Origin: Aquificota bacterium
GTDB lineage: Bacteria; Aquificota; Aquificia; Aquificales; Aquificaceae
Reading direction: 5' to 3'
NCBI GenBank assembly: GCA_013153495.1
Contig: JAADEH010000012.1
Coordinates: 124,001-188,000 of the forward strand
Length of the DNA: 64,000 nt
In this document: piece by piece, positions 1-64,000 of the stretch
How positions within the stretch are numbered: the stretch's first letter is position 1
Layout of the letters: every line of letters begins with the position of its first letter
Notes under the pieces: generated by a model
Told to the model about the DNA's origin: nothing
Seen by the model: the letters and a program-made list of their open reading frames with translations, nothing else
Databases searched by the model: none
Translations under genes and position numbers: made by a program

Positions 1-1177
1 TTTGATATGATGTAGTAGTATATTTAGGAAGTTCAAGAGGTTCAAACTTAATTTTCCCCTGTAAAGGTGTATTTTTTACAACAGCTTGCAAATCTTCACA
101 TATTTGTTTAGATAATTTCCAAACCTCATTTAGAGGCATATATTTACCTAAAAATCTTTCATCATTTATGTATATTAAATCTGTATATCCTATAGAAAAA
201 GCTAAAGAATTTACAAAATTGTAGGATGGCATATATGCGTAATTCTTATTATACATAATATTCTTTGACTTAACAAATATTTTCTTTACCATGCTTTTTA
301 GTGGATTCTTTTTAATTACACCTATATTACACAACAATTCATTTATATTTATATGATACTCTAATGCACCAGAGCCATGATCTGACACTATAAATATATG
401 TTTTGGATCTAAGAATTCCACAAAATCCTTCAACTTCTCTTGGAAAACACTACATATATCTAGAATTATACGCTTAAGCTTGCTTTCATATGGATTAAGT
501 TCGGTTTTGTTAAATAAACTAGCAAATTTAAACATGATTTCTGAAACTAAGGGGAAGTGAGAAAACAAAAAATCTACTCTTTGCTTATTTAAAATTAGAT
601 GTAGCATTTTAAATATTGAGTCTATATGACTTAAAGCTTTGTTATAAAATTCATTTTCATCCTTAGGTATATAAGCTCCGTATCCCAATCTAAAACCAAA
701 ATCAATATTTTTACTGGCGGTAGTATTATTTCGCAAAACTTCCATCAATGTATTTGGATATACATCTTTTTCTATATCAATCTTAAGTTTAGAAGACATA
801 GCCCCAAGAACCATAAATCCATTGATATGTTGTATAATATCCACAGTATTTACATTAAATACTCCAAAAGAGAAGCCTATTTGGTTTATCTTATGCCATA
901 ATAATTCACATTCATTAATATGTAGTATAACGTGAGACAATCCAGTAGAAGATAAAGGTTTTATAGTTGATCCTGATCTTATAGGGACTAGGTAAAATGC
1001 ACCCGTTTCATAAGCCGTTTTACCTGTATAGATTTCTACCCACCCTCTAGAAACATTATTGTCTATACGAGGATTAAATACCACTCCCTTGGCTGATAAT
1101 GACTCTATAAAGTGTAAGTTCAACTTTTCTATTGCATTAAATCCTAAAGAATCGATGCCAATGATTAACACTTTCAT
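1..1177 (-). CDS. alkaline phosphatase superfamily protein (partial, 3' end outside window)
   Basis: The minus-strand frame is open from an ATG at 1177 to the window edge (about 392 residues, no stop seen). It starts MKVLIIGIDSLG, the metal-binding aspartate pattern of the type I phosphodiesterase / nucleotide pyrophosphatase branch of the alkaline phosphatase superfamily. A catalytic-loop-like SRGWVEIYTGK follows at about residue 43, and a second metal site SDHGSG at 265-270. The start overlaps the stop of the pyruvyl transferase gene by 4 bases (ATGA), so the two are translationally coupled. In polysaccharide clusters such enzymes are usually hydrolases or transferases acting on phosphorylated sugars or polymers; the exact substrate cannot be read here. 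Very AT-rich, like its two neighbours. Family assignment is good, the specific role is inference. Confidence 0.75.
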   Translation of the reverse strand, partial: MKVLIIGIDSLGFNAIEKLNLHFIESLSAKGVVFNPRIDNNVSRGWVEIYTGKTAYETGAFYLVPIRSGSTIKPLSSTGLSHVILHINECELLWHKINQIGFSFGVFNVNTVDIIQHINGFMVLGAMSSKLKIDIEKDVYPNTLMEVLRNNTTASKNIDFGFRLGYGAYIPKDENEFYNKALSHIDSIFKMLHLILNKQRVDFLFSHFPLVSEIMFKFASLFNKTELNPYESKLKRIILDICSVFQEKLKDFVEFLDPKHIFIVSDHGSGALEYHININELLCNIGVIKKNPLKSMVKKIFVKSKNIMYNKNYAYMPSYNFVNSLAFSIGYTDLIYINDERFLGKYMPLNEVWKLSKQICEDLQAVVKNTPLQGKIKFEPLELPKYTTTSYQ

Positions 1178-2256
1178 AACATTTGTAATGAGCTTAATAG
1201 AGCATTCAAAGATTTATTTTTCAATTCATTTATTTTCCTATCTATTGATCCATAGTCAAGCGTAGTATTATAATCATAATGATTATACAAACCTTGTGGA
1301 GATTCAACCATAGATCTGTCTATATCAAACAGTTTAATCAAGGTACTAATTTTATTAAGCCTATAAGGTGTTAATTGAAAAATGAAGTTTTTTTTGTATT
1401 TTAATGCAAATATAATTCCATGATACATATTAGTTATTATGAATTCTGCTTTTTTAAAAAATTTTATCCAATCAAAAGGAGATATTCTTATTATATTTAC
1501 TTTGCACCAATTATTTCTATAGAATAGAGAAATTGGAGTTAATCCTTTAGTTGTACAGAAATCCAATATATATTTTCCCCAAACTGAATCAAAAAAACCA
1601 TAAACAATACAATATTTTTTGTCTTTATTTATTATGATTTTAGAATAAGCCCTCACAAATGCATCATCTTCAAAATTCCATAAAAATGTTGGATCTAAAA
1701 CTATTAGACTAGGTTTAGAAAATTTTTGTTCCAATATATTTTTTGTATTAAAATCTCTGGCCAAAAATTGTCTAACTTTGCTTAATCCTTTTATAACAAA
1801 ATTCGGAAATTTATCGTTCATAGAAACTGATCCGAAGCTAACTGCATATGTTAATAACCTTACTCTATTCAATCCATATCCCCAAAATGCAGGTATATTC
1901 GCACCTATAGCATTTTTAAAATTCCATATTTCATCACTTCCTAAAACGACAGTTTTTATACTCTCATTTTCAAGATATTTATTTAATGATTCTAAAGAAA
2001 AAAACAAAGGTGAAATTTGTAAATGTCGCCACAAACTTCTAAATTTATGGTATTTTATAATATTATCCATAATATATACTGGATTCTTATTTAAGAAGTA
2101 TATTTTAAATTCCTTTGCTAAATATGGAATTGTTTTATGATGAATTAGTATTGGGACATATCCTAAATCTTCAATAACTCTATATAGAGAATAAGCTTGC
2201 AGGAAAGCTCCAGGATTAAGCTCATCAAAAGTAGTTAATATACCTACTTTTTCCAT
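1174..2256 (-). CDS. polysaccharide pyruvyl transferase family protein
   Basis: This 360-residue protein has the polysaccharide pyruvyl transferase signature (PF04230, CsaB/WcaK type). The N-terminal NPGAFLQAYSL pattern is at residues 15-25, VVLGSDEIWNF is near residue 104, and the C-terminal NMYHGIIFAL loop, usual in this GT-B-like family, is near residue 276. Members transfer ketal-pyruvate from phosphoenolpyruvate onto sugars of exopolysaccharide or cell-wall polymers in the cytoplasm. The ATG at 2256 follows an AAGGGG ribosome site. It overlaps the flippase gene upstream by 13 bases and the phosphatase-superfamily gene downstream by 4, which makes a three-gene operon. AT-rich composition suggests a transferred surface-polysaccharide island. 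Confidence 0.85.
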   Translation of the reverse strand: MEKVGILTTFDELNPGAFLQAYSLYRVIEDLGYVPILIHHKTIPYLAKEFKIYFLNKNPVYIMDNIIKYHKFRSLWRHLQISPLFFSLESLNKYLENESIKTVVLGSDEIWNFKNAIGANIPAFWGYGLNRVRLLTYAVSFGSVSMNDKFPNFVIKGLSKVRQFLARDFNTKNILEQKFSKPSLIVLDPTFLWNFEDDAFVRAYSKIIINKDKKYCIVYGFFDSVWGKYILDFCTTKGLTPISLFYRNNWCKVNIIRISPFDWIKFFKKAEFIITNMYHGIIFALKYKKNFIFQLTPYRLNKISTLIKLFDIDRSMVESPQGLYNHYDYNTTLDYGSIDRKINELKNKSLNALLSSLQML

Positions 2257-3548
2257 ATAAAACCCCTTAAATTTATAAGCAAGAACCCCATAGTTTGATG
2301 AATGAACGAAACTCTTGTCTCTTTTACTAAAATGTGGGATACATAATTAGCAACTATAGATGAAATTAATGTAGATATAGCTGCACCTTCTATTCCATAT
2401 ATGGATATAAGAAAAAAGTTAAGTATTATATTTATAATAGTGCCAAATGTATTAAACAAAAAGCCATATTTTTCCAAGTTTTCTGCTATTAACCATCTAG
2501 CCCATAACATTCCTGATGTAGTAAATATTATTGCAAAGGATAGAATGTTTAATACCGCCACGCTTTGTTTATATTCATAACTAAATAAAGTAGTTATTAT
2601 ATATGGTAGAATAAATAAATTTATAGCAACCACTGCATACGATAACAAAGCTATTACACTATAATATCCTTGCACCTTTGCCATGAACATGTTTTTATCC
2701 TGTTGCTTATAATTTAATATTCTAGGGAAAATAAAACTTATAAAAGCGTGAAATATCAAATACCAAATTTCTATAAATCTAGTAGATACTGTATATATGC
2801 CTACAAACTTCTCTCCCAGCATATGCTTCACCATAATCAAATCCACCTTAAGGTATATTATCATAGATATATGAGACAAAATTAAAAATACAGCTGATGA
2901 TAAAATCTTCTTAGTTAAAGGAAAAGAGAATCTAAGCCCCTTTATATTCATTTTCTTAAAGAAAAAAATAAATATAAGTGTTAATATAAATAAAGCTATT
3001 TTCTGTATAGAATAAAGTGATGCAAAATAAAGTGTATCTTTTTTTATTAATACTCCTATTACCCGCAATAAGTTTGTTATTAACAATGATAATGTTTCCG
3101 CACCTTCCGATAGCTTAGGTGCTTGAATAGCTTGTAAATAGAACCTGCCTATATTTACAGCTTCAAATATAATAGAGAAAGAAACTACAATTGCTATAAG
3201 TATATAATTATTATAATCATATAAAAGGAAATATATGCAGAATAGGATAAATGCAACAATAGAAAAGATTAAACGTAGTAAAAATGCTGAGAAAAACACC
3301 TCTCCTTTGTGTACATTTACGACAAATTCCCTAACAAGTACATTATCTACACCTAAAGATGCTATAGGTGTGATTATACTTACAACAGCTAATACATAAC
3401 TAAGCTTACCAAACTCATAAGCACCTAAATAATTTGCAATCAATATCAAGGTATATGTTCCGATTGATATATTAATAAGTTTAGGTAGTAAATACCATGC
3501 TATGTTTTCAAAATCTCTAAGACTCTTTCGGATCGATTTTTTTTGCAT
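2244..3548 (-). CDS. oligosaccharide flippase family protein (Wzx-like)
   Basis: This 434-residue, highly hydrophobic protein has about twelve predicted transmembrane segments. Its N-terminus resembles the polysaccharide synthesis/flippase family (LIANYLGAYEFGKLSYVLA, then PIASLGVDNVLVREFV), the usual layout of Wzx/RfbX transporters of the MOP superfamily. These flip undecaprenyl-linked oligosaccharide repeat units across the inner membrane. The ATG at 3548 is the first gene of the left-edge cluster and overlaps pyruvyl transferase by 13 bases. Immediately upstream lies decayed sequence (3549-4179), so the operon promoter must lie in or beyond that remnant. No glycosyltransferase is visible in the window; those are expected to the left. 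Confidence 0.85.
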   Translation of the reverse strand: MQKKSIRKSLRDFENIAWYLLPKLINISIGTYTLILIANYLGAYEFGKLSYVLAVVSIITPIASLGVDNVLVREFVVNVHKGEVFFSAFLLRLIFSIVAFILFCIYFLLYDYNNYILIAIVVSFSIIFEAVNIGRFYLQAIQAPKLSEGAETLSLLITNLLRVIGVLIKKDTLYFASLYSIQKIALFILTLIFIFFFKKMNIKGLRFSFPLTKKILSSAVFLILSHISMIIYLKVDLIMVKHMLGEKFVGIYTVSTRFIEIWYLIFHAFISFIFPRILNYKQQDKNMFMAKVQGYYSVIALLSYAVVAINLFILPYIITTLFSYEYKQSVAVLNILSFAIIFTTSGMLWARWLIAENLEKYGFLFNTFGTIINIILNFFLISIYGIEGAAISTLISSIVANYVSHILVKETRVSFIHQTMGFLLINLRGFIWKK

Positions 3549-3654
3549 TTATTTTCAAGTCTAAAGGTCTCACATCATAGTTAGGGATAAGTAGTATATT
3601 TATATCTCCTCCCTTTTTGTTAAGGTCAAGCTTTGAACCGATCCTTTGAAACAT
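3549..3654 (-). pseudogene. MNT-type nucleotidyltransferase remnant
   Basis: Translated on the minus strand from 3654, the frame gives GSKLDLNKKGGDIN, then a short hydrophobic strand. This matches GSRVDPNKRGGDID of the intact minimal nucleotidyltransferase at 6587-6889. The second catalytic aspartate is replaced by Asn, the codon just before 3654 is a stop (TAA), and the frame runs out of the family and into the flippase start. Only the catalytic loop remains recognisable. Likely the leftover of a former MNT/HEPN toxin-antitoxin pair. Confidence 0.6.
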
Positions 3655-3805
3655 TTAGAGGTTTTTTGAGAGTTTTCATACTCATAAAACATTATGTTTA
3701 TGATTGCAATATACCTTTTTCTTTAAGGTGGTTCTTTATATTTTCATTCGTAAGCCATTTTATTCCTTAATTTCCTCATTTTTATCCAATCTTCTGATGA
3801 TTTTA

Positions 3806-4025
3806 TTATTCTAAACTTTCTAGCTTATCAAGCACGTCTATAAAACTCATATAGTCCCTTATTCTTCTATCCGGCTTAGCTAAATACAAGCGTGTCTATG
3901 GTCTTTATAACATAGAAGTCCTCTAAGCCTATCCCTTCCAAGTCCCATAAATCTTTAATCTCCTCAATAGCCCTTCTTAGGCTATTCAAGTGCGTTTCCG
4001 TTATCTTTAAAGCGTCTTCTATCAT
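3806..4025 (-). pseudogene. HEPN-like toxin remnant with frameshift
   Basis: An ATG at 4025 opens 49 codons on the minus strand, ending in a TAA at 3876-3878. It carries a helical region and then VIKTIDTLV, resembling IVETIDSFIFRFSK of the gene at 4265-4633. A one-base shift continues as AKPDRRIRDYMSFIDVLD until a stop at 3806-3808, which looks like the next helix of the same HEPN family. The R-x4-6-H catalytic motif is absent. Read as a frameshifted, truncated HEPN protein; moderately supported because identity rests on short matches. Confidence 0.5.
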
Positions 4026-4041
4026 ATTTATATTCCAGTTT

Positions 4042-4179
4042 TTAACGCTTCCCTATGTATATCCTTAAGTTCTGATTGAGGACTTTATCGTAGTCTCTGT
4101 AGTATACGTGTTTCTCGTGGTGCATTTCGTATATAAGTTCCCGCAGAATGCCTTCTCTATTGGATTTTCCCGACCTTTT
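4042..4179 (-). pseudogene. coding-like fragment of unknown family
   Basis: A minus-strand frame of about 45 codons reads as plausible protein (ILRELIYEMHHEKHVYYRDY and on) and ends at a TAA at 4042-4044, just before the HEPN remnant start at 4025. It has no start of its own; the frame is closed upstream by a TGA. Position suggests the 3' end of a gene that once preceded the HEPN remnant, possibly its nucleotidyltransferase partner, but I do not recognise the family. The rest of 3655-4264 shows no clear gene. Confidence 0.35.
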
Positions 4180-4264
4180 TCCTCAAGCCTTACCATTACT
4201 TAGCACCCTCACTAAAAGAGAGGTTAGCTTCTATCATCCATCTACATACCTCTTCATTTTTCTT

Positions 4265-4633
4265 TTATACTTTTATACTTTCGTAAGTTTTTATCAAGTC
4301 TTCAGATTTCTTGAGAGCTGTTTTTATATTCTCTATCAAGAGTTCCTTTTCCCACGGATAAGTGTGTGTGTGTATATTCCTTTTTCTTGGCTCCTCTCCC
4401 AGAACTTCGAGAATCAAAGGGAATAGTTTCTCTCCCATCATGCTCTGCATCTTCGAAAACCTGAAGATAAAAGAGTCTATAGTTTCAACTATCTCTGGAT
4501 TCTCCAAAAGCTCGGGGGTTAGGTTCCACTTTTCTATTATGGTATCCGAACTGCCTAAGGGTTTTACGATAACATCTATCCTCTGTTCACCTATCTTTTC
4601 TTCAAGCCCTGCAATGAAGAAGAGTTCTTTCAC
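4265..4633 (-). CDS. chimeric MNT C-terminus / HEPN-like small protein
   Basis: The 122-residue frame starts with GTG at 4633, sharing GTGA with the comM stop. Residues 1-30 (EEKIGEQRIDVIVKPL) look like the C-terminal strand and helix of a minimal nucleotidyltransferase. Residues about 45-75 (IVETIDSFIFRFSKMQSMMG) look like the first helices of a HEPN partner, and the last 30 resemble the C-terminal HEPN helix. The middle, where HEPN proteins carry the R-x4-6-H motif, is missing and replaced by a short HTHTYPW stretch. I read it as two genes joined by deletion. The frame is intact, so a protein may still be made, but toxin activity is unlikely without the catalytic motif. Confidence 0.55.
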   Translation of the reverse strand: MKELFFIAGLEEKIGEQRIDVIVKPLGSSDTIIEKWNLTPELLENPEIVETIDSFIFRFSKMQSMMGEKLFPLILEVLGEEPRKRNIHTHTYPWEKELLIENIKTALKKSEDLIKTYESIKV

Positions 4634-6141
4634 CTCTCCTCCATCCTAAACTGGAGCGCTTGAGCTATGTGGTGGGGTTTTATGTAATCGCTCTGGTCTA
4701 AGTCTGCTATGGTTCTGGCGACTTTTAGGGTTCTGAAGTAGCTACGGGCGGAGAGCTTCAGGCGTTCGACGGCGTCTTTCAGGAGCTTTTTGGATTCTGT
4801 GTCCATCATGTTGAGGCAGAACTTTTCCACTTCGCTGTTGGTCATTCTGCCGTTAAAGTCGGTTTTGGAGTTTTTAAATCTCTCTTGCTGTATCCGGTAG
4901 GCGTTGAGAACTCTTGCATACACGTCTTTGGAGCTTTCTCCTTTCTTGTGTTTTACGAGGTCTTCTTTTTCGACGGGGTCGAACCACACTCTCAGGTCTA
5001 TTCTGTCCTTGAGGGGCTGGGATATGCGGGAGTTGTAAGCCTTTATTTGGCGTGGGGTGCAGGTGCATTCTTTGTAAGGGTTTCCGTAGTTTCCGCAGGG
5101 GCAGGGGTTTTGGGCTGTTATGAGCGTAAAGCGAGCCGGGAAGCTAACTCTGCCTTGCGCACGGGATATGTTTATCTTTCCTTCCTCTAAGGGTTGTCTG
5201 AGGACTTCTAAGGTCTTTCTGGGGAATTCGGGTAGTTCGTCTAAGAAGAGGACTCCCCGGTGGGAAAGGGATATTTCTCCGGGTGAGGGAACTGAGCCAC
5301 CTCCTATTAGAGCCACTTCGGAAGCGGTGTGATGGGGGGAGCGGTAGGGTCTTTGGGTTATGAGTCCTTCCGAAAGAAGTCCCGCAACGCTGTATATGGT
5401 GCTGACCTCGAGGCTTTCCTCAAAGCTCATGGGCGGGAGTATGGTTCTTATCCTTCTGGCGAGCATGGACTTGCCGGAGCCGGGTGTTCCTATCATGGAG
5501 AGGTTGTGAGCACCTGCAGCGCTTATTTCCAAAGCCTTCTTGGCAAGGCTCTGTCCTATGACGTCCGAAAGGTCCATGTCTTCTTCTGTTTTATTTTCTT
5601 GTGTTTTTAAACTCACCGGCGAAGCCGGTCTTTTTAAATTTAAGAAATCTATAACTTCCGAGAGGTTTTTAAAACCGTAAGCCTCTATGTTTTCGACTAC
5701 CGCACCTTCGTGGGCGTTGGGTAGGGGGAGTATGAATTGGCGGGTGCTTTGGCGCAGGGCTATTACTATGGGTAGAACACCGCTGACTTTGCTAAGCTCT
5801 CCGTCGAGGGAAAGCTCTCCGAGGAAGGCGAACCGAGCTACTCGGTCTTTGTCGAGTTCTCCCATGAGTGCGAGTATGCCAACCGCTATGGGAAGGTCGT
5901 AGAGGGTTCCCTGCTTTCTGATGTGAGAGGGGGAGAGGTTGACGGTTATGCGCTTTTGGGGGAAGGAAAATCTGGAGTTCTTGAGGGCACTGCGGACTCT
6001 TTCCTTGGCTTCTTTTATGGCTGCGTCGGGAAGTCCCACTATGTTGAAGGAAGGCAGTCCGGGAGATATGTCCACTTCTACGCTAACCTCGTATCCTTCT
6101 ATCCCCCAAATCCCTCCGCTCTTTACTTTTACAAAGCTCAT
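4630..6141 (-). CDS. comM: ComM / YifB family Mg-chelatase-like AAA+ ATPase
   Basis: This 503-residue protein has the full ComM architecture. An N-terminal ChlI-like domain (ends near residue 170, PSFNIVGLPDAAIKEAKERV) is followed by an AAA+ domain with Walker A GTPGSGKS, Walker B GVLFLDELPEF, the cysteine-rich NPCPCGNYGNPYKECTCTP loop, and a C-terminal helical domain. Family members are hexameric branch-migration helicases that help integrate incoming DNA during natural transformation. The ATG at 6141 overlaps the upstream HEPN stop by one base, and the 3' end overlaps the next gene by 4. It is thus locked in an operon with MNT/HEPN genes on both sides. Family assignment is firm; a link to those modules is only positional. 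Confidence 0.95.
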   Translation of the reverse strand: MSFVKVKSGGIWGIEGYEVSVEVDISPGLPSFNIVGLPDAAIKEAKERVRSALKNSRFSFPQKRITVNLSPSHIRKQGTLYDLPIAVGILALMGELDKDRVARFAFLGELSLDGELSKVSGVLPIVIALRQSTRQFILPLPNAHEGAVVENIEAYGFKNLSEVIDFLNLKRPASPVSLKTQENKTEEDMDLSDVIGQSLAKKALEISAAGAHNLSMIGTPGSGKSMLARRIRTILPPMSFEESLEVSTIYSVAGLLSEGLITQRPYRSPHHTASEVALIGGGSVPSPGEISLSHRGVLFLDELPEFPRKTLEVLRQPLEEGKINISRAQGRVSFPARFTLITAQNPCPCGNYGNPYKECTCTPRQIKAYNSRISQPLKDRIDLRVWFDPVEKEDLVKHKKGESSKDVYARVLNAYRIQQERFKNSKTDFNGRMTNSEVEKFCLNMMDTESKKLLKDAVERLKLSARSYFRTLKVARTIADLDQSDYIKPHHIAQALQFRMEER

Positions 6142-6590
6142 TAAAGTTTTAGCCTCTTGAGCAGATTTTCCAAATATGGGAGTTGGTCGTGTATTTTGTT
6201 TATAGCATGGGCTATATTCTCAGTTCTATCTTCATATTCGTGAACTATTGTGTTTCTCAACTCTCTAAGCTCAAACCATTTGATTTTGTCTATGCCGAGC
6301 TGATACCTTTCCGCAAGGTTGAGGACATCTATCATGGTTAGGTTATCCACATTCTCACCTTTGATGGATAGGTAGAGGCGAACGAGTTTACCAAGGTTGT
6401 CTTGAACCTTAGAAAACCTGTAAGCTATCTGCTCCAGATAAGCCACGAGGTCTCCCTGAAGGATTTCTCTTACTTTGTTTGCATTCAGGGGCATACCTAC
6501 CTGTTGCAAGTGCTTATAAGCTCCTTTGAGCCTGCTGATGTGTTTTTGGGTTTCAGTGTATAAATGCTCATATCTCTCCTCTAATTTCAC
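6141..6590 (-). CDS. HEPN-domain protein, HepT-like toxin candidate
   Basis: This 149-residue all-helical protein carries RNTIVHEYE near residues 112-120, the R-x4-6-H motif of HEPN RNases, followed by the acidic-aromatic tail typical of HepT (RNxxxHxY). It starts with GTG at 6590, sharing GTGA with the stop of the nucleotidyltransferase gene. In known MntA/HepT pairs the HEPN protein is the toxin and the nucleotidyltransferase silences it by AMPylating a tyrosine near the motif; the tyrosine in HEYE fits. Both genes look intact, so this is the functional copy among several decayed relatives nearby. Toxin function is inferred from family and pairing. Confidence 0.8.
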   Translation of the reverse strand: MKLEERYEHLYTETQKHISRLKGAYKHLQQVGMPLNANKVREILQGDLVAYLEQIAYRFSKVQDNLGKLVRLYLSIKGENVDNLTMIDVLNLAERYQLGIDKIKWFELRELRNTIVHEYEDRTENIAHAINKIHDQLPYLENLLKRLKL

Positions 6591-6889
6591 AACTCCACAC
6601 CGGTTTTAAGGGCTTCCTGCTCTATGGGTCTTGATGGGTCCTCTGCAAGCACGAGGTCTATTTTCTGGTCCCCTATTTCCATCTTCAGCTGCGCTAAAAA
6701 CCTTATCCTCTTATCAAAGAGGTTTTCCCTGCTTGCGGGAATTATGTAAAGGTCTATGTCTCCACCTCTCTTGTTAGGGTCAACTCTGCTACCGAAGAGT
6801 ATGACTTTTGTTCCCTCTCCGAAAACTTTCTTGGCTGTGTTCTTGATAGCTTCTATCTCCTCCTGAGAGAGTCTGACTTTAGATGTCAT
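6587..6889 (-). CDS. minimal nucleotidyltransferase (MntA-like antitoxin candidate)
   Basis: The 100-residue protein has the minimal nucleotidyltransferase fold signature: KVILFGSRVDPNKRGGDIDL (GSx10DxD) near residues 29-48, then a helix and the third acidic strand KIDLVLAED. Family members paired with HEPN proteins act as antitoxins by transferring AMP to the partner. The ATG at 6889 lies just after the stop of a decayed nucleotidyltransferase copy at 6893-7089. Overlap of 4 bases with the HEPN gene couples translation. Both catalytic aspartates are present, unlike in the 3549-3654 remnant. Confidence 0.85.
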   Translation of the reverse strand: MTSKVRLSQEEIEAIKNTAKKVFGEGTKVILFGSRVDPNKRGGDIDLYIIPASRENLFDKRIRFLAQLKMEIGDQKIDLVLAEDPSRPIEQEALKTGVEL

Positions 6890-6892
6890 CTT

Positions 6893-7089
6893 TTATTTTG
6901 TCAAATCTATCCAAACCTTTCCTTCCTTAAGGATTTCTTCCTTAAAGTCTTCTTCAAGCTTTGAAAGGATAACTATATCCACCTTTTGGGTCCTCTATTA
7001 TCCCTTTCAGTTCAAGAAGGTCATCTTCTATGTTCTCTGCGATGTCTATGGCTAAGCTCTTGCAAGTTTTCTATCTTTTTCGTTCTCAT
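6893..7089 (-). pseudogene. frameshifted nucleotidyltransferase remnant
   Basis: An ATG at 7089 (overlapping the PepSY stop as ATGA) opens MRTKKIENLQEL, but the frame breaks after about 22 codons. Shifting frame restores DIAENIEDDLLELKG and, after another shift, KVDIVILSKLEEDFKEEILK to a TAA at 6893-6895. The KVDIVIL strand followed by an EEILKEGKV helix is the usual C-terminal end of MNT-family nucleotidyltransferases. At least two frameshifts are needed, so it cannot make the ancestral protein. It sits directly upstream of the intact MNT/HEPN pair. Confidence 0.6.
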
Positions 7090-7346
7090 TTCCTGTTTCT
7101 GTAAAACTTTATTACCTCCCCTGTGCCAGCTTCCATTATCACGTATCCCTCGGTTCCCTTCACTTTCCAGAAGCACTCACCGGTTCTTTTTGATTGGCTT
7201 ACCCAAGCTTTAAAGGGTTTTCCGACATGCTCCCTGGCTATGTTTACGGCTCTTTCCATGTCTATTGCGTTATATACACAGTCGTAGAAGGTGCCTGTGT
7301 GGCTTACAAAACTGAAAGCTGTGAGAAATATGATAACCTTTATCAT
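7086..7346 (-). CDS. secreted PepSY-like domain protein
   Basis: This 86-residue protein starts with a hydrophobic signal segment (MIKVIIFLTAFSFVS). A single small domain follows (residues about 29-85: AVNIAREHVGKPFKAWVS, then GEVIKFYR), resembling one PepSY repeat (helix followed by beta strands ending in a G-x-V motif). PepSY domains are extracytoplasmic and often inhibit peptidases or bind the envelope; the role here is unknown. Two cysteines (C23 region and the GECFWKV site) could form a disulfide. A textbook sigma-70 promoter lies 44 bases upstream at 7390-7418, so this gene probably has its own transcript that may read into the MNT/HEPN-comM run. Confidence 0.6.
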   Translation of the reverse strand: MIKVIIFLTAFSFVSHTGTFYDCVYNAIDMERAVNIAREHVGKPFKAWVSQSKRTGECFWKVKGTEGYVIMEAGTGEVIKFYRNRK

Positions 7347-7389
7347 TCCCTCCTCCCTTTATATAGACTAACACCTCCATTGGCGAAAA

Positions 7390-7418
7390 ATTATAATTAC
7401 ACTAAGCTGGCTTGTCAA
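7390..7418 (-). promoter_or_regulatory. consensus sigma-70 promoter for the PepSY gene
   Basis: On the minus strand TTGACA (7413-7418) and TATAAT (7390-7395) are separated by exactly 17 bases. Both hexamers are perfect. The -10 box is 44 bases upstream of the ATG at 7346. This is the strongest promoter match seen in the window and lies in the 108-base gap between the PepSY and Wzz genes, which otherwise shows nothing. Confidence 0.75.
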
Positions 7419-7454
7419 CAGCGTTTGAGCAACATTGCATTGACAATAAGAGAC

Positions 7455-8285
7455 TCAAGTTTTAACTTCACTATGTCTTTTTCTCGCCTCCTGAACCCAT
7501 TCTAAGAATAGAGCGAGAAAGATTCCAAGGAACAGAGAAGAAACTAATGAAACCGCAACGATAAGTTTCTCCTTAGGTTTAGAGTGAGTGGTGGGCTTGT
7601 CAGGGGAAACTATAACCTCAAAAGGTTTTAGTGTGGAGAGAACTATATCTACCTCGGCGAGCTGTTGTGATATGGTAGCTATAGTTTCGTTCAATCTAAC
7701 TATTTCCGCTATAGCTGTAGGGTCTCCTTTATCCGCTTTGTCCTTTAGCTTTTCTTTATAGGAATTTAACTCGTCGAGTAATTTTATCAATGTAGATTTG
7801 CTTTCTAACAATTCCTTTTTCACAGCATGTAATTTTTCTTTAATTGTTGATGTTTGTTTAAGTTTTTGAATCAGTTCTTCGTATGCTTTAGGGACGGAAT
7901 CAGGTGAATAGGCTTCTATGGTTATGTTAACAACCGATGGGTCTTTTATCAAAGATTTCGACTTAATAGATACTATATATTTGGTTTCAAGTTTTACATA
8001 GGATACTAAATCCTCAATAGCGCTAGGCGAGATTATTAGCAATCGTTGATTTATATCTTTGCCTACTTCAATATTGTAGTTTGCAAGAGCTATAGGGTCG
8101 TAATTTATTCTTATAACTCCCGTTCCGCTGTATATTTTCGGTGCAGTTAGGATATATATAAACGAAACAATTAAGCCGAGAAATACAGTTCCAAATATTA
8201 CCTTCCACCTCTTCTTGAGCTTTAACCAGAGTTCATACAGGTCTATTTCATCTTCGTAAAATACATCTTCCCTTTGCTTTTCCAT
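7455..8285 (-). CDS. Wzz/chain-length determinant family protein
   Basis: The 276-residue protein has the Wzz layout. There is a short acidic cytoplasmic N-terminus, TM1 at about 34-53 (VIFGTVFLGLIVSFIYIL), a periplasmic region with a long coiled-coil stretch (about 150-220), and TM2 near the C-terminus (VSLVSSLFLGIFLALFLEWV) with a basic tail. Wzz proteins sit in the inner membrane and control length of O-antigen or exopolysaccharide. It is separated from the polysaccharide genes at the left edge by the comM block and stands alone, back-to-back with ubiD (25 bases between starts). No kinase domain is fused. Confidence 0.85.
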   Translation of the reverse strand: MEKQREDVFYEDEIDLYELWLKLKKRWKVIFGTVFLGLIVSFIYILTAPKIYSGTGVIRINYDPIALANYNIEVGKDINQRLLIISPSAIEDLVSYVKLETKYIVSIKSKSLIKDPSVVNITIEAYSPDSVPKAYEELIQKLKQTSTIKEKLHAVKKELLESKSTLIKLLDELNSYKEKLKDKADKGDPTAIAEIVRLNETIATISQQLAEVDIVLSTLKPFEVIVSPDKPTTHSKPKEKLIVAVSLVSSLFLGIFLALFLEWVQEARKRHSEVKT

Positions 8286-8310
8286 AATAGGGAAATTTTA
8301 TAATAAACAC

Positions 8311-9765
8311 ATGCCCTTCAGAAATCTCAGAGAGTTTGTTAGAGAGCTTGAAAAGAGAGGGGAGCTTGTTCGCATTAAAGAGAAGCTTTCCCCTATCCTT
8401 GAGATAACGGAGGTGATAGACAGGGTCTCCAAGATGCCCGGAGGCGGAAAGGCTCTACTGTTTGAGAACGTGGAGGGATACGATATACCCATAGTTGCGA
8501 ACTTATACGGTTCGGAGAGGAGGATAAAGCTCGCTCTCGGATACGAAAACCTTGAGGACATAGGTTGGAAGTTATACAGGATACTCAGACCGGAGGTTCC
8601 CAAAACCTTTCTGGATAAGTTAAAGCGACTGCCGGAGCTTAAGAAGTTAAATGACGCAATACCCAAGGTGGTCAAAAAGGCTCCCGTGCAGGAGGTGGTG
8701 GACAAAGACCCGGACCTTTTGAGTCTTCCTATACCCAAGTGCTGGCCCCTTGACGGGGGAAGATACATAACCTTCGGTCAAGTTATAACAAATGACCCCG
8801 AGAGCGGAGTGAGGAATGTAGGGCTTTACAGACTTCAGGTGCTGGACAACAAACGCTTAGCGGTTCACTGGCAGATACACAAGGACGGAAGTCATCACTT
8901 CTGGAAGGCTAAGAGACTCGGTAAGAAGATAGAGGTGGCCGTGGCTTTAGGAGGTGAGTCTCCTCTGCCTTACGTGGCGAGCGCACCCCTACCCCCGGAG
9001 GTGGACGAATATCTCTTTGCAGGGATAATAATGGAAAGACCCGTTGAGCTGGTAAAGGGTATAACCGTTGACGTAGAGTATCCTGCCAATGCGGAGATAG
9101 TGATAGAGGGGTATGTGGACCCGACGGAGGAGTTGGTGGACGAGGGACCCTTCGGGGACCACACGGGATACTACACACCCGTTGATAAATATCCCCAGAT
9201 GCACGTAACTGCCATAGTTCGAAGAAAGAACCCTATATTTTTGCACACTATTGTGGGAAGACCTCCCCAGGAGGACAAGTATCTGGGCTGGGCTACCGAG
9301 AGGATATTTTTACCACTTATAAAGTTTAACCTTCCGGAGGTAGTTGATTATCACCTACCCGCCGAAGGCGGGTTTCATAACTTCTGCTTTGTATCCATAA
9401 AGAAGCGCTATCCGGGGCATGCCTATAAGGTAGCCTACGCTCTGCTGGGGCTGGGGTTGATGTCTTTGGAAAAGCACATAGTTGTTTTTGACGACTGGAT
9501 AAATGTTCAGGACATAGGTGAGGTCATATGGGCTTGGGGGAACAACGTGGACCCGTCAAGAGACGTTCAGATACTCAAGGGTCCCATAGACGTTCTGGAC
9601 CACGCTACCAACGAGGTGGGTTTTGGCGGGAAGATGGTTATAGATGCAACGACCAAGTGGAAGGAGGAGGGCTACACGAGAGAGTGGCCCCCCGTGATAG
9701 AGATGTCCCCGGAGGTGAAGAGGAAGATAGACGAGATATGGGACAGGTTGGGGATTAATATATAA
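8311..9765 (+). CDS. UbiD family decarboxylase
   Basis: The 484-residue protein matches the UbiD decarboxylase family, which uses prenylated FMN. It starts MPFRNLREFVRELEKRGELV, has the central GRYITFGQVIT and NVGLYRLQV strands, and the conserved EGPFGDHTGYY loop near residue 275 that carries catalytic acidic residues. In Aquificae a UbiD homologue is expected to act in menaquinone synthesis by removing a carboxyl group from a late naphthoate intermediate; MqnE of the futalosine route is at 51397. The ATG at 8311 leaves only 25 bases to the divergent Wzz start. No UbiX prenyltransferase is in the window. Confidence 0.88.
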   Translation: MPFRNLREFVRELEKRGELVRIKEKLSPILEITEVIDRVSKMPGGGKALLFENVEGYDIPIVANLYGSERRIKLALGYENLEDIGWKLYRILRPEVPKTFLDKLKRLPELKKLNDAIPKVVKKAPVQEVVDKDPDLLSLPIPKCWPLDGGRYITFGQVITNDPESGVRNVGLYRLQVLDNKRLAVHWQIHKDGSHHFWKAKRLGKKIEVAVALGGESPLPYVASAPLPPEVDEYLFAGIIMERPVELVKGITVDVEYPANAEIVIEGYVDPTEELVDEGPFGDHTGYYTPVDKYPQMHVTAIVRRKNPIFLHTIVGRPPQEDKYLGWATERIFLPLIKFNLPEVVDYHLPAEGGFHNFCFVSIKKRYPGHAYKVAYALLGLGLMSLEKHIVVFDDWINVQDIGEVIWAWGNNVDPSRDVQILKGPIDVLDHATNEVGFGGKMVIDATTKWKEEGYTREWPPVIEMSPEVKRKIDEIWDRLGINI

Positions 9766-9768
9766 GAT

Positions 9769-10005
9769 ATGAGCGATTGGCAATTGGTGATAACAATTCT
9801 CGCAGGGATGGGAGGATTACTCGCTCTCACCGCAAGCCTTATAAACAAGCGTATCGATGCTGTGGATAAGAGAATAGATGACCTGAGCAGGCGGATAGAG
9901 AGTTTGGACAGAAGAATGGACAGGATTGAGCACAAGATAGAGAGACTGGAAGATTTAATCTTAAAACTTCTCGGGGAGCCTTCCCACAGGGGAGAGAAAC
10001 CTTAA
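9769..10005 (+). CDS. small membrane-anchored coiled-coil protein
   Basis: This 78-residue protein has one N-terminal hydrophobic segment (residues 5-24, LVITILAGMGGLLALTASLI). A charged heptad-rich helix follows (residues about 28-70) with repeated RIDxxxKRIDxLxRRIExL units, so a parallel coiled coil is likely. No family is recognised; similar short proteins with this layout are common next to phage holins and in thermophile genomes. It begins 3 bases after the ubiD stop and its last four bases overlap the end of convergent rtcB. Probably co-transcribed with ubiD. Confidence 0.6.
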   Translation: MSDWQLVITILAGMGGLLALTASLINKRIDAVDKRIDDLSRRIESLDRRMDRIEHKIERLEDLILKLLGEPSHRGEKP

Positions 10006-11444
10006 CCCTTCAGCGTTCCGAGGGGTTTTAATCTTGCAACCACCTTGGCTATGCCAAGGTCATTTATAACCCTAACCACTTCTGAAACGTCTTTGTAAGC
10101 TTGGGGTATCTCTTCCATTATGGTTCCCTTTCCTCTGGCGACAACCGTAAGACCCGCTATGACCTTCTCAAGACCTTGCTCTTTTACGAACTTCTTTGCC
10201 TTCCTGCGGGACATTACCCTGCCCGCACCGTGGCAGGCGGTTCCGAAGCTCTTGTTCATGGACTCGGGCTGTCCCACGAGCAGGTAGGAAGCTCTCCCCA
10301 TGTCTCCGGGTATTATGACAGGCTGACCTATGTCCCTGTAAGCGGGCGGGACTTCGGGGTTGTGGGGAGGGAAGGCTCTCGTGGCTCCTTTGCGGTGAAC
10401 TACGACCTTTTTCTTTTTGTTGCCTACTCTGTGTTCCTCTACCTTGGCTATGTTGTGGGCGTGGTCGTAAATCAGTCGGTATCCGAATTCCTCCCAGGAT
10501 ATTCCGAGGAATTTACGAACGGTGCTTGCGGTTTTAAAGCCGAGTATCTGCCTGTTGGCAAAGGCGTAGTTAGCGGAAGCGCACATTGCCTTGAAGTAGT
10601 CCTGTCCTTCGTTGGACATAAAGGGCATGCAGGCGAGCTGAGGGTCGGGAAGTTCTATCCCGTATTTGGGGAGGACTTTGACAGCCACCTTAAGGTAATC
10701 GGTGCACACCTGATGACCGAAGCCCCTTGAACCCGAGTGAACCATTATTGTTACCTGTCCTTCGTTAAGTCCGAGAGCCTGAGCGGACTCTTCGTCGTAT
10801 ATTTCCTCAACCATCTGAACCTCTACGAAGTGATTTCCCGAGCCTACCGTTCCAAGCTCGTCCGAACCTCTCTCGTAGGCTTCCGCAGATGCCTTGCCCG
10901 GGTCCGCATCGGGAAGGGCACCAAAGCTTTCTATGTGCTCTAAGTCTTCCTCAAACCCGTATCCGTGCTCGACAGCCCAGCGGGCACCTTTTACGAGAAC
11001 CTCCTCCATCTTTGAGCGGGAGAGCTTTATGTCCCCGGTAGAACCCACACCCGCGGGAACATTTTTAAGTATCTCTCCCATGAGTTCCTTTATCTTTGGA
11101 GCTATATCCTTGGCACTTAGGTTAGTTGCGATAAGCCTGACGCCACAGTTTATGTCATACCCGACCGAGCCGGGGCTTATTATTCCCGTTTCCACGTCCG
11201 TTGCCATAACTCCGCCCACGGGGAAGCCGTATCCCACATGAACGTCTGGCATAACGTATATAGCCTTCTGGACCCCTCTTAGGGTTGCAGCATTCGCAGC
11301 CTGCTTTATGGCATCCTCCTCGAGGAGTTCAAAGAGGGCATCGCTCAGATACAGGATTACGGGAACCTTCTGACCCTCCACCGTGTTTTTGGGAAGCTCC
11401 CAGATATGTTCACCCCTGCGTATTAGCTGTTCTTTGAGTCCCAC
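10002..11444 (-). CDS. rtcB: RtcB RNA-splicing ligase
   Basis: At 480 residues this has the expected RtcB length and all signature sites: GYDINCGVRL with the metal-binding Cys, GSGNHFVEVQ, MVHSGSRGFGHQ, HNIAKVE, and the CHGAGRVMSRRKA segment holding the His that is guanylylated. RtcB joins 2',3'-cyclic phosphate (or 3'-phosphate) RNA ends to 5'-OH ends using GTP and Mn2+, in tRNA splicing or RNA repair. The start is GTG at 11444 with GGAGGT seven bases upstream. No archease gene lies beside it. Convergent with the coiled-coil gene, divergent from the DUF4143 ATPase. Confidence 0.96.
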   Translation of the reverse strand: MGLKEQLIRRGEHIWELPKNTVEGQKVPVILYLSDALFELLEEDAIKQAANAATLRGVQKAIYVMPDVHVGYGFPVGGVMATDVETGIISPGSVGYDINCGVRLIATNLSAKDIAPKIKELMGEILKNVPAGVGSTGDIKLSRSKMEEVLVKGARWAVEHGYGFEEDLEHIESFGALPDADPGKASAEAYERGSDELGTVGSGNHFVEVQMVEEIYDEESAQALGLNEGQVTIMVHSGSRGFGHQVCTDYLKVAVKVLPKYGIELPDPQLACMPFMSNEGQDYFKAMCASANYAFANRQILGFKTASTVRKFLGISWEEFGYRLIYDHAHNIAKVEEHRVGNKKKKVVVHRKGATRAFPPHNPEVPPAYRDIGQPVIIPGDMGRASYLLVGQPESMNKSFGTACHGAGRVMSRRKAKKFVKEQGLEKVIAGLTVVARGKGTIMEEIPQAYKDVSEVVRVINDLGIAKVVARLKPLGTLKG

Positions 11445-11483
11445 CTCTGCCCACCTCCATTAAGTTAAATATACGAAAAAGTA

Positions 11484-11511
11484 TTGCGGTTATTTTTGTA
11501 TTATATATACT
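11484..11511 (+). promoter_or_regulatory. putative sigma-70 promoter of the DUF4143 ATPase
   Basis: TTGCGG (11484-11489) and TATACT (11506-11511) are spaced by 16 bases, ending 17 bases before the ATG at 11529. The surrounding 80-base gap between rtcB and the ATPase is very AT-rich. Because the leader would be short, the ATPase start could instead be leaderless. Confidence 0.4.
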
Positions 11512-11528
11512 ATTTTATGTTAATAGTG

Positions 11529-12740
11529 ATGCAAAAATTCCCGAGACTTATAAGGGGATTGGTGGAGGAAGCTCTCAGAATATTCCCATCCGTTATGATC
11601 GTAGGGGCGAGGCAGGTTGGAAAAACAACCCTATGTTTGGACATCATGGAAAACTACATAACCTTTGACGATATATCCACCCTAAATTCCGCTATGGAGG
11701 ACCCGGAAGGGTTTGTGGAAAGCATAGATAAACCTTCGGTTATAGACGAGGTCCAAAGGGTTCCGGAGGTTCTCATTAGTATAAAGAAATTCATAGACAC
11801 TCACAAAGCACCCGGAACTTTTTTAATAACAGGTTCCGCAAACATTCCCCTTATGAAGCACATATTCGAGACCTTGTCGGGCAGGGTTGCTGTCTTGGAG
11901 ATGTTACCTCTCAGCATGAAAGAGATATACGGTAAAAGGGAGAATGTCTTGGACCTGCTTTTTGAGGGTAAATTCTTGGACTATCAATACGAACCGATAG
12001 ACACCGAAACCGTCCTGAGCCACGTGCTGAGGGGAGGGTTCCCGCAGGTTCAGGATATGCCCGACAACCTCAGAAGGTTGTGGTTCAGTTCCTACACATC
12101 AACCTATGTAGATAGAGACGTTATGGATATACAGGAACTTAGGGCGCTGGACAAGTTCCACAGGGTTTATCTGTTGCTGTCCGCTCGTGTAGGGTCCTTG
12201 CTAAACAAGTCCTCAATTGCAAGAGATGGCGGGGTTAACTTGAGAACCGTTGAAAACTACATAGAGCTTTTAAAGCTGGTGTTTCAGGTCTATCTTCTGA
12301 GTCCATACCATACGAATGTGAGTAAAAGGGTTATAAAGCAACCGAAGGTTTACTTGTGTGATACGGGTCTGTTGTGCCATCTGCTCGGAATACACAGCTT
12401 GGAGGAACTCAAGAAGCATCCTATGAACGGACCTATCTTCGAGAACTTCGTGTTTTTAGAGTTTTTGAAGGGTTTGAAGTATTCTCCCCAGGGAGGGGAG
12501 TTATCCTTTTACAGGACAACCGACGGGACGGAAATAGACTTTATAGTTCGTAGGGGAGATGTGGGTTTGGCTATTGAGATAAAACTATCTAAGACGGTTA
12601 AGGGAAGGGACTTTAGGGCTATAAAGGGACTTATGGAAAGGGATAAGAGCATAGCCTACGGAATAGTGCTATACACGGGAGAGAAGTTACTGCCTTTTGG
12701 CGAGCGTCTCTTTGCTGTCCCAGTGAGCATATTTTTTTAA
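11529..12740 (+). CDS. AAA+ ATPase with DUF4143 C-terminal domain
   Basis: From the ATG at 11529 the protein has 403 residues. It shows Walker A GARQVGKTTL near residue 28, Walker B VIDEVQRVPE near 75, a sensor strand LITGSAN, and a C-terminal DUF4143 domain with a PD-(D/E)XK-like core (GTEIDFIVRRG...AIEIKLSK). This belongs to the widespread predicted ATPase family of archaea and bacteria, of unsettled function. An upstream in-frame TTG at 11484 exists but the extra 15 codons are low-complexity and overlap the promoter. The end overlaps convergent gltP-like by 4 bases. Confidence 0.85.
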   Translation: MQKFPRLIRGLVEEALRIFPSVMIVGARQVGKTTLCLDIMENYITFDDISTLNSAMEDPEGFVESIDKPSVIDEVQRVPEVLISIKKFIDTHKAPGTFLITGSANIPLMKHIFETLSGRVAVLEMLPLSMKEIYGKRENVLDLLFEGKFLDYQYEPIDTETVLSHVLRGGFPQVQDMPDNLRRLWFSSYTSTYVDRDVMDIQELRALDKFHRVYLLLSARVGSLLNKSSIARDGGVNLRTVENYIELLKLVFQVYLLSPYHTNVSKRVIKQPKVYLCDTGLLCHLLGIHSLEELKKHPMNGPIFENFVFLEFLKGLKYSPQGGELSFYRTTDGTEIDFIVRRGDVGLAIEIKLSKTVKGRDFRAIKGLMERDKSIAYGIVLYTGEKLLPFGERLFAVPVSIFF

Positions 12741-13927
12741 CGCACGAACCTGTCTATTATCTTCGCACCGTTGAGGTCTCCCCATACGTTCGTGGCTGTT
12801 CTGAGCATGTCCAAAAATCTGTCAACCGCTATTATCAGACCTATACCTTCCAAAGGAATTCCCACGGAGCTTAGGACGAGGGTTAGCATCACGAGTCCCG
12901 CTCCCGGTATTGCGGCAGCACCTATGGAAGCGAGGGTTGCGGTGGTAAAGATTATGAAGAGCTGGGAAATGCTCAGCTCCACTCCGTAAACGTTGGCTAT
13001 AAAGACCGCAGCGACGCTCTCGTATAGTGCCGTTCCGTCCATGTTTATGGTAGCTCCGAGGGGCAGAACGAAGCCTGCGGTCTCCTTACGGACCTTTCCT
13101 TTCTCTTCCGCAACCTGCATGGATACGGGCAAAGTTGCAGCGCTTGAGGCTGTAGAAAAAGCCAAGAGGGGAGCTTCTCTTACCTGAAGGAAGTATCTGT
13201 AGGGGTTATACCTGCCGAGCAGGAATGCCAGAAGGGGAAGGGTTACGAAGGCGTGTATGAGGAGTCCGAGTATAACGGTGAGGGCATACTTCCAGAGGGA
13301 GAAAAAGACCTCTATTCCCATGTCCGCTACGAGGAAGCCTACGAGGGCAAACACGCCGACAGGCGTCAGTTTAACTATCCATTTCGTAAGGTTTATAAGT
13401 CCGTCGTTGAGTCCGTCAAAGAGGTTGAAGACGTGTTTCATCTTCTCCTTGGGTATGGCGAGGGTAGCAAGACCGAAGAGAACCGCAAAGAAGATTATTT
13501 GGAGAACTTTACCTTCTGCAAAGCTCTGAACCGGGTTGGTGGGAATTATGTTCCAGATGACGTCCTCGAAGGTAAGCTCTTTGACCTTGACCGCTTCCGT
13601 TGCCTGGTGGACTATCTCGTTACCCTTTCCGGGCTGTATTAGAACGACGAGGATTAGTCCCACAAGGACCGCTAAAGCGGTGGTGGTGAAGTAGTAGGCT
13701 ATTGTTTTGAGTCCCATGTCCCTGAACTTTGCCACATCCCCGAGACCGAGCATAGCTATGAAGACGGAGGTAAAGACGAGGGGCACTATTATCATCTTGA
13801 GAAGGGCTAAGAATATGTCCCCTAAGAGTTTGAGCTTGAGCATACCTTCAGGAAGGTAAAGCCCCGCAAAGACTCCGAGGAATATGGATATTAAGGTCAG
13901 GTTCTCTATCGAGAGTAGTCTTCTCAT
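12737..13927 (-). CDS. dicarboxylate/amino acid:cation symporter (DAACS family)
   Basis: The 396-residue polytopic protein carries the family signatures: the serine-rich STASSAATLPVSM hairpin, GATINMDGTALYE with the NMDGT substrate/cation site, and a C-terminal AVDRFLDMLRTATNVWGD helix. These are the hallmarks of GltP/GltT/DctA transporters, which import glutamate, aspartate or C4-dicarboxylates with Na+ or H+. The fold is trimeric with eight TM helices and two re-entrant loops. Specificity between glutamate and dicarboxylate cannot be settled by eye. Start ATG at 13927 is 28 bases from the divergent phosphatidyltransferase. Confidence 0.92.
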   Translation of the reverse strand: MRRLLSIENLTLISIFLGVFAGLYLPEGMLKLKLLGDIFLALLKMIIVPLVFTSVFIAMLGLGDVAKFRDMGLKTIAYYFTTTALAVLVGLILVVLIQPGKGNEIVHQATEAVKVKELTFEDVIWNIIPTNPVQSFAEGKVLQIIFFAVLFGLATLAIPKEKMKHVFNLFDGLNDGLINLTKWIVKLTPVGVFALVGFLVADMGIEVFFSLWKYALTVILGLLIHAFVTLPLLAFLLGRYNPYRYFLQVREAPLLAFSTASSAATLPVSMQVAEEKGKVRKETAGFVLPLGATINMDGTALYESVAAVFIANVYGVELSISQLFIIFTTATLASIGAAAIPGAGLVMLTLVLSSVGIPLEGIGLIIAVDRFLDMLRTATNVWGDLNGAKIIDRFVR

Positions 13928-13955
13928 GGTCTTATTAGCATATACTATTTGGGGG

Positions 13956-14549
13956 ATGAGTTTCGTAAGCAGGGAGCTGAAACCTTACTTTGAGAGGGGA
14001 CTTACTCCCGTAGTGGAGTTTCTGGCAAGCAAGGGCGTTCATCCGAACCTGATAACCCTTACGGGTTTCCTTTTGATAGCTTTAGGGTCTCTTGCACTTC
14101 TGTATGGAATGAAGGCGCTGGCACTCTTTCTGCTGGGAGTGGGTGCTTTGCTCGACGCTATGGACGGGGCGGTTGCACGTAGGCTCGGGCTGGAGTCCGA
14201 GCTGGGAGCTTTTCTGGACTCGACGGTGGACCGCTTTTCGGACGCTCTTCCCTTTCTTTCTCTTGCGGTGGTTTACGGTAGAGATGGAAACCCGGAGGGC
14301 GTCGCTCTTGCGGTTCTGTCCCTGATAGGTTCCTACGGGGTGAGCTACACGAGGGCGAGGGCTGAGGCTCTGGGGGTCTATGGTATAGGTGGCTTCTTTG
14401 AGAGAACCGAGAGGTGGGTCGTTCTCCTCTTGGGAATAGCCTTGGACTTGATACCGTTAGCTTTGGTCGTTATTGCTGTCGGTGGGATACTTACGACCAT
14501 TCAGAGGGTTTACGAGGTAAAAAAAGCTCTTGAGAGGAGATTTCCATGA
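13956..14549 (+). CDS. CDP-alcohol phosphatidyltransferase
   Basis: From ATG 13956 (behind a GGGGG ribosome site) the protein has 197 residues and several TM helices. It contains DAMDGAVARRLGLE...GAFLDSTVDRFSD, the full D-x2-DG-x2-AR-x8-G-x3-D-x3-D active-site motif of the family. Members join a CDP-activated lipid to an alcohol (glycerol-phosphate, inositol-phosphate, serine) in the membrane. The acceptor here is not clear; the sequence looks closer to PgsA/inositol-phosphate types than to Pss. It overlaps ybaB by 4 bases, forming an operon with ybaB and recR. A longer in-frame start would run through the divergent symporter promoter and is unlikely. Confidence 0.85.
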   Translation: MSFVSRELKPYFERGLTPVVEFLASKGVHPNLITLTGFLLIALGSLALLYGMKALALFLLGVGALLDAMDGAVARRLGLESELGAFLDSTVDRFSDALPFLSLAVVYGRDGNPEGVALAVLSLIGSYGVSYTRARAEALGVYGIGGFFERTERWVVLLLGIALDLIPLALVVIAVGGILTTIQRVYEVKKALERRFP

Positions 14550-14851
14550 ATATCTACGACATGGTCAAACAGCTGAAGAGTCTTCAGCAGGGATTTGAAG
14601 AGGCTAAGGAGAGCCTGCGACACAAGAAGGAGATAATTGAAAGAGACGGGGTAGAGATAGTCTTCAACGGGCTGGGTGAGATAGTGGATATAGAGGTCAA
14701 GGACGAAGAGCTTAAGGGAGATTGGAACAAGCTCAAACCTGTTCTGATAAGCCTTATAAATCAGGCGCAGGACATATCGAGGGACATGGCTAAGGAGGAG
14801 TTCAACCGCAGGTTCGGGGGACTTTTGGGAGGTTTAGGGCTTGGGTTATGA
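14546..14851 (+). CDS. YbaB/EbfC family nucleoid-associated protein
   Basis: The 101-residue protein begins MNIYDMVKQLKSLQQGFEEA, a helix typical of YbaB, then has two strands (VEIVFNGLGEIVDIEV) and a long C-terminal helix ending in a glycine-rich tail GGLLGGLGLGL. YbaB proteins are dimeric DNA-binding proteins and are almost always encoded directly before recR, as here (11-base overlap). Its role may be local DNA shaping during repair. The start ATG at 14546 overlaps the phosphatidyltransferase stop. Confidence 0.88.
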   Translation: MNIYDMVKQLKSLQQGFEEAKESLRHKKEIIERDGVEIVFNGLGEIVDIEVKDEELKGDWNKLKPVLISLINQAQDISRDMAKEEFNRRFGGLLGGLGLGL

Positions 14852-15449
14852 GGAGGTTCTTCCCAAGCCTATCAAGGAAGCTTTGGAAAAGATAACTAAG
14901 ATACCTACCTACGGCGAGCGGGGAGCGAGCCGTCTTTTATATAACCTAATGAAGTTAGACCTCGAAGAGAGGCGGGCGGTTGTGGAGAGTTTGAGGGAGG
15001 CGGCGGAGAGCTTAAGACCCTGTAAGGAGTGCTTTCTCTTGACCGATGCGGATATTTGCTCGGTGTGTTCGGACCCCAAAAGGAGCAAGAGGTTTATCTG
15101 CGTGGTGGAGGAGTCCCAGGATGCTTACGCTATAGAGAGGCTGGAGAGGTATAAGGGGGTTTATCACGTTCTGGGGGGCAGGATAGCACCCTTGGAGGGT
15201 ATTTCTCCCCAGGACCTTACGGTGGACAGGTTGATGGAGAGGGTGGAGAAGAACAGAGTTAGGGAGGTCATAATAGCGACCAATCCCAATGCGGAGGGAG
15301 AAGCCACTGCCAACTACCTTATAAAGCTACTCAAAAGCAGGTTTGCCTCTTTGAAGGTTTCGAGGGTGTCCTACGGGCTTCAGTTCGGCTCTTTGCTTGA
15401 GTTTGCGGACGAGCTTTCCTTGGAAAAGTCCTTCGAGAACAGGAAGTAG
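14841..15449 (+). CDS. recR: recombination protein RecR
   Basis: The 202-residue protein has the normal RecR length and order. A helix-hairpin-helix-like N-terminus (LEKITKIPTYGERGASRLLY) is followed by the C4 zinc site CKECFLLTDADICSVC and a Toprim domain with VIIATNPNAEGEAT. RecR works with RecF/RecO in loading RecA at gaps. The likely start is a TTG at 14841 inside the end of ybaB; no closer ATG is in frame. Its last 70 bases overlap the convergent ChaN-like gene, one of the largest such overlaps in the window. Confidence 0.95.
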   Translation: MGYEEVLPKPIKEALEKITKIPTYGERGASRLLYNLMKLDLEERRAVVESLREAAESLRPCKECFLLTDADICSVCSDPKRSKRFICVVEESQDAYAIERLERYKGVYHVLGGRIAPLEGISPQDLTVDRLMERVEKNRVREVIIATNPNAEGEATANYLIKLLKSRFASLKVSRVSYGLQFGSLLEFADELSLEKSFENRK

Positions 15450-16189
15450 GCTACATCTTCTTCTATCCAGAGAACCGCTTGGGGTATCTCACCTATGAGG
15501 AAGTTGACCCTTTCGGGTATGCCGTATCCCCTTCGGACGTGTCCCGAACCCACTATGACCACGAGCTTGTGGTTCGGATAGGCGAGAGCTGTTTTTGCCA
15601 CCTTGTATGCCATACCCGTATCCCACAGGAGCTGAACCCGAAAGAAAGGCTCTTCGTGGGTTCCTTTGTGCTCTCCGAGGGCTTCTCGCAGGAACTCTTT
15701 GTGTTTGTCGTGGAAGGGTTTTACCTTGGGAGGTATGTATCTGCTTTTTAGGTTCTCAACTCCTTTTTCCCTCGCATGTTTTATCAGCTCGGAGGGGACG
15801 TTCAGGGCAAACAACTTTATGTAGTTTTCCTTGGCAAATCTCCACAGGGGGGCGTAGAGTTCCTTATCGAAGCGCCACCTTTTGTAATACTGGGTTCTCT
15901 TGAGCATCTCTTCTTCCTCTATCTCGCACTCCACATACTCGTCGAGGGCGTCCTGAAAGGGTTGCTGGAAGGCTTCCATTAGGAGGATAAGTTTGTGTCC
16001 CCTTCTGTGAAGTTCTTCAAGTATTCTGAGCTGGAGTTGGTGTATGTCTTTTCTATCGTGTGTCTCCCCGAGGTATATAACCCGAGCTTCTTCCATCCTG
16101 CTCAAAACCCTCTCGAAATCAACTCCTTCGTAAAAGTGAAACTCCTTTGCCAGCAGGGAAAAGGGCATGAGAAGGAGAATTAACCACAT
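15380..16189 (-). CDS. ChaN family (haem/iron-uptake related) secreted protein
   Basis: This 269-residue protein starts with a signal peptide (MWLILLLMPFSLLA). It shows the ChaN/DUF399 pattern: ARVIYLGETHDRKDIHQLQL near residues 34-53, LILLMEAFQQPFQDALDEY, and a C-terminal VVIVGSGHVRRGYGIP. ChaN-like proteins resemble the EreA/erythromycin esterase fold and bind haem in one studied case (Campylobacter). No lipobox Cys is visible, so it is probably soluble periplasmic. The tail SKESSSANSSKEPN is low-complexity and overlaps the recR end by 70 bases; it may be recently extended. Confidence 0.8.
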   Translation of the reverse strand: MWLILLLMPFSLLAKEFHFYEGVDFERVLSRMEEARVIYLGETHDRKDIHQLQLRILEELHRRGHKLILLMEAFQQPFQDALDEYVECEIEEEEMLKRTQYYKRWRFDKELYAPLWRFAKENYIKLFALNVPSELIKHAREKGVENLKSRYIPPKVKPFHDKHKEFLREALGEHKGTHEEPFFRVQLLWDTGMAYKVAKTALAYPNHKLVVIVGSGHVRRGYGIPERVNFLIGEIPQAVLWIEEDVAYFLFSKDFSKESSSANSSKEPN

Positions 16190-16214
16190 TTCCCGTTAGT
16201 ATATCCTAATAGAG

Positions 16215-16868
16215 ATGTCCGCAATACTTATAACGGGAACGGATACGGGTGTTGGAAAAACCTTCATAACCTACAACATAGCTCTGGCTCTCAAGAGAAA
16301 AGGCGTAAGGGTGGGGTGCTTCAAACCCGTTGAGACTTACGTCAGGGACATTCCCGAGGACGGTTTACTCCTGGCAAAGGCTACGGGGCAGAGGGTAGAG
16401 GAGGTAGTTCCCATGACCTTTGAGCTTCCCCTCGCTCCCTATGCGGGCGAGATTGAGGAGGGAAAGGAGGTTGACCTCGAATTTTTGAGGGAGAAGTTTG
16501 AGCTTTTGAGAAGTAAGTATGAGGTTCTCTTAGTGGAAGGAGCCGGGGGCATAGCGGTTCCGATAAAGAGGAACTATACCTACGCTCACTTGGCTCGGGA
16601 TTGGAGGCTTCCCCTGTTGATAGTCGGTAGGGCTGGGCTGGGGACTTTAAATCACACTTTTCTGACCTGGTTCTACGCAGTTAAGATGAAACTTAAGGTT
16701 CTTGGCATAGTTCTGAACGGGTTTACGGGAGAGGACGTGTCCGAGAGGACGAACCCACGGATAGTGGAGGAGATGACGGGGATAAGACCCCTGCGTGTCA
16801 GGAAGCACGACGGCTTGGAAGTCTCGGAGGAGGAAGCAAAGGGATTACTTGAGCTTATCGGGTTTTAA
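16215..16868 (+). CDS. bioD: dethiobiotin synthetase
   Basis: The 217-residue protein has the BioD P-loop GTDTGVGKT at residues 7-15, KPVETY (substrate lysine region), and EGAGGIAVP near residue 110. BioD closes the ureido ring of biotin from 7,8-diaminopelargonate, CO2 and ATP. Other bio genes are not adjacent; the radical-SAM gene at 18576 is not an obvious BioB. The ATG at 16215 is 25 bases from the divergent ChaN-like start, and the 3' end overlaps ftsI by 24 bases tail-to-tail. Confidence 0.94.
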   Translation: MSAILITGTDTGVGKTFITYNIALALKRKGVRVGCFKPVETYVRDIPEDGLLLAKATGQRVEEVVPMTFELPLAPYAGEIEEGKEVDLEFLREKFELLRSKYEVLLVEGAGGIAVPIKRNYTYAHLARDWRLPLLIVGRAGLGTLNHTFLTWFYAVKMKLKVLGIVLNGFTGEDVSERTNPRIVEEMTGIRPLRVRKHDGLEVSEEEAKGLLELIGF

Positions 16869-18569
16869 TCCGTAGTAGAAAGCAACTTGCTCCGCAAGTT
16901 CCTTAAAGTAAGGAGCGCTTACCACACCGCCGTAGAGTTTTTTACCCTTCGGTTCGTCAACCACTATGACGCCCACAAACCTCGGGTTGGATGCGGGAAA
17001 GAACCCCGCAAAGCTGACGATAACCTTATCTTTGGAGTATGCCTTTGCTCTCGGATCATACTTCTGGGCTGTTCCCGTCTTCCCCGCTATGTAAAAGTAT
17101 TTAGACTTTGCTCTCCTTCCCGTTCCCTTCTCCACGACGTCTATCAGGGTTCTCCTGAGCCACCTTACGGTTTTTTCGGAGAGAACCCGGTTCCGCAGGA
17201 TTTCTTCTTCAGCTCGATAGACCACCTTACCCTCGGAGGAAACGACTTCCTTGACTATTTGAGGCTTTATTATTCTCCCTGTGGCAAGCCCGCCGAAGGC
17301 AACTGCTATGTTGAGGGTGTTGAGAGCTATCCCCTGACCTATGGAGATGTAAAGCAGGTTTGCAGGGTAATTGAGGTCCGGTATCTGGGGATTAGCTTCT
17401 CCGGGGAAGATTTTAAAACGCTTGTTGAGATGGAAACTATCCAGAAGTTTCTCTACCTCCTTCTTATTGAGGTTCTGAGCTATTTTTATAGTTCCTACAT
17501 TGGAAGAATGTATCAGGACCTCCCTTACGCTTATTGTGCCCAAGCGCTTCGGGTCTCTTACTTTTCTGTCAAAAACTTCCACAACTCCCTTACCTGTATC
17601 TATCCACATATCGGTTGTTATATACCCTTTATCCAGCGCCCACCCTACAAAGAAGGGTTTCATTATAGAACCCGGCTCGAAGGGGTCCGTAACCGCATGA
17701 TTTTTACGCACACGGGGCGGATACTTGTAAAACCTGTTGGGGTCAAAGTATGGATAGGTGGTCAAACCGAGTATGTGCCCGTTGGACAAGTCCATTACGA
17801 GTATGGCAACGCGCTTCGGGCGCCATTTTTTAACTATGCTGTTCCTTATACGCTCTATTATCATCTGAACGCCTAAGTCTACGGTGAGAAGAACATCTTT
17901 TTCTTTTCCTAAGGACCCCTGAAGGGGGTGTAGAAAAACCTTACCCATACCGCCGTTCGCATACATAAGTGCGGTAGAATACCCTCCGCCGAGGTGCTCG
18001 TTTAACATGAATTCCATTCCTTCGAGACCTATCCCGTCAACACCCACAAAACCTATGAGATTGGAAGCTAAGGTTCCGTTTGGATAGAGCCTTCTATACT
18101 CTTCCTGGATACCGAGGTAGCTCGTGTTTCCGGTAGCCCTGATGAGTGCTTTCAGCTCTCTCTTTAAGTCTCTGCTTACACCCGAGAGTATCTTTACGGG
18201 CTTATTCTTTCCTTTGTCCATTCTTTTGCGTATTTCCTTTTTCGAAAGACCCGTTATACGGGATAGCTCTTCCACGAGCTTGTCCTTGTTTTTGAGCAAG
18301 CTCGTATTCGGATGGGCATATAGAGATAGGGTGGGAACGCTGAGTGCGAGGTCCTTTCCGTTTGCGTCCTGAAGGCTACCTCTGTATAGGGGAATTTTAA
18401 GGGTGAAGACCCTGTCAAAGCTCCTCTTTATTTCTTCCGCGAGGTCGTCTTCCGATACCGCAAGGTCTATTAGTCTTAAGGAAACTATCAGGAAAACAAA
18501 AATAGAGGCTCCAAAAACCAAAAGGAGCCTCGTGCTGAACTTCCTATTGAAAACCCTATCCGTGCCCAA
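16845..18569 (-). CDS. ftsI: peptidoglycan D,D-transpeptidase FtsI / PBP2-class
   Basis: This 574-residue class B penicillin-binding protein has one N-terminal TM (LLLVFGASIFVFLIVSLRLI), a PBP dimer domain, and the transpeptidase motifs SIMK (SxxK, within PGSIMKPFF), SSN, and KTGTAQ. It cross-links septal peptidoglycan in the periplasm. The start is TTG at 18569, seven bases after the radical-SAM stop; no ATG is available, and the TM must be kept. FtsI rather than the rod-type PBP2 is suggested by length and by the RIKRSFDRVF-type juxtamembrane region, but the gene is away from the ftsZ cluster at 42020. Confidence 0.88.
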   Translation of the reverse strand: MGTDRVFNRKFSTRLLLVFGASIFVFLIVSLRLIDLAVSEDDLAEEIKRSFDRVFTLKIPLYRGSLQDANGKDLALSVPTLSLYAHPNTSLLKNKDKLVEELSRITGLSKKEIRKRMDKGKNKPVKILSGVSRDLKRELKALIRATGNTSYLGIQEEYRRLYPNGTLASNLIGFVGVDGIGLEGMEFMLNEHLGGGYSTALMYANGGMGKVFLHPLQGSLGKEKDVLLTVDLGVQMIIERIRNSIVKKWRPKRVAILVMDLSNGHILGLTTYPYFDPNRFYKYPPRVRKNHAVTDPFEPGSIMKPFFVGWALDKGYITTDMWIDTGKGVVEVFDRKVRDPKRLGTISVREVLIHSSNVGTIKIAQNLNKKEVEKLLDSFHLNKRFKIFPGEANPQIPDLNYPANLLYISIGQGIALNTLNIAVAFGGLATGRIIKPQIVKEVVSSEGKVVYRAEEEILRNRVLSEKTVRWLRRTLIDVVEKGTGRRAKSKYFYIAGKTGTAQKYDPRAKAYSKDKVIVSFAGFFPASNPRFVGVIVVDEPKGKKLYGGVVSAPYFKELAEQVAFYYGLKPDKLK

Positions 18570-18575
18570 AGTTTA

Positions 18576-19691
18576 TCACTGATACCTGAAAACGCTCGGG
18601 TTCAGAACATCGGGATAAGCCTTTTCCATCTCGTAATCGAAGAGTTGCTTGCGTATCTTCTTCAGGTCGTTTTTGTTGGGCTTGAAGGGATAGCTCTTTA
18701 TGTCGGATACGGAGCTGTCTCCAAAGGGTCTGTTGCAGGCAACCTCCGTGGTCTTTCCTCTACAACCCGCTGTCATAAAGGGCTTTCCGCTCCAGAATAT
18801 CTCCTCAAACACCTCCTCAGAAACACCCCAATCAACTATCTGACCCTTTTCGTTGAACTCCATGTAGTCGTAGCGGGAGAGCCCGTTGTCTATGAGATAC
18901 CTTGCCATCTGGACCCTTCTATACTGGGGTGCAGGGCACGGCTTTTCCTTTTCCATCAAAGACCCTTCCTCGGGCCAGAAGGAGAAGAGGTGCGTCCTCG
19001 CTCCAAGGTCCCTGACCTTCTGTATGGTCTCTACCATTTCCTGCTCCGTCTCTCCGAGACCCACTATGAGGTGGCAACCCGCGTATCCGTCTCCCATAAC
19101 CTCCGCACACCATTCGAGCACCTTCCAGTAGGTATCCCACCTGTGGGGGCTGTTCATGGGTCTTCCCCTGAGCTTGTCGAATATCTCAGGGGTTGCTGCA
19201 TCGAGAGCAACGGTAAGGGTGTCCGCACCGAGTTTCTTGTAGTCCTCTATGTCTTCGTAGGTCTGTCCCGTAGCGTTCATGAGTATGGATACAAATAGCT
19301 GGTCTCCCAGCTCTTCCATAACCCTCTTCAGGACGTATTTGGTATCCCTTATGGAACGGGGGTGGGTTATCTGGGATATGCAAAGACGCTCCGCGTGCCC
19401 AACCTGCTTCGTTCTTTCTATTATGTCGTCGAGCTTTACGGTGGGCCACTCCACCCTTATAAAGTTCTTCTTGGAATACTCCATGTCCCTTGCCTTCTGA
19501 AGACCGCAGTATGCACAGGTTGCGTGGCAACCGGAAGGATAAGTTAGAAGGGTGTTTATACAGCTTAGCTTCGTATTTCTATAAAATTGACCCGGAATGA
19601 GACCCAAGGTCATGGCTGCTGCCCAACTTATTTGAAGGTATTCGGGACTTTCCTTCTGCTGGGTGAGGTTCTCCAGGACGAGCTTGTTCAT
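18576..19691 (-). CDS. radical SAM protein, biotin/lipoyl-synthase-like
   Basis: The 371-residue protein carries a radical-SAM cluster motif CHATCAYCG (C-x3-C-x2-C) near residue 57, an upstream conserved Cys (LSCINTLLTYPSG), and TIM-barrel elements VALDAATPEIFDKLRG and HLIVGLGETEQEM. A further cysteine-containing C-terminal segment AGCRGKTTEVACNRPFGD could hold an auxiliary cluster. The layout resembles BioB/LipA relatives, in particular the split lipoyl synthase subunits (LipS1/LipS2) found in thermophiles and sulfur oxidisers; I cannot decide between these. It is upstream of ftsI with a 6-base gap and probably co-transcribed. Confidence 0.7.
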   Translation of the reverse strand: MNKLVLENLTQQKESPEYLQISWAAAMTLGLIPGQFYRNTKLSCINTLLTYPSGCHATCAYCGLQKARDMEYSKKNFIRVEWPTVKLDDIIERTKQVGHAERLCISQITHPRSIRDTKYVLKRVMEELGDQLFVSILMNATGQTYEDIEDYKKLGADTLTVALDAATPEIFDKLRGRPMNSPHRWDTYWKVLEWCAEVMGDGYAGCHLIVGLGETEQEMVETIQKVRDLGARTHLFSFWPEEGSLMEKEKPCPAPQYRRVQMARYLIDNGLSRYDYMEFNEKGQIVDWGVSEEVFEEIFWSGKPFMTAGCRGKTTEVACNRPFGDSSVSDIKSYPFKPNKNDLKKIRKQLFDYEMEKAYPDVLNPSVFRYQ

Positions 19692-19734
19692 ACTCTAACC
19701 TCCCGACGATGTTTCCATGTAATTATACTACCGC

Positions 19735-20295
19735 TCAGAAGTTCAAAAACAGGTTGAGGGTGAGAGTATCCACCGAGTCAATCCTGTCCGTATCGAATAC
19801 CTTGTATTTGTATTCTAAAGAGGTTCCCACGGGACCCACCCTACCCGACATACCGAAGAAGGCTTGGGCACCTGCGGTGTTTTCATCTCTGATAGTGCCG
19901 ATTGTGTTTCCCGTTCTCGTGTCCTTCGCATCCACTCCGAACCTGTTGGTTGAAATACCCACACCTCCGTAAAGTCCAAAAGTAGGTGAAGCGTTCAAGC
20001 GAGCCTTTCCGTTAAGCTCAACGGTGGTGTAGGTGAACTCGAGCTGGCAAGTCCCGTATCCCGGGCAGTAGAAGAGACCCACCCTCTCCTTGCCGTATCC
20101 GAACTCAAAGCTCGGTCCGAAAGAAAGAAAGGTCGTAGGGGAAAACATGTGCTCACCGTAGATGGAGAAGAAACTTTCGAGGGTGGTGCTACCGCTTCCG
20201 CTCCAGTTAACACGGGAGTTACCAAGCTTGATACCTATTTCTAAGGCAAGAACCTGAGAAACCGCTACCAGCAGGAATAGGACAAACCTTCCCAT
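19735..20295 (-). CDS. small outer-membrane beta-barrel protein
   Basis: From the ATG at 20295 the protein has 186 residues with a clear signal peptide (MGRFVLFLLVAVSQVLA). Alternating amphipathic strands follow and it ends in LTLNLFLNF, whose terminal Phe is the outer-membrane insertion signal. Residues 30-60 (FFSIYGEHMFSPTTFLSFGP) and YGGVGISTNRF look like barrel strands, eight in all by rough count. No family is assigned beyond OmpA/OmpW-like porin fold. It is the last gene of the CsgG-type operon. An upstream in-frame ATG (20319) would overlap the lipoprotein and precede the signal peptide, so it is rejected. Confidence 0.75.
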   Translation of the reverse strand: MGRFVLFLLVAVSQVLALEIGIKLGNSRVNWSGSGSTTLESFFSIYGEHMFSPTTFLSFGPSFEFGYGKERVGLFYCPGYGTCQLEFTYTTVELNGKARLNASPTFGLYGGVGISTNRFGVDAKDTRTGNTIGTIRDENTAGAQAFFGMSGRVGPVGTSLEYKYKVFDTDRIDSVDTLTLNLFLNF

Positions 20296-20300
20296 AAAAA

Positions 20301-20909
20301 TCACTTTACCACCAGCCACAGGTAAAGGTCTCCTGTTTTAGGGTCTATCCACTCGTCCTCTATGACGGCATTCCTTATAAGCATAGTTTTCACTTCCTGT
20401 TCGGAGTATGAGCTGAACTTCTTCCTGTAATACTTCACAGTTTGGGTATCGACATTAATCTCTTCCTTCGTAATCTCCGTCTTTACTATAAGCTCCACCT
20501 GTTTGGCAAGGTCCGCAAGGGCAATCTGCTTGGCAAGTCTCTTCTGTTCCGCATAACCTTTCCCGGGAATTTTCTTCGCTATCCCGACACCCCCCAAAAC
20601 TCCTCCGTAGTTGGGATTTCTCACCCACACGGGAAGACCGTCCACCACGGGGTATTTAGTTCGAGGTGTGTCTCTCTTTGCAAGCTCAACAGGTGCCCTT
20701 TTTAGCTTAGGTTCTTCCCTTTTTGGAAACCTTTCCTCTTCGAGCTGAAGGTCCTTTGCGGGTTTGTCTGCTTCCCTTTCAAGCTCCCTGAAGGCTTCCT
20801 CCGCTTTCCTGAGCTGTTCCTCTTTGGAGGGAGGTGGTGCTGTTTTTTTGGAACCGCAGGAAAAGACAAAAAGAAGGAGGGGCAAAAGGAGGAAAGCTAC
20901 CTTTCTCAT
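20301..20909 (-). CDS. LPP20-like lipoprotein
   Basis: The 202-residue protein starts with a lipoprotein signal (LLLPLLLFVFSCGSKK; lipobox FSC). A proline/charge-rich linker (to about residue 90) leads to a compact domain beginning NPNYGGVLGGVGIAKKI, with AEQKRLAKQIALADLAKQVE, resembling the LPP20/FlgT-type fold that is common in outer-membrane lipoproteins of Helicobacter and Vibrio. It should be anchored in the outer membrane. ATGA overlap with the lectin-domain gene upstream makes co-expression almost certain. The related fold also occurs in that neighbour. Confidence 0.7.
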   Translation of the reverse strand: MRKVAFLLLPLLLFVFSCGSKKTAPPPSKEEQLRKAEEAFRELEREADKPAKDLQLEEERFPKREEPKLKRAPVELAKRDTPRTKYPVVDGLPVWVRNPNYGGVLGGVGIAKKIPGKGYAEQKRLAKQIALADLAKQVELIVKTEITKEEINVDTQTVKYYRKKFSSYSEQEVKTMLIRNAVIEDEWIDPKTGDLYLWLVVK

Positions 20910-22552
20910 AGCAACTGTGCCTCCACTTCGGTGGTAGAAAATCTAAGCAGTTTTAGGTTTGGTGTCCTTTCTATTGCGTTTGCAAGGTAAACGGTCTTGT
21001 CCAGATAAACTACCTTGAACTTACCGAGTCCTAAGTCTTCCACCGACTCTACCCAAGGAACTCTCTGGAGTCTCTCTTTTATTGCAAAGTTATCCCTCGT
21101 GCTTCTAACACCTTTTACGATTACCGTTACCACTTTGCGCTTAAAGGCTCTGTAATTCTCTAACTTGTTCATTATGTCCGCTCCGAGGTTCTTTGCGAGG
21201 GCTTCCATAGCCTTGTAGCCTGCATCTTCCATGCTGGGTGCCCTGCCGATAGCGGAGACGGAACCTGACGCTAAAATCCTCAATCCCCCTTCGTCCCGGG
21301 TGAGGAGATAGTATGTTAGCCTGGCGGTAGCTACATCGAAGGCTGACCTGAGTCCGTAGCCTATGTCTTCACCGCTTCTCGTGGTAGGTATTACGTCAAC
21401 CTTTCCCACTATCATGGCTCCCGAAAGAACCTGGGACATGTAGGAACGCAAAAGTATGAAGCGTCTTTGGGCTACTACCCTTTCCACGTAGTATGGGTCT
21501 ATGTTTGGGTTTCCCGCAAAGTCGTAAACCTTAAATCCTTGCTGGTTGAGTATGTTCACGAGTTCTACCGTTACGGGGTTCATCTCGTCCAGCTCAACGT
21601 GGCTCGGTTTTTTGGTCAAAAGGATAACCGTAAAGGTGGTATCGCTGGATATGAGGCTCAGGGCTTTTTCAGCCTCTTCCGGATATACGCATCCCTTTAT
21701 TTCCACACGCACCATGTCCTCGTAGTTCTCCTCGTCCACAATCTTTACGTCCTTTATGAAGCCTCCCACCCTGTTCCTTATGACTTCGTCGAGGAGCTGG
21801 AAGTTGTGAACTACAGTTTTCACGCTGGTGGTAATACCGAGGGCTTTCTCTATGGCATCCCATTTAGCACGGGCGAGGGCTTCCACTCTGGCGGAGGCTC
21901 TGTCTCCATTTATAACCGTTGCTTCCCCTATGCCGGTTGAGGGTATGCACTTGACTTTTCTCCTTGGGGTTTCGGGTGGAGGTAGCTTTTCCCTTTTTAC
22001 GGGAAGTATGACGGCTCTGGGTTCCTTCGATGCGGTTTTTTGAGATGGGGTTCCCCTGCACAGAACCGCTCCATACTTTTCATCAAATTTTGCGTCGTTC
22101 CACCAGCCGTCTGGTCTGCCTGCACGGGCAAGCTCCACAGCTCCGTAATTCTCCGTCGCTCCACCGTTAGGTTCTCCGGGACCAAAATTCTTAAAATCTA
22201 CGGCGGAGCCGTCCTTCCATATCCAAACACCTTCCCTTTCCTGGTCCGTAAGACCTATCCACGCTCCGTGCCACACACCGGGTTGCCAGGAAACCTGTTT
22301 GAGGAGTTCCACCACCTTTTCGTTTTCCTCCTTGCTGTGTATGGAAGCGATGGTCATGCCTTCCTGGGCGCATATCTCCACCGCTGACCCCCAATCTATT
22401 GGTCCCGACATCACTATGAGGGTAAAGGGTGGGTTCTGGTAGCGTGCCACTTCCTTAGCTTGGGGAACGGGCATAATCTTGTATATGCTCTGCTGAATTC
22501 CGAAGGTTATGTTCAGCGCAACTATTATAAGCAACAGGAACATTCTCACCAT
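20906..22552 (-). CDS. secreted C-type lectin-like domain protein with FlgT/LPP20-like domain
   Basis: This 548-residue protein has a signal peptide and a C-type lectin-like domain at about residues 45-175. Its landmarks are WIGLTDQEREGVWIWKDG, GPGEPNGG (the EPN calcium/sugar motif), and GWWNDAKFDEKYGAVLCRG (WND), with one cysteine near each end (VEICAQEG, VLCRG) for the usual disulfide. Residues about 205-300 (ATVINGDRASARVEALARAK) form a FlgT/LPP20-like domain; the rest is a secretion-accessory-like region ending in a short ferredoxin-like fold. Sugar binding is inferred from EPN/WND. It lies between a CsgG-type channel lipoprotein and an LPP20-like lipoprotein and overlaps the latter by 4 bases. 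Confidence 0.75.
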   Translation of the reverse strand: MVRMFLLLIIVALNITFGIQQSIYKIMPVPQAKEVARYQNPPFTLIVMSGPIDWGSAVEICAQEGMTIASIHSKEENEKVVELLKQVSWQPGVWHGAWIGLTDQEREGVWIWKDGSAVDFKNFGPGEPNGGATENYGAVELARAGRPDGWWNDAKFDEKYGAVLCRGTPSQKTASKEPRAVILPVKREKLPPPETPRRKVKCIPSTGIGEATVINGDRASARVEALARAKWDAIEKALGITTSVKTVVHNFQLLDEVIRNRVGGFIKDVKIVDEENYEDMVRVEIKGCVYPEEAEKALSLISSDTTFTVILLTKKPSHVELDEMNPVTVELVNILNQQGFKVYDFAGNPNIDPYYVERVVAQRRFILLRSYMSQVLSGAMIVGKVDVIPTTRSGEDIGYGLRSAFDVATARLTYYLLTRDEGGLRILASGSVSAIGRAPSMEDAGYKAMEALAKNLGADIMNKLENYRAFKRKVVTVIVKGVRSTRDNFAIKERLQRVPWVESVEDLGLGKFKVVYLDKTVYLANAIERTPNLKLLRFSTTEVEAQLL

Positions 22553-22564
22553 AACCTTTCCCCC

Positions 22565-23782
22565 TCAGAAGAGCTTTTTTATTATTCCACCTTTTTTCTC
22601 GATGGGCTTTCTTTCTACGACCTGTCCCAACTTAACTCTCATGAGCTGATTTTTGTCCCCTTCCGCAACGGTCCAGGCTTTATCCCTCTGTATCTGGTTG
22701 GAAACTACGAGGGATACGGGAAGTTTAACTTGGTCGCAGATGGTTCTGCCGGTTATCGGGTCCTGCACCTCCTGAAAGTCTAAGACGAAAAATTCCTGAC
22801 CTTCTTTGACACCGTTTTTGGAGCCTACATTTATAAGGGCGTATCTTTCCTTTCCGTCGGGAGAGGTTCTGAGCTGTATTATGTATCCTCTGAGAGGGAA
22901 CAGTTTGGAGAGTTCCGGTCTCATGTCCTCCAAGGCTTCTTGGGAAGCTTTCTTTGCGGCACCTATTATGGAGTCGTAGTTAAAGGTGGGGGTCTTTCCA
23001 AGAACTTCCCGTCCCGTTCCTCTCTTGGAGAAGATTATCTCTCCGGTTTCCGTGTCGAGCACCTTTACCACTATGTCAACGGTCAGGTTCCAACCTTCCT
23101 GCGTGGATGCTCCCACGGAAGCTACGGAGCCGAAAAAGCCGAAGTGCTGTGCAACTCCCCTGCGAACCTCCCCCACGTCAATCCACTTGAGGTTTATGTT
23201 GTTTATAGCTCCGGTAACTATGTATCTGACTCCCGCAAGTCTTCCTACCTGAACTGCTGTGTTGGGGTCAACGAGTCCTGACATTTGAAGCTTTTGCTCC
23301 TGTAGAATTTTCTCTAAGTCTCTCCGTGTGTAGATGGTCATACCTCCTATGTTTGCAAGCTCGGACACAACAGCTTCCGCTACGCTTTTACCGAGATTTG
23401 CGTTTATGTCCCTGGATACGGTTTGAGCATGTTGGCTCCATTCTTTACTTCCCGCAGAACCTCCCACATGACCTACTCCTATGCCGGACGAACCCCCTGT
23501 AGCTCCCCACACACCTCCGTGAATTTCCCTTCTTGTTTCCCTTCCTGCGGAATATGTCTCGGTTACCTTTGCCAAGTCAAAGGTCGTGTTGTTGGTAAAG
23601 TCCACCACCGCTATCTTGGGTATAGCATTCTCGTAAGCTACTTTACAGGCGGGGGGGACTTCCACCTTTACCCGGTCCGCAGGAGTTATGGGGTAGGTGG
23701 TCGGGTCCATGGATGCAGACTTGGGACCGCAGGCAATTACCAAGAAAACTGAACACAGGGAGAGAAAAGTAAGCGTTTTCAT
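22565..23782 (-). CDS. CsgG/HfaB-type outer-membrane lipoprotein
   Basis: The 405-residue protein has a lipobox (FLVIACGPKS). The CsgG core follows: AIPKIAVVDFTNNTTF, a glycine/serine-rich insertion at about 90-130 where CsgG makes its TM hairpins, LGKSVAEAVVSELANIGGMTIYTRRDLEKIL, and VGRLAGVRYIVTGAI. CsgG forms a nonameric outer-membrane channel that exports curli subunits; HfaB and related proteins export other surface fibres or holdfast anchors. The C-terminal 140 residues are extra compared with CsgG and include GVKEGQEFFVLDFQEV, a strand-rich region. First gene of a four-gene operon. Confidence 0.82.
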   Translation of the reverse strand: MKTLTFLSLCSVFLVIACGPKSASMDPTTYPITPADRVKVEVPPACKVAYENAIPKIAVVDFTNNTTFDLAKVTETYSAGRETRREIHGGVWGATGGSSGIGVGHVGGSAGSKEWSQHAQTVSRDINANLGKSVAEAVVSELANIGGMTIYTRRDLEKILQEQKLQMSGLVDPNTAVQVGRLAGVRYIVTGAINNINLKWIDVGEVRRGVAQHFGFFGSVASVGASTQEGWNLTVDIVVKVLDTETGEIIFSKRGTGREVLGKTPTFNYDSIIGAAKKASQEALEDMRPELSKLFPLRGYIIQLRTSPDGKERYALINVGSKNGVKEGQEFFVLDFQEVQDPITGRTICDQVKLPVSLVVSNQIQRDKAWTVAEGDKNQLMRVKLGQVVERKPIEKKGGIIKKLF

Positions 23783-23852
23783 ACCTATCCCCTCCTTTTA
23801 AAAGGGCTACAACCTTCATTTTATTCCCCTTACACTTATATTCAAATCCGCT

Positions 23853-24320
23853 ATGGACTTTATGTGTGTGAAAATTACCGAGCGTTTGTGTTTGAAGGTC
23901 TTCAGAGAAGGAGAACTCCTGCTGAGGACGGAAATCGGGACGGGATGTGAAGGGTGCAGAGATAAGCTTTTCGAGAGTTATCTGAGTGGTGAGGGGGACA
24001 TAGAAGTCCCTTTCGAGAAGCTCGACCTTTCGGGATACAGTTCACGGGTGGTTAGGGTTTACGAAACCTTGAAAAAAGAAGTCCCTCCGGGGGAACTTAT
24101 AACCTACTCGGAACTCGGAAAACTGAGCGGTGAGCACCCGAGGTTCGTGGGATACTGTATGCGGATAAACCGCTTTCCCTTGATAATACCTTGCCACAGG
24201 GTGGTGTCCAAGGGGGGATTGGGTGGGTTTTCTTATGGGTTGAGCATTAAGAGAGAACTAATAGAGTTTGAGAGAAAGCTCTTCAGGAACGCTCACCGAA
24301 GAGACGGGTCCCCACCCTGA
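23853..24320 (+). CDS. ogt: O6-alkylguanine-DNA alkyltransferase
   Basis: The 155-residue protein carries LIIPCHRVVSKGGLGGFSYG, the alkyl-acceptor PCHRV site, after VPPGELITYSELGKLSG. It removes alkyl groups from O6 of guanine by a suicide reaction on the cysteine. It is short at the N-terminus but within the range of small Ogt proteins. The start ATG is 70 bases from the divergent CsgG-type operon. Its last 38 bases overlap the convergent yggS gene. Confidence 0.92.
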   Translation: MDFMCVKITERLCLKVFREGELLLRTEIGTGCEGCRDKLFESYLSGEGDIEVPFEKLDLSGYSSRVVRVYETLKKEVPPGELITYSELGKLSGEHPRFVGYCMRINRFPLIIPCHRVVSKGGLGGFSYGLSIKRELIEFERKLFRNAHRRDGSPP

Positions 24321-24966
24321 CTATGGTTGCTCCCTCTTCCACTGCCACCTCGAAGTCGTGGGACATTCCCATGGAAAGGTGAGGGAGTTCTACCTTAAAC
24401 TCCTCCTCGAGCTTGTCCCTGAGGTTGCGAAGTTTTGCGAAGAAGGGTCTTACCTCCTCGGGATTCTCGAGGTATGGGGGAATGGTCATAAGACCCACTA
24501 CCTTTAAGTTGGGAAGGGACAGGGTGTATTCAAACAGCTCCGGCAAGTTCTCAGGCTCAACTCCTCCCTTCGTTTCCTCTCCTCCCACATTTACCTCTAT
24601 CAGGACTTCCTGGGTTATGCCTACTTTTGAAGCTCTCTTCTGGATTTCGTCGGCAAGGCTCTTTCTGTCGAGGGAATGTATTAGGGAGACCTTTTTCATT
24701 AGATACTTGACCTTGTTGGTCTGGAGCCTTCCGATAAAGTGCCAGTCTATGTTTAACTCTTGCAGGGCTTCGTATTTTTTTAGGAACTCCTGAACTCTGT
24801 TTTCTCCGAATGTCCTGAGTCCGCACTCGTAGAACCTGCGAAGCACCTCGGGGGGGACAGTCTTGGAAGCTCCGAGAAGTTTAACCTCTTCGGGTTTTCT
24901 CCCCACACGCTGACAGGCGTCCTTTATAGACTCTAAAACTTCCTGTAGTTTTTCGCACTCTCCCAT
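24283..24966 (-). CDS. YggS/PROSC family pyridoxal-phosphate homeostasis protein
   Basis: The 227-residue TIM-barrel protein shows LLGASKTVPPEVL with the PLP-binding lysine, FGENRVQEFL, IDWHFIGRLQTNKVKYL, LIEVNVGGEETKGG, and LSMGMSHDFEVAVEEGATIVRVGTRLFG. These are the complete YggS signatures. The family binds PLP without catalysis and buffers its cellular level. It follows the TetR gene by 15 bases at the end of the nir cluster and may share its transcript. Confidence 0.94.
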   Translation of the reverse strand: MGECEKLQEVLESIKDACQRVGRKPEEVKLLGASKTVPPEVLRRFYECGLRTFGENRVQEFLKKYEALQELNIDWHFIGRLQTNKVKYLMKKVSLIHSLDRKSLADEIQKRASKVGITQEVLIEVNVGGEETKGGVEPENLPELFEYTLSLPNLKVVGLMTIPPYLENPEEVRPFFAKLRNLRDKLEEEFKVELPHLSMGMSHDFEVAVEEGATIVRVGTRLFGERS

Positions 24967-24981
24967 CGGGAGAATATATTA

Positions 24982-25563
24982 TCACCTGCGGTTGAAGAGG
25001 GCTTTCAGGGTGGTTTTTTTTACTTCCTCGACGAGTTTTTTCCGGGGTATGGTGAGCATGTTCATCTCCCACAGTATGAAGAGTCTTTCTATGGAACCTA
25101 CTATGATGCTGAGGGCTACTTCCGGGGTTACGGATATTTGTCCCTTTTTGTAGGCTTCACGGAACATGTTTATGAGAAGGTTTCCCGGTAGGCGTCCGTT
25201 GTTGCCGTTGTGTCTGAGTATGTGATACACGGTCAGAAATCTGAAGGCGTCGGGGTTTTCGAAGGCGTAATTTATGAGGACTTCGATTAGCTTGGAAATC
25301 CTTGACTTTATGTCCCTCTGGGTGAGAACTTCCTCCCTGATGAGCAGGTTTATGTCGTTGGAAATTTTCGCTATCAGGTAGTTAACTATTTCGTCCTTGC
25401 TGGTGAAGTGTCTGTATATAGCTCCTTCGGTAATCCCCACTCTGCGGGCTATGTCCTTTATGGTCGTGCCTTTGAAACCCTTCTTTGAAAAGAGTCTCAG
25501 AGCCACGATGGAAATCTTTTCCTTAGTGGGAGTAAGCTCCCAGGTTCTTCCTTTCCCACTCAT
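24982..25563 (-). CDS. TetR/AcrR family regulator
   Basis: The 193-residue protein has an N-terminal TetR helix-turn-helix (ISIVALRLFSKKGFKGTTIK, then RRVGITEGAIYRHFTSKDEI). An alpha-helical ligand domain follows. The ATG at 25563 overlaps the end of nirDL by 41 bases, so expression is tied to the nir operon unless an internal promoter exists. Its ligand and targets are unknown. Placement after the heme d1 genes suggests, but does not prove, a role in controlling them. Confidence 0.85.
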   Translation of the reverse strand: MSGKGRTWELTPTKEKISIVALRLFSKKGFKGTTIKDIARRVGITEGAIYRHFTSKDEIVNYLIAKISNDINLLIREEVLTQRDIKSRISKLIEVLINYAFENPDAFRFLTVYHILRHNGNNGRLPGNLLINMFREAYKKGQISVTPEVALSIIVGSIERLFILWEMNMLTIPRKKLVEEVKKTTLKALFNRR

Positions 25564-26533
25564 AAAACTCCTCCGAAAAGAGCTTTACCCTCCTCTTCTT
25601 GAACTCCCTCGTGGAAAACAGGACTGCGTAATCTATGGGTTTTATGACCTCTTTAAGTTCTCGGGCAAACTCGAGGACTTCTTCCCTGCTGTGTCCGTGA
25701 ACCATGGAGAAGAGGTTGAACTTCCACAGCTCGCTGGTGGTTCTCCGGTAGCAGTGGGATACGCTCCTGTAAGAGGCTAAGAGCTGTCCTGCCTCATCTA
25801 CTCTGTCCTCGGGAACCTGCCAAACGACCATTCCGTTAGCTTTGAAACCGACCTTACGGTGGTAAAGGATTGCGGAGAACCTACGCATTATGCCTCTTTC
25901 TTTCAAACTTCTCAGGTGCTTTACGAGTTCCTCCTCCGTGATAGACATCTCCCGTGCGAGTTTGCCAAAAGGTCTCGGCTCCAAGGGAATATCTTCCTGA
26001 GTGCGCTTTATGACTTCCCTCTCAAGGGGAGAGATGGGATGAGGTTTGCTTTCTACCACGGGTTTTATCTCTTCCTTTTCCTTTAAGTCGGTGTAGTCGA
26101 GACGAACTCCTATCTTGTAGGTCTTGATTGTTCTTAGGACTGCGAACTCCTCCACACCGCACAGGTCCGCTATAAGTTCTACCGTCTCCTCGAGGGAGAG
26201 TTTCGAGTCCGGCGGAACCGCAAGGGTGAACCAGAGGTTAAAGGTGTGCTCACGCTCGTAGTTGTGGCTCACACCTGGGTGGGTGTTTACGAAGTTCGCT
26301 ACCTCTTCTATGCGTTCGGGATTGACTTTAAAAGCCACGAGGGAGCTGTCGTATCCCACAGCCCTGGTGTCGTATATGGGCGATATCTGCCTTATTATTT
26401 TGTCTTCTTTGAGCTTTTTGAGGGTTTCCAGCAGGGCGTCCTCTTCAATTCCGAGCCTCTTTGCAATTTCCGTAAAGGGTCTTTGGGTTATGGGTATGTC
26501 CTTTTGAACCTCTTTTAGAACCTTATCGAGCAT
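25523..26533 (-). CDS. nirDL: fused siroheme decarboxylase NirD-NirL (Lrp/AsnC-like)
   Basis: This 336-residue protein contains two similar halves of about 160 residues. The repeats start KDIPITQRPFTEIAKRLGIE and EDIPLEPRPFGKLAREMSIT, each an Lrp-type helix-turn-helix followed by an RAM-like alpha/beta domain with a conserved His (GVSHNYEREHTFNLW, SVSHCYRRTTSELWKFN). NirDL/GH (and AhbAB) remove acetate carboxyls from siroheme to give didecarboxysiroheme on the way to heme d1. It overlaps SUMT by 11 bases. With no separate nirG/H in view, this single fusion probably does the whole step. Confidence 0.9.
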   Translation of the reverse strand: MLDKVLKEVQKDIPITQRPFTEIAKRLGIEEDALLETLKKLKEDKIIRQISPIYDTRAVGYDSSLVAFKVNPERIEEVANFVNTHPGVSHNYEREHTFNLWFTLAVPPDSKLSLEETVELIADLCGVEEFAVLRTIKTYKIGVRLDYTDLKEKEEIKPVVESKPHPISPLEREVIKRTQEDIPLEPRPFGKLAREMSITEEELVKHLRSLKERGIMRRFSAILYHRKVGFKANGMVVWQVPEDRVDEAGQLLASYRSVSHCYRRTTSELWKFNLFSMVHGHSREEVLEFARELKEVIKPIDYAVLFSTREFKKRRVKLFSEEFYEWERKNLGAYSH

Positions 26534-27287
26534 GATAGACCTCCTCCGCTTTGAGGTTGGTAAGAAGCTCCGACAGCTCCTTTTGAAGCCTTACGACCTC
26601 TCCCACGACCATTATTGCGGGTGGGTTCACCGGTGGCGGTTCCGTGGCTACCTCCTTAAGGGTGGATACGGTAACTCTCTGTTGGGGCGTCGTTCCTCTC
26701 TCCACGAAGGCTACGGGTTCGTCGGGATTTCTGCCGGAAGCTATAAGCTCTTTGGCTATTCTCTGTCTGTTCCTGACTCCCATAAGGATTACGAGGGTGT
26801 CTATTTCCCGAAAGGCGAGCCAGTTTACCCTCTTTTCCTTTCCTGTCGCTTCGTGTCCGGTGATTACCGCAAAGGAAGAGGCTATTCCCCTGAAGGTTAA
26901 AGGTATGCCTGCGTAAGCGGGGACCGAGTATAGGGAGCTGACCCCGGGGACTATCTCGTAGGGTATGCCGTGTCTTTTTAGGTAGAGGGCTTCTTCCCCT
27001 CCTCTCCCGAAAACGAAGGGGTCTCCACCCTTGAGCCTGACGACTACCTCGTGGGTGCTTGCGTAGTAAACCAGAAGTCTGTTTATCTCCTCCTGCGGTA
27101 TGGTGTGCTTACCGTCGCTCTTTCCCACATATACGAGCTTGCAGGCGGGTTTCGTGTAGTGAAGTGCTTCTTCCGATATGAGTCTATCGTATAGAACCAC
27201 ATCCGCTTCGTGGAGAACCTTGACTGCCTTCAGCGTCAATAACTCCGGGTCCCCCGGACCTGCTCCCACCAGATAAACTTTACCCAT
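26523..27287 (-). CDS. cobA: uroporphyrinogen-III C-methyltransferase (SUMT, NirE/CobA role)
   Basis: The 254-residue protein has the SUMT signatures VYLVGAGPGDPELLTLKAV at the N-terminus, RLKGGDPFVFGRGGEEA, VPGVSSLYSVPAYAGIPLTF and TLVILMGVRN. It methylates uroporphyrinogen III at C2 and C7 with SAM to make precorrin-2. Placement between nirF and nirDL identifies it as the methyltransferase for heme d1 (NirE function), though it may also feed siroheme or cobalamin. No oxidase/ferrochelatase is fused. Three bases separate it from nirF. Confidence 0.93.
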   Translation of the reverse strand: MGKVYLVGAGPGDPELLTLKAVKVLHEADVVLYDRLISEEALHYTKPACKLVYVGKSDGKHTIPQEEINRLLVYYASTHEVVVRLKGGDPFVFGRGGEEALYLKRHGIPYEIVPGVSSLYSVPAYAGIPLTFRGIASSFAVITGHEATGKEKRVNWLAFREIDTLVILMGVRNRQRIAKELIASGRNPDEPVAFVERGTTPQQRVTVSTLKEVATEPPPVNPPAIMVVGEVVRLQKELSELLTNLKAEEVYHAR

Positions 27288-27290
27288 AGC

Positions 27291-28337
27291 TCAACCTCCC
27301 TTGATGAAAACCCCCGAGGGGGTCATGGCGGGGAACTCCTCGAGAACCTCCAAGTCCGGAACGGATACTTTCTTGAGCTTGTTCTCGTAGTAGGAAGATA
27401 TGTAAATGAACTTTCCGTCGGGTGTAAAGCGGAAGTGGAGTATCCTCCTGCCGAGGGGAACGCTTTTCAGAACTCTGAGAGTTTCCCTGTCTATTAGGGT
27501 CAGGTAATCCTCCTTATCACCGCTAAAGTTAACCGCTAAATACCTTCCGTCGGGAGACACGGACACGAATACGGGAAGACCTACAACCTCTACAGAGCCT
27601 TCGTAGGTAAAGCTTTCGAGGTTAACCACGTGAACCTTCCTATCACCCACCGCAGGTATGTAGGCGTAATTCCGGTAAACTCCCCACAGACCGAAGTGGG
27701 GAACTTTGAAAACCACCTCCTCTTTATCCTTTCTGAACTTCACCTTACGGTATGAAAAGTCTTTCAGACTCAAAACTCCCACAGAGCTTTCCTTGAAGAA
27801 ACCCACTATGTATCTGTCTCCGGCGATGAGGGCATCGAAGGGCACCCTTCCTACACCTTTTAGTTCCTTGACCTTCTTAAGGTTTTCACAATCAACCACC
27901 CAGACGGAGTCCTTATCCATAAGGGAAAAGACCAGGAGGTTTTTATAGCTCTTTATACCCACATTCTTGGAACCTGTTATGAACTCCTTAACTACCTTAA
28001 GGTCGTCGTTCAGAAACACCACCGTATGGGGGGCATAGTTTGCCACCGCTATCCTGTTTGAGCAGAAGGTAAAGCCTATGGTGCTCTTTCCCACTTTGAC
28101 CTTCTCTAAGAGGCTGTCCTTAGAAGTGTCTATCTTGGAGAGGTATCCGTCCCTGCTTATGAGGTAGGCGAACTTTCCCTTGAACTTCAGGGTTGCATGG
28201 TTTAGGTTTCCGAGGTCTTTTATGCGGTGAATACCTTTACCTTCTATAACTGCCACGCTCCCCTGCTCTCTCTCCACCACATAGACCTTTACCCCGAAGG
28301 ACAGAGATACGAGCAGTAGCAGTATCAGAGGTAGCAT
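27291..28337 (-). CDS. nirF: heme d1 biosynthesis protein NirF
   Basis: From the ATG at 28337 the protein has 348 residues. It opens with a signal peptide (MLPLILLLLVSLSFG), then forms an eight-bladed cytochrome cd1-type propeller (GSVAVIEGKGIHRIKDLG, VSVSPDGRYLAVNFSGDKED). It lacks any CxxCH. NirF is a periplasmic dehydrogenase/chaperone-like protein acting late in heme d1 formation. The longer in-frame start at 28430 lies deep in nirJ and precedes the signal peptide, so it is rejected. It overlaps nirJ by 13 bases. Confidence 0.88.
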   Translation of the reverse strand: MLPLILLLLVSLSFGVKVYVVEREQGSVAVIEGKGIHRIKDLGNLNHATLKFKGKFAYLISRDGYLSKIDTSKDSLLEKVKVGKSTIGFTFCSNRIAVANYAPHTVVFLNDDLKVVKEFITGSKNVGIKSYKNLLVFSLMDKDSVWVVDCENLKKVKELKGVGRVPFDALIAGDRYIVGFFKESSVGVLSLKDFSYRKVKFRKDKEEVVFKVPHFGLWGVYRNYAYIPAVGDRKVHVVNLESFTYEGSVEVVGLPVFVSVSPDGRYLAVNFSGDKEDYLTLIDRETLRVLKSVPLGRRILHFRFTPDGKFIYISSYYENKLKKVSVPDLEVLEEFPAMTPSGVFIKGG

Positions 28338-29413
28338 GCCGGGTCCTCCCCGAAGTAGTCTCCGGTGGCATAGTAGGCTCTTGCACGGGAGTTCCCGTTG
28401 CATATGTCCAAGTAGGGGCAGACGGAGCACTTACCCTTTACCTTGCGGGGTCTTTCCCTGAGTTTTGAAAGGAGTCCGTTGGAGTGCCATATCTCGGAAA
28501 AGCTTTTCTCCCTTAAATTTCCGATGCTGTGGAAGAAGAAGGGGTCGGGCTTGACGTTTCCCCTGTGGTCTATGTTGACCAGCCTTACACCTGCCTGATT
28601 GCCCCCCCAGACTTTAAGGTTTTCGTAGAGAAGGTTCGATCTGTCGGGATAGCGTTCCTTAAAGATTTGGTATAGCAAAACCGCATCGGTTTCGTTGTTC
28701 CCCGTTACGACCTCCAAGGAAGCTCCCCTCTCTACCAGGTCTATGGCTCTTTCCACCACGAAACGGGCGAGTTTTCGGTATTCTTCCCTCTCCACACCTG
28801 AGAGTTTCAAGCCCCTGCCGGAGTAAACGAGGTGGGAGATATAGAGCTTCGGGACTTCAAGTTCTAAGGCAAGGTCGAAAATGAAAGGAAGACTTCGGGC
28901 TGTTTGAGGTGTGAGGGTGAACCTAAGACCTACCTTTATGCCTCTTTCCCTGCACAGCAAAACCGCATTCAGGGCTTCCTCGAAGGAGTGCCTTTTTCCA
29001 CGGAAGAGGTCGTGAACCTCTGGGGTTCCGTCTATGCTTATCCCTACATAGTCGAAGCTCTCCTTTATCCTGTCGATGTTTTCCTTGTTTATCAAAAGCC
29101 CGTTGGTGGAAAGGTATGTTTTTATGCCTTTTGACCTTAAAAGGTTGGAAATTTCGTATATGTCTTCTCTAAGAAGCGGCTCTCCTCCGGACAGAACCGC
29201 AAAGCGCACTCCCTCGCTTATCAGCTCTTCGGAAATTCTGTCTATCTCATCGAGGGAAATATCTTCAGACTTGTCCTGATTGGCGGAAGAGTAGCAGTGC
29301 TTGCAGTATAGGTTGCACCTGTTGGTTAGGTTCCATATCAGGATTACTCCGGGGAAAGGTTTCACCCGCTCTCCCTTTAAAGCCTTTCTCACATACTCAG
29401 TTATTCTGAGCAT
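28325..29413 (-). CDS. nirJ: heme d1 biosynthesis radical SAM protein NirJ
   Basis: The 362-residue protein has NLTNRCNLYCKHCYS, the radical-SAM C-x3-C-x2-C site, near residue 30, AVLSGGEPLLREDIYE, and a C-terminal SPASM-like set of cysteines (VKGKCSVCPYLDICNGNSRA) near residue 330. NirJ removes propionate side chains of didecarboxysiroheme to leave the keto groups of heme d1. The order nirJ-nirF-SUMT-nirDL supports the call. It overlaps the V4R gene by 17 bases. Confidence 0.9.
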   Translation of the reverse strand: MLRITEYVRKALKGERVKPFPGVILIWNLTNRCNLYCKHCYSSANQDKSEDISLDEIDRISEELISEGVRFAVLSGGEPLLREDIYEISNLLRSKGIKTYLSTNGLLINKENIDRIKESFDYVGISIDGTPEVHDLFRGKRHSFEEALNAVLLCRERGIKVGLRFTLTPQTARSLPFIFDLALELEVPKLYISHLVYSGRGLKLSGVEREEYRKLARFVVERAIDLVERGASLEVVTGNNETDAVLLYQIFKERYPDRSNLLYENLKVWGGNQAGVRLVNIDHRGNVKPDPFFFHSIGNLREKSFSEIWHSNGLLSKLRERPRKVKGKCSVCPYLDICNGNSRARAYYATGDYFGEDPACYL

Positions 29414-29894
29414 CTTTCAGCTCCAGCTTCACCTCGCAAACCCCTTCTCCCATGGCGTTGCACTTGGTTTCGTAGGCTTTCACTCTTCGTTTTAGGAAGT
29501 TCTCCAGCACTCCCGCTACAAAACCCACCTCAAAGTGGCAAATCCTCTCCCCTATGTTGGGCATACCGCTACAGGTTATACATTCCTCGAGCCTGAAAAC
29601 CGCAACCTCCTCCTCCACCCTCTCGGGAAGGAGCAAACCTATCTTTGAGTCCTTGACGAAGGCTTCTATTTCCTCGAGGTAGCTTTTCAAGTCCGCTCGT
29701 GGAACGGTTTTTCCCACAGCCTTGCCGAGTTCCCTACCTGCATTCTGGAAGAGGACGACCGCTCCCCTATTTCCCATTAACTCCTTCAGATACATTCCCG
29801 AGTAAAGGCGGAAGGCTCTGAACACGGATAGGGGAATTTCCTCACCGAGAGTAGGTCTGTGGACGTTCCCTATAATTTTTAGCAAATCACTCAT
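29397..29894 (-). CDS. V4R (4-vinyl reductase) domain protein in the nir cluster
   Basis: From the ATG at 29894 this is a 165-residue single-domain protein. The C-terminal half carries the V4R pattern: RLEECITCSGMPNIGERICH, FEVGFVAGVLENFL, and YETKCNAMGEGVCEV, with cysteines at C-x2-C and further positions that could bind a metal or tetrapyrrole. V4R domains occur in bacteriochlorophyll BchJ, in BssR-like regulators and in hydrocarbon-sensing proteins, and bind small or tetrapyrrole-like ligands. In this cluster, between nirN and nirJ, a job in handling heme d1 intermediates is plausible. A TTG two codons earlier is possible. Confidence 0.75.
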   Translation of the reverse strand: MSDLLKIIGNVHRPTLGEEIPLSVFRAFRLYSGMYLKELMGNRGAVVLFQNAGRELGKAVGKTVPRADLKSYLEEIEAFVKDSKIGLLLPERVEEEVAVFRLEECITCSGMPNIGERICHFEVGFVAGVLENFLKRRVKAYETKCNAMGEGVCEVKLELKDAQNN

Positions 29895-31536
29895 TGCCAA
29901 GCTCCTTTATGTAAGCGAGCAAAGCCTCAACCTCTTCCGGAGTTAGGGGTATCCTCGGCATGGCGTTTCTTCTGTATCCCAAGAGCTTTGAAGTCTCCTC
30001 GGGGTTGAGCATCTGGGAAACTATCTGAGCCTCGGTTCTGTTCTTGGCTATCCATCTGAAGGGCGGACCGAAGGCTTCCTCTCTCTGGTGGTGGCATCCC
30101 CAGCACTTGTTCATGAAAACCTCGTATCCCAGAAGGTAAGGGTAAAACTTCCTGCTTTTGAGGACATAGTTGTATTTACCCGCAGGATATTTTGCCTCCA
30201 CTTTTCCTACGGGCTTTAAGGTCAGGGGGTTGTAAATCAGAAGTCCGCTTTCCTTACCAACCACGCTAAGGTAGGCAAACCTGCCGTCGGGGGTGAACTC
30301 CACGTGGGTGGCAACACCCGAGTCCGTTATCCTTATCTTCTCCACCCGAAGGGTCCTTTTATCTAAGAGGGTAAAAATTCCGTCTCCGTTATCTATCCAG
30401 AGGTGAGGAACCGCAGGAGAGGTGCGAACGAAAAAACCCTCCGAACCCGTGTCCACACTTTTTACAAGTTCCCAATCGTATAGCTTCCAGATGCTCACCA
30501 GCGGGGAACCTATGTGCCGTGTGGCAAAGTAAAAATTACCCCCGCTATACCAGAAGCCTGCGGAGAAGAGATGGGGCATAGCAACTTCCTTCTCAAAGAC
30601 CTTCTCGAGGGTGTCGAGCCTGTAAACCGACAGCTTCCTCTCCGTGCGGGAGCTACCCACTATGAATTTCTCGAAGGGGTCTATGAAAAAGTCCTCGAGG
30701 GCTAAGTCTATATCCCGATAAGTTACTTTCCCTTCCTCGGATATGAAGGCTACCTTCGGAAGGTCCCGGAAGGTGAGGACGAAACCACCCTTGGAACTGA
30801 GCTCGTAAACCGCACCCGGTCTTGCGGGAAGCTTTATCTCCTTGATAGGTTTTAGGTCGGTGTTTAAAAGGACCGCTTTCGGCGGTAGGATACAGCTTGC
30901 TATCAGGACACCCTTCGGAGAAAGAGCTATGTTTCTCATATACACGCAGGCTCTGACCTGATAAAGAGGTCTTCCTTCGGTTAGGGAATAGACGACGACA
31001 TGACCGTCCCTTGCGGGAACGAAGAACCTATCCTCGGAGAACTTAACACCACCGTGAACGTTTTTGAAGGAAAAGCTGTCTAAGACTTTAGTGCCTTCCA
31101 AGAGGAGTATCCTATGAGCACCTTTGTCAACAGCAACCACGAGGTTTTTCAGGTTATTTATGGAGAGATTTTTAGGTTCTCTCTTGAGCTTTGTGTGGCT
31201 CCTCTCTATGTCCCTGACCGTGTAGCTTATCTCATCTGCGGGGGAGGTTATGTAGGCTATTATGCTGTCTATCTGTTCCTTTGACAGGTGCCTGAAGGCA
31301 GGCATAGTGGTGGCGGGTATGCCTTTCCTTATAACCTCGAAGAGGTCTTTATAACTCTTCTTCCTAAGAAATTCGGGAATTAACGGCGGAGCGGTTTTGC
31401 CTATTCTCCGCTCGTGATGACAGTCTGCACAGTGTTGAAGATACAAGCTCCTCCCATCTTGGGCAAAGGAAAAGAGAAAAAGGAAAAAAAGGGAAAGGGA
31501 GGGGGCGAGGGAGCGTGGTGAGATGAGAGGAGCCAT
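29887..31536 (-). CDS. nirN: NirN-like d1 protein with N- and C-terminal cytochrome c domains
   Basis: This 549-residue protein has a signal peptide, then a cytochrome c domain with CADCH at about residue 36 and PATTMPAFRHLS supplying a Met ligand. A d1-type eight-bladed propeller follows (about 100-450). A second cytochrome c domain at about 460-549 has CWGCH and NAMPRIPLTPEEVEALL. NirN normally has one c domain plus the propeller and works in the last dehydrogenation and transfer of heme d1 to NirS. The extra C-terminal c domain could replace a separate NirC/NirM electron carrier. It follows nirS by 11 bases and overlaps V4R by 8. Confidence 0.82.
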   Translation of the reverse strand: MAPLISPRSLAPSLSLFFLFLFSFAQDGRSLYLQHCADCHHERRIGKTAPPLIPEFLRKKSYKDLFEVIRKGIPATTMPAFRHLSKEQIDSIIAYITSPADEISYTVRDIERSHTKLKREPKNLSINNLKNLVVAVDKGAHRILLLEGTKVLDSFSFKNVHGGVKFSEDRFFVPARDGHVVVYSLTEGRPLYQVRACVYMRNIALSPKGVLIASCILPPKAVLLNTDLKPIKEIKLPARPGAVYELSSKGGFVLTFRDLPKVAFISEEGKVTYRDIDLALEDFFIDPFEKFIVGSSRTERKLSVYRLDTLEKVFEKEVAMPHLFSAGFWYSGGNFYFATRHIGSPLVSIWKLYDWELVKSVDTGSEGFFVRTSPAVPHLWIDNGDGIFTLLDKRTLRVEKIRITDSGVATHVEFTPDGRFAYLSVVGKESGLLIYNPLTLKPVGKVEAKYPAGKYNYVLKSRKFYPYLLGYEVFMNKCWGCHHQREEAFGPPFRWIAKNRTEAQIVSQMLNPEETSKLLGYRRNAMPRIPLTPEEVEALLAYIKELGNE

Positions 31537-31547
31537 CGGACCTCACC

Positions 31548-33197
31548 TCAATAGATGTCGTTGGTGGTGGTATATACGTTGAATATGCCCGTGGGTGTCC
31601 TGACCCAGTCTCCCGTAATCACTTCCTTAATCTTCATGGTTCTGTCGTCGAAGACCACTATGGCGGTGGGCTTGTCCTTCCTACCCCACACAGAGACCCA
31701 GACCTCCTTTCCATACATGTCGAACTCGGGGTGGACTATCCTTCCGTCTATGTTCTTGTATCCCTTCTTCTTAAGCTCTTCTATAACGTCTATGGTCTTG
31801 ATTACCTTGAGGCTGTCCTTGTCTATAACGTAGAGTTGTCTTTGGAGCTTGGGGTCCGCACTGAGGGTTCTGTCAACCCAGATGTGGGGGGAGTTGGGGT
31901 GGGTCTTCACAAAGAGGGTTCCTCCTCCGGGACCGGGAAGCTCGACGTTGGCTACCAGCTTCCATGCGTATCTCGACCTGTTGACGGGGTCGGTTCCTAT
32001 GCAGGCGACGTTGTTAGAGCCGAGGTGTCCAGTGCACCAGACGGGTCCGAACCTCGGATGGACGAAGTTTGCTCCCCTTCCCGGGTGGGGTTTGACACCG
32101 GTCTCTATCTCCGCAACGAATTTCTTTTCTACCGAGTCTATGACTATTACCTTGTTCCTCATGTTTGCGGCGACGAGGAAGTATCTCTTGGAAAGGTCCC
32201 AGCCTCCGTCGTGGAGAAACCTCTCGGCATCTATGATGTGCATCTTTATGTTGGTGGGGTCTTTGTAGTTGACTATGAGAACCTTTCCGGGTTCCTTGTT
32301 GCTGACTATCCACTCCGTATCGTGGTGGGAGGCGACTATTGAAGCTACCCTCGCTTCACGAACATACTCGTTGGTGTCCCATGTGTAGTCGCTCGTGTCT
32401 ATTATCTTCAGGGGTTCGAGGGTTTGACCGTCCAGAAGGACGAAGCTGGGAGGCCAGTAGCAACCCACTATGGCGAGTTTGTCCATGTAGTCTCCCTTCG
32501 GTCCCTTATACTTGCTGGTGTCTATGGAACGAGCATCGTAGCAAACCTTTACCTCAGCAACCTTGTCGGGCTTCTTCATCCAGAGGTCTATGAGGGTTGC
32601 CTTTCCGTCCCTTCCTATTGTCAGGAAGTATCTTCCCGTTCCTGAGGAACGGAATATGTGAACCGCAAATCCGGTATCGACTATGGAGACGAGCTTTTTT
32701 GTGTCTCCGTCTATTATGGCTACCTTGCCCACATCCCTGAGTATCACTCCCATGAAGTTCTTCCAGTTGAGTTTGTGCTCGGGCTTTTTGGGTCTTGCCT
32801 CCGGGGGAACATAGACCTTCCACCACTTCTTCATGTCATCGAGGGACATGAGGGGAGGCTCAGGGGGTTCGTGCATAAGATACTTTGCTATGAGCTTAAT
32901 CTCCTCCTTCGAGAGTATTCCCTGCCTTCCCCAGTCCGGCATTCCACCGGGTGTTCCGTTGGTTATTATGGTTTCCAGATACTTGAGACCCCTCTGTCGG
33001 GTTATGTCGGGCGTTAGGGCTGGTCCCGTTGCACCTTTTCTGAGCATACCGTGGCAACCCGCACATCGGTCAAAGTAGATTTGGGTAGCCTTCTTCATCT
33101 CCTCCGGGGTCAGCTTAGGAACACTACCACCTTGGGCTACAAAGGAAAAACCCAAGGAGAGGACACCTGCCACAACACCGAGCTTGACAGCCTTCAT
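31548..33197 (-). CDS. nirS: cytochrome cd1 nitrite reductase NirS
   Basis: The 549-residue protein from ATG 33197 has a signal peptide, a cytochrome c domain with CAGCH near residue 46, and a d1 propeller. The d1 landmarks are FAVHIFRSSGTGRYFLTIGR (proximal His), ASHHDTEWIVSNKEPGKVL and GANFVHPRFGPVWCTGHLGS (distal His sites). NirS reduces nitrite to nitric oxide in the periplasm. The start is set by AGGAGG seven bases upstream; a GTG two codons earlier is less likely. A sigma-70-like promoter and shared regulatory motif lie at 33237-33288. It heads the heme d1 cluster. Confidence 0.96.
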   Translation of the reverse strand: MKAVKLGVVAGVLSLGFSFVAQGGSVPKLTPEEMKKATQIYFDRCAGCHGMLRKGATGPALTPDITRQRGLKYLETIITNGTPGGMPDWGRQGILSKEEIKLIAKYLMHEPPEPPLMSLDDMKKWWKVYVPPEARPKKPEHKLNWKNFMGVILRDVGKVAIIDGDTKKLVSIVDTGFAVHIFRSSGTGRYFLTIGRDGKATLIDLWMKKPDKVAEVKVCYDARSIDTSKYKGPKGDYMDKLAIVGCYWPPSFVLLDGQTLEPLKIIDTSDYTWDTNEYVREARVASIVASHHDTEWIVSNKEPGKVLIVNYKDPTNIKMHIIDAERFLHDGGWDLSKRYFLVAANMRNKVIVIDSVEKKFVAEIETGVKPHPGRGANFVHPRFGPVWCTGHLGSNNVACIGTDPVNRSRYAWKLVANVELPGPGGGTLFVKTHPNSPHIWVDRTLSADPKLQRQLYVIDKDSLKVIKTIDVIEELKKKGYKNIDGRIVHPEFDMYGKEVWVSVWGRKDKPTAIVVFDDRTMKIKEVITGDWVRTPTGIFNVYTTTNDIY

Positions 33198-33236
33198 AAC
33201 CACACCTCCTACTCCTGATTTATGTCATATAAAGTA

Positions 33237-33265
33237 AATATGCACTCACTTATGATTGTTGTCAA
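33237..33265 (-). promoter_or_regulatory. sigma-70-like promoter of nirS
   Basis: On the minus strand TTGACA (33260-33265) and CATATT (33237-33242) are spaced by 17 bases, 40 bases before the nirS ATG. The -35 is perfect, the -10 matches four of six. It overlaps a GATTG-TTGT-CAATC inverted repeat (33254-33267) and sits just downstream of the palindrome TTAATG-AC-CATTAA (33270-33283). This layout suits an activator bound next to the -35 box. Confidence 0.55.
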
Positions 33266-33268
33266 TCC

Positions 33269-33288
33269 GTTAATGACCATTAACTCAT
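33269..33288 (-). promoter_or_regulatory. putative operator shared with the NO reductase operon (nirS copy)
   Basis: On the minus strand the sequence is ATGAGTTAATGGTCATTAAC. The NO reductase operon has ATGAGTAAATGGTCTTAAAC at 36528-36547: 17 of 20 bases agree. It contains a 14-base palindrome (33270-33283). Probably an operator for a nitrate/NO-responsive regulator; which one is unknown. Confidence 0.5.
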
Positions 33289-33312
33289 AAATATTGAGAA
33301 TAAGTTTCTGTA

Positions 33313-34062
33313 TCAAGGAGTTTCCCTCCTCAGACCTGCTATAAAACCCTTAAGCACCACGAAGTAAAACATCAGGGTAATCGGGACAAGACCCCCAAAA
33401 ACCATAACCACGAAGGACCAGTCCAAGGTGTAAGTTCCCGTAACAGGGTCGTATCTGAAGCATCTCAGAAGAATTCCCTTCAGGGGACTTAGGGCTACCT
33501 TGTCAACCTTAGCAAGCTCTATAAGTTCCTTTAGCTTAGAGCTTTTAAAGGATATGCCGAGCACATAACCGGAAATCCTCAACCGAGGAGACAGAACCAC
33601 CAGGAGGTTCGGGTGGGCAAACATATCGGTTTTTTCATCGTAGAAAAACTTAAAGTCTAAGGATTTGGACAGAAGCTCGAGGTTTTCCCCTTTGGCAAGG
33701 ACGACCTCCCAACCTTCACCTATATCCCTTCTGTTTATGAAATTCCTCAAGTCCTCTACAGTATCCCTCTGGTCGAAATCAACGAGGAGGACTTTGTATG
33801 TGCCTTCGTCTATGTTCCTTAAGGCTTCTTTTAGCTTTTGGACTATGAGGGGACAGGAAGAGGTGCATCTGGTGTATATGAAGCTCAAAAGCATGGGTTT
33901 TCCGTCAGCAAGCTCTGACAGGGTGGCTGTTCTTCCTTCGGAGGTTATAAGGACTACATCGGGAACCTCTTTACCCAGCAAGAATTCCGCTTTAGGTATC
34001 AGTTCCGAGGAGAAGGATAAAAGGGAAAGGAAGAGAAGGAAGGGGACAAGGAGGGGAGCCAT
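33313..34062 (-). CDS. SCO1/SenC family copper chaperone (Cu delivery to CuA)
   Basis: This 249-residue protein has an N-terminal signal/anchor (LLVPFLLFLSLLSFSS), the SCO copper site TRCTSSCPLIVQ (C-x3-C), and a later His in AHPNLLVVL. Unusually it also has a C-terminal TM (SFVVMVFGGLVPITLMFYFV). SCO proteins insert copper into the CuA site of subunit II. It follows subunit I by 3 bases, the senC position of norSY-senC operons. It supports a working CuA site in the partner at 35780. Confidence 0.9.
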   Translation of the reverse strand: MAPLLVPFLLFLSLLSFSSELIPKAEFLLGKEVPDVVLITSEGRTATLSELADGKPMLLSFIYTRCTSSCPLIVQKLKEALRNIDEGTYKVLLVDFDQRDTVEDLRNFINRRDIGEGWEVVLAKGENLELLSKSLDFKFFYDEKTDMFAHPNLLVVLSPRLRISGYVLGISFKSSKLKELIELAKVDKVALSPLKGILLRCFRYDPVTGTYTLDWSFVVMVFGGLVPITLMFYFVVLKGFIAGLRRETP

Positions 34063-34065
34063 GGG

Positions 34066-35766
34066 TTATTTAACCTCCCACATGGCGGACAGCCAGCCGT
34101 AGTTGAGAGCCACGAATATGATGAAGGCAACCATGAATAGAAGAACCAGAACGAAGGTTCCGGGTGCCGCAAAACCCTCGTGTTCTCCCTTCTTGGGCGG
34201 CGGAGGAGGTTCCGCTATAGGTATCTGAAGGTCCTGGGGACCGTTAAAGGGCTTTCCAAAGAATACCGAAACCACCACCTGGAGTATCCATATGAGTGCT
34301 CCCACAACTGCAAGTATTCCCCCTATTCCGAAGAGCGCCCAGAAGAAGTCTGTTACCGGGTTGAAGGTGAAGGTAAAGGGTCCTCCGGAAAAGGTTATAT
34401 CCCAGTGTCTGCGGGGAACGCCGAAAGCTCCGAGTATATACATGGAAACCGCAAGTATGGCAACGCCTATACCGAATAGCCAGGGAACGAATTTGGAAAC
34501 TCCGTAGAAAGCTATCTTTTTCCTGAAGAGGAGAGGTATGAGGTAGTAGGTAACGCTCATAAAAGCGAGGGCTGTTCCGCCTACCACAGCTCCCTTAAAG
34601 TGGCCGGGAACGGATATGGTGTTGTGAACTATTATGTTGGTCTGTTCCATTCCGTTGACAACACCGGTTATACCGCCTATAAAACCGAAGATTATCATTG
34701 AAAGCATAAGTCCCGAAAATGCTGGATTTCCCCAAGGTGCAGCTTTTAGCCACTCGAAAAGTCCCTTCGTAAACCCCCTTCTCCTCTGGGCGACCTCTAT
34801 GGCGGAAGGAACCGCAAAGGCGTGTATCATGGAAGCAAAAACAGCTAAATACATAACGTAGCTCGTGTTCCAAACTTTCCAGACAGGGCTGACCGCAGGG
34901 TCAACGAGGAGGTGGTGAGCTGACGCAACGTTTATGGCGATTATGTAAAGGACGAAGGCAAATCTGCTGACCTTCTCGTTTATGGAAGTGCCTCCCACCG
35001 TCAGAAAGGCGAGGAGATACCAGACCGAAACGTGAGCGGCAACGTTAATCTGCTGAGAGGGGTGTCCGAGTCCCCACCATATGAGCTTGTAAACCGCAGG
35101 GTCTATGTCCGAGATTATTCCCAAGGACCACAAGAAGGTGGGTATGTAGATTATTGCTCCCGAAACTATGGTTATGACCGCTATTATGGCTGCAGCCATT
35201 AACCCGTAAACGAACAGGGGCAAAGATTGACCAGGATTTTCCCTCCTCCATATCATCAAGTTTGCGAAGAACACCGTAACTATTACGAGCGCTCCCACCG
35301 CAAAGAGTATCATTCCTAAGTAAAAGAGGGGGTGAGCCTTTAAGGGTGCGTAGGAAGTCATGAGAACGTCCGCATTACCCGTGAGTATGGTGTAGTTGAC
35401 CAGAAGCCAGCCTAATATGGCTAAACCCGTTCCGAGCCAGCCTGCGAAGGGAGAGGACATCCTCGTATTCAGGAATGCGGTTGAGCCAAAAACCAGTGCG
35501 GCAAGCTCGAAGAATATTATCCAGAAGACTAAAGCGTCCAGACCGTGGAGCGTGAGAACCCTGTAATACCAGTCAACCGGAAGGAGGTGAAAGAGTTGCC
35601 AGCGGGTCAAAACGAGGAGGAGCGCAGCTACAACCGCAATGAGGAAGGAAACCACAGCCATAACCGCATTTACCTTGGCTATCTTTTCTGCTCTGATGTC
35701 CACCTTGAAACCCGTAACATCACAGGTTCTAAACCACTTCTCACCCTCGTGAACAGCAACAGCCAT
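34066..35766 (-). CDS. heme-copper nitric oxide reductase subunit I (sNOR type, NorY-like)
   Basis: From ATG 35766 (AGGGAGGTGT upstream) the protein has 566 residues and about 13-14 TM segments. Heme and CuB histidines are visible: VLTLHGLDAL, WWGLGHPSQQINVAAH, ASAHHLLVDP (adjacent His pair), and IIVHNTISVPGHFKG. The helix VI site reads GHPSQQ where oxygen reductases have GHPEVY, so the cross-linked catalytic Tyr is absent. That, a CuA subunit II, SCO1 and adjacent nirS point to the sNOR group of NO reductases described from norSY-senC operons of ammonia oxidisers, reducing NO to N2O. A C-terminal proline-rich loop (EPPPPPKKGEHEG) precedes the last TM. Confidence 0.8.
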   Translation of the reverse strand: MAVAVHEGEKWFRTCDVTGFKVDIRAEKIAKVNAVMAVVSFLIAVVAALLLVLTRWQLFHLLPVDWYYRVLTLHGLDALVFWIIFFELAALVFGSTAFLNTRMSSPFAGWLGTGLAILGWLLVNYTILTGNADVLMTSYAPLKAHPLFYLGMILFAVGALVIVTVFFANLMIWRRENPGQSLPLFVYGLMAAAIIAVITIVSGAIIYIPTFLWSLGIISDIDPAVYKLIWWGLGHPSQQINVAAHVSVWYLLAFLTVGGTSINEKVSRFAFVLYIIAINVASAHHLLVDPAVSPVWKVWNTSYVMYLAVFASMIHAFAVPSAIEVAQRRRGFTKGLFEWLKAAPWGNPAFSGLMLSMIIFGFIGGITGVVNGMEQTNIIVHNTISVPGHFKGAVVGGTALAFMSVTYYLIPLLFRKKIAFYGVSKFVPWLFGIGVAILAVSMYILGAFGVPRRHWDITFSGGPFTFTFNPVTDFFWALFGIGGILAVVGALIWILQVVVSVFFGKPFNGPQDLQIPIAEPPPPPKKGEHEGFAAPGTFVLVLLFMVAFIIFVALNYGWLSAMWEVK

Positions 35767-35779
35767 AACTACACCTCCC

Positions 35780-36310
35780 TTACTCCTCGACAATTATCTT
35801 GCCTATCATCATGTGGTGTCCTATACCGCAGAACTCGTTGCAAACTATGGCATACTCACCTGCCGAGGTGGGTCTGAAGGTAAGAACATAGTCGTATTTG
35901 GGGAACACCATGAAGTTCATGTTCACCGGCTGAATGGAAAAACCGTGCAAGACGTCCAAGGAGGAGATGTGAAACCTATACTCCTCACCCTTTTTGAGGA
36001 CGAGAACAGGCTCCCAGCGGAACTGGCGTCCGAGCAGGAAAACATCGCTCCCCGGAGGAGGTTTGACGACGGGTATGCCGTTCTCCTCACCTATTTTGTA
36101 TTTTTCTATAAAGGCTTGAGTAAGTTGATAGAACTCCTCCGGAGTTGTTTTGTAGGTTACGAAGGAAGGGTTCTGCTTGGCGTAAACGTGCCATATTATC
36201 ATCCAGAAGAAGAGGAAGAGGGACATGACGAATGCCAATCCCATCCATATCTTCTCGTCCTTTGCCACCTTCTGATGGAACCAGTTTTCACCGGGCGGTA
36301 GGATAGCCAT
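35780..36310 (-). CDS. heme-copper NO reductase subunit II with CuA site (NorS-like)
   Basis: The 176-residue protein from ATG 36310 (GGGAGGTGAG upstream) has one TM (IWMGLAFVMSLFLFFWMIIW). A cupredoxin domain follows, with the CuA ligands in a LHGFSIQP His and CNEFCGIGHHMM (C-x3-C-x3-H-x2-M). It accepts electrons from a periplasmic cytochrome c and passes them to subunit I. The longer in-frame start at 36367 would lie within the small upstream gene. Gap to subunit I is 13 bases. Confidence 0.88.
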   Translation of the reverse strand: MAILPPGENWFHQKVAKDEKIWMGLAFVMSLFLFFWMIIWHVYAKQNPSFVTYKTTPEEFYQLTQAFIEKYKIGEENGIPVVKPPPGSDVFLLGRQFRWEPVLVLKKGEEYRFHISSLDVLHGFSIQPVNMNFMVFPKYDYVLTFRPTSAGEYAIVCNEFCGIGHHMMIGKIIVEE

Positions 36311-36315
36311 GGCAC

Positions 36316-36489
36316 TCACCTCCCTAAGAGGGATTGCTTTATCTCGTCTGGTATGGGCGGAATCCACGCAAGCTCCATCAGTCCCCAGATAAGGTAGGAG
36401 ACCGCATAGACTGCGACCCCTATAAACAGCAGGAGGATAAAGTCGTCGAACACGAGCTGTAAAAAGGGCGTTTTCCTCTCCTCACTCAT
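36316..36489 (-). CDS. 57-residue single-TM protein heading the NO reductase operon
   Basis: The minus-strand ATG at 36489 sits seven bases after a GGAGGT site and encodes 57 residues to a TGA at 36316. A short polar N-terminus (MSEERKTPFLQLVFDD) is followed by one TM helix (FILLLFIGVAVYAVSYLIWG) and a short tail. Its stop lies just 6 bases before the subunit II start, so it is the first gene of the operon. It resembles the small accessory subunits of heme-copper oxidases (CcoQ or subunit IV/IIa types) in size and topology, but no homology is claimed. Likely a missed structural subunit. Confidence 0.75.
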   Translation of the reverse strand: MSEERKTPFLQLVFDDFILLLFIGVAVYAVSYLIWGLMELAWIPPIPDEIKQSLLGR

Positions 36490-36527
36490 CCCAGCACCTC
36501 CGTAAATGTTTATTCACTTACTCTTTA

Positions 36528-36547
36528 GTTTAAGACCATTTACTCAT
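36528..36547 (-). promoter_or_regulatory. putative operator shared with nirS (NO reductase copy)
   Basis: The minus-strand sequence ATGAGTAAATGGTCTTAAAC matches the nirS site at 33269-33288 in 17 of 20 positions. Downstream both genes have a second common stretch (TAAGTGA-A/G-T and ATTTAC), but spacing differs by about 8 bases. It lies 39 bases before the 57-residue gene. The 175-base region 36490-36664 also holds the divergent cytochrome b promoter and an AT-rich hairpin CATAAAA-TTT-TTTTATG at 36574-36590. Confidence 0.5.
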
Positions 36548-36664
36548 TTTTCTATAAATCTTGCGAAAGACTCCATAAAATTTTTTTATGATTAAAAGAC
36601 CACTTTTTCCTATTATGTAAAGGGAGGAGCTATGTAAGTAGGTAATCACTTATGGAGGTTCTCC

Positions 36665-38608
36665 ATGGAGCTGGTTAGCGTGAGTTCCACCTACAGGCTC
36701 ATGCAGAGGATATCCTACGCACTCAGCGGTATATACTCCTCCAAGCTCAACCCTATTTATTACCTGGGTGCTATAACAGTTTTTCTTTTAGTTATAGACG
36801 TTCTGTCGGGAGTTTATCTGTTTATCTTCTACGACGTTGACCCGAAGGGTGCTTACCAATCTGTGGAAAACATATCCTCTTCCTTTTTAGGCAGCGTTAT
36901 GAGGGGGATACACAGATACTCCTCGGACGGGCTGATACTTTTTGCTGTTCTGCACATGCTTCACATGATATTTACGGACCGCTTCCGCATGTTCAGGTGG
37001 GTGGCTTGGGTCTCCGGCGTGGGCACATTGCTGATATTCATAGTTATAGGTTTATCGGGATACCTACTCGTATGGGACGAGAGGGCACAGCTGACGGGAT
37101 TGTTGACCGCAAAGTTTTTCAGCGTAGTCCCCATATTCGGTCATGCCTTGATGAGTGCTTTTCTGGGAACCGACATCAAGAACCTCGGTGGGTTGTTCAG
37201 GATACTTCTCTTCGGACACATAGCGGTAACTATTCTCCTCGTCTTTACCCTGTGGGTTCACGTTATGAGGATTTCAAGACCGAGGTTGTTCCCTCCAAAA
37301 TACCTGATGGTGCTCTTGACCGTATATACAGTAGGTATGGCTATTCTCTTTCCTGCAAAGAGCGACCCCCCTGCGGACTTAGGGAAGGTTCCCTTCGAGA
37401 TGAGCTTGGACTGGTTTTATCTTACGGGTTTTCCTCTCTTTAAGGTGCTCCCTCTGTCCGCAAACTGGGCTGTGTTTCTGGGCTTTTTCGGACTGCTTAC
37501 GGTTTTTCCCTGGCTCATAAAGGGAAGGAGAAACCCACCCGCACGGGTCATAGAGGACAGGTGTGAAGGTTGCAGGCAGTGTTTTGAGGACTGTCCCTAC
37601 GAAGCCATTTACATGAGGAGAGTAAACGAAAAAGAGGAAAAGGCTTTCGTTATGGAAAGCAAATGTGCTGGGTGTGGGATATGCGTGGCATCCTGCAATT
37701 ACGGAGCAAACGAAATAGATACGGTTCCTTACGGGGAAATTCTCTCCGAACTTGAGGAAAAGAGACCCAAGGTGCTCGTCTTCAGGTGTCCTTTCAGCGC
37801 TCGGGTGAAGGAGAGGGAAAACCTCTTGATTAAAACTCTTCCCTGCACAGGTGCGGTAAACACGGTTTGGTTTAAGGAGTTTTTAAAATACGCTGAAGGC
37901 GTCCTTCTAATATCCTGCGACGGACCGGACTGTTACTTCAGAGAGGGCGTAGAGTGGACCGAGGAAAGGTTTTTGGGCAAAAGGAGACCACGCTTCCCCA
38001 AGAGCTTGGAGGGAGGCAGGGTTATGATTTTGGAAGCTCCCAGCACCGCAAAGGTTGAGGACAAGGTGGAAGAGTTCATAAACTCCCTTGGAGAAGGTGA
38101 TAGGGTCAGGATAGTGGCAAAGAACAGGCTCAATCCCGTGCTCGCTCCCCTGGTGCTTGCGGTTCCTTTCTTGAGCTTCTATCCCCTGACTACCGATAAG
38201 ATGGAGTTTTACCCCACCGACAAGGCGATAGCGGTGGTTACCTTCAAGTATAGGTCCTCTCCGGTAAAAAAGGCTGAGAAGGCTTTCAGCAAGTTGGAAC
38301 ACATGAAGGCGGTTCAGAACATAGCCGTGGAGAGGTCCCCAATAGAGGTTGTCTTTGTGGTGGACGGGAGAGAGCTTCTGCGTAAGGTTTACAACCCCCG
38401 TGGCATGAGGAAAGACTCTGCCATATACGTGTATGAAGAGTTTTTAATAGAACCCGGGAGGCACACCTTCGAGCTTACTCTGAGGGAAACCGCAAATCCT
38501 AAGAAGGTGGTTCACTTTACCTTAAACCGTCAGCTGGAACGGAAGACGAGCCTTGCAATAACCTTTGACGAGGACAGAGGGTTCTTTCCGATAGGTGAGC
38601 ACTTTTAG
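36665..38608 (+). CDS. cytochrome b / 2[4Fe-4S] ferredoxin / MvhD-like fusion protein
   Basis: This 647-residue protein has three recognisable parts. Residues 1-290 form a cytochrome b of the bc1/b6 N-terminal type with paired haem histidines (GIHRYSSDGLILFAVLHMLH and FGHIAVTILLVFTLWVHVM). Residues about 297-355 hold two [4Fe-4S] sites (CEGCRQCFEDCP and CAGCGICVASCNYGA). Residues about 365-430 resemble the MvhD/hydrogenase delta subunit that carries a [2Fe-2S] cluster (VLVFRCPFSARVKE, LISCDGPDCYFREG). The last 200 residues contain a beta-sandwich-like domain (VFVVDGRELLRKVYNPRGMR) I cannot name. It probably moves electrons between quinone and a cytoplasmic partner. A GGAGGT site precedes the ATG. 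Divergent from the NO reductase operon. Confidence 0.8.
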   Translation: MELVSVSSTYRLMQRISYALSGIYSSKLNPIYYLGAITVFLLVIDVLSGVYLFIFYDVDPKGAYQSVENISSSFLGSVMRGIHRYSSDGLILFAVLHMLHMIFTDRFRMFRWVAWVSGVGTLLIFIVIGLSGYLLVWDERAQLTGLLTAKFFSVVPIFGHALMSAFLGTDIKNLGGLFRILLFGHIAVTILLVFTLWVHVMRISRPRLFPPKYLMVLLTVYTVGMAILFPAKSDPPADLGKVPFEMSLDWFYLTGFPLFKVLPLSANWAVFLGFFGLLTVFPWLIKGRRNPPARVIEDRCEGCRQCFEDCPYEAIYMRRVNEKEEKAFVMESKCAGCGICVASCNYGANEIDTVPYGEILSELEEKRPKVLVFRCPFSARVKERENLLIKTLPCTGAVNTVWFKEFLKYAEGVLLISCDGPDCYFREGVEWTEERFLGKRRPRFPKSLEGGRVMILEAPSTAKVEDKVEEFINSLGEGDRVRIVAKNRLNPVLAPLVLAVPFLSFYPLTTDKMEFYPTDKAIAVVTFKYRSSPVKKAEKAFSKLEHMKAVQNIAVERSPIEVVFVVDGRELLRKVYNPRGMRKDSAIYVYEEFLIEPGRHTFELTLRETANPKKVVHFTLNRQLERKTSLAITFDEDRGFFPIGEHF

Positions 38609-38612
38609 CACC

Positions 38613-38625
38613 TATATGACATAAA
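38613..38625 (+). promoter_or_regulatory. 13-base motif upstream of hemerythrin, also upstream of nirS
   Basis: TATATGACATAAA occurs here on the plus strand, 62 bases before the hemerythrin ATG, and exactly once more on the minus strand at 33219-33231, just upstream of the nirS ribosome site. Both copies read in the direction of the gene they precede. No promoter consensus is claimed. Possibly a regulator site or a transcription-start element. Confidence 0.35.
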
Positions 38626-38686
38626 CCCTTTACCGCAGGTGTTCTCCTCTATAAATTAATGTTTACTTACAAAGAGGAGGTGAGAG

Positions 38687-39121
38687 ATGCTGATAGCTCA
38701 GTATTTGACCGAAGAGCATAGGAAGTGCGACCAGTTTTACGCAGAGGCGGAGAAGGCGGTTTCGGAAGGCGATTGGAAAAAGGCAAAGAAGCTCTTCGAA
38801 GAGTTTAAAGAGAAGACCCTGCTTCACTTCCAGAAGGAGGAGGAAGTTCTATTTCCCGAGTTCGAAGCCAGAACCGGAATGGTGATGGGACCCACCCAGG
38901 TCATGAGACACGAGCACGCTCAGGCGAGGGAGCTTATAGACAGGCTCGAGAAGGCTCTCGAGGATAAGAACAAGGAGGAGTTCCTCTCGATAGGTGAGTC
39001 TCTGATGATACTAATCCAACAGCACAACATGAAGGAGGAGCAGATACTCTATCCCATGAGCGACCAGCATCTGGAAGGAGACGCTATGGTGGAAAAGATG
39101 GCTCAGCTGGGTGAGGTATGA
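38687..39121 (+). CDS. hemerythrin domain protein
   Basis: The 144-residue four-helix protein carries the di-iron ligand set: EEHRKCDQFY, LLHFQKEEEVLFPEFE, MRHEHAQARELID and QQHNMKEEQILYPMSD. Hemerythrins of this type bind O2 or NO; in bacteria they protect or repair iron centres under nitrosative stress (YtfE/RIC family is related). It sits in the denitrification region and its stop overlaps the next gene, so NO handling is likely. GAGGAGG lies just before the ATG. Confidence 0.9.
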   Translation: MLIAQYLTEEHRKCDQFYAEAEKAVSEGDWKKAKKLFEEFKEKTLLHFQKEEEVLFPEFEARTGMVMGPTQVMRHEHAQARELIDRLEKALEDKNKEEFLSIGESLMILIQQHNMKEEQILYPMSDQHLEGDAMVEKMAQLGEV

Positions 39122-40359
39122 GCGCTCCGGGTATATCCCTTCTGTATGCACCTCCCTTTAGCATAGTCTCGAGGTTCTTTCTCACCTCTGCGGTGTTCGG
39201 TGTAGTGGGAAGCCTCATAGGAATTTACCAAGCTGTAACGGGAGAGTTCCGCTTCCAAGCTCTCGTTCACACCTTTACCCTCGGATTTGCGGGAATGACG
39301 ATGGTAGGTGCATTATTCCAGATGCTTCCCGTGGTGGCGGGAGCTGTCATAGAAAACCCCCTGCGGAAAGCTACCTTCGTCCACGCAACCCTGACCGCAG
39401 GAACAGCCCTCCTCGTAGCAGGCTTGTGGGATTTCAAAAAAACTCTCCTTATTGCAGGTATCCTTCTGGTAGGAATGTCCCTTCTGTTCATACTTCCCCT
39501 TATGCTATACAAACTCCTCCGACTGAAGAGCTACACGAATACCTCGAGCGGTATGAGGTATGCCCTCCTGAGTGCAACTGCGGGAACGGTTCTGGGAATT
39601 CTTGCGGTTCTGAGCGTAGTCGGAATTCTCTGGAGCGAGCATTACAACTTCCTCAGAGAGGCTCACATGAGTCTTATGCTGTTCGGCTGGGTCGGGATAC
39701 TCATAGCGTCGGTTGCCTTTCAGGTCATAGAGATGTTCTTCGTTACCCCTCCCTATCCGGAGAAATTTGCCCGAGCACTCCCCCCTCTGATTTTGCTTCT
39801 TGCCTTCGTAGGTCTTTTCTTTGAAGAATGGTTTTTTAAAATACCGCTTTCAGCGGTCCTTATAGTATTTGCTTTCCTTACCCTCGACAGGCTACGCAAA
39901 AGACGGAGAAAGATACCCGACCCCCTCGTGAGCCTCTGGTATCTGGGAATGGTTCTCCTGATAATGTCCATGACGCTTTACCCCTTTGCGGATTTCGGAA
40001 CCCGAAGCTTTACAGGTTTCTTACTTCTTTACGGGGGTTTCGTCCACAGCGTAATACTTGCCATGATGTATAGGATTATCCCCTTCCTGGTGTGGCTACA
40101 TCTGTCCAACAGGGGAGTTCCCAACGCACCCACCATGCACGAAGTCATAAGTCCCAAGAAAGCCTGGTGGCAGTTTTACCTTCACATTGCCTGCATCTCA
40201 GCCCTTGCGGTTGCGTTCCTCACAGAAAATAAGATGGTCTCGATATTGACGGGCTTTGGTTACTCTCTGTCCTTTCTCTTTCTGCTCTTGAACTTGAGCG
40301 GTGGGGTTTTTACCTACGTCAGGATAGCATACCGGTCAGATGACGCTCTTCAACGCTGA
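39118..40359 (+). CDS. polytopic membrane protein, NnrS-like / norSY-senC orf1 type
   Basis: This 413-residue protein has about 12 TM helices and conserved histidines (VHTFTLGFAGMTMVGALFQM, FLREAHMSLMLFGWVG, GFVHSVILAMMYRIIPFLVW, WLHLS). The His placement resembles that of NnrS proteins and of heme-copper oxidase subunit I relatives, and a 12-TM protein of unknown job also accompanies norSY-senC operons as orf1. NnrS relieves NO stress in denitrifiers. It overlaps hemerythrin by 4 bases. The end overlaps convergent rrf2 by 41 bases. Family membership is a best guess. Confidence 0.6.
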   Translation: MSAPGISLLYAPPFSIVSRFFLTSAVFGVVGSLIGIYQAVTGEFRFQALVHTFTLGFAGMTMVGALFQMLPVVAGAVIENPLRKATFVHATLTAGTALLVAGLWDFKKTLLIAGILLVGMSLLFILPLMLYKLLRLKSYTNTSSGMRYALLSATAGTVLGILAVLSVVGILWSEHYNFLREAHMSLMLFGWVGILIASVAFQVIEMFFVTPPYPEKFARALPPLILLLAFVGLFFEEWFFKIPLSAVLIVFAFLTLDRLRKRRRKIPDPLVSLWYLGMVLLIMSMTLYPFADFGTRSFTGFLLLYGGFVHSVILAMMYRIIPFLVWLHLSNRGVPNAPTMHEVISPKKAWWQFYLHIACISALAVAFLTENKMVSILTGFGYSLSFLFLLLNLSGGVFTYVRIAYRSDDALQR

Positions 40360-40753
40360 TTAGGTCCGCTATGGTGGTGCTCTTTAAGAAGTCAACTATG
40401 CTCTTTTTGAGTTTTTCCCACCTGTGGTGAACCACGCATGGGTTAGTGTTGAAGGTTTCGCACTTGTCCGGCATTAGAACGCAAGCCTGAAACCTGTAAT
40501 CCTCCCCCATCAGGGAGACTACATCCCACATGGTGAGCTTTTCGGGGTCAACCTTGAGGGAAAAACCTCCACGGGGTCCCTTTACCGAGTGGAGTATGTC
40601 CCTTCTGGCAAGCTCGTGGAGTATTTTGGAAAGGAAAGGTTTGGGTATGTTCTGAGCCTTCGCTATCTCGTCCGCTTTAACGAGCCTATCCCTGTGCATA
40701 GCGAGATAGGCTAAAGCCAAAAGTGCGTATCTAACTGTATCTGAGTAAATCAT
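40319..40753 (-). CDS. Rrf2 family regulator (NsrR/IscR-like)
   Basis: The 144-residue protein has the Rrf2 winged helix (MIYSDTVRYALLALAYLA, PKPFLSKILHELARRDIL, VKGPRGGFSL). It then has three cysteines at C-x6-C-x7-C (ACVLMPDKCETFNTNPCVV) where NsrR and IscR bind an Fe-S cluster (those use slightly shorter spacings). NsrR senses NO. Its location beside the NO-related genes supports that role, although it is transcribed towards them and its own targets are unknown. A plausible reader of the shared nir/nor operator. Confidence 0.82.
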   Translation of the reverse strand: MIYSDTVRYALLALAYLAMHRDRLVKADEIAKAQNIPKPFLSKILHELARRDILHSVKGPRGGFSLKVDPEKLTMWDVVSLMGEDYRFQACVLMPDKCETFNTNPCVVHHRWEKLKKSIVDFLKSTTIADLISVEERHLTGMLS

Positions 40754-40811
40754 CTTAAATTAGATTATATCCATAAAACGGTGTTTTATCAAGACATTTG
40801 AAGCGGTTTTT

Positions 40812-41744
40812 TTACCCCTTTTTTACATCCTCTTTATTAAATCTATAAACCCTACCGCAAAATCGACACACCACCTCCGCCGGTCCTTCCGCAAAGAGGT
40901 CCTCAAGCTCACTATCCGACAGAAGAAGGAGGCTCGACTTTGCCACTTCCTCGTCGCAGGGGCAGTAATACTCCACCTCTTTGAGTCCTACGAGCTGGGG
41001 CTTAAGGTCTTCCAAAATCATGGTGGCTATATCTTCGGGTCTTTTACCTTCTTCCATAAGCTCGGTTACAGGTGGAAGGCTGTTAACCCTGTGCTCAAGG
41101 AGGTCCACCACCTTGTCGCTTATACCTCCAAGGGTTTGAACCAAAAACCCACCCGCCTGCCTGACCCTGCCATCGCTGTCCACCAACACTCCTATCCCCA
41201 CAGCAGAGGGAACCTGCTCCGATTGAGCGAAGTAGTAGGCAAGGTCCTGAGCAATCTCACCCGATATTAGAGGAACCACGCTCGTGTAGGGGGTTCCCAT
41301 CCTAAGCTCCTTTACCACCGTAAGGGTTCCCTCATTGCCCACAATCTTTGAAACGTCAAACTTTCTCTTGCCATTAACTTCCTTCGTGTAGGTTTCTACC
41401 TGGGGGTTTTCCACAAAGCCTCTGACCCTTCCCTTTCCGTCAGCCTCCACCACAATCGTCCCTATTGGACCGTTTCCTTCTATCTTCAGGAGAACCTTCT
41501 GGTCCGTTGCGTGCTTTACGAGAGATGTGAGCAGTAGTGCTCCGACGATAGCCCTTCCCAAAGCAACGGTAGCTCCCGGTGATAGGTTGTGAACCCTCCT
41601 TGCGGTCTCAACCGTGTTGGTAGCCTTTACCACATAAACCCTTGCGGGTTCACTTTTTGGGACAGCTATTACCATGTAATCCCTGTTTTCGAAATAACCT
41701 TTCAGGTCTTTCTTTGTCTGTTCGGAAAGCTCTTTCTGTATCAT
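40812..41744 (-). CDS. hslO: 33 kDa redox-regulated chaperone Hsp33
   Basis: The 310-residue protein shows the Hsp33 core (ARRVHNLSPGATVALGRAIV, LLTSLVKHATDQKVLLKIEG) and the C-terminal redox switch with C-x-C (EYYCPCDEE) and C-x2-C (EVVCRFCGR) binding zinc. Oxidation releases zinc and activates the holdase. It overlaps the upstream small gene as ATGA. Confidence 0.95.
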   Translation of the reverse strand: MIQKELSEQTKKDLKGYFENRDYMVIAVPKSEPARVYVVKATNTVETARRVHNLSPGATVALGRAIVGALLLTSLVKHATDQKVLLKIEGNGPIGTIVVEADGKGRVRGFVENPQVETYTKEVNGKRKFDVSKIVGNEGTLTVVKELRMGTPYTSVVPLISGEIAQDLAYYFAQSEQVPSAVGIGVLVDSDGRVRQAGGFLVQTLGGISDKVVDLLEHRVNSLPPVTELMEEGKRPEDIATMILEDLKPQLVGLKEVEYYCPCDEEVAKSSLLLLSDSELEDLFAEGPAEVVCRFCGRVYRFNKEDVKKG

Positions 41745-42007
41745 GACTTATAAATATAGAGCTTCACCTTTTTCTCTTCAAAGTCCTCTTTGAGGACGAC
41801 TATGTGGGTTGGGTCGCTCAGGGGTTCGTTTTTACTTACCCGGTCCGTTCTTTTGTCGAGGAAGTATATGTCGCAGTCTTCGTGCTTCGAGGGGTCGAAC
41901 TCCTCGAGGGGAAAAATTTTCAGGTCCATGTCTGCGGTTCTGTATCCGTAAACAAGCCCTATGAGGAAGGAAAAGGTCTTGCTCTTTTTGGGATTTATAG
42001 GTCTCAC
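41741..42007 (-). CDS. 88-residue conserved-looking hypothetical protein
   Basis: A GTG at 42007 opens 88 residues with mixed alpha/beta character and no signal peptide or TM. Its features are a basic start (MRPINPKKSKTFSFLIGLVY), an acidic middle (EEFDPSKHEDCDIYFLDKRT), and a strand-rich end (THIVVLKEDFEEKKVKLYIY). I do not recognise the family. It lies between ftsZ (12-base gap) and hsp33 (4-base overlap) and is likely co-transcribed with both. Codon use matches its neighbours. Confidence 0.6.
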   Translation of the reverse strand: MRPINPKKSKTFSFLIGLVYGYRTADMDLKIFPLEEFDPSKHEDCDIYFLDKRTDRVSKNEPLSDPTHIVVLKEDFEEKKVKLYIYKS

Positions 42008-42019
42008 GGTAGGGAAAGA

Positions 42020-43120
42020 TTATATCTTCCTCTTTCTCCGCAGGATTGCGGGTATCTCCTCTTCCGGCTCTACGGGGTTGATGCTCTCCTCGGGAACAGC
42101 CTTCTTCATGCTCTGAGGTTCCTTCTTTATAACCCTGAAGATGTTTTCTTCGTCCTGGCTTCTCTGCTCTACCTTGTCAAAGTCCGTCGCCACCACCGCA
42201 ACCCTTATGAAGTTCTCCGCTCCTTCCTCGAGAACCGCTCCGAATATAATCATGGGTTCGCCGTGAGCCTTCTCCATTATCCCGTTTATAGCCTGCTCAA
42301 GCTCGTTAAAGGGAACATCCTCACTCACCCAGAGGGTAACGAGCAGTCTCTTGGCACCCTCTATGGAGTTTCCTTCAAGCAGGGGGCTGGTGATAGCCTG
42401 CTCAACTGCGGTCTCAATCTTACCTTCACCTCTACCCTCTCCCATTCCTATCAGAGCAAGTCCTCCGTTTTCCATAACCGTCCTGACGTCCGCAAAGTCA
42501 ACGTTTATCATTGCGGAAGTGGATATTATGTTGGTTATACCTCTGACCGCCTTTGAGAGGACGTTGTCCACTTCCTTAAAGGCATCCTTTACGGTCAGAA
42601 CCTTGTTGCCTATCTCCTGAAGCTTCTGGTTGTGTATAACTATGTAAGTATCTACGTTATCTTTGAGTTTGTCCAAGCCTTCGAGAGCTACCTTCATTCT
42701 GCGGGGACCTTCGAACTTAAAGGGTAAGGTAGCTACCGCTACCGTTAGTATGCCCATCTCCCTTGCAGTCTGAGCTATCACAGGTGCCGCACCGGTTCCC
42801 GTTCCCCCACCTAAACCAACAGCAATAAAGAGCATGTCGGTTTCTCTCAGAATGTCCTTTATCTTATCCACATCTTCCAAAGCAGCCTGCTCACCTATTT
42901 CGGGTTTGGCTCCCGCTCCGAGACCCCTCGTTACCTTTTCTCCTATCTGTATCTTGTGGGGAACCGACAGGGAGCTGAGGTGCTGGACGTCCGTATTTAT
43001 TGCGTATATGTCCACATCCTCTATACCGTCCAGATACATCCTGTTTACTGCGTTGCAACCACCACCCCCTACACCAACTACCTTTATTCTCGTGGGATTA
43101 AGTCCACCCTGCATATCCAT
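42020..43120 (-). CDS. ftsZ: cell division protein FtsZ
   Basis: The 366-residue tubulin homologue has GVGGGGCNAVNRM, the GTP-binding GLGGGTGTGAAPVIA signature, and NVDFADVRTVMENGGLALIG. A C-terminal conserved peptide EEEIPAILRRKRKI binds FtsA and other partners. It polymerises into the division ring with GTP. Directly follows ftsA by 12 bases in the classic ftsQ-ftsA-ftsZ order. Confidence 0.98.
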   Translation of the reverse strand: MDMQGGLNPTRIKVVGVGGGGCNAVNRMYLDGIEDVDIYAINTDVQHLSSLSVPHKIQIGEKVTRGLGAGAKPEIGEQAALEDVDKIKDILRETDMLFIAVGLGGGTGTGAAPVIAQTAREMGILTVAVATLPFKFEGPRRMKVALEGLDKLKDNVDTYIVIHNQKLQEIGNKVLTVKDAFKEVDNVLSKAVRGITNIISTSAMINVDFADVRTVMENGGLALIGMGEGRGEGKIETAVEQAITSPLLEGNSIEGAKRLLVTLWVSEDVPFNELEQAINGIMEKAHGEPMIIFGAVLEEGAENFIRVAVVATDFDKVEQRSQDEENIFRVIKKEPQSMKKAVPEESINPVEPEEEIPAILRRKRKI

Positions 43121-43132
43121 AGCCGTCCCTCC

Positions 43133-44374
43133 TTAGATAATCTCCTTAATCCAATCGACAAACTTGTTGAAAATGCTCTTAACTCCCTTGTTGTTTGTGC
43201 TTACGGGAGTTTCTCTACCACCGACTACCCACCCCTCCGGGTTCACACCGAACTTGAGAAGCCCCACCGCCGTAGCGTATCTGGGGTCTTCTATCTTCTC
43301 CTTCAACCCTATCAAGCCCGTGGGAACACCCACCCTTGCGGGAAGGTCCGTAAAGCGTTCCAGAAACTCCTTTATACCCGTCAGCCTCGCACTCCCCCCG
43401 GTAATCACCACCCCCGCATTTGCAGTATCTATCTTGTGCCCCGCCTTCTCTATCTCCTCGATAATCTTTTCAACTATCTCCTCCAAGCGTATTTGTATGA
43501 CTTCAGCGAGTTTAGACTTCTCTATGGATATTTCTCTCGTTTCACCCCTCGGTTTTATCTTGATTACCTCTCCCTCCTTTACGAGGTCCACCAGAGCCAC
43601 CCCGTCTTCCTTCTTTATCTTTTCCGCACTTTCGTGGTCCACCTTCATGTATAGGCTTATGTCCTTGGTTATGGTGTTTCCCGCCAGGGGAATACAGCCC
43701 GTAATTACGGGATGCCCTTCCGAGTATAGGACAAAATCCGTAAGACTTGCCCCCATGTCTATGAGGAGAACTCCCTCTTCCTTTTCGTCGTCATTTAGAA
43801 CCGCCTTTGCAGATGCGAGAGCGCTCACGACCCTCATCTGAGGGTGAAACCCAGCAGAGGTTACCGCCTTCTCTATGTTTCTGCTTACGGTCGTCCCTAT
43901 CTTTACCAGGTGGATTTGAGCGGAAAGCTTTGAGCCTATCAACTCCCTCGGGTCCTCTATGCCTTCCTGGTCGTCGAGGGTATATTTCCAGGGAACCGCA
44001 TGGAGAACATCGTATCCGTCCTCCTTGCCCTTGGTGATGCTCCTTTCGAGCAAGCGGTCTATGTGCTCGTCCTCCACCTCTATGGGACTGGGAGAAATAT
44101 TAATAGTGTCCCTTTCGTTCTGGCTTTTGACGGTTGGTCCGGACACGTTTATTATGGGATTGGTTACCTTCTGACCGGACATCTCCTCCGCTTCCCTGAC
44201 TGCGGTAAGTATAGCCCTTGCCGCAACCTCAAGCCTCGTTACGGAACCCTTATCTATACCTCGGGATTTAGCTTCACCGACACCGATTATGTGTATGTCC
44301 CCGTATGAGTCAACCTCCCCTATGAGGACCGCTATTTTATCTGTGCCTATGTCTATCGAAGCAACTGTTCTCAT
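43133..44374 (-). CDS. ftsA: cell division protein FtsA
   Basis: The 413-residue actin-fold ATPase has VASIDIGTDKIAVLIGEV at the N-terminus, GVLLIDMGASLTDFVLY, and GVVITGGSARLTGIKEFLE. A C-terminal amphipathic helix (SIFNKFVDWIKEII) anchors it to the membrane. It tethers FtsZ filaments. Fourteen bases after ftsQ. Confidence 0.97.
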   Translation of the reverse strand: MRTVASIDIGTDKIAVLIGEVDSYGDIHIIGVGEAKSRGIDKGSVTRLEVAARAILTAVREAEEMSGQKVTNPIINVSGPTVKSQNERDTINISPSPIEVEDEHIDRLLERSITKGKEDGYDVLHAVPWKYTLDDQEGIEDPRELIGSKLSAQIHLVKIGTTVSRNIEKAVTSAGFHPQMRVVSALASAKAVLNDDEKEEGVLLIDMGASLTDFVLYSEGHPVITGCIPLAGNTITKDISLYMKVDHESAEKIKKEDGVALVDLVKEGEVIKIKPRGETREISIEKSKLAEVIQIRLEEIVEKIIEEIEKAGHKIDTANAGVVITGGSARLTGIKEFLERFTDLPARVGVPTGLIGLKEKIEDPRYATAVGLLKFGVNPEGWVVGGRETPVSTNNKGVKSIFNKFVDWIKEII

Positions 44375-44388
44375 CCCACCTCAATTTC

Positions 44389-45093
44389 TTACCTTACTAA
44401 GATAAATCTACCGTATCGCAAATCAACTTTTCTCTCGGGAAAATTATAAATCATTTCCAACCTTGCGGATACGCTCTTGGACATGAGTTCAAGAGGTGGA
44501 AGAAGGACGACCTTATCCTTAATGTGCAGAACGACCTTGTCTCTCATAACTTTAACAGCTTCTACGGGAAGTTTCAAAGAGAGAACATACCTGTATAGGT
44601 TGGGAAAATACGCACTCAGGTTATCCAGGTCGTAAGCCACTATTTCGACGAGTTTCGAGCCTTCCTCCCCTATAGGTTTGAAAATAACCCCTTCGGGGTC
44701 TATAAGGAGATAAGAATTTCCAGTTTTGAGCTTAGCTACAGGTTCCCTTTCCTTAACCTCAACCGAAACGCTCGTTCCGTTGAGACTGAAGTCTCTCTTC
44801 AGGGAGACCTTCTTTACCCTATCTCCGAAGCGGGACCTCAAAACCTCCTTAAGGTTTTCCTCCCTGAGAGCTAAGATGTTTTCGCTCAAGTCAAAAACCG
44901 CCTCTCTTACAGCCTGCGGGTCTATCTTCGAAGTTCCATAGACGGAAACCTCTTTGACCTTAAATACGGGAGTTTGTGATAGAAAGAAAGGAGCGTAAAA
45001 ACTTGCAAAGGCTATGAAGCCCAACCATACCAGGAGCATTGTATGAGAGAAAATTCGTTCAAGTTTCGTCCTCCTCCTGTGTTTTTTTTTCAC
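44389..45093 (-). CDS. ftsQ: cell division protein FtsQ
   Basis: The 234-residue protein has a basic cytoplasmic tail (MKKKHRRRTKLERIFSH) and one TM (MLLVWLGFIAFASFYAPFFL). A POTRA domain follows (FKVKEVSVYGTSKIDPQAVR) and then the FtsQ/DivIB beta domain. It recruits later divisome proteins. Starts with GTG at 45093 after a GGAGG site and sits 15 bases after ddl. Confidence 0.9.
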   Translation of the reverse strand: MKKKHRRRTKLERIFSHTMLLVWLGFIAFASFYAPFFLSQTPVFKVKEVSVYGTSKIDPQAVREAVFDLSENILALREENLKEVLRSRFGDRVKKVSLKRDFSLNGTSVSVEVKEREPVAKLKTGNSYLLIDPEGVIFKPIGEEGSKLVEIVAYDLDNLSAYFPNLYRYVLSLKLPVEAVKVMRDKVVLHIKDKVVLLPPLELMSKSVSARLEMIYNFPERKVDLRYGRFILVR

Positions 45094-45108
45094 AGCTCCC
45101 TCCAGTAT

Positions 45109-45978
45109 TTAACTCAGTATTATAGACAACATTTCTTCAAAACTTATTCCTAACTTATTGCAAGCCATAGGCAAAAGGCTAAGTTCCGTCATGCCGGGAA
45201 TAGTGTTAACCTCTAAAATCATGGGTTTTCCCTCCTCCGTTACCCTAAAGTCCACCCTCGACATGTCCTTAAGACCCAGCAACCGGTGGACTCTAAGAGC
45301 CAAATTCTGAAGAACCTCAACCAAAGGGGTCTCTTCGACGAACACATACTCGGAAGCTCCCTTGGTGTATTTGCTTTCGTAGTCGTATATCCCCTTTTTG
45401 GGGATTATCTCTATAGGTGGGAGAGGTTCGTCTTTAAGTATCCCCACGGTCATGTCCCTACCCTCTACGAACTCCTCCACGAGGACTTTATCGGTTAGTT
45501 TGTAGAGTTCTTTAAGAGCTTTATCGAGGTCCTCTTTGGTATTAACTACTTCAAGTCCCACGCTCGAACCCTGGTCCGCAGGTTTGACCACCGCAGGAAA
45601 CTTGTCCCAACTTTTTACCTCCTCTCCCTTTCTGACACACACCCATTCGGGTGTAGGCAACCCTTCCGACACGAGCAGACGCTTGGTTATGTCCTTATCC
45701 ATAGCTAAAGCGCTTCCTAAAACTCCCGAGCCCGTGTAGGGAATACCCAGAATATCCAGAAGTCCCTGAACCCTACCGTCCTCACCGTAAGGTCCGTGAA
45801 GAGCTATAAAGACCTTGTCAGGTTTTATTTCGAGAAGTTTGCAGGCAAGGTCGGGAGTCAAGTCAAGCTCGAAAACTTCGTGTCCCAATCTCCTGAGAGC
45901 CTCCGATACAGCTTTGCCCGTCTTTAGGGAGATTTCCCTTTCAGAGGACCTTCCACCCATCAGAACCACAACTCTCAA
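45109..45978 (-). CDS. ddl: D-alanine--D-alanine ligase
   Basis: The 289-residue ATP-grasp protein shows VVVLMGGRSSEREISLKTG, ALHGPYGEDGRVQGLLDILG, VVKPADQGSSVGLEVV, and DFRVTEEGKPMILEVNTIPG. It makes D-Ala-D-Ala for peptidoglycan. The best start is a TTG at 45978, giving the normal N-terminal strand; a GTG three codons later is an alternative. It overlaps murB by 38 bases. Confidence 0.95.
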   Translation of the reverse strand: MRVVVLMGGRSSEREISLKTGKAVSEALRRLGHEVFELDLTPDLACKLLEIKPDKVFIALHGPYGEDGRVQGLLDILGIPYTGSGVLGSALAMDKDITKRLLVSEGLPTPEWVCVRKGEEVKSWDKFPAVVKPADQGSSVGLEVVNTKEDLDKALKELYKLTDKVLVEEFVEGRDMTVGILKDEPLPPIEIIPKKGIYDYESKYTKGASEYVFVEETPLVEVLQNLALRVHRLLGLKDMSRVDFRVTEEGKPMILEVNTIPGMTELSLLPMACNKLGISFEEMLSIILS

Positions 45979-46828
45979 CGAGTCTGACCTCCTCCTCTAA
46001 TACTATCCCGAACTCTTCAAAGACCCGCCTCTTAGCCTCCTCTACCAAAGCCTTCACTTGCTCAAAAGTCCCCCCGCCTAAGTTCACCATAAAGTTGGCA
46101 TGTTTTTCGGAGAATGCCACATTCCCCACCCTACAGCCCTTCATTCCCACCAGCTCGAGCAGTCTTCCCGCATAATTTCCGTTCGGGTTTTTAAAGGTCG
46201 AACCGCTCGTAGGCTGATTTATAGGCTGACTGTCTTTCCTCACCCGCCTGATTTTCTTAAAGTCTTCGAGAACATTCTCCCTTGCTTTCCTAAGCTCGAG
46301 GGTGCAGGAGAGAACTATACCCTCCTTCGGAAAGGGTGAACTGCGGTATGAAAAGACGAGTTCCTCCGCCCGAGCACGAACCAGCTCCCCGCTCCAGGAC
46401 ACATACAGGACTTCCTTCAAAAAGTTCGAAAACTCCACACCGAAAGCTCCCGCATTCATCGCAACCGCTCCCCCGACCGTTGCGGGAAACCCCGCAAGTT
46501 TGTAAATACCCTCGAGATTCTCCTTTATGGAGAGGCTTATTACCTCCTTAAGAGGTGTGCCTGCGAGCACTTCTACGTAGAAGGTGTCTCCCTCACTTAT
46601 GACCTTCATTCCACGCAGTTTGGAAAGACCGACCACCACACCTCCGATGTCTCCGGGTATCGTGTTGGAGCCACCGCCCAGAAGGAAGAGGGGTAAATCC
46701 TTCTCTTTCGAAAATAAAATAGCCTCCTTTACTTCACCGTAGCTGGAAGGAAATAACAGATAATCCGCTTTCCCTCCGATTTTTATGGTCGTAAACCTCG
46801 AAAGGTCTTCACCTCTCAAACAATCCAC
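45941..46828 (-). CDS. murB: UDP-N-acetylenolpyruvoylglucosamine reductase
   Basis: The 295-residue flavoprotein has TTIKIGGKADYLLFP, LPLFLLGGGSNTIPGDIGGV, AGFPATVGGAVAMNAGAFG, SGSTFKNPNGNYAGRLLE and HANFMVNLGGGTFEQVKAL. The layout is MurB type I/II. It reduces the enolpyruvyl group to make UDP-MurNAc. GTG start at 46828, 4 bases after the kinase-like gene. Confidence 0.96.
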   Translation of the reverse strand: MDCLRGEDLSRFTTIKIGGKADYLLFPSSYGEVKEAILFSKEKDLPLFLLGGGSNTIPGDIGGVVVGLSKLRGMKVISEGDTFYVEVLAGTPLKEVISLSIKENLEGIYKLAGFPATVGGAVAMNAGAFGVEFSNFLKEVLYVSWSGELVRARAEELVFSYRSSPFPKEGIVLSCTLELRKARENVLEDFKKIRRVRKDSQPINQPTSGSTFKNPNGNYAGRLLELVGMKGCRVGNVAFSEKHANFMVNLGGGTFEQVKALVEEAKRRVFEEFGIVLEEEVRLVESCGSDGWKVL

Positions 46829-46832
46829 AGAG

Positions 46833-47411
46833 CTATTTTAACTTAGCGCTGACTTCCTCATACACCCCTTCCCTGTCCTTCAGGTATCTCCTGCCGAGTT
46901 CTATAGCCTCCTCCCTGGTTAGAATTCCTTTCCTCACAAGGAATTGAAGATACTGGGTCAGGTTGGTGGGTCTGTCGCTCAGCTTACCCCTCTCAAAGTC
47001 TATAAGATAAACCTCTCCCTTCTCACCTACGAGGACATTCTTATCCAAACGTCCGAACTCGTCCTTGCTTATACCCATAGAGTCAAGCAGGTAGGCAAGT
47101 TCTAAGAGTTTCTTCAGGACTTTCCTTTCCTCCTGCGGGGGCAACTTCGCTTTTCTCAGGGGAACGCCCTCTATGAACTCGTATATAAAGAAGTCCTCCC
47201 CGCTGAGAATTATCTGAGGAAACCCCCTCAAACCCTTCAGCCTTTCGAGAATTTTTGCTTCCTTCCTGATAGCCTCCTCCACCTGAGGTTTTTTTGCCAC
47301 CTTGACCGCCACCTTTTTCCCTTCCCACTCCCCTACATACACGACACCCCTCCAGCCCTCCGCAAGCTTCTTTAAGTTCTTTATGTTTTTGGAAAACTCT
47401 CCGAACCTCAC
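46833..47411 (-). CDS. small protein-kinase-fold protein
   Basis: From a GTG at 47411 the protein has 192 residues. It contains kinase-fold elements: GVVYVGEWEGKKVAVKVAKK (nucleotide loop and lysine), an Glu in RKEAKILERL, a hinge YEFIEGVPL, a catalytic-loop-like RLDKNVLVG, and LIDFERGKLSD in place of DFG. HRD is missing its His and Arg. It resembles RIO/Bud32-like or lipopolysaccharide-kinase-like small kinases. Longer starts up to 47486 would overlap purE and its ribosome site. It begins the murB-ddl-ftsQAZ operon. Confidence 0.65.
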   Translation of the reverse strand: MRFGEFSKNIKNLKKLAEGWRGVVYVGEWEGKKVAVKVAKKPQVEEAIRKEAKILERLKGLRGFPQIILSGEDFFIYEFIEGVPLRKAKLPPQEERKVLKKLLELAYLLDSMGISKDEFGRLDKNVLVGEKGEVYLIDFERGKLSDRPTNLTQYLQFLVRKGILTREEAIELGRRYLKDREGVYEEVSAKLK

Positions 47412-47430
47412 AAATATATAATTCTTACCT

Positions 47431-47913
47431 ATGGACAAACCTCTGGTGGCAATAATAATGGGGAGCATCTCCGACTGGGAACACATGAAGGGAGCCTCTG
47501 AGATACTTCAGGAATTCGGAGTCCCCCACGAGAGGAAGGTCGTCTCAGCCCACAGAACACCCGAAATGATGTTCGAATACGCCACCTCAGCTCAGGAGAG
47601 GGGAATAGAGGTAATAATAGCAGGTGCAGGGGGTGCGGCTCATCTTCCCGGAATGGTGGCATCTCTCACAACGCTACCTGTGATAGGTGTCCCCGTTCCT
47701 TCCAGACACCTTTCGGGTATAGACTCTCTCTATTCCATAGTCCAGATGCCCGCCGGTGTCCCCGTAGCGACGGTAGCCATAGGAAATTCCACCAATGCGG
47801 GACTCTTAGCCTTGAGAATTCTCTCCATAAAATATCCTGAGATAGACAGAAAGCTCAAGGAATACAGGGAAAAGCTCAAGGAAAAAGTCTTCAAAATGAA
47901 GATAGAGGATTGA
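47431..47913 (+). CDS. purE: N5-carboxyaminoimidazole ribonucleotide mutase
   Basis: The 160-residue protein has [48 protein letters not shown], and [20 protein letters not shown]. It interconverts N5-CAIR and CAIR in purine synthesis as an octamer. It is followed by purK after 3 bases. Divergent from the kinase-like gene with only 19 bases between starts. Confidence 0.97.
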
Positions 47914-47916
47914 GGA

Positions 47917-49008
47917 ATGAACGTAGGGATACTCGGGGGTGGTCAGCTCGGCTGGATGACCATACTGGAGGGGAGAAAATTCGGCTTTAGGTTCCTCGTT
48001 CTGGACAAAAATCCCAACGCACCCGCAAGCAGGCTGGCAGACAGGTGGTTTCCTCCCGAGAAGGTGGAGAGCTTTTACAACCAAGCGGACATAATAACCT
48101 ACGAGTTCGAGCACATAGATGAAAAGGTTCTTTCCAAGGTAGAGGACAAGGTCCTGCCCAACCCACAGGCTCTGAGGCTCAAGAGGATAAGAGGAGAGGA
48201 AAAGAAGTTCCTATACAGCAGAGGATTTCCCGTTGTAAGCTTCCGTGTGGGGAAGAGGGAACAGCTTGAAAGTATGGTCAGGGAGATAGGTCTGCCCGCC
48301 GTGGTAAAGAGCGAAAGGCTCGGATACGACGGAAGGGGTCAATACAGAATAAATTCTTTGAAGGACCTCGAAGAGGTTTTTAAAAACCACTCTCAGGAAG
48401 AGAGCTTCGTCGTGGAAAAGTTCGTGGACTTTGAGGAAGAGCTGTCGGTCGTGGGTGTAAGGGACAGAAGCGGAAGCGTAAAAGCCTTCCCCATAACGAG
48501 AAACGTTCACGAGAGGGGAATACTCCTCTACAACTGGACCCAGCCCCACGAAGCAGAAAAGGAAGCGGTCTCCATAGTCTCCGAGCTGATGGAAGAGCTG
48601 AACATAGTGGGTCTGCTTGCGGTGGAGTTTTTCTTCACCAAAGAGGGAAAGCTTCTCATCAACGAGTTTGCCCCACGACCCCACAACACGGGACACTACA
48701 CCCTCGACGGAACCTACACCTCCCAGTTTGAAAACCTACTCAGAGCCATAACGGGACTTCCCCTCGGCTCAACCGCCCTCAAAACCCATGCGGGAATGGT
48801 GAACATCCTCGGACTTTCCTACGAAGAGATACCCTCCGAAGAGATACTGTCCCTCGAAGGAACCAAGCTCTACTGGTATGGGAAGGAGAAGCGCCCACGC
48901 AGGAAGGTGGGACACATAAACGTAGTTTCGAGGGACATGAACTCCCTAAAGGATAAAATATCAAAGGTTTTGGAAAGTTTATACCACAGAGAGTATCAGC
49001 TGTCATGA
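47917..49008 (+). CDS. purK: N5-carboxyaminoimidazole ribonucleotide synthetase
   Basis: The 363-residue ATP-grasp protein has VGILGGGQLGWMTILEG at the N-terminus, VVKSERLGYDGRGQYRI, and LLINEFAPRPHNTGHYTLDG. It carboxylates AIR with bicarbonate and ATP. PurE and PurK are encoded together, and the stop overlaps the Ogg glycosylase start by 4 bases. Confidence 0.97.
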   Translation: MNVGILGGGQLGWMTILEGRKFGFRFLVLDKNPNAPASRLADRWFPPEKVESFYNQADIITYEFEHIDEKVLSKVEDKVLPNPQALRLKRIRGEEKKFLYSRGFPVVSFRVGKREQLESMVREIGLPAVVKSERLGYDGRGQYRINSLKDLEEVFKNHSQEESFVVEKFVDFEEELSVVGVRDRSGSVKAFPITRNVHERGILLYNWTQPHEAEKEAVSIVSELMEELNIVGLLAVEFFFTKEGKLLINEFAPRPHNTGHYTLDGTYTSQFENLLRAITGLPLGSTALKTHAGMVNILGLSYEEIPSEEILSLEGTKLYWYGKEKRPRRKVGHINVVSRDMNSLKDKISKVLESLYHREYQLS

Positions 49009-49688
49009 GCGTAGCGGTCAGCAAGGTAGAGGAAGTCATACCCAAGGTAAAGAAGTTCGTTCTCCAAAGGGTGGGAGAGTTTGAAAGACTCGGAAGGGAA
49101 GGGAAAACCCACTTTGACTTCAGACCCTTTTTGGACATAGACTACGAGGCAGGCTTGTTCTCCGAGCTGTGCTTTTGCATACTGACCGCCAACTCCTCCG
49201 CCTCCATGGGAATAAGAATACAGGCAAAGGTGAGAGACGAAGGCTTTATGGAAATGAGCTTTGAAGAGCTTGCCACCCTCATACGGTCCCACGGACACCG
49301 CTTCCCCGAACAGAGAGCACAGAGAATAGTGGAAGTTCGCCAAAGATGGAAGGATATAGAAGGACTGCTTCGCAGTGAAAAGGACAGTAAGGAAATCAGG
49401 AAACTCCTTGCGGACCCAAAATCCCCTTACAAAATAAAAGGCTTCGGCTACAAGGAAGCCTCCCACTTCCTCAGAAACATAGGCTCGAAAGACATAGCCA
49501 TAATAGACCGCCACGTTTACAGGTTCCTGACGGAGAACGGACTCTTTCCCCAGGTGAAAACCCTAACCCCTAAGAGGTATCTTGAAGCGGAGGAAGCCTT
49601 GGAGAAGGTTTGCAACGAGCTTAACATAACCCAAGCGGAGCTTGACCTCTACATCTTCTACATCAAAACGAAGAAGGTTCTCAAGTAG
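49005..49688 (+). CDS. ogg: archaeal-type 8-oxoguanine DNA glycosylase (Ogg2 family)
   Basis: The 227-residue protein has CFCILTANSSASMGIRIQAK, a helix-hairpin-helix KIKGFGYKEASHFLRNIG, and AIIDRHVYRFL with the catalytic Asp; the Lys sits in the HhH (GFGYKEAS). This matches the short Ogg2/AGOG-like N-glycosylase/DNA lyases of archaea and some hyperthermophilic bacteria. It removes 8-oxoguanine. It shares a 4-base overlap with purK. Confidence 0.88.
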   Translation: MSVAVSKVEEVIPKVKKFVLQRVGEFERLGREGKTHFDFRPFLDIDYEAGLFSELCFCILTANSSASMGIRIQAKVRDEGFMEMSFEELATLIRSHGHRFPEQRAQRIVEVRQRWKDIEGLLRSEKDSKEIRKLLADPKSPYKIKGFGYKEASHFLRNIGSKDIAIIDRHVYRFLTENGLFPQVKTLTPKRYLEAEEALEKVCNELNITQAELDLYIFYIKTKKVLK

Positions 49689-49758
49689 TTGATAAAACTC
49701 ATAAGGAGCAAATCCCATGCGCTGTTAGAATTATGAAAAAAATCACGGAGGTGAAAGG

Positions 49759-50091
49759 ATGGAATTCAAGCACGTATTTATATGCGTAAACCAGAGACCC
49801 CCGGGACACCCGCAAGGTTCCTGTGCTGACAAAGGCTCGAGGGACGTCTATCAGGCTTTTATGGAGAAGCTCCAGATGGACCCGGAACTCTTTATGTCCA
49901 CAGCGGTAACCCCCACAGGCTGTCTCGGACCCTGCATGATGGGACCTACCATAGTGGTCTATCCAGAAGGTGTGTGGTATGGGAACGTTAAGGTCGAAGA
50001 CGTTGACGAGATAATCAACGAGCACCTAAAGGGTGGAAAACCCGTAGAAAGGCTCGTAGTCTCTAAAGGCAAACCGCCGGGAATGTTTTAA
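49759..50091 (+). CDS. thioredoxin-like [2Fe-2S] ferredoxin
   Basis: The 110-residue protein begins FKHVFICVNQRPPGHPQGSC and has TPTGCLGPCMMGPTIVVYPE, with four cysteines for the cluster (C9, C21-type, and C-x3-C). It closely resembles the Aquifex ferredoxin 1 of thioredoxin fold, including the KGKPPGMF end. Likely soluble electron carrier or NuoE-related. A GGAGGTG site precedes the ATG. Confidence 0.93.
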   Translation: MEFKHVFICVNQRPPGHPQGSCADKGSRDVYQAFMEKLQMDPELFMSTAVTPTGCLGPCMMGPTIVVYPEGVWYGNVKVEDVDEIINEHLKGGKPVERLVVSKGKPPGMF

Positions 50092-50094
50092 AAT

Positions 50095-50119
50095 AGGACC
50101 GGGACTATGCCTGTCCCGG
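50095..50119 (-). terminator. Rho-independent terminator of hfq
   Basis: On the minus strand CCGGGAC and GTCCCGG (50099-50119, 7-base-pair stem, 7-base loop) are followed by TCCTATTTT. The stem begins inside the last codons of hfq. The same hairpin read on the plus strand lacks a T-run, so it may stop the convergent ferredoxin transcript only weakly. Confidence 0.65.
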
Positions 50120-50347
50120 CACCCCTGCCTCTTCAAACTCTATCTCAAGTCTCTCGTGGGGAATGATTGTAGTTATAGCATGTTTATAAACGAGGGTCTG
50201 CTGTCTCCCGTCCTCCAAGAGTATAGTAAACATGTCAAAGGACCTTATTTTGCCCTGTAACCTCACCCCGTTGACGAGGTATATGGAGACCTTAACTCTC
50301 CTCTTCCTCGCCGTGTTCAAAAAACTCTCCTGTAATTTGTAAGGCAT
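50105..50347 (-). CDS. hfq: RNA chaperone Hfq
   Basis: The 80-residue protein has Sm1 ([20 protein letters not shown]) and Sm2 ([20 protein letters not shown]) motifs with YKHAI, the uridine-binding and hexamer signature. Starts ATG at 50347, five bases after the ADP-ribosylglycohydrolase stop. It binds sRNAs and mRNAs. The short acidic C-terminus is usual for thermophiles. Confidence 0.96.
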
Positions 50348-50352
50348 TATGT

Positions 50353-51339
50353 TTACCTCCTTATTATCATATTTTCTGTAATATCATACAGCTTTTGAGC
50401 GAGTTCTTCATACTTTCTTGAATTCTCCAGAGACTCTATGAGATGCCTCGGAAAAACGCTCTCCCCGAAGTATGACCCCACAAAAGCACCCACCAAAAAC
50501 CCTATGGAGTCGGTGTCGCCCCCAAACTCGCCGTAGGAGTTCACCGCCCACCAGAAACCCTCTATAGGTGTCTCGATGTTGGAGAGGAATATGAACAGGG
50601 AAAGAGGAAGAGCCTCAAAGACGAAAGTCCCGTTTCCTAAATTCCTTATAGCCATGTCGAGGCTTGCCTGTTCAAAGAGAAGCTCCTGCACCATGTCTAT
50701 CGTTTTCTCGAACTTTCTCTCCTTTATAAAGCGCTTCAGAGCGTTTAAAAACCTTATCCTCTCGTTAAAGTCTCTCAGGTCAAACTCCTCGGACACCAAG
50801 TAAGATACGGAAGCTCCCAAAAGGGAAGCACCGTCCGCAATAGCCTCGCTCCTGTGGGTCAGGAGGGATACGAGCTTGGAACCCTCCACCGCAAGCTCGG
50901 GATTGTAGTAATGGAACAAACCCACTACGACGCTTCTGAGAATTCCCTCAACGGAGCTTGAGGTCAGACCGTGAAGGGAAGGATTTATCCCCCGAGAGAG
51001 GAGGTCTATGGAGGTCAAAAGCATAGGGTCCGGATACCTGTGATTTACCTCGTCCTCATACCAAAGGGTCAACCTTCTGAGGAAGTCTTTTATGTCTATC
51101 TCCTTCTTTGAAACTACGCTTTCTAAGAGAATTCTCATTATGGTCGTTTCGTCGGAAGTTTCCTCCGGAAGCTGTCCGTATGCTGGACTGGAGGGGTGAG
51201 GTGGGACAAAACCTTCTATCCTCCCTCCGTAGAATTCCATGACCTCTTCTTCAACTACGTCCTCAACGCTCTTGCCTATGGCATCTCCGAGAGCAGCACC
51301 GAGGATTGCACCCTTAAACTTATCCCTGATAATCTGCAT
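50353..51339 (-). CDS. ADP-ribosylglycohydrolase family protein
   Basis: The 328-residue all-helical protein has [20 protein letters not shown] at the N-terminus, [16 protein letters not shown] (first metal Asp/Glu set) and [17 protein letters not shown] (second metal set). These are the DraG/ARH3-type dinuclear metal sites. It hydrolyses ADP-ribose from proteins or small ligands; the target is unknown. It precedes hfq by 5 bases. Confidence 0.88.
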
Positions 51340-51396
51340 AAGTAATAATTTAAGGAGGGAATATAATGGGTGATAGTCAAAGCGGAGGTAAAAATT

Positions 51397-52512
51397 ATGG
51401 AGCTTGTCATAGAGGACGTTTTTAAAACTGTTCGGGACAAGGAATTCCTGAAAATTGCGGACAAGGTCCTTGAGGAAAAACGGCTGTCGGAGGAGGACGC
51501 CTTATACCTCTTCAGGAGTAATAACCTGACAGCTCTCGGACACCTTGCGGAGTTTGTCAACAGGAAGAAGAACGGAATGCACGCCTACTTCATAATCAAC
51601 CGACAGATAAACCCGACCAACGTCTGCGTCTATCAGTGTGATTTTTGTGCCTTCGGTGTTCGTAAATCGGACCCGAGAGCATACGAGATGAGCTTGGAGG
51701 AAATCCTCCAAAAGGTAGAGGAAACCTTCAGAGCGGGGGGAAAGGAAATTCACATGGTCGGTGGCATACCCGCTCACTGGGGATACGACAAGTATCTTGA
51801 ACTTGTCAGAGCTATAAAGAGCAGGTTCCCCGAGATAGTCGTAAAAGCGTGGACCGCCATAGAGGTTCACCACATGGCTAAAATCTCAAAGAAGAGTTAC
51901 GAGGAGGTTCTGAGGGAGTTAAAGGAAGCCGGTCTCGACGCTCTCCCCGGTGGTGGTGCGGAGATTTTTTCCGAAAGAGCCAGAATGATAATAGCTCCCA
52001 ACAAGGCTAATGCGGAAGAATACCTTGAGGTTCACAGGGTAGCCCACAGGCTCGGAATACCTTCAAACGCCACCATGCTATACGGACATGTGGAAACCCT
52101 CGAGGAGAGGGTGGAGCACCTTTCGAAACTGAGGGAGATACAGGACGAGACGGGAGGGTTTCAGGTGTTTATACCTCTCGCCTACTGGCCCGAGGGCACG
52201 AGGTTGGGGGGCAGAAGAACCTCTTCCGTTGACGACCTCAAAACCATAGCGGTTTCACGCCTCTTTTTAGATAACTTTGACCACATAAAGGCTTACTGGG
52301 TTACCCTCGGAGAGAAGGTGGCTCAGATAGCTCTCAACTTCGGTGCGGACGACCTGGACGGAACCATAGAGGAGGAGAAGATAGTTCACTCCGCAGGAAC
52401 AAAATCCGCCTACGGACATTCGGTAGATAGGCTCGTCGGTCTAATTAGAAAGGCAGGGAAGGTACCCGTAGAGAGGGACACCTTTTACAGGGTGGTTAAG
52501 GTTTACGACTGA
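51397..52512 (+). CDS. mqnE: aminofutalosine synthase MqnE
   Basis: From the ATG at 51397 (GGAGGT seven bases upstream) the protein has 371 residues. It carries NPTNVCVYQCDFCAFGVRKS, the radical-SAM C-x3-C-x2-C site, near residue 68, and GGGAEIFSERAR and ETGGFQVFIPLAYWPEGT later, typical of MqnE/MqnC and of CofH relatives. MqnE joins SAM to the enolpyruvate of chorismate-derived substrate in futalosine menaquinone synthesis. A GTG nine codons earlier is possible but has no ribosome site. MqnC is a less likely alternative. Confidence 0.88.
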   Translation: MELVIEDVFKTVRDKEFLKIADKVLEEKRLSEEDALYLFRSNNLTALGHLAEFVNRKKNGMHAYFIINRQINPTNVCVYQCDFCAFGVRKSDPRAYEMSLEEILQKVEETFRAGGKEIHMVGGIPAHWGYDKYLELVRAIKSRFPEIVVKAWTAIEVHHMAKISKKSYEEVLRELKEAGLDALPGGGAEIFSERARMIIAPNKANAEEYLEVHRVAHRLGIPSNATMLYGHVETLEERVEHLSKLREIQDETGGFQVFIPLAYWPEGTRLGGRRTSSVDDLKTIAVSRLFLDNFDHIKAYWVTLGEKVAQIALNFGADDLDGTIEEEKIVHSAGTKSAYGHSVDRLVGLIRKAGKVPVERDTFYRVVKVYD

Positions 52513-53063
52513 GCGAGCTGGGTATCGGTCGTTTTCTCGCTCACGCTGAAGAAGGCAACGATCAGAAGTATCTGTCCTACGAGGGATATAAGTCCGCCTA
52601 TAAGTATTATCATCAGAATAGTTCCGATGAACATGAGCAGACCGCCCGTTTTGAACAACCCAACCTGACTCTTCTGGCTCATAAAAACGTTTGCCTTATA
52701 CCAAAACCAAGATGCCACCAGGGCTAATATCCACGCCACAACGAGTATAAGTAGTCCCGCACCACCGAGACCGGTGCCTATCTCCTCACTTCCACCAAAT
52801 CCGGCAGCAACGGATGCAATAAGCGCTCCACCACCGAGAACGAACACTATGACCGACACTATCCACAAAATAACAGCCTTTATGGCATTGCCCTTAATAG
52901 CAGGTTCCCCGTATTCATCTCCCGCTTTGATGTAGGCAACCACCGCAAGCACCCAACCTATCAAGGTCAGAAGACCCGCAAAGGGTATCACAGCTCCAAG
53001 GAGATTGCCAACGAGAACGAGGATTAAACCTATCCCTCCGAGCTGTTTTGTCTGTTTGCTCAT
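52503..53063 (-). CDS. DUF996 membrane protein
   Basis: The 186-residue protein has five or so TM segments and the DUF996 opening KQLGGIGLILVLVGNLLGAV followed by LTLIGWVLAVVAYIKAG. Function of this archaeal/bacterial family is unknown. Convergent with mqnE, overlapping its last ten bases. An 8-base inverted repeat TGAGCGAG/CTCGCTCA (52510-52543) spans the end and could form a hairpin. Confidence 0.8.
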   Translation of the reverse strand: MSKQTKQLGGIGLILVLVGNLLGAVIPFAGLLTLIGWVLAVVAYIKAGDEYGEPAIKGNAIKAVILWIVSVIVFVLGGGALIASVAAGFGGSEEIGTGLGGAGLLILVVAWILALVASWFWYKANVFMSQKSQVGLFKTGGLLMFIGTILMIILIGGLISLVGQILLIVAFFSVSEKTTDTQLAQS

Positions 53064-53169
53064 AGTTTACCTCCCGCTGTTTTTCCTAAATCATACAACA
53101 TCAGCTTGCAAAAAGCAAAAAAATCCCTTAAATTCAAGACACCAAAAAATTAAAATGCAGGAGGAACAA

Positions 53170-54255
53170 ATGCAGTTCACATTCCAACAACTCAGCCAGA
53201 GGCTACAGAGTGCCCTAAAAGAGATCGATTTTTCCGAGCCCACTCCAATTCAGAAGTCCGCTATACCAAAAGCCTTGGAGGGGAAGGACCTCCTAATTCA
53301 GGCAAGAACCGGCACGGGAAAGACGGGTGCCTTCGGAATTCCCATAATTGAAAAAATCCGCAGAGGAGAGAGAGCGTTAATACTCGCTCCGACGAGGGAG
53401 CTTGCAATCCAGATAAGGGACCACCTGAGAGACCTTGCAAGGTTTTCCAAAATAAGCGTCTTTGCCTTTTACGGTGGAACCTCCGTTGCAAGAGACCTGT
53501 CCCTGCTTGAGAAGAGAATTCCCGACGTGGTGGTAGGAACACCGGGCAGGATAAAGGACCTCATAGAGAGAGGTGCTCTTAAGCTCGATACCTTCAAATA
53601 CATCGTCCTCGACGAGGTGGACATAATGCTCGACATGGGCTTTAGGGAAGACATAGAGTGGATAGTTTCCAGATTTCCCACCGAGAGGCAGACCTTCTTC
53701 GTCTCCGCAACCGTCCCCCAGGAGATAAAGGAGATAGCGGTCAAGTTTATGAAGGAAGACTTTGAGCACATCAGCGTTGAGACCGAGGAACTAAAACCCA
53801 AAATAAAAGAGGTCGTCCTCAAGACGAGGTCGGAGGTTCACAAGGAGGAGGAGCTTCAGAGGATACTTGCAAAGAGCGAGGGAGAAAAGACCATAATATT
53901 CGTCAAAATGAAGAAAAACGCAAAAGACCTCGCTTACAGGCTCAAAAGGAGGGGCTTTGAGGTGGAAGCCCTCCACGGGGACATGACCCAGAGAAAACGG
54001 GAAAACGTTATGAAGCTCTTCAGGAACGGAAAGGTAAAGGTTCTGGTTGCCACCGACGTTGCCTCGAGAGGGCTGGACATAGATGGTGTGTCTCTGATAA
54101 TCAATTACCACCTGCCCGAGGACCCGAGGGTATATACCCACAGGATAGGCAGGACCGGAAGGTTCGGAAGTGAAGGAACTGCCATAAGCCTCGTCTCACC
54201 CTCGGAAAAGAAAAACCTCTGGAGGATAAGGAAGCACAGAGCGGAAAGCAACTGA
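53170..54255 (+). CDS. DEAD-box ATP-dependent RNA helicase
   Basis: From ATG 53170 (AGGAGG seven bases upstream) the protein has 361 residues with the two RecA domains and little else. The motifs are Q-motif PTPIQKSAIPKAL, ARTGTGKTGAF, APTRELAIQ, GTPGRI, a variant DEVD, VSAT, FVKMKKNAKDLAYR, ATDVASRGLDI and HRIGRTGRFGSEG. It unwinds short RNA duplexes, probably in ribosome assembly or decay. DEVD instead of DEAD is a mild variant. An in-frame ATG at 53155 is an alternative start. Confidence 0.95.
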   Translation: MQFTFQQLSQRLQSALKEIDFSEPTPIQKSAIPKALEGKDLLIQARTGTGKTGAFGIPIIEKIRRGERALILAPTRELAIQIRDHLRDLARFSKISVFAFYGGTSVARDLSLLEKRIPDVVVGTPGRIKDLIERGALKLDTFKYIVLDEVDIMLDMGFREDIEWIVSRFPTERQTFFVSATVPQEIKEIAVKFMKEDFEHISVETEELKPKIKEVVLKTRSEVHKEEELQRILAKSEGEKTIIFVKMKKNAKDLAYRLKRRGFEVEALHGDMTQRKRENVMKLFRNGKVKVLVATDVASRGLDIDGVSLIINYHLPEDPRVYTHRIGRTGRFGSEGTAISLVSPSEKKNLWRIRKHRAESN

Positions 54256-54260
54256 TACCC

Positions 54261-54905
54261 ATGAAGGTGGAGATTTGCTCTCCCCAAGAGAACATGAAAA
54301 AGGACGAGGAGGCTCTCCTCAAACTCGAAAGGGGAGAGTCCCTTCCCTCATACCGACTATACAGGTGGGACCGAATTTGCCTAAGTTTGGGGCACTTTCA
54401 GAAGGAAAAGAACTTATCGGGATTGCCCGTGGTTCGAAGACCTACCGGTGGGGGTGCGCTTCTCCACGGATGGGACATTTCCTTTTCGGTGGTGGACCGG
54501 AAAGACCGATGGGGAACGAAGCCCTCTCGCATATACAGAAGAGCGTCCGCTATCTTTGAAGAAGTTTTTTCACAGCTCGGAGTTAGGGTAAAGATGGAGC
54601 GTTTCAAGGGGGGGTATCTGGACAGGTTTTTCTGCTTCTGGGTTCCTACCTTGGGGGAGCTGACCTGCAAGGGTAGAAAGGTCGTAGCCATGGCTATGAG
54701 AACTCAGAGGAGGGCTTTTCTCCTTCACGGGAGCGTTTACGTGGATTTCGATTACGAAGAGGCTTCCAGACTGCTGAGGATACCGAAGGAGTTTTTAGAG
54801 AGCAGAATAATCTCCCTTCGGGAGATGGACATTAAGGAAGAGGAGTTTTTAAACCTTTTAAGGGAGAAACTTTCTTCAGCACTCGGGTTAGAGGAACGGG
54901 TTTGA
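54261..54905 (+). CDS. lipoate--protein ligase-like protein
   Basis: The 214-residue protein has the LplA/BPL fold signature VVRRPTGGGALLHGWDISFS near residue 58 and LTCKGRKVVAMAMRTQRRAF with the catalytic lysine, then LHGSVYVDFD. It lacks the C-terminal LplA accessory domain. It attaches lipoate or octanoate to carrier lysines, or may serve the sLpl route with the LipS-like enzyme; the actual substrate is unknown. It starts 5 bases after the helicase stop and overlaps the convergent phosphoesterase by 74 bases. Confidence 0.8.
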   Translation: MKVEICSPQENMKKDEEALLKLERGESLPSYRLYRWDRICLSLGHFQKEKNLSGLPVVRRPTGGGALLHGWDISFSVVDRKDRWGTKPSRIYRRASAIFEEVFSQLGVRVKMERFKGGYLDRFFCFWVPTLGELTCKGRKVVAMAMRTQRRAFLLHGSVYVDFDYEEASRLLRIPKEFLESRIISLREMDIKEEEFLNLLREKLSSALGLEERV

Positions 54906-55431
54906 AGTCGTTTAGCTCCACGTTAACGTTGTAGCAGGGAATACCGAGGGAAGAGCAACCGCACAGGGGCTTTCCGGGTGTGTAGTGGACATGACCGTGA
55001 ACCAGAAGGTCGCAGTTAAGTTCGAAGAACAGTTCCCTAACCTTTGACTGAAGCTCTGGGAAGCGCTGTGTTCTGAGGTCCAGAGCGGGATAGTGGGTAA
55101 GGAGAAGTCTCTTCCCGTCAACCTCTATGAGGTGGTATAGCTCGTGGATTTCGTCGAAGAACTCCTTTAGAACCGATAAGGGAACTCTTCGGTCGTGGTT
55201 TCCCATGAGGAGAACTTTCCTCGAGGGGAGCTTTTTCCAGAGTTCCAAGATGCCCCTCTGGTCCCAGAGTTCCCAGGTAAAGTCCCCGAGGTGGTATAAG
55301 GTATCTTCTTCCTTTAACACCTCGAAGAGGTCATTTAAAATTCTCTCCTCAAACAAGGGCTTTCTTACTTCAGGGTTTAGCCTGAGTATGTTGTGGTGGT
55401 AAAAGTGGGTATCCGAGATAAAGTAAATCAT
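54832..55431 (-). CDS. metallophosphoesterase
   Basis: The 199-residue protein has FISDTHFYHHNILRLN, YHLGDFTWELW, VLLMGNHDRRVPLS, LLLTHYPALDL and LLVHGHVHYTPG, the complete set of calcineurin-like two-metal motifs. Close to the phage/bacterial phosphoesterase group with DTHFxHxNI. Substrate unknown. It overlaps mnmG by 4 bases and lplA-like by 74 tail-to-tail. Confidence 0.9.
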   Translation of the reverse strand: MIYFISDTHFYHHNILRLNPEVRKPLFEERILNDLFEVLKEEDTLYHLGDFTWELWDQRGILELWKKLPSRKVLLMGNHDRRVPLSVLKEFFDEIHELYHLIEVDGKRLLLTHYPALDLRTQRFPELQSKVRELFFELNCDLLVHGHVHYTPGKPLCGCSSLGIPCYNVNVELNDFKPVPLTRVLKKVSPLKGLKTPLP

Positions 55432-57278
55432 TCTAACTTCCCGAGATGCACCAGCAGAGCGGTTATGGTTGCGGGGGTTATGCCGTCTATGCGGGAAGCC
55501 TGTCCTACGGTGAGGGGTCTAAACTTCTTGAGCTTCTCCCTCGCTTCGTTGGTAAGTCCGGGTATGCGGTCGTAATCTATGTCTTCGGGTATGCGTATGT
55601 CCTCGAGTTTCTTGAGTTTTTCGTTGAGCTTTCTCTCCCTCTCTATGTAGGGTTCGTATTTTAGCTCTATCTCAACCTCTTCCCGAACGTAGGGGTGCTC
55701 TGGGATTTCGTATCCGAGCTTTTCTTTGATGTCCTCTATGGTGTAGTTGGCAGTGAAGAGGGTGGCAACCGTGTAGCTTCTGGTTCCTTCCCCGACCGCT
55801 ACCGTAACCTTCTCCCTCTTGTAGAACTCCTTCCACCTCTCTATTTCCTCTTCAAGGTCTTTTACGAGCTTAAACTGTTCCTCGCTCAGAAGTCCGAGGG
55901 AGTGTCCGAGTTTGGCAAGTCGGAGGATTGCGTTGTCCTGCCTCAGATACAGCCTGTATTCGGAACGGGAGGTAAAGAGCCTGTAAGGTTCCATAACACC
56001 TTTGGTGGTCAGGTCGTCTATCATCACTCCTATGTAGCTTTCGTCCCTTCTCAGGTATATGGGTTCCTTTCCGAAGGCTCTGAGGGCTGCGTTTATTCCC
56101 GCAACTATTCCCTGCCCGGCTGCTTCTTCGTATCCGGTGGTTCCGTTAAAGTTGCCCGCATGAAAAAGTCCCCTTATTTTCTTGGTCTCGAGGGTGGGGA
56201 AAAGCTCCGTGGGGGGCACTACATCGTATTCTATAGCGTAGGCAGGTCTGATAAGCTCCACCTTTTCAAGTCCGGGAATGGAACGATACATCTCCCACTG
56301 GACTTCCTCGGGCAGGGAGGTGGAAAGCCCGTTGGGATAGACCTCTATGGTGTCCAAACCTTCGGGTTCCAAAAAGACCGTGTGTCTGGGCTTGTCGGGG
56401 AACTTTACTATCTTGTCCTCTATGGAGGGGCAGTAGCGGGGTCCTATTCCTTTTATAAGACCGCCGTATAATGCGGTTTTTTCAAGGTTCTTCCTGATAA
56501 TCTCGTGGGTCTTTTCGGTGGTGTAGGTTATCCAGCAATCAACCTGCTCTTTGCCCTCGGGAAACCAGTATGAGCCTACGGGGTCGGTCCAGAAGGAAAA
56601 CTTGGGTGGGGGGTCGTCGCCGGGTGCTCTCTCTAAGACCGAGTAGTTTATAGTCCTGCTATCTAACCTTGCGGGTGTCCCCGTCTTAAAACGCAGAAGG
56701 GGAAATCCCTGCCTTCTGTAAAACTCCGCCAAGCTCTCCGAGCGAGGTTCCCAGGCTCTTCCTGCGGGAAAGGTTTTATCCCCTATGTATATGAGACCGT
56801 TCAAAAAAGTCCCCGTGGTAACGACGACCGCTTTAACCTTATACTCAATCCCCAGCTTGGTTCTTACCGCCACCACCTCGTTTCTGGAATTCAGGACTAT
56901 GTCCACCACCTCGTCCTGCTTTATGTATAGGTTTTCCTGATTTTCACAGACCTTCTTCATGTATTCCCTGTATCTCTTCTTATCCGCCTGAGCACGGGGG
57001 GATTGAACCGCCTTGCCTTTACGGGTGTTTAGCATCTTAAACTGTATTCCCGTGTGGTCTATCGCCTTTCCCATCTCCCCGCCGAGAGCATCTATCTCCC
57101 GAACTACTATCCCCTTTGCTATACCGCCTATGGCAGGGTTGCAGGACATCTGTCCTATGTTGTCCGCATTTAGGGTAAAGAGGACGGTCTTTGCTCCCAT
57201 TCTCGCACTTGCGAGCGCCGCCTCTATGCCTGCGTGTCCGCCCCCTATGATAGCTACATCAAACTCTTCCACCAACAT
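55428..57278 (-). CDS. mnmG: tRNA uridine 5-carboxymethylaminomethyl modification enzyme MnmG (GidA)
   Basis: From ATG 57278 the protein has 616 residues. It shows FDVAIIGGGHAGIEAALASA (FAD), NPAIGGIAKGIVVREIDALG, RFKTGTPARLDSRTINY, GLFHAGNFNGTTGYEEAAGQ, and the C-terminal IRIPEDIDYDRIPGLTNEAR and GITPATITALLVHLGK. With MnmE it modifies U34 of certain tRNAs. A longer start at 57407 would run into the divergent RNase HIII gene. Confidence 0.97.
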   Translation of the reverse strand: MLVEEFDVAIIGGGHAGIEAALASARMGAKTVLFTLNADNIGQMSCNPAIGGIAKGIVVREIDALGGEMGKAIDHTGIQFKMLNTRKGKAVQSPRAQADKKRYREYMKKVCENQENLYIKQDEVVDIVLNSRNEVVAVRTKLGIEYKVKAVVVTTGTFLNGLIYIGDKTFPAGRAWEPRSESLAEFYRRQGFPLLRFKTGTPARLDSRTINYSVLERAPGDDPPPKFSFWTDPVGSYWFPEGKEQVDCWITYTTEKTHEIIRKNLEKTALYGGLIKGIGPRYCPSIEDKIVKFPDKPRHTVFLEPEGLDTIEVYPNGLSTSLPEEVQWEMYRSIPGLEKVELIRPAYAIEYDVVPPTELFPTLETKKIRGLFHAGNFNGTTGYEEAAGQGIVAGINAALRAFGKEPIYLRRDESYIGVMIDDLTTKGVMEPYRLFTSRSEYRLYLRQDNAILRLAKLGHSLGLLSEEQFKLVKDLEEEIERWKEFYKREKVTVAVGEGTRSYTVATLFTANYTIEDIKEKLGYEIPEHPYVREEVEIELKYEPYIERERKLNEKLKKLEDIRIPEDIDYDRIPGLTNEAREKLKKFRPLTVGQASRIDGITPATITALLVHLGKLE

Positions 57279-57305
57279 GCCAAGTTTAAAAATATATACT
57301 TTCCT

Positions 57306-58118
57306 ATGGTGAGAAGGAACTACTCGATACGAATTCCCGAGGAACAGATTGAGAAAGTTTACAGCTTTCTCTCGAAACAAGGCTTGAGAGAAAGGGAAGT
57401 GGAACACTCCCTCTGGAGCTTTGAAGGGGAGGAGGTGTATCTGACCATGTATCCTTCAGGGATACTCCTAATTCAGGGTAGGGAGGGGGAAAAGTGGTCA
57501 GAGGAAGTTCTGGGAATTTTGGAAACTCCCCAAGAGCCTGTTGCAGGATGCGATGAGGCGGGAAAGGGAGACATATTCGGACCCCTCGTTATCTGCTGTG
57601 CGGTCATTCCGCCTGAAAACTTCTTAGAGGTTTTGAAGGTAGCTCCCAAAGACTCTAAGAAACTTAAAAAAGACCTCGAAAGGAAGGCTGAGGCTTTGAG
57701 GAAACTCGTTAAGGTCAGGTGCATCACCCTTATGCCCGAGAGGTTCAACGAACTATATAAAAGGTATAAAAACATAAACAGGCTCATGGACGATGCCTAC
57801 AAAAGGATAGTGGAAAGGGTGCGGGAGGAGTTTGCCCCTTCAAAAATAGTGATAGACAGGTATTCGGGCAGAGACCCCTTTCAGAGGTTCAAAGAGGTAG
57901 AGTTCGTGGAAAAGGGTGAGAGAGACGTTGCAGTAAGCGTGGCAAGCATAATAGCTAAGGACAAGTTCCTAAGAAGAATAAGAGAGCTTGAAGAGACCTT
58001 CGGTATAAAAATTCCCCTGAGCGGAAGCCTTGAAGCTAAGGAGCTTGCACGAAGACTTAAGAGGGAAGACCCTGAACTTGCAAGAAAGCTTTTGAAAGAA
58101 CCCTTTACTCTATCCTGA
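57306..58118 (+). CDS. rnhC: ribonuclease HIII
   Basis: From ATG 57306 the protein has 270 residues. An N-terminal TBP-like substrate domain (about 1-75, YSIRIPEEQIEKVYSFLSKQ) is followed by a type 2 RNase H domain with GCDEAGKGDIFGPLVICCAV, APKDSKKLKK, IVIDRYSGRDPF and VASIIAKDKFLRRIREL. The Asp-Glu in CDEAGKGD and the later Asp are the active site. It cleaves RNA in RNA/DNA hybrids. Starts only 27 bases from divergent mnmG. Confidence 0.92.
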   Translation: MVRRNYSIRIPEEQIEKVYSFLSKQGLREREVEHSLWSFEGEEVYLTMYPSGILLIQGREGEKWSEEVLGILETPQEPVAGCDEAGKGDIFGPLVICCAVIPPENFLEVLKVAPKDSKKLKKDLERKAEALRKLVKVRCITLMPERFNELYKRYKNINRLMDDAYKRIVERVREEFAPSKIVIDRYSGRDPFQRFKEVEFVEKGERDVAVSVASIIAKDKFLRRIRELEETFGIKIPLSGSLEAKELARRLKREDPELARKLLKEPFTLS

Positions 58119-58881
58119 CGTTTATCTCCTTCCTCTGACCGTTTCTGAGCACAACAACCTTCAGGCTTGGTTCATTTCTCAAAACCTGCAGTAGGCGGAA
58201 AGCATCTTCCCCGCTCTTTATAGTCATGTTGTTTATCGAAAGGAGTATGTCTCCTTTCCTCAGTCCCGCTTTGTAAAAGAGGCTTCCGGGTCTTATCCAC
58301 TCGAATATAAAACCTTCAGTTCTTCCGTTCTTTACGTAAGGAACGAGCCTGATTTCCCTGAACATTATTCCGGGGTCTTTAGTAATCCTTTCTATCTCAC
58401 GGCGGGAAATCCTTATGTCGGACAAAATTTCCCCCTTGGTGGGTTCCGTCGTGGTTGCTACGGTCTTTTCTTTCTTTATTATTACCTTCACTTCTCTACC
58501 TTTAACTTCAAACACCGCCTCTTTCGGTGTTAGGCGTTTGAGAAGAATGTCTCCCTTTTGCTCGCCTTCCTCTATAACGAAAGTTTTCTCCCCTGCTTTG
58601 ACGAGCGCTAAGTTTTTAATTCCAACGGAAAGAGCTAAAACCTTTATGTCCGTCGTAGTTTCAATGTAATCTTCCTCTACCACAGTTTCTCCCTCGGGAA
58701 CTTCGTGGCTGAAAACCTTCGAAAAGTCGGAAACAACCGCTCTAAGGTCAGGCTCTCTGACCTGCTGGGAAGGAACTTTGATGTCTTTAAAGGCTTGTTG
58801 AATGGAAAAGGTCAAAAGAACCACCGGAACCGCAAGCGACAGAGAGGTAATCAGAGGCAGTGCTACTATTAGCCAGTTCAT
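58105..58881 (-). CDS. gspC: type II secretion GspC-like protein with PDZ domain
   Basis: The 258-residue protein has an N-terminal TM (IVALPLITSLSLAVPVVLLT) and a HR-domain-like part (about 90-140, ALVKAGEKTFVIEEGEQKGD). A C-terminal PDZ domain follows (about 175-258, GSLFYKAGLRKGDILLSINN). This is the GspC order: TM, homology region, PDZ. It connects inner-membrane assembly platform to secretin GspD; other gsp genes are not in the window. The end overlaps RNase HIII by 14 bases. Confidence 0.82.
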   Translation of the reverse strand: MNWLIVALPLITSLSLAVPVVLLTFSIQQAFKDIKVPSQQVREPDLRAVVSDFSKVFSHEVPEGETVVEEDYIETTTDIKVLALSVGIKNLALVKAGEKTFVIEEGEQKGDILLKRLTPKEAVFEVKGREVKVIIKKEKTVATTTEPTKGEILSDIRISRREIERITKDPGIMFREIRLVPYVKNGRTEGFIFEWIRPGSLFYKAGLRKGDILLSINNMTIKSGEDAFRLLQVLRNEPSLKVVVLRNGQRKEINVRIE

Positions 58882-58896
58882 TTATATTATTATCCT

Positions 58897-60609
58897 ATGT
58901 CGATTAGAAGATACGATGCGGTGATAATAGGCGGTGGCGGAGCGGGTCTGCGTGCCGCCATAGAGATAGCCAAGGACCCGGCTCTGAAGGTGGCTCTCGT
59001 TTCGAAGGTATATCCCACCCGCTCCCACACGGGAGCAGCTCAGGGGGGCATGAATGCCGCTCTCGGGAATGTGGTTCCCGACGACAATCCAGAAGCTCAC
59101 GCTTACGATACCATAAAGGGTTCGGACTTCTTAGCGGACCAGGATGCTGTCTTCTTTATGACCGAGAACGCTCCCGAAATCATCTATGAGCTTGATAGAT
59201 GGGGTGTTCCCTTCTCAAGGCTTCCCGACGGAAGAATAGCTCAAAGACCTTTCGGGGGTGCTTCCTTTCCCAGAACCGTGTATGCAGCGGATAAAACCGG
59301 TCATGTGCTTCTGCATACTCTCTTTGAACAGGCTCTCTCGAAGGAAAACATAGACTTTTACAACGAGTTCTTTTTGCTGGACCTGGTGCAGGACGGAGAG
59401 AGAGTCAAGGGAGTTTCCCTATACGACATAAAGACGGGAGAGGTGGTCGTCCTTCAGACCAAAGCTGTCATTATGGCTACGGGTGGCTTTGCCAGAATTT
59501 ACTGGTTCAGAAGCACGAACGCTATAGGAAACACCGGGGACGGTCAGGCGGTTGTTTTCAGAAACGGAGTTCCCCTAAAGGATATAGAGTTTATTCAGTT
59601 CCACCCTACGGGTCTTGCCAAAACCGGAATACTCCTTTCGGAAGCCTGTAGAGGAGAAGGCGGATACCTAATAAACAAGCTGGGCGAGCGCTTCATGAAG
59701 CGATACGCTCCGGAAAAGATGGAGCTTGCTCCCAGAGACATGGTCTCAAGAGCCATAGAGTATGAAATAATGGAGGGTAGAGGGGTAGGAGAGGGAGCGA
59801 GAGCATACATATACCTTGACCTAAGACATCTCGGCGAGGAGAAGATAAACGAAAGACTGCCTCAGGTTCGTCAGCTTGCCATAGACTTCGAGGGAGTTGA
59901 CCCCGTCAAGGACCCTGTCCCTATAAGACCGACCGCTCACTACTGTATGGGCGGGATACACGTTGTGGATTACAGAACTTCTGAAACACCGCTTCGCGGT
60001 CTTTATGCTATAGGAGAATGTGCGTGTGTGTCCGTTCACGGAGCGAACAGGCTCGGCGGAAACTCCCTGATAGAGCTTTTGGTTTTCGGCAAGTTCTGTG
60101 GAATAGCGGTGAGGGAAAGAGTTAAAGAGGTAGATTACGCTCCCATTTCGGAAGCGGAAGCCTCAAAGGACAGAGAGTTTATAGAAAACCTCTTCAAGAG
60201 GGAAGGAAAGGAGAGCCTTGCGGACATCAGGTCCCAGATGGGAGAGATAACCTGGGCGAAGATGGGTATATTCCGGGACGAGAAATCCCTGAAGGAAGCT
60301 TACGAAGAACTTTCCGAACTCCTGAGTCGCTGGGAAAACATCCCCGTAGTGGATAAGTCCAAGGTCTTTAACACCAACCTGATAGAGCTTTTGGAACTCA
60401 GGAACATGCTTGAACTTGCGAGAGCGGTGGCTCTGGGGGCACTGCACAGAAGAGAGTCCAGAGGCGGGCACTCGAGAGAGGATTATCCGGAAAGGGACGA
60501 TGAGAACTTCTTAAAGCATTCCCTGATAACTTACGAAGAAGGGAACCTAAAAATAGATTACATTCCCGTGAGGATAACCAAGTATCAACCCGCGGAAAGG
60601 AAGTATTGA
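58897..60609 (+). CDS. succinate dehydrogenase/fumarate reductase flavoprotein subunit
   Basis: The 570-residue protein has YDAVIIGGGGAGLRAAIEIA, the FAD-linking RSHTGAAQGGMNAALGN (covalent His), IQFHPTGLAKTGILLSEACR, RDMVSRAIEYEI and CACVSVHGANRLGGNSLIEL, with the C-terminal RRESRGGHSREDYPERDDEN. It catalyses succinate/fumarate interconversion; in Aquificaceae it may run as fumarate reductase in the reductive TCA cycle. Iron-sulfur and membrane subunits are not adjacent. Confidence 0.95.
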   Translation: MSIRRYDAVIIGGGGAGLRAAIEIAKDPALKVALVSKVYPTRSHTGAAQGGMNAALGNVVPDDNPEAHAYDTIKGSDFLADQDAVFFMTENAPEIIYELDRWGVPFSRLPDGRIAQRPFGGASFPRTVYAADKTGHVLLHTLFEQALSKENIDFYNEFFLLDLVQDGERVKGVSLYDIKTGEVVVLQTKAVIMATGGFARIYWFRSTNAIGNTGDGQAVVFRNGVPLKDIEFIQFHPTGLAKTGILLSEACRGEGGYLINKLGERFMKRYAPEKMELAPRDMVSRAIEYEIMEGRGVGEGARAYIYLDLRHLGEEKINERLPQVRQLAIDFEGVDPVKDPVPIRPTAHYCMGGIHVVDYRTSETPLRGLYAIGECACVSVHGANRLGGNSLIELLVFGKFCGIAVRERVKEVDYAPISEAEASKDREFIENLFKREGKESLADIRSQMGEITWAKMGIFRDEKSLKEAYEELSELLSRWENIPVVDKSKVFNTNLIELLELRNMLELARAVALGALHRRESRGGHSREDYPERDDENFLKHSLITYEEGNLKIDYIPVRITKYQPAERKY

Positions 60610-61461
60610 TTACTCCACGTTTGCGGACTGCTGTTTTATACGGTCTATCTCCGCTTTTATCTCCACCACAAACTCGGAAAGGTCAGGTATTTTGTTCCCG
60701 AGAGTAGTTATCTCCCTGTGCATCTCCTGGGCTAAGAACTCCAACTTTTTCCCCACCTCACCGCTTGCACTTGAAATGAGTTTTTTAAAGCGTTCCACGT
60801 GGGTCTTTAACCTCGTTACCTCCTCCTCAACGTCCATTCTCTCCAGCAAGAAGAGTATTTCGTTTACCACGACCGGGTGCTCCTCGGGAAGGTCAAGTTT
60901 TTTGGCTCTTTCCAGAACTTTCTCTTTTACCCTCTCAAGTATTGTGTCCTTTTTAGCTACGACCTTTTCTAAGAGTTCTTCTATTCTGCTTATCCTACCT
61001 TCGATGTCCTTCTTGAGAGCTTCTCCTTCCCTTCTTCTGGCTTCGAGAAGTTCTTCCAGAGCAAGTTTCGTAGCTTCAAGTATCGTGTTTTCCAGCTCCT
61101 CTTCCACTTCCATAACAGTTTTTTCCGCATACTTCCAGCTGTATTCAAAAACCGTATCGTCGCTTATAGAAAGACCCGCTCCTTTAGATATTTCTTTTAT
61201 CAAACCTACGTTCTGGGATAATTTTTCCAAATCTACCGGCGGGACGGCTTTTTTTGACTCTACATCTACCATAACGTAAAGACTTCCCCTGCGGAGTTTT
61301 TCCTTAATAAGGTTCTTTATTTTTTGCTCCACCGGAAGCAAGTAGGAAGGCATACGAACCGATATGTCTAAACCTTTACCGTTGAGTGAACGCATCATGA
61401 CCCTTGCTTTCCAGTTTTCGCTCTCTGCCTCTCCCTTTCCGAACCCTGTCATGCTCAGCAT
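60610..61461 (-). CDS. YicC family endoribonuclease
   Basis: From ATG 61461 the protein has 283 residues with the YicC opening MLSMTGFGKGEAESENWKAR, SLNGKGLDISVRMPSYLLPV, and a long coiled-coil middle. The C-terminal KKLEFLAQEMHREITTLGNK and VVEIKAEIDRIKQQSANVE match the YicC C-terminal (DUF1732) domain. YicC is an endoribonuclease with a clamp-like hexamer. A longer frame reaching 61563 runs through tRNA-Ser and is rejected. Confidence 0.92.
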   Translation of the reverse strand: MLSMTGFGKGEAESENWKARVMMRSLNGKGLDISVRMPSYLLPVEQKIKNLIKEKLRRGSLYVMVDVESKKAVPPVDLEKLSQNVGLIKEISKGAGLSISDDTVFEYSWKYAEKTVMEVEEELENTILEATKLALEELLEARRREGEALKKDIEGRISRIEELLEKVVAKKDTILERVKEKVLERAKKLDLPEEHPVVVNEILFLLERMDVEEEVTRLKTHVERFKKLISSASGEVGKKLEFLAQEMHREITTLGNKIPDLSEFVVEIKAEIDRIKQQSANVE

Positions 61462-61480
61462 GCCTATAATTTTAAAGTCA

Positions 61481-61571
61481 GGCGGGGTGGCGGAGCGGAC
61501 GAACGCGGGGGATTCGAAATCCCTTGCAGGGTGTTTAAGCCCTGCCGTGGGTTCAAATCCCACCCCCGCCG
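61481..61571 (+). tRNA. tRNA-Ser (anticodon CGA)
   Basis: The acceptor arms GGCGGGG (61481-61487) and CCCCGCC (61564-61570) pair over seven bases, with G at 61571 as discriminator. The anticodon loop TTCGAAA sits in a GGGGA/TCCCT stem, giving CGA. A long variable arm (CAGGG...CCCTG) marks the class II fold of serine tRNA, and GTGGG-TTCAAAT-CCCAC is the T arm. CCA is not encoded. The adjacent AT-rich genes make it a possible integration site. Confidence 0.95.
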
Positions 61572-61704
61572 TGATAACAAGAAATTCTTAAAAACTGCAA
61601 CAACCCCACCATACCTACTGAACAATGTCAACAGCAGAAAAACAAAAGAGTTATACAAAAAGGGAGTCCCCTTAGATGGGTTCTTTGACGAGAAGACCTT
61701 TAGA

Positions 61705-62196
61705 ATGAAGGCACAAGAAGAGATGAAAGAGTGGGAGAAGAAAGCTGAGCTTATAAAGGTTTTGGGAGTAAATCAAAAAGCGGGAGTTAAGGTGGGAGAA
61801 GAAATAGAACATCCTATTTATGGTTTCAAGACAAGGGTGGTGGCTATCTACAAAGACCTCCTCGGCAATGAAAGAATTCTGACCGAGCATGCCAAAAAGC
61901 ATGTGGAAAGAAAGGCAAGAGTGAAAGTTAAAAAGTCTATAGAAGTAGAACTACGAATTGTAGGTCTAAGAAGCATTAGAGATATTGTCAGCAATCCAGA
62001 TATAGTTATTAAGGATACGCACCAAAGCGCTATCATTTACATTCGCAAGATTACCCTAAAAGATAAAGACTATAACGTTTGTGTAGTAGTAGGATTAGAG
62101 AACCAACACTATATATACACCGTCCAGCCCATGTCTGGACATCTAAAGGTAGACAGGTATATTAAGTTATATGAGCGTGAAGCTAAGAAACGATAG
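61705..62196 (+). CDS. phage-type (barnase/EndoU-like) RNase domain candidate
   Basis: The frame is open from within the tRNA to a stop at 62194; the first ATG with reasonable context is 61705, giving 163 residues. Coding-like residues also precede it (ELYKKGVPLDGFFDEKTF), so the gene may be 5'-truncated. The C-terminal 90 residues resemble PBECR-type phage nucleases (NERILTEHAKKHVERKARVK, IRDIVSNPDIVIKD, SAIIYIRKITL, VCVVVGLENQHYIYTV). Such domains are usually fused to phage head proteins or toxins. Overlaps the next gene by 26 bases. Functional call is tentative. Confidence 0.5.
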   Translation: MKAQEEMKEWEKKAELIKVLGVNQKAGVKVGEEIEHPIYGFKTRVVAIYKDLLGNERILTEHAKKHVERKARVKVKKSIEVELRIVGLRSIRDIVSNPDIVIKDTHQSAIIYIRKITLKDKDYNVCVVVGLENQHYIYTVQPMSGHLKVDRYIKLYEREAKKR

Positions 62197-62515
62197 CACA
62201 GAAGATTACGTAGTTCTTTATTCCGAAGAAACAGATATTGATTCACTTCCTGAACATAAAGACCTTGAAAGTTGGCTTTGGTTTGTAAATACAGGTATAG
62301 ACTCTGAAGGTAGGCTAAGATACTTCAGTCTTGACATCTGGAATGGAGACCCTATTGGGCTAATTGATGATGTAATTTCTTACCTTGAGACACATCCCGT
62401 TCCCGGCACCTACACAGTGGAAGAGTTGGGGCTAAAGGATGTTCCCTTCGTAGAAGTTCTCAAAGCCATCAAAAAACTCTACGAGCAAAAACTGACAACT
62501 CCGACACAGAAATAA
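62171..62515 (+). CDS. small acidic protein, partner of the RNase-like gene
   Basis: The 114-residue protein starts at ATG 62171, 26 bases inside the end of the upstream gene in another frame. It is acidic and mixed alpha/beta (DYVVLYSEETDIDSLPEHKD, RLRYFSLDIWNGDPIGLIDD, PGTYTVEELGLKDVPFVEVL). I do not recognise the family. Size, acidity and tight coupling suit an immunity or antitoxin protein for the RNase-like gene, but this is position-based. AT-richer than the core genome around it. Confidence 0.5.
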   Translation: MSVKLRNDSTEDYVVLYSEETDIDSLPEHKDLESWLWFVNTGIDSEGRLRYFSLDIWNGDPIGLIDDVISYLETHPVPGTYTVEELGLKDVPFVEVLKAIKKLYEQKLTTPTQK

Positions 62516-62566
62516 GAAGCTTTTCTCCTATTTTCCCTTCTATACTTTTAAACAGGACTCGGAACT

Positions 62567-63640
62567 ATGAGAAAGGGAGTGGCAAATCTACCTCTACATT
62601 ACGGTAAGGCACCTCCCTGGCTATTTAACAGAATGGTCTCTCTATCAGAAGCTATACTCGAGTTCCTGGCTTTTGAATTTAGTAGAGAGGAAATTTTGCG
62701 TAGGTTGTCAGACCCTTTCTGGTTTCAAGCGCTCGGGTGTGCTCTCGGATTTGACTGGCATTCGAGCGGTATAACAACCACCGTGTGCGGAGCTTTAAAG
62801 GAAGCCTTAAAAAATCTTGGTTCGGATATAGGTATGTTTGCGGTAGGTGGTAAGGGAAAAAGTGCCATAGAAACTCCTCAACAGCTCGATACTCTGGGAG
62901 AAAGATTTGGACTTGAAGTTGAACATTTGAAAGAGGTCAGCAGGCTCGTTGCCAAAGTTGACAACACCCTATTGCAAGACGGATACCAGCTTTATCACCA
63001 CGTATTGTTTTTTACAAAAGACGGTCTTTGGACCGTAGTTCAACAGGGAATGAATACCCAAAAGAGGCTTGCCAGAAGATACCACTGGTTAGGTGAGAAG
63101 GTAGAAAGCTACGTGGAAGAACCCCACAGCGGTATATCCTCCCAAGTTATTCACGGAAAAATACCCCTTAACCTAACTTCAAATAAGTCCAAAGATACCA
63201 GAGAGGTTATGTGCGAACTACTTAAGAACAAGGAAGCTTTCTTAAAAGAGCTTGATGGAATAAGGAAACTCTCCCTGCCGAGCAGACACTACATAAGTCC
63301 GAAGGACTTTAATGTAAACAAATTAAGGGAAACTGTTAAGAAGATAGAAACAAACATAGAGTCCTTTGAAGACCTCCTGCGCATAAGAGGCATAGGACCT
63401 AAAACCGTCAGAGCGCTTGCCCTGGTGAGCGAGATAATATACGGAGCTAAGCCTTCCTTTGAGGACCCTGCGAGATACTCCTTCGCTCACGGTGGCAAAG
63501 ACGGACACCCCTATCCCGTTAAAAAGGACATATACGACGCTACAATAGAAACCCTAAAAGAGGCAATAGCAAAAGCAAAAATAGGTGAAAGGGAAAAGGC
63601 GGAAGCGCTCAAAAAGCTCTCCCGCATAATTAGCTCTTAG
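62567..63640 (+). CDS. DUF763 protein
   Basis: This 357-residue protein matches the DUF763 family of archaea and thermophilic bacteria. It opens MRKGVANLPLHYGKAPPWLF, has a central HHVLFFTKDGLWTVVQQGMN and RRYHWLGEKVESYVEEPHSG, and a C-terminal helix-hairpin-helix LLRIRGIGPKTVRALALVSE that suggests DNA or RNA binding. The basic C-terminus supports this. Function is unknown. It follows the acidic protein gene by 51 bases. Confidence 0.85.
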   Translation: MRKGVANLPLHYGKAPPWLFNRMVSLSEAILEFLAFEFSREEILRRLSDPFWFQALGCALGFDWHSSGITTTVCGALKEALKNLGSDIGMFAVGGKGKSAIETPQQLDTLGERFGLEVEHLKEVSRLVAKVDNTLLQDGYQLYHHVLFFTKDGLWTVVQQGMNTQKRLARRYHWLGEKVESYVEEPHSGISSQVIHGKIPLNLTSNKSKDTREVMCELLKNKEAFLKELDGIRKLSLPSRHYISPKDFNVNKLRETVKKIETNIESFEDLLRIRGIGPKTVRALALVSEIIYGAKPSFEDPARYSFAHGGKDGHPYPVKKDIYDATIETLKEAIAKAKIGEREKAEALKKLSRIISS

Positions 63641-63642
63641 CA

Positions 63643-63936
63643 TTAATTGGGATTTATCGGTCCTATACTACAAGACGGATCACAAACGCAAATCAAACCT
63701 CCCCAACGACACTTGAAGCATTTCGATGGACACCGTGGCTTAACTCCTTGTGGAGTTGAACCACTCACCTTTTTGTAATAGGTAAGCTTCTTCGGGTCGC
63801 AACCCTTCTCCTTACAGAACCTTATGGCTTCTTTTTTCTCCTGTGGAGAGAGTTGGTCAAACTTCAGGGGAATGAAATTCCCGCCTGCAAAGACACTCAA
63901 AGAAAAAAACAAAGAAAGGAGCAGAGCCTTTAACAT
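63643..63936 (-). CDS. small secreted cysteine-rich protein
   Basis: The 97-residue protein has a signal peptide (MLKALLLSLFFSLSVFAGG). The mature part has eight cysteines, two at about residues 41 and 46 and six clustered in a C-terminal KPRCPSKCFKCRWGGLICVC...CSI. It begins after the end of a neighbour whose visible C-terminus carries a similar CRW/CC pattern. The cysteines could form disulfides or bind metal. No family recognised. Stop just 2 bases from convergent DUF763. Confidence 0.7.
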   Translation of the reverse strand: MLKALLLSLFFSLSVFAGGNFIPLKFDQLSPQEKKEAIRFCKEKGCDPKKLTYYKKVSGSTPQGVKPRCPSKCFKCRWGGLICVCDPSCSIGPINPN

Positions 63937-63939
63937 GGC

Positions 63940-64000
63940 TTACCTCCACGCTCGTTCTTTAGGATCGCAGAAGCAACAGAAAATTCCACAGCACCATCGA
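63940..64000 (-). CDS. 3' end of a second cysteine-rich protein (partial)
   Basis: The minus strand from the window edge to a TAA at 63940-63942 reads RWCCGIFCCFCDPKERAWR, with five cysteines in fourteen residues. It resembles CRWGGLICVCDPSC of the downstream protein in order (RW, then hydrophobic, then C-x-CDP). Its stop lies 3 bases before the ATG of that gene. The N-terminus is outside the window. A paralogous, tandem pair is likely. Confidence 0.5.
   Translation of the reverse strand, partial: RWCCGIFCCFCDPKERAWR

Follow-up and report, generated by a model that had tools for sequence, protein, structure and literature searches.

A cytochrome b–ferredoxin–MvhD fusion protein co-inherited with one lineage of the nitric oxide reductase eNOR, a candidate electron-transfer partner

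Introduction

The NO reductase eNOR is a recently recognised enzyme and a source of N2O. Energy conservation has been predicted for it, while little is known of how it receives its electrons. Other periplasmic copper or heme enzymes are served by transmembrane Fe-S proteins of the NosR, NapGH and CcoG types, which carry electrons across the membrane. The b-type cytochrome ExtP belongs to selenite and tellurite reduction operons. In the acetogen Sporomusa, a link between HdrCBA-MetVF and the membrane has been proposed to run through MvhD, but the membrane partner was not identified (PMC9430772). Electron bifurcation at the outer quinone site (Qo) of cytochrome b has been reviewed (PMC6037941).

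A protein that combines parts of several of these systems is encoded in the window, the whole 64,000-nucleotide stretch of an Aquificota contig that was analysed. We refer to this cytochrome b–ferredoxin–MvhD fusion protein as FUS. Its domains, its neighbors and its distribution in relation to eNOR are described here.

Results

Domain architecture of FUS

The FUS gene begins with ATG and runs as one unbroken frame (Table 1). PF00033 (cytochrome b) matched residues 24-203 (E 2.5e-17), a Fer4 dicluster matched residues 294-348, and FlpD/MvhD PF02662 matched residues 380-474 (E 1.8e-6), scoring 28.4 bits, above the curated cut-off of 22.3. A preliminary description of the window had proposed a 647-residue chain of cytochrome b, two [4Fe-4S] sites and an MvhD module, and the Pfam and NCBIfam matches together with the homologues bear this out.

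Table 1. Features of FUS and of the neighboring genes in the window.
Feature	Position	Strand	Basis or remark
NirS cytochrome cd1 nitrite reductase	31548..33203	-	Pfam
SCO1/SenC-like copper chaperone with C-terminal TM	33313..34062	-	Pfam
eNOR subunit I, heme-copper enzyme (predicted)	34066..35793	-	Gln at active-site Tyr position (GHPSQQ)
eNOR subunit II, cupredoxin with CuA motif CNEFCGIGHHMM (predicted)	35780..36310	-	likely ATG start at 36310; COX2/CuA
Small single-TM protein, 57 aa, first gene of eNOR operon	36316..36489	-	found upstream of subunit II in several phyla
FUS: cytochrome b, PetD-like, 2x[4Fe-4S], MvhD, TM, beta-domain	36665..38608	+	647 aa
FUS cytochrome b6-type four-helix core, residues 24-204	36734..37276	+	Pfam, invariant ligands, AF2
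FUS PetD/subunit IV-like helices E and F, residues 212-284	37298..37516	+	conservation, Foldseek
FUS DWFY loop, residues 249-252	37409-37420	+	PEWY-type outer quinone-site motif
FUS 2x[4Fe-4S] ferredoxin module, residues 293-348	37541..37708	+	Pfam, Cys conservation
FUS MvhD/FlpD [2Fe-2S] module, residues 368-475 (C375, C394, C418, C423)	37766..38089	+	Pfam PF02662
FUS seventh transmembrane helix, residues 493-510	38141..38194	+	AF2, separate-ORF boundary
FUS C-terminal beta-sandwich domain, predicted to lie outside, residues 511-647	38195..38605	+	AF2
Hemerythrin-domain protein, possible NO/Fe-S protection	38687..39121	+	Pfam; synteny within genus
NnrS/COX1-like membrane protein	39118..40359	+	weak NnrS/COX1 matches; synteny within genus
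Rrf2-family regulator (NsrR superfamily)	40319..40753	-	Pfam, NCBIfam

Neither Pfam nor NCBIfam has a model that spans the whole architecture. Residues 293-474 matched positions 572-767 of the 777 in HdrA2 NF040770 (E 6e-17), and the same C-terminal ferredoxin plus MvhD module of HdrA2 was matched by 21/21 of the homologues aligned (best E 5e-38). FUS is not a member of that family; it reached 61 bits where 1100 are needed, the match is limited to the C-terminal module, and the flavin-binding HdrA part is absent. Among curated families the cytochrome b part came closest to ExtP NF040969 (E 2e-29), but its 102.7 bits fall short of the cut-off of 290. ExtP is confined to the four-helix part, unlike the longer FUS.

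An AlphaFold2 model built from an alignment of 21 family members was confident (mean pLDDT 81.7, pTM 0.79) and predicted helices at residues 30-54, 74-103, 111-134, 171-204, 212-228, 264-284 and 493-510. In Foldseek the model aligned to bc1 cytochrome b across ∼300 columns, past the four-helix core, and the two PetD-like helices are therefore considered part of FUS. The sequence DWFY sits between these helices at the position of PEWY; the bc1 cytochrome b of the same genome carries APEWY. The diheme cytochrome b originally described thus stands, enlarged by two PetD-like helices with a quinone-site loop.

The last ∼155 residues (∼490-647), for which the preliminary description had found no family, still match none. 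Pfam gave nothing above a cut-off, and no convincing relative was found in the PDB, with no Foldseek match below 1e-3. The model now resolves this region as one transmembrane helix followed by a beta-sandwich predicted to lie outside, the core of which has a pLDDT mostly >90. No conserved Cys or His was present in the beta-domain in the family alignment. A weak beta-sandwich match to HGSNAT (E about 1e-3, TMq 0.36) was not taken as kinship. In Pseudomonadota the C-terminal module is a separate ORF immediately after the rest of FUS, and in the Balneolota-type genome G136 the chain is divided there too; on L049, L050, L119 and L146-L162 the separate ORF starts ahead of the transmembrane helix. 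The boundary is therefore a natural one between subunits. One locus (L118:7181-7588, genome G189), possibly a remnant, encodes the beta-domain by itself; neither the other parts of FUS nor a FUS-type eNOR was detected with it.

Conservation and distribution of FUS

Homologues that keep the full length and the order of domains were found in Aquificota, 'Deltaproteobacteria'/Myxococcota MAGs, Pseudomonadota and Balneolota. Conservation was read from two alignments, of 21 and 26 family members. The heme ligands H83, H97, H185 and H199, D138, the eight ferredoxin cysteines (C300, C303, C306, C310, C334, C337, C340 and C344) and C375, C394 and C418 of the MvhD module were unchanged in both. With such homologues at hand, and with the four His and C300-C344 invariant, the architecture is not due to chance. 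D249 and Y252 of the DWFY loop are near-invariant and the cd-loop residues are conserved. The fourth MvhD cysteine, C423, is replaced by Pro or Ala in the Balneolota-type lineage, where the other three are kept. Conservation at the sequence level thus extends to the predicted cofactor sites and to a predicted quinone-site architecture.

Tandem duplicated FUS genes occur on four contigs, L146, L147, L148 and L149 (genomes G494, G545, G468 and G403). Every ligand is kept in both copies, and wherever the contig extends far enough a single C-terminal-domain gene is shared by the two, an arrangement that suggests a heterodimeric cytochrome b. A FUS contig assigned to Bathyarchaeota (L041, WUQU01000272.1) is probably a misbinned aquificote contig: its FUS is 56% identical to the window protein, the contig is syntenic with L040, and the genome has no eNOR.

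The neighboring NO reductase is a predicted eNOR

FUS is divergent from an NO reductase operon, as first described, and the gene order was confirmed. The enzyme had been called an sNOR. The residue at the active-site Tyr position distinguishes these classes, Gln marking eNOR and Asn marking sNOR (PMC8756737). Subunit I carries GHPSQQ where oxidases of the family carry GHPVVY, and by this key the NO reductase is a predicted eNOR. An sNOR at 34066-36489 was rejected because it needs Asn, and Gln was present in all copies seen. The adjacent cupredoxin subunit II that eNOR membership requires is present. Upstream of it, the 57-aa ORF, missing from the ORF list because of its small size, is kept in several phyla and also in an eNOR lineage without the fusion. 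It is probably the small (third) subunit of eNOR.

The minus strand of the window at 25523-33203 holds nirS with heme d1 genes. These include a second cytochrome c/d1-domain protein, a V4R/MsvR-like protein, a radical SAM gene, a further d1-type gene, a tetrapyrrole methylase and a NirDL siroheme decarboxylase.

Gene clusters in relatives

Across lineages the usual cluster comprises the small TM gene, eNOR II, eNOR I, SCO, often the heme-synthesis gene CtaB or CtaA, and FUS, with SCO present in nearly all. An Rrf2 gene adjoins the cluster in Aquificota and Balneolota-type genomes. A second COX1-like protein is also typical (L043:6703-8073, L044:9780-11249, L048:4640-6148, L049:11988-13361, L124:7046-8515); in the two copies aligned the heme-type His are kept and the CuB His pair is absent. 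No flavoprotein, HdrA or hdr gene was recognised in the FUS clusters of the window and its relatives. The window's genome encodes a complete conventional bc1 elsewhere, and no other MvhD was found in it.

In some relatives a further cluster follows on the FUS side (L035:7520-13669, L036:6729-11431, L040:11913-17945, L041:2056-7993). It encodes a 641-671 aa protein with a CuA-type C-terminus matching eNOR subunit II, along with ABC transporter and lipoprotein genes, and looks like a putative nos (N2O reductase) cluster.

Co-occurrence with eNOR

FUS co-occurs with, and is co-inherited with, one major eNOR lineage. In 61 order-level Aquificota relatives, scored for full-length FUS and for eNOR at ≥75% identity, both genes were found in the identical 16/61 genomes, from three genera. 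Both were missing from the other 45, which include three genomes of the window's own genus. The second sample was the Balneolaceae-containing class of L048 (196 genomes). FUS and FUS-type eNOR were present in the identical 14/196, always on the same strand and 1.1-1.6 kb apart; one further genome holds the FUS C-terminal domain alone. A second, Rhodothermus-like eNOR lineage (44-46% identity) was found in nine other genomes of this class, with FUS in 0/9, and the four copies of it that were checked have the Gln. Among 299 Pseudomonadota-type genomes (the phylum of L049), 28 had both genes, five had FUS alone and one had eNOR alone; the five are possibly incomplete assemblies. Naive Fisher tests, which ignore kinship, gave p = 5e-15, 1e-21 and 4e-33 for the three independent samples of 61, 196 and 299 genomes, respectively.

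The two genes also co-occurred where they lie ∼14-20 kb apart (G332, G352). In 12 further FUS genomes eNOR was identified in 10/12, the exceptions being a contig edge and the probably misbinned contig described above. The eNOR and FUS trees have common main clades, namely Balneolota-type plus L047, Aquificota plus the 'Deltaproteobacteria' group, and Pseudomonadota, of which the Aquificota plus 'Deltaproteobacteria' grouping is only moderately supported in the eNOR tree.

FUS had been suggested to serve NO or nitrite reduction. Only the NO side is supported, by co-occurrence with eNOR; nirS was present without FUS in 13 of the 61 Aquificota-order genomes, so the link of FUS is to eNOR and not to nirS. 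Rather than lacking co-occurrence with denitrification genes, FUS shows a very strong one with eNOR.

Discussion

Comparison with known systems

FUS shares with the cytochrome b of Rieske/cytochrome b complexes (b6f, bc1) two H-x13-H pairs that make up the four heme His, together with helices A-F, a cd-loop motif and an [E/D]W-type loop, and the fold match extends over ∼300 columns. Membership in that group calls for a diheme bis-His cytochrome b, which FUS has, and for a Rieske protein and a c-type cytochrome alongside, neither of which was recognised beside FUS in the window or in relatives. FUS differs further in having Asp for the Glu of PEWY, no b6f-type Cys35, a fused Fe-S/MvhD part, predicted to be cytoplasmic, and an extra beta-domain, predicted to lie outside. 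The order of the tandem 2x[4Fe-4S] and MvhD modules is that of HdrA2 and free-standing MvhD/VhuD; unlike these, FUS lacks the flavin (HdrA) part, is joined to a membrane cytochrome b, and has lost C423 in one lineage. With NosR, NapGH and CcoG it may share a functional analogy alone, as their membrane part is unrelated to its diheme cytochrome b fold. The Rhodothermus-like eNOR is of the same Gln family and has the same small upstream TM gene as the FUS-linked enzyme, whereas its cluster has no FUS, SCO or CtaB.

Full-text literature searches returned no description of FUS, and it may have been mentioned earlier in the eNOR operon literature. No described family with this architecture was found. 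The parts of FUS are known, while the combination and its exclusive tie to one eNOR lineage are provisionally considered new. As far as we have found, FUS is an undescribed covalent link of a quinone-site cytochrome b to an MvhD module.

Role of FUS

FUS accompanies one eNOR branch in no fewer than four bacterial groups and for that reason probably serves this enzyme as a dedicated partner in electron delivery. That it is a membrane electron-transfer partner dedicated to one major eNOR lineage we hold at about an even chance. Judging from fold and charge, the N-terminus, ferredoxins and MvhD would be cytoplasmic, and the quinone-site loop and beta-domain would lie outside, on the CuA side of eNOR; the charge distribution fits such a two-sided topology. 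The MvhD [2Fe-2S] cluster would be reduced from the cytoplasm by a low-potential donor, either ferredoxin or, by way of a flavoprotein, NADH. Electrons would then cross the two [4Fe-4S] clusters and both b hemes, reach the quinone pocket on the outer side and pass from there by quinone to eNOR. If the beta-domain docks eNOR, they could instead leave FUS directly to CuA. NO reduction would thereby be supplied with electrons that do not start at a conventional bc1 complex. We infer that flow from the cytoplasm to the outer quinone or eNOR is the most economical direction. The reverse net flow first proposed, from quinol to a cytoplasmic flavoprotein, would be thermodynamically uphill unless bifurcated, which would demand that it be coupled to a high-potential acceptor, and appears the less likely of the two.

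Since the genome has its own complete bc1, FUS would be an extra route, and since an eNOR lineage without the fusion exists, FUS is not required for NO chemistry itself. Several points count against a supply role. eNOR retains CuA, so that cytochrome c reduced by bc1 could presumably serve it, no flavoprotein was recognised in the clusters, direct transfer from heme b to CuA would find no bridging cofactor ligand in the beta-domain, one of four MvhD Cys is lost in the Balneolota-type lineage, and eNOR was not detected in the five Pseudomonadota-type genomes that have FUS alone.

The strongest rival to an electron-partner role is one in the assembly or maintenance of eNOR, with FUS as a NosR- or CcoG-like reductase outside catalytic electron supply. 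FUS would then pass cytoplasmic electrons outward to keep the thiols and copper of SCO and CuA reduced, and would act during cofactor insertion or after NO damage. We regard this proposal as rather unlikely. FUS does adjoin SCO, and often CtaB or CtaA, and one Pseudomonadota contig (L159) shows CtaB, FUS and the C-terminal module alone. The fusion-less eNOR clusters examined are also without SCO and CtaB genes, and for this reason the proposal gains some weight. Nevertheless, a pair of b hemes with a conserved quinone-site architecture goes beyond what a maturation reductase requires, ordinary oxidases rely on SCO and CtaB with no FUS-like protein, and FUS is retained near-perfectly alongside eNOR. 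An HdrA-like partner, as the preliminary description had it, would make FUS a junction between the quinone pool and a cytoplasmic flavoprotein, with eNOR adjacency secondary. The match of the Fd-MvhD module to the HdrA2 C-terminus in all 21 homologues is in keeping with this, as are the MvhD-membrane link proposed for Sporomusa and an HdrA-like gene (∼361 aa) in the window's genome. Yet that gene, the only HdrA-like flavoprotein, is found family-wide, equally in members without FUS, no hdr gene was recognised near FUS, and the co-occurrence signal points to eNOR, which makes the proposal improbable.

The cytochrome b/PetD core also brings to mind a Rieske-free bifurcation of quinol by a FUS-eNOR supercomplex, driven by NO reduction. 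One electron from outer-site quinol would go to the CuA of an eNOR held in place by the beta-domain. The second would cross both b hemes towards the Fe-S/MvhD side and there reduce a low-potential cytoplasmic carrier. The core is complete, with the DWFY loop and conserved cd-loop residues, the outside domain is placed where a Rieske head would dock, and the cytoplasmic Fe-S chain is of a low-potential type. There is, however, no Rieske protein, no demonstrated supercomplex and no cytoplasmic acceptor in the clusters, and FUS also occurs in lineages without an evident need for extra low-potential electrons; we consider bifurcation improbable. Least credible, and already disfavored, is the view that FUS has no functional tie to eNOR and is carried along as a passenger in a denitrification island. 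FUS does lie between nir/eNOR and other NO-related genes in Aquificota, but its co-occurrence with eNOR holds across phyla, in different gene orders and at a distance, and the two trees agree.

If bifurcation were nonetheless true, it would be of a quinone-based kind that takes its driving force from NO. As a marker, FUS separates two eNOR lineages. A co-inherited protein that joins a bc-type cytochrome b to an HdrA2-type Fe-S/MvhD module makes the electron supply of eNOR directly testable.
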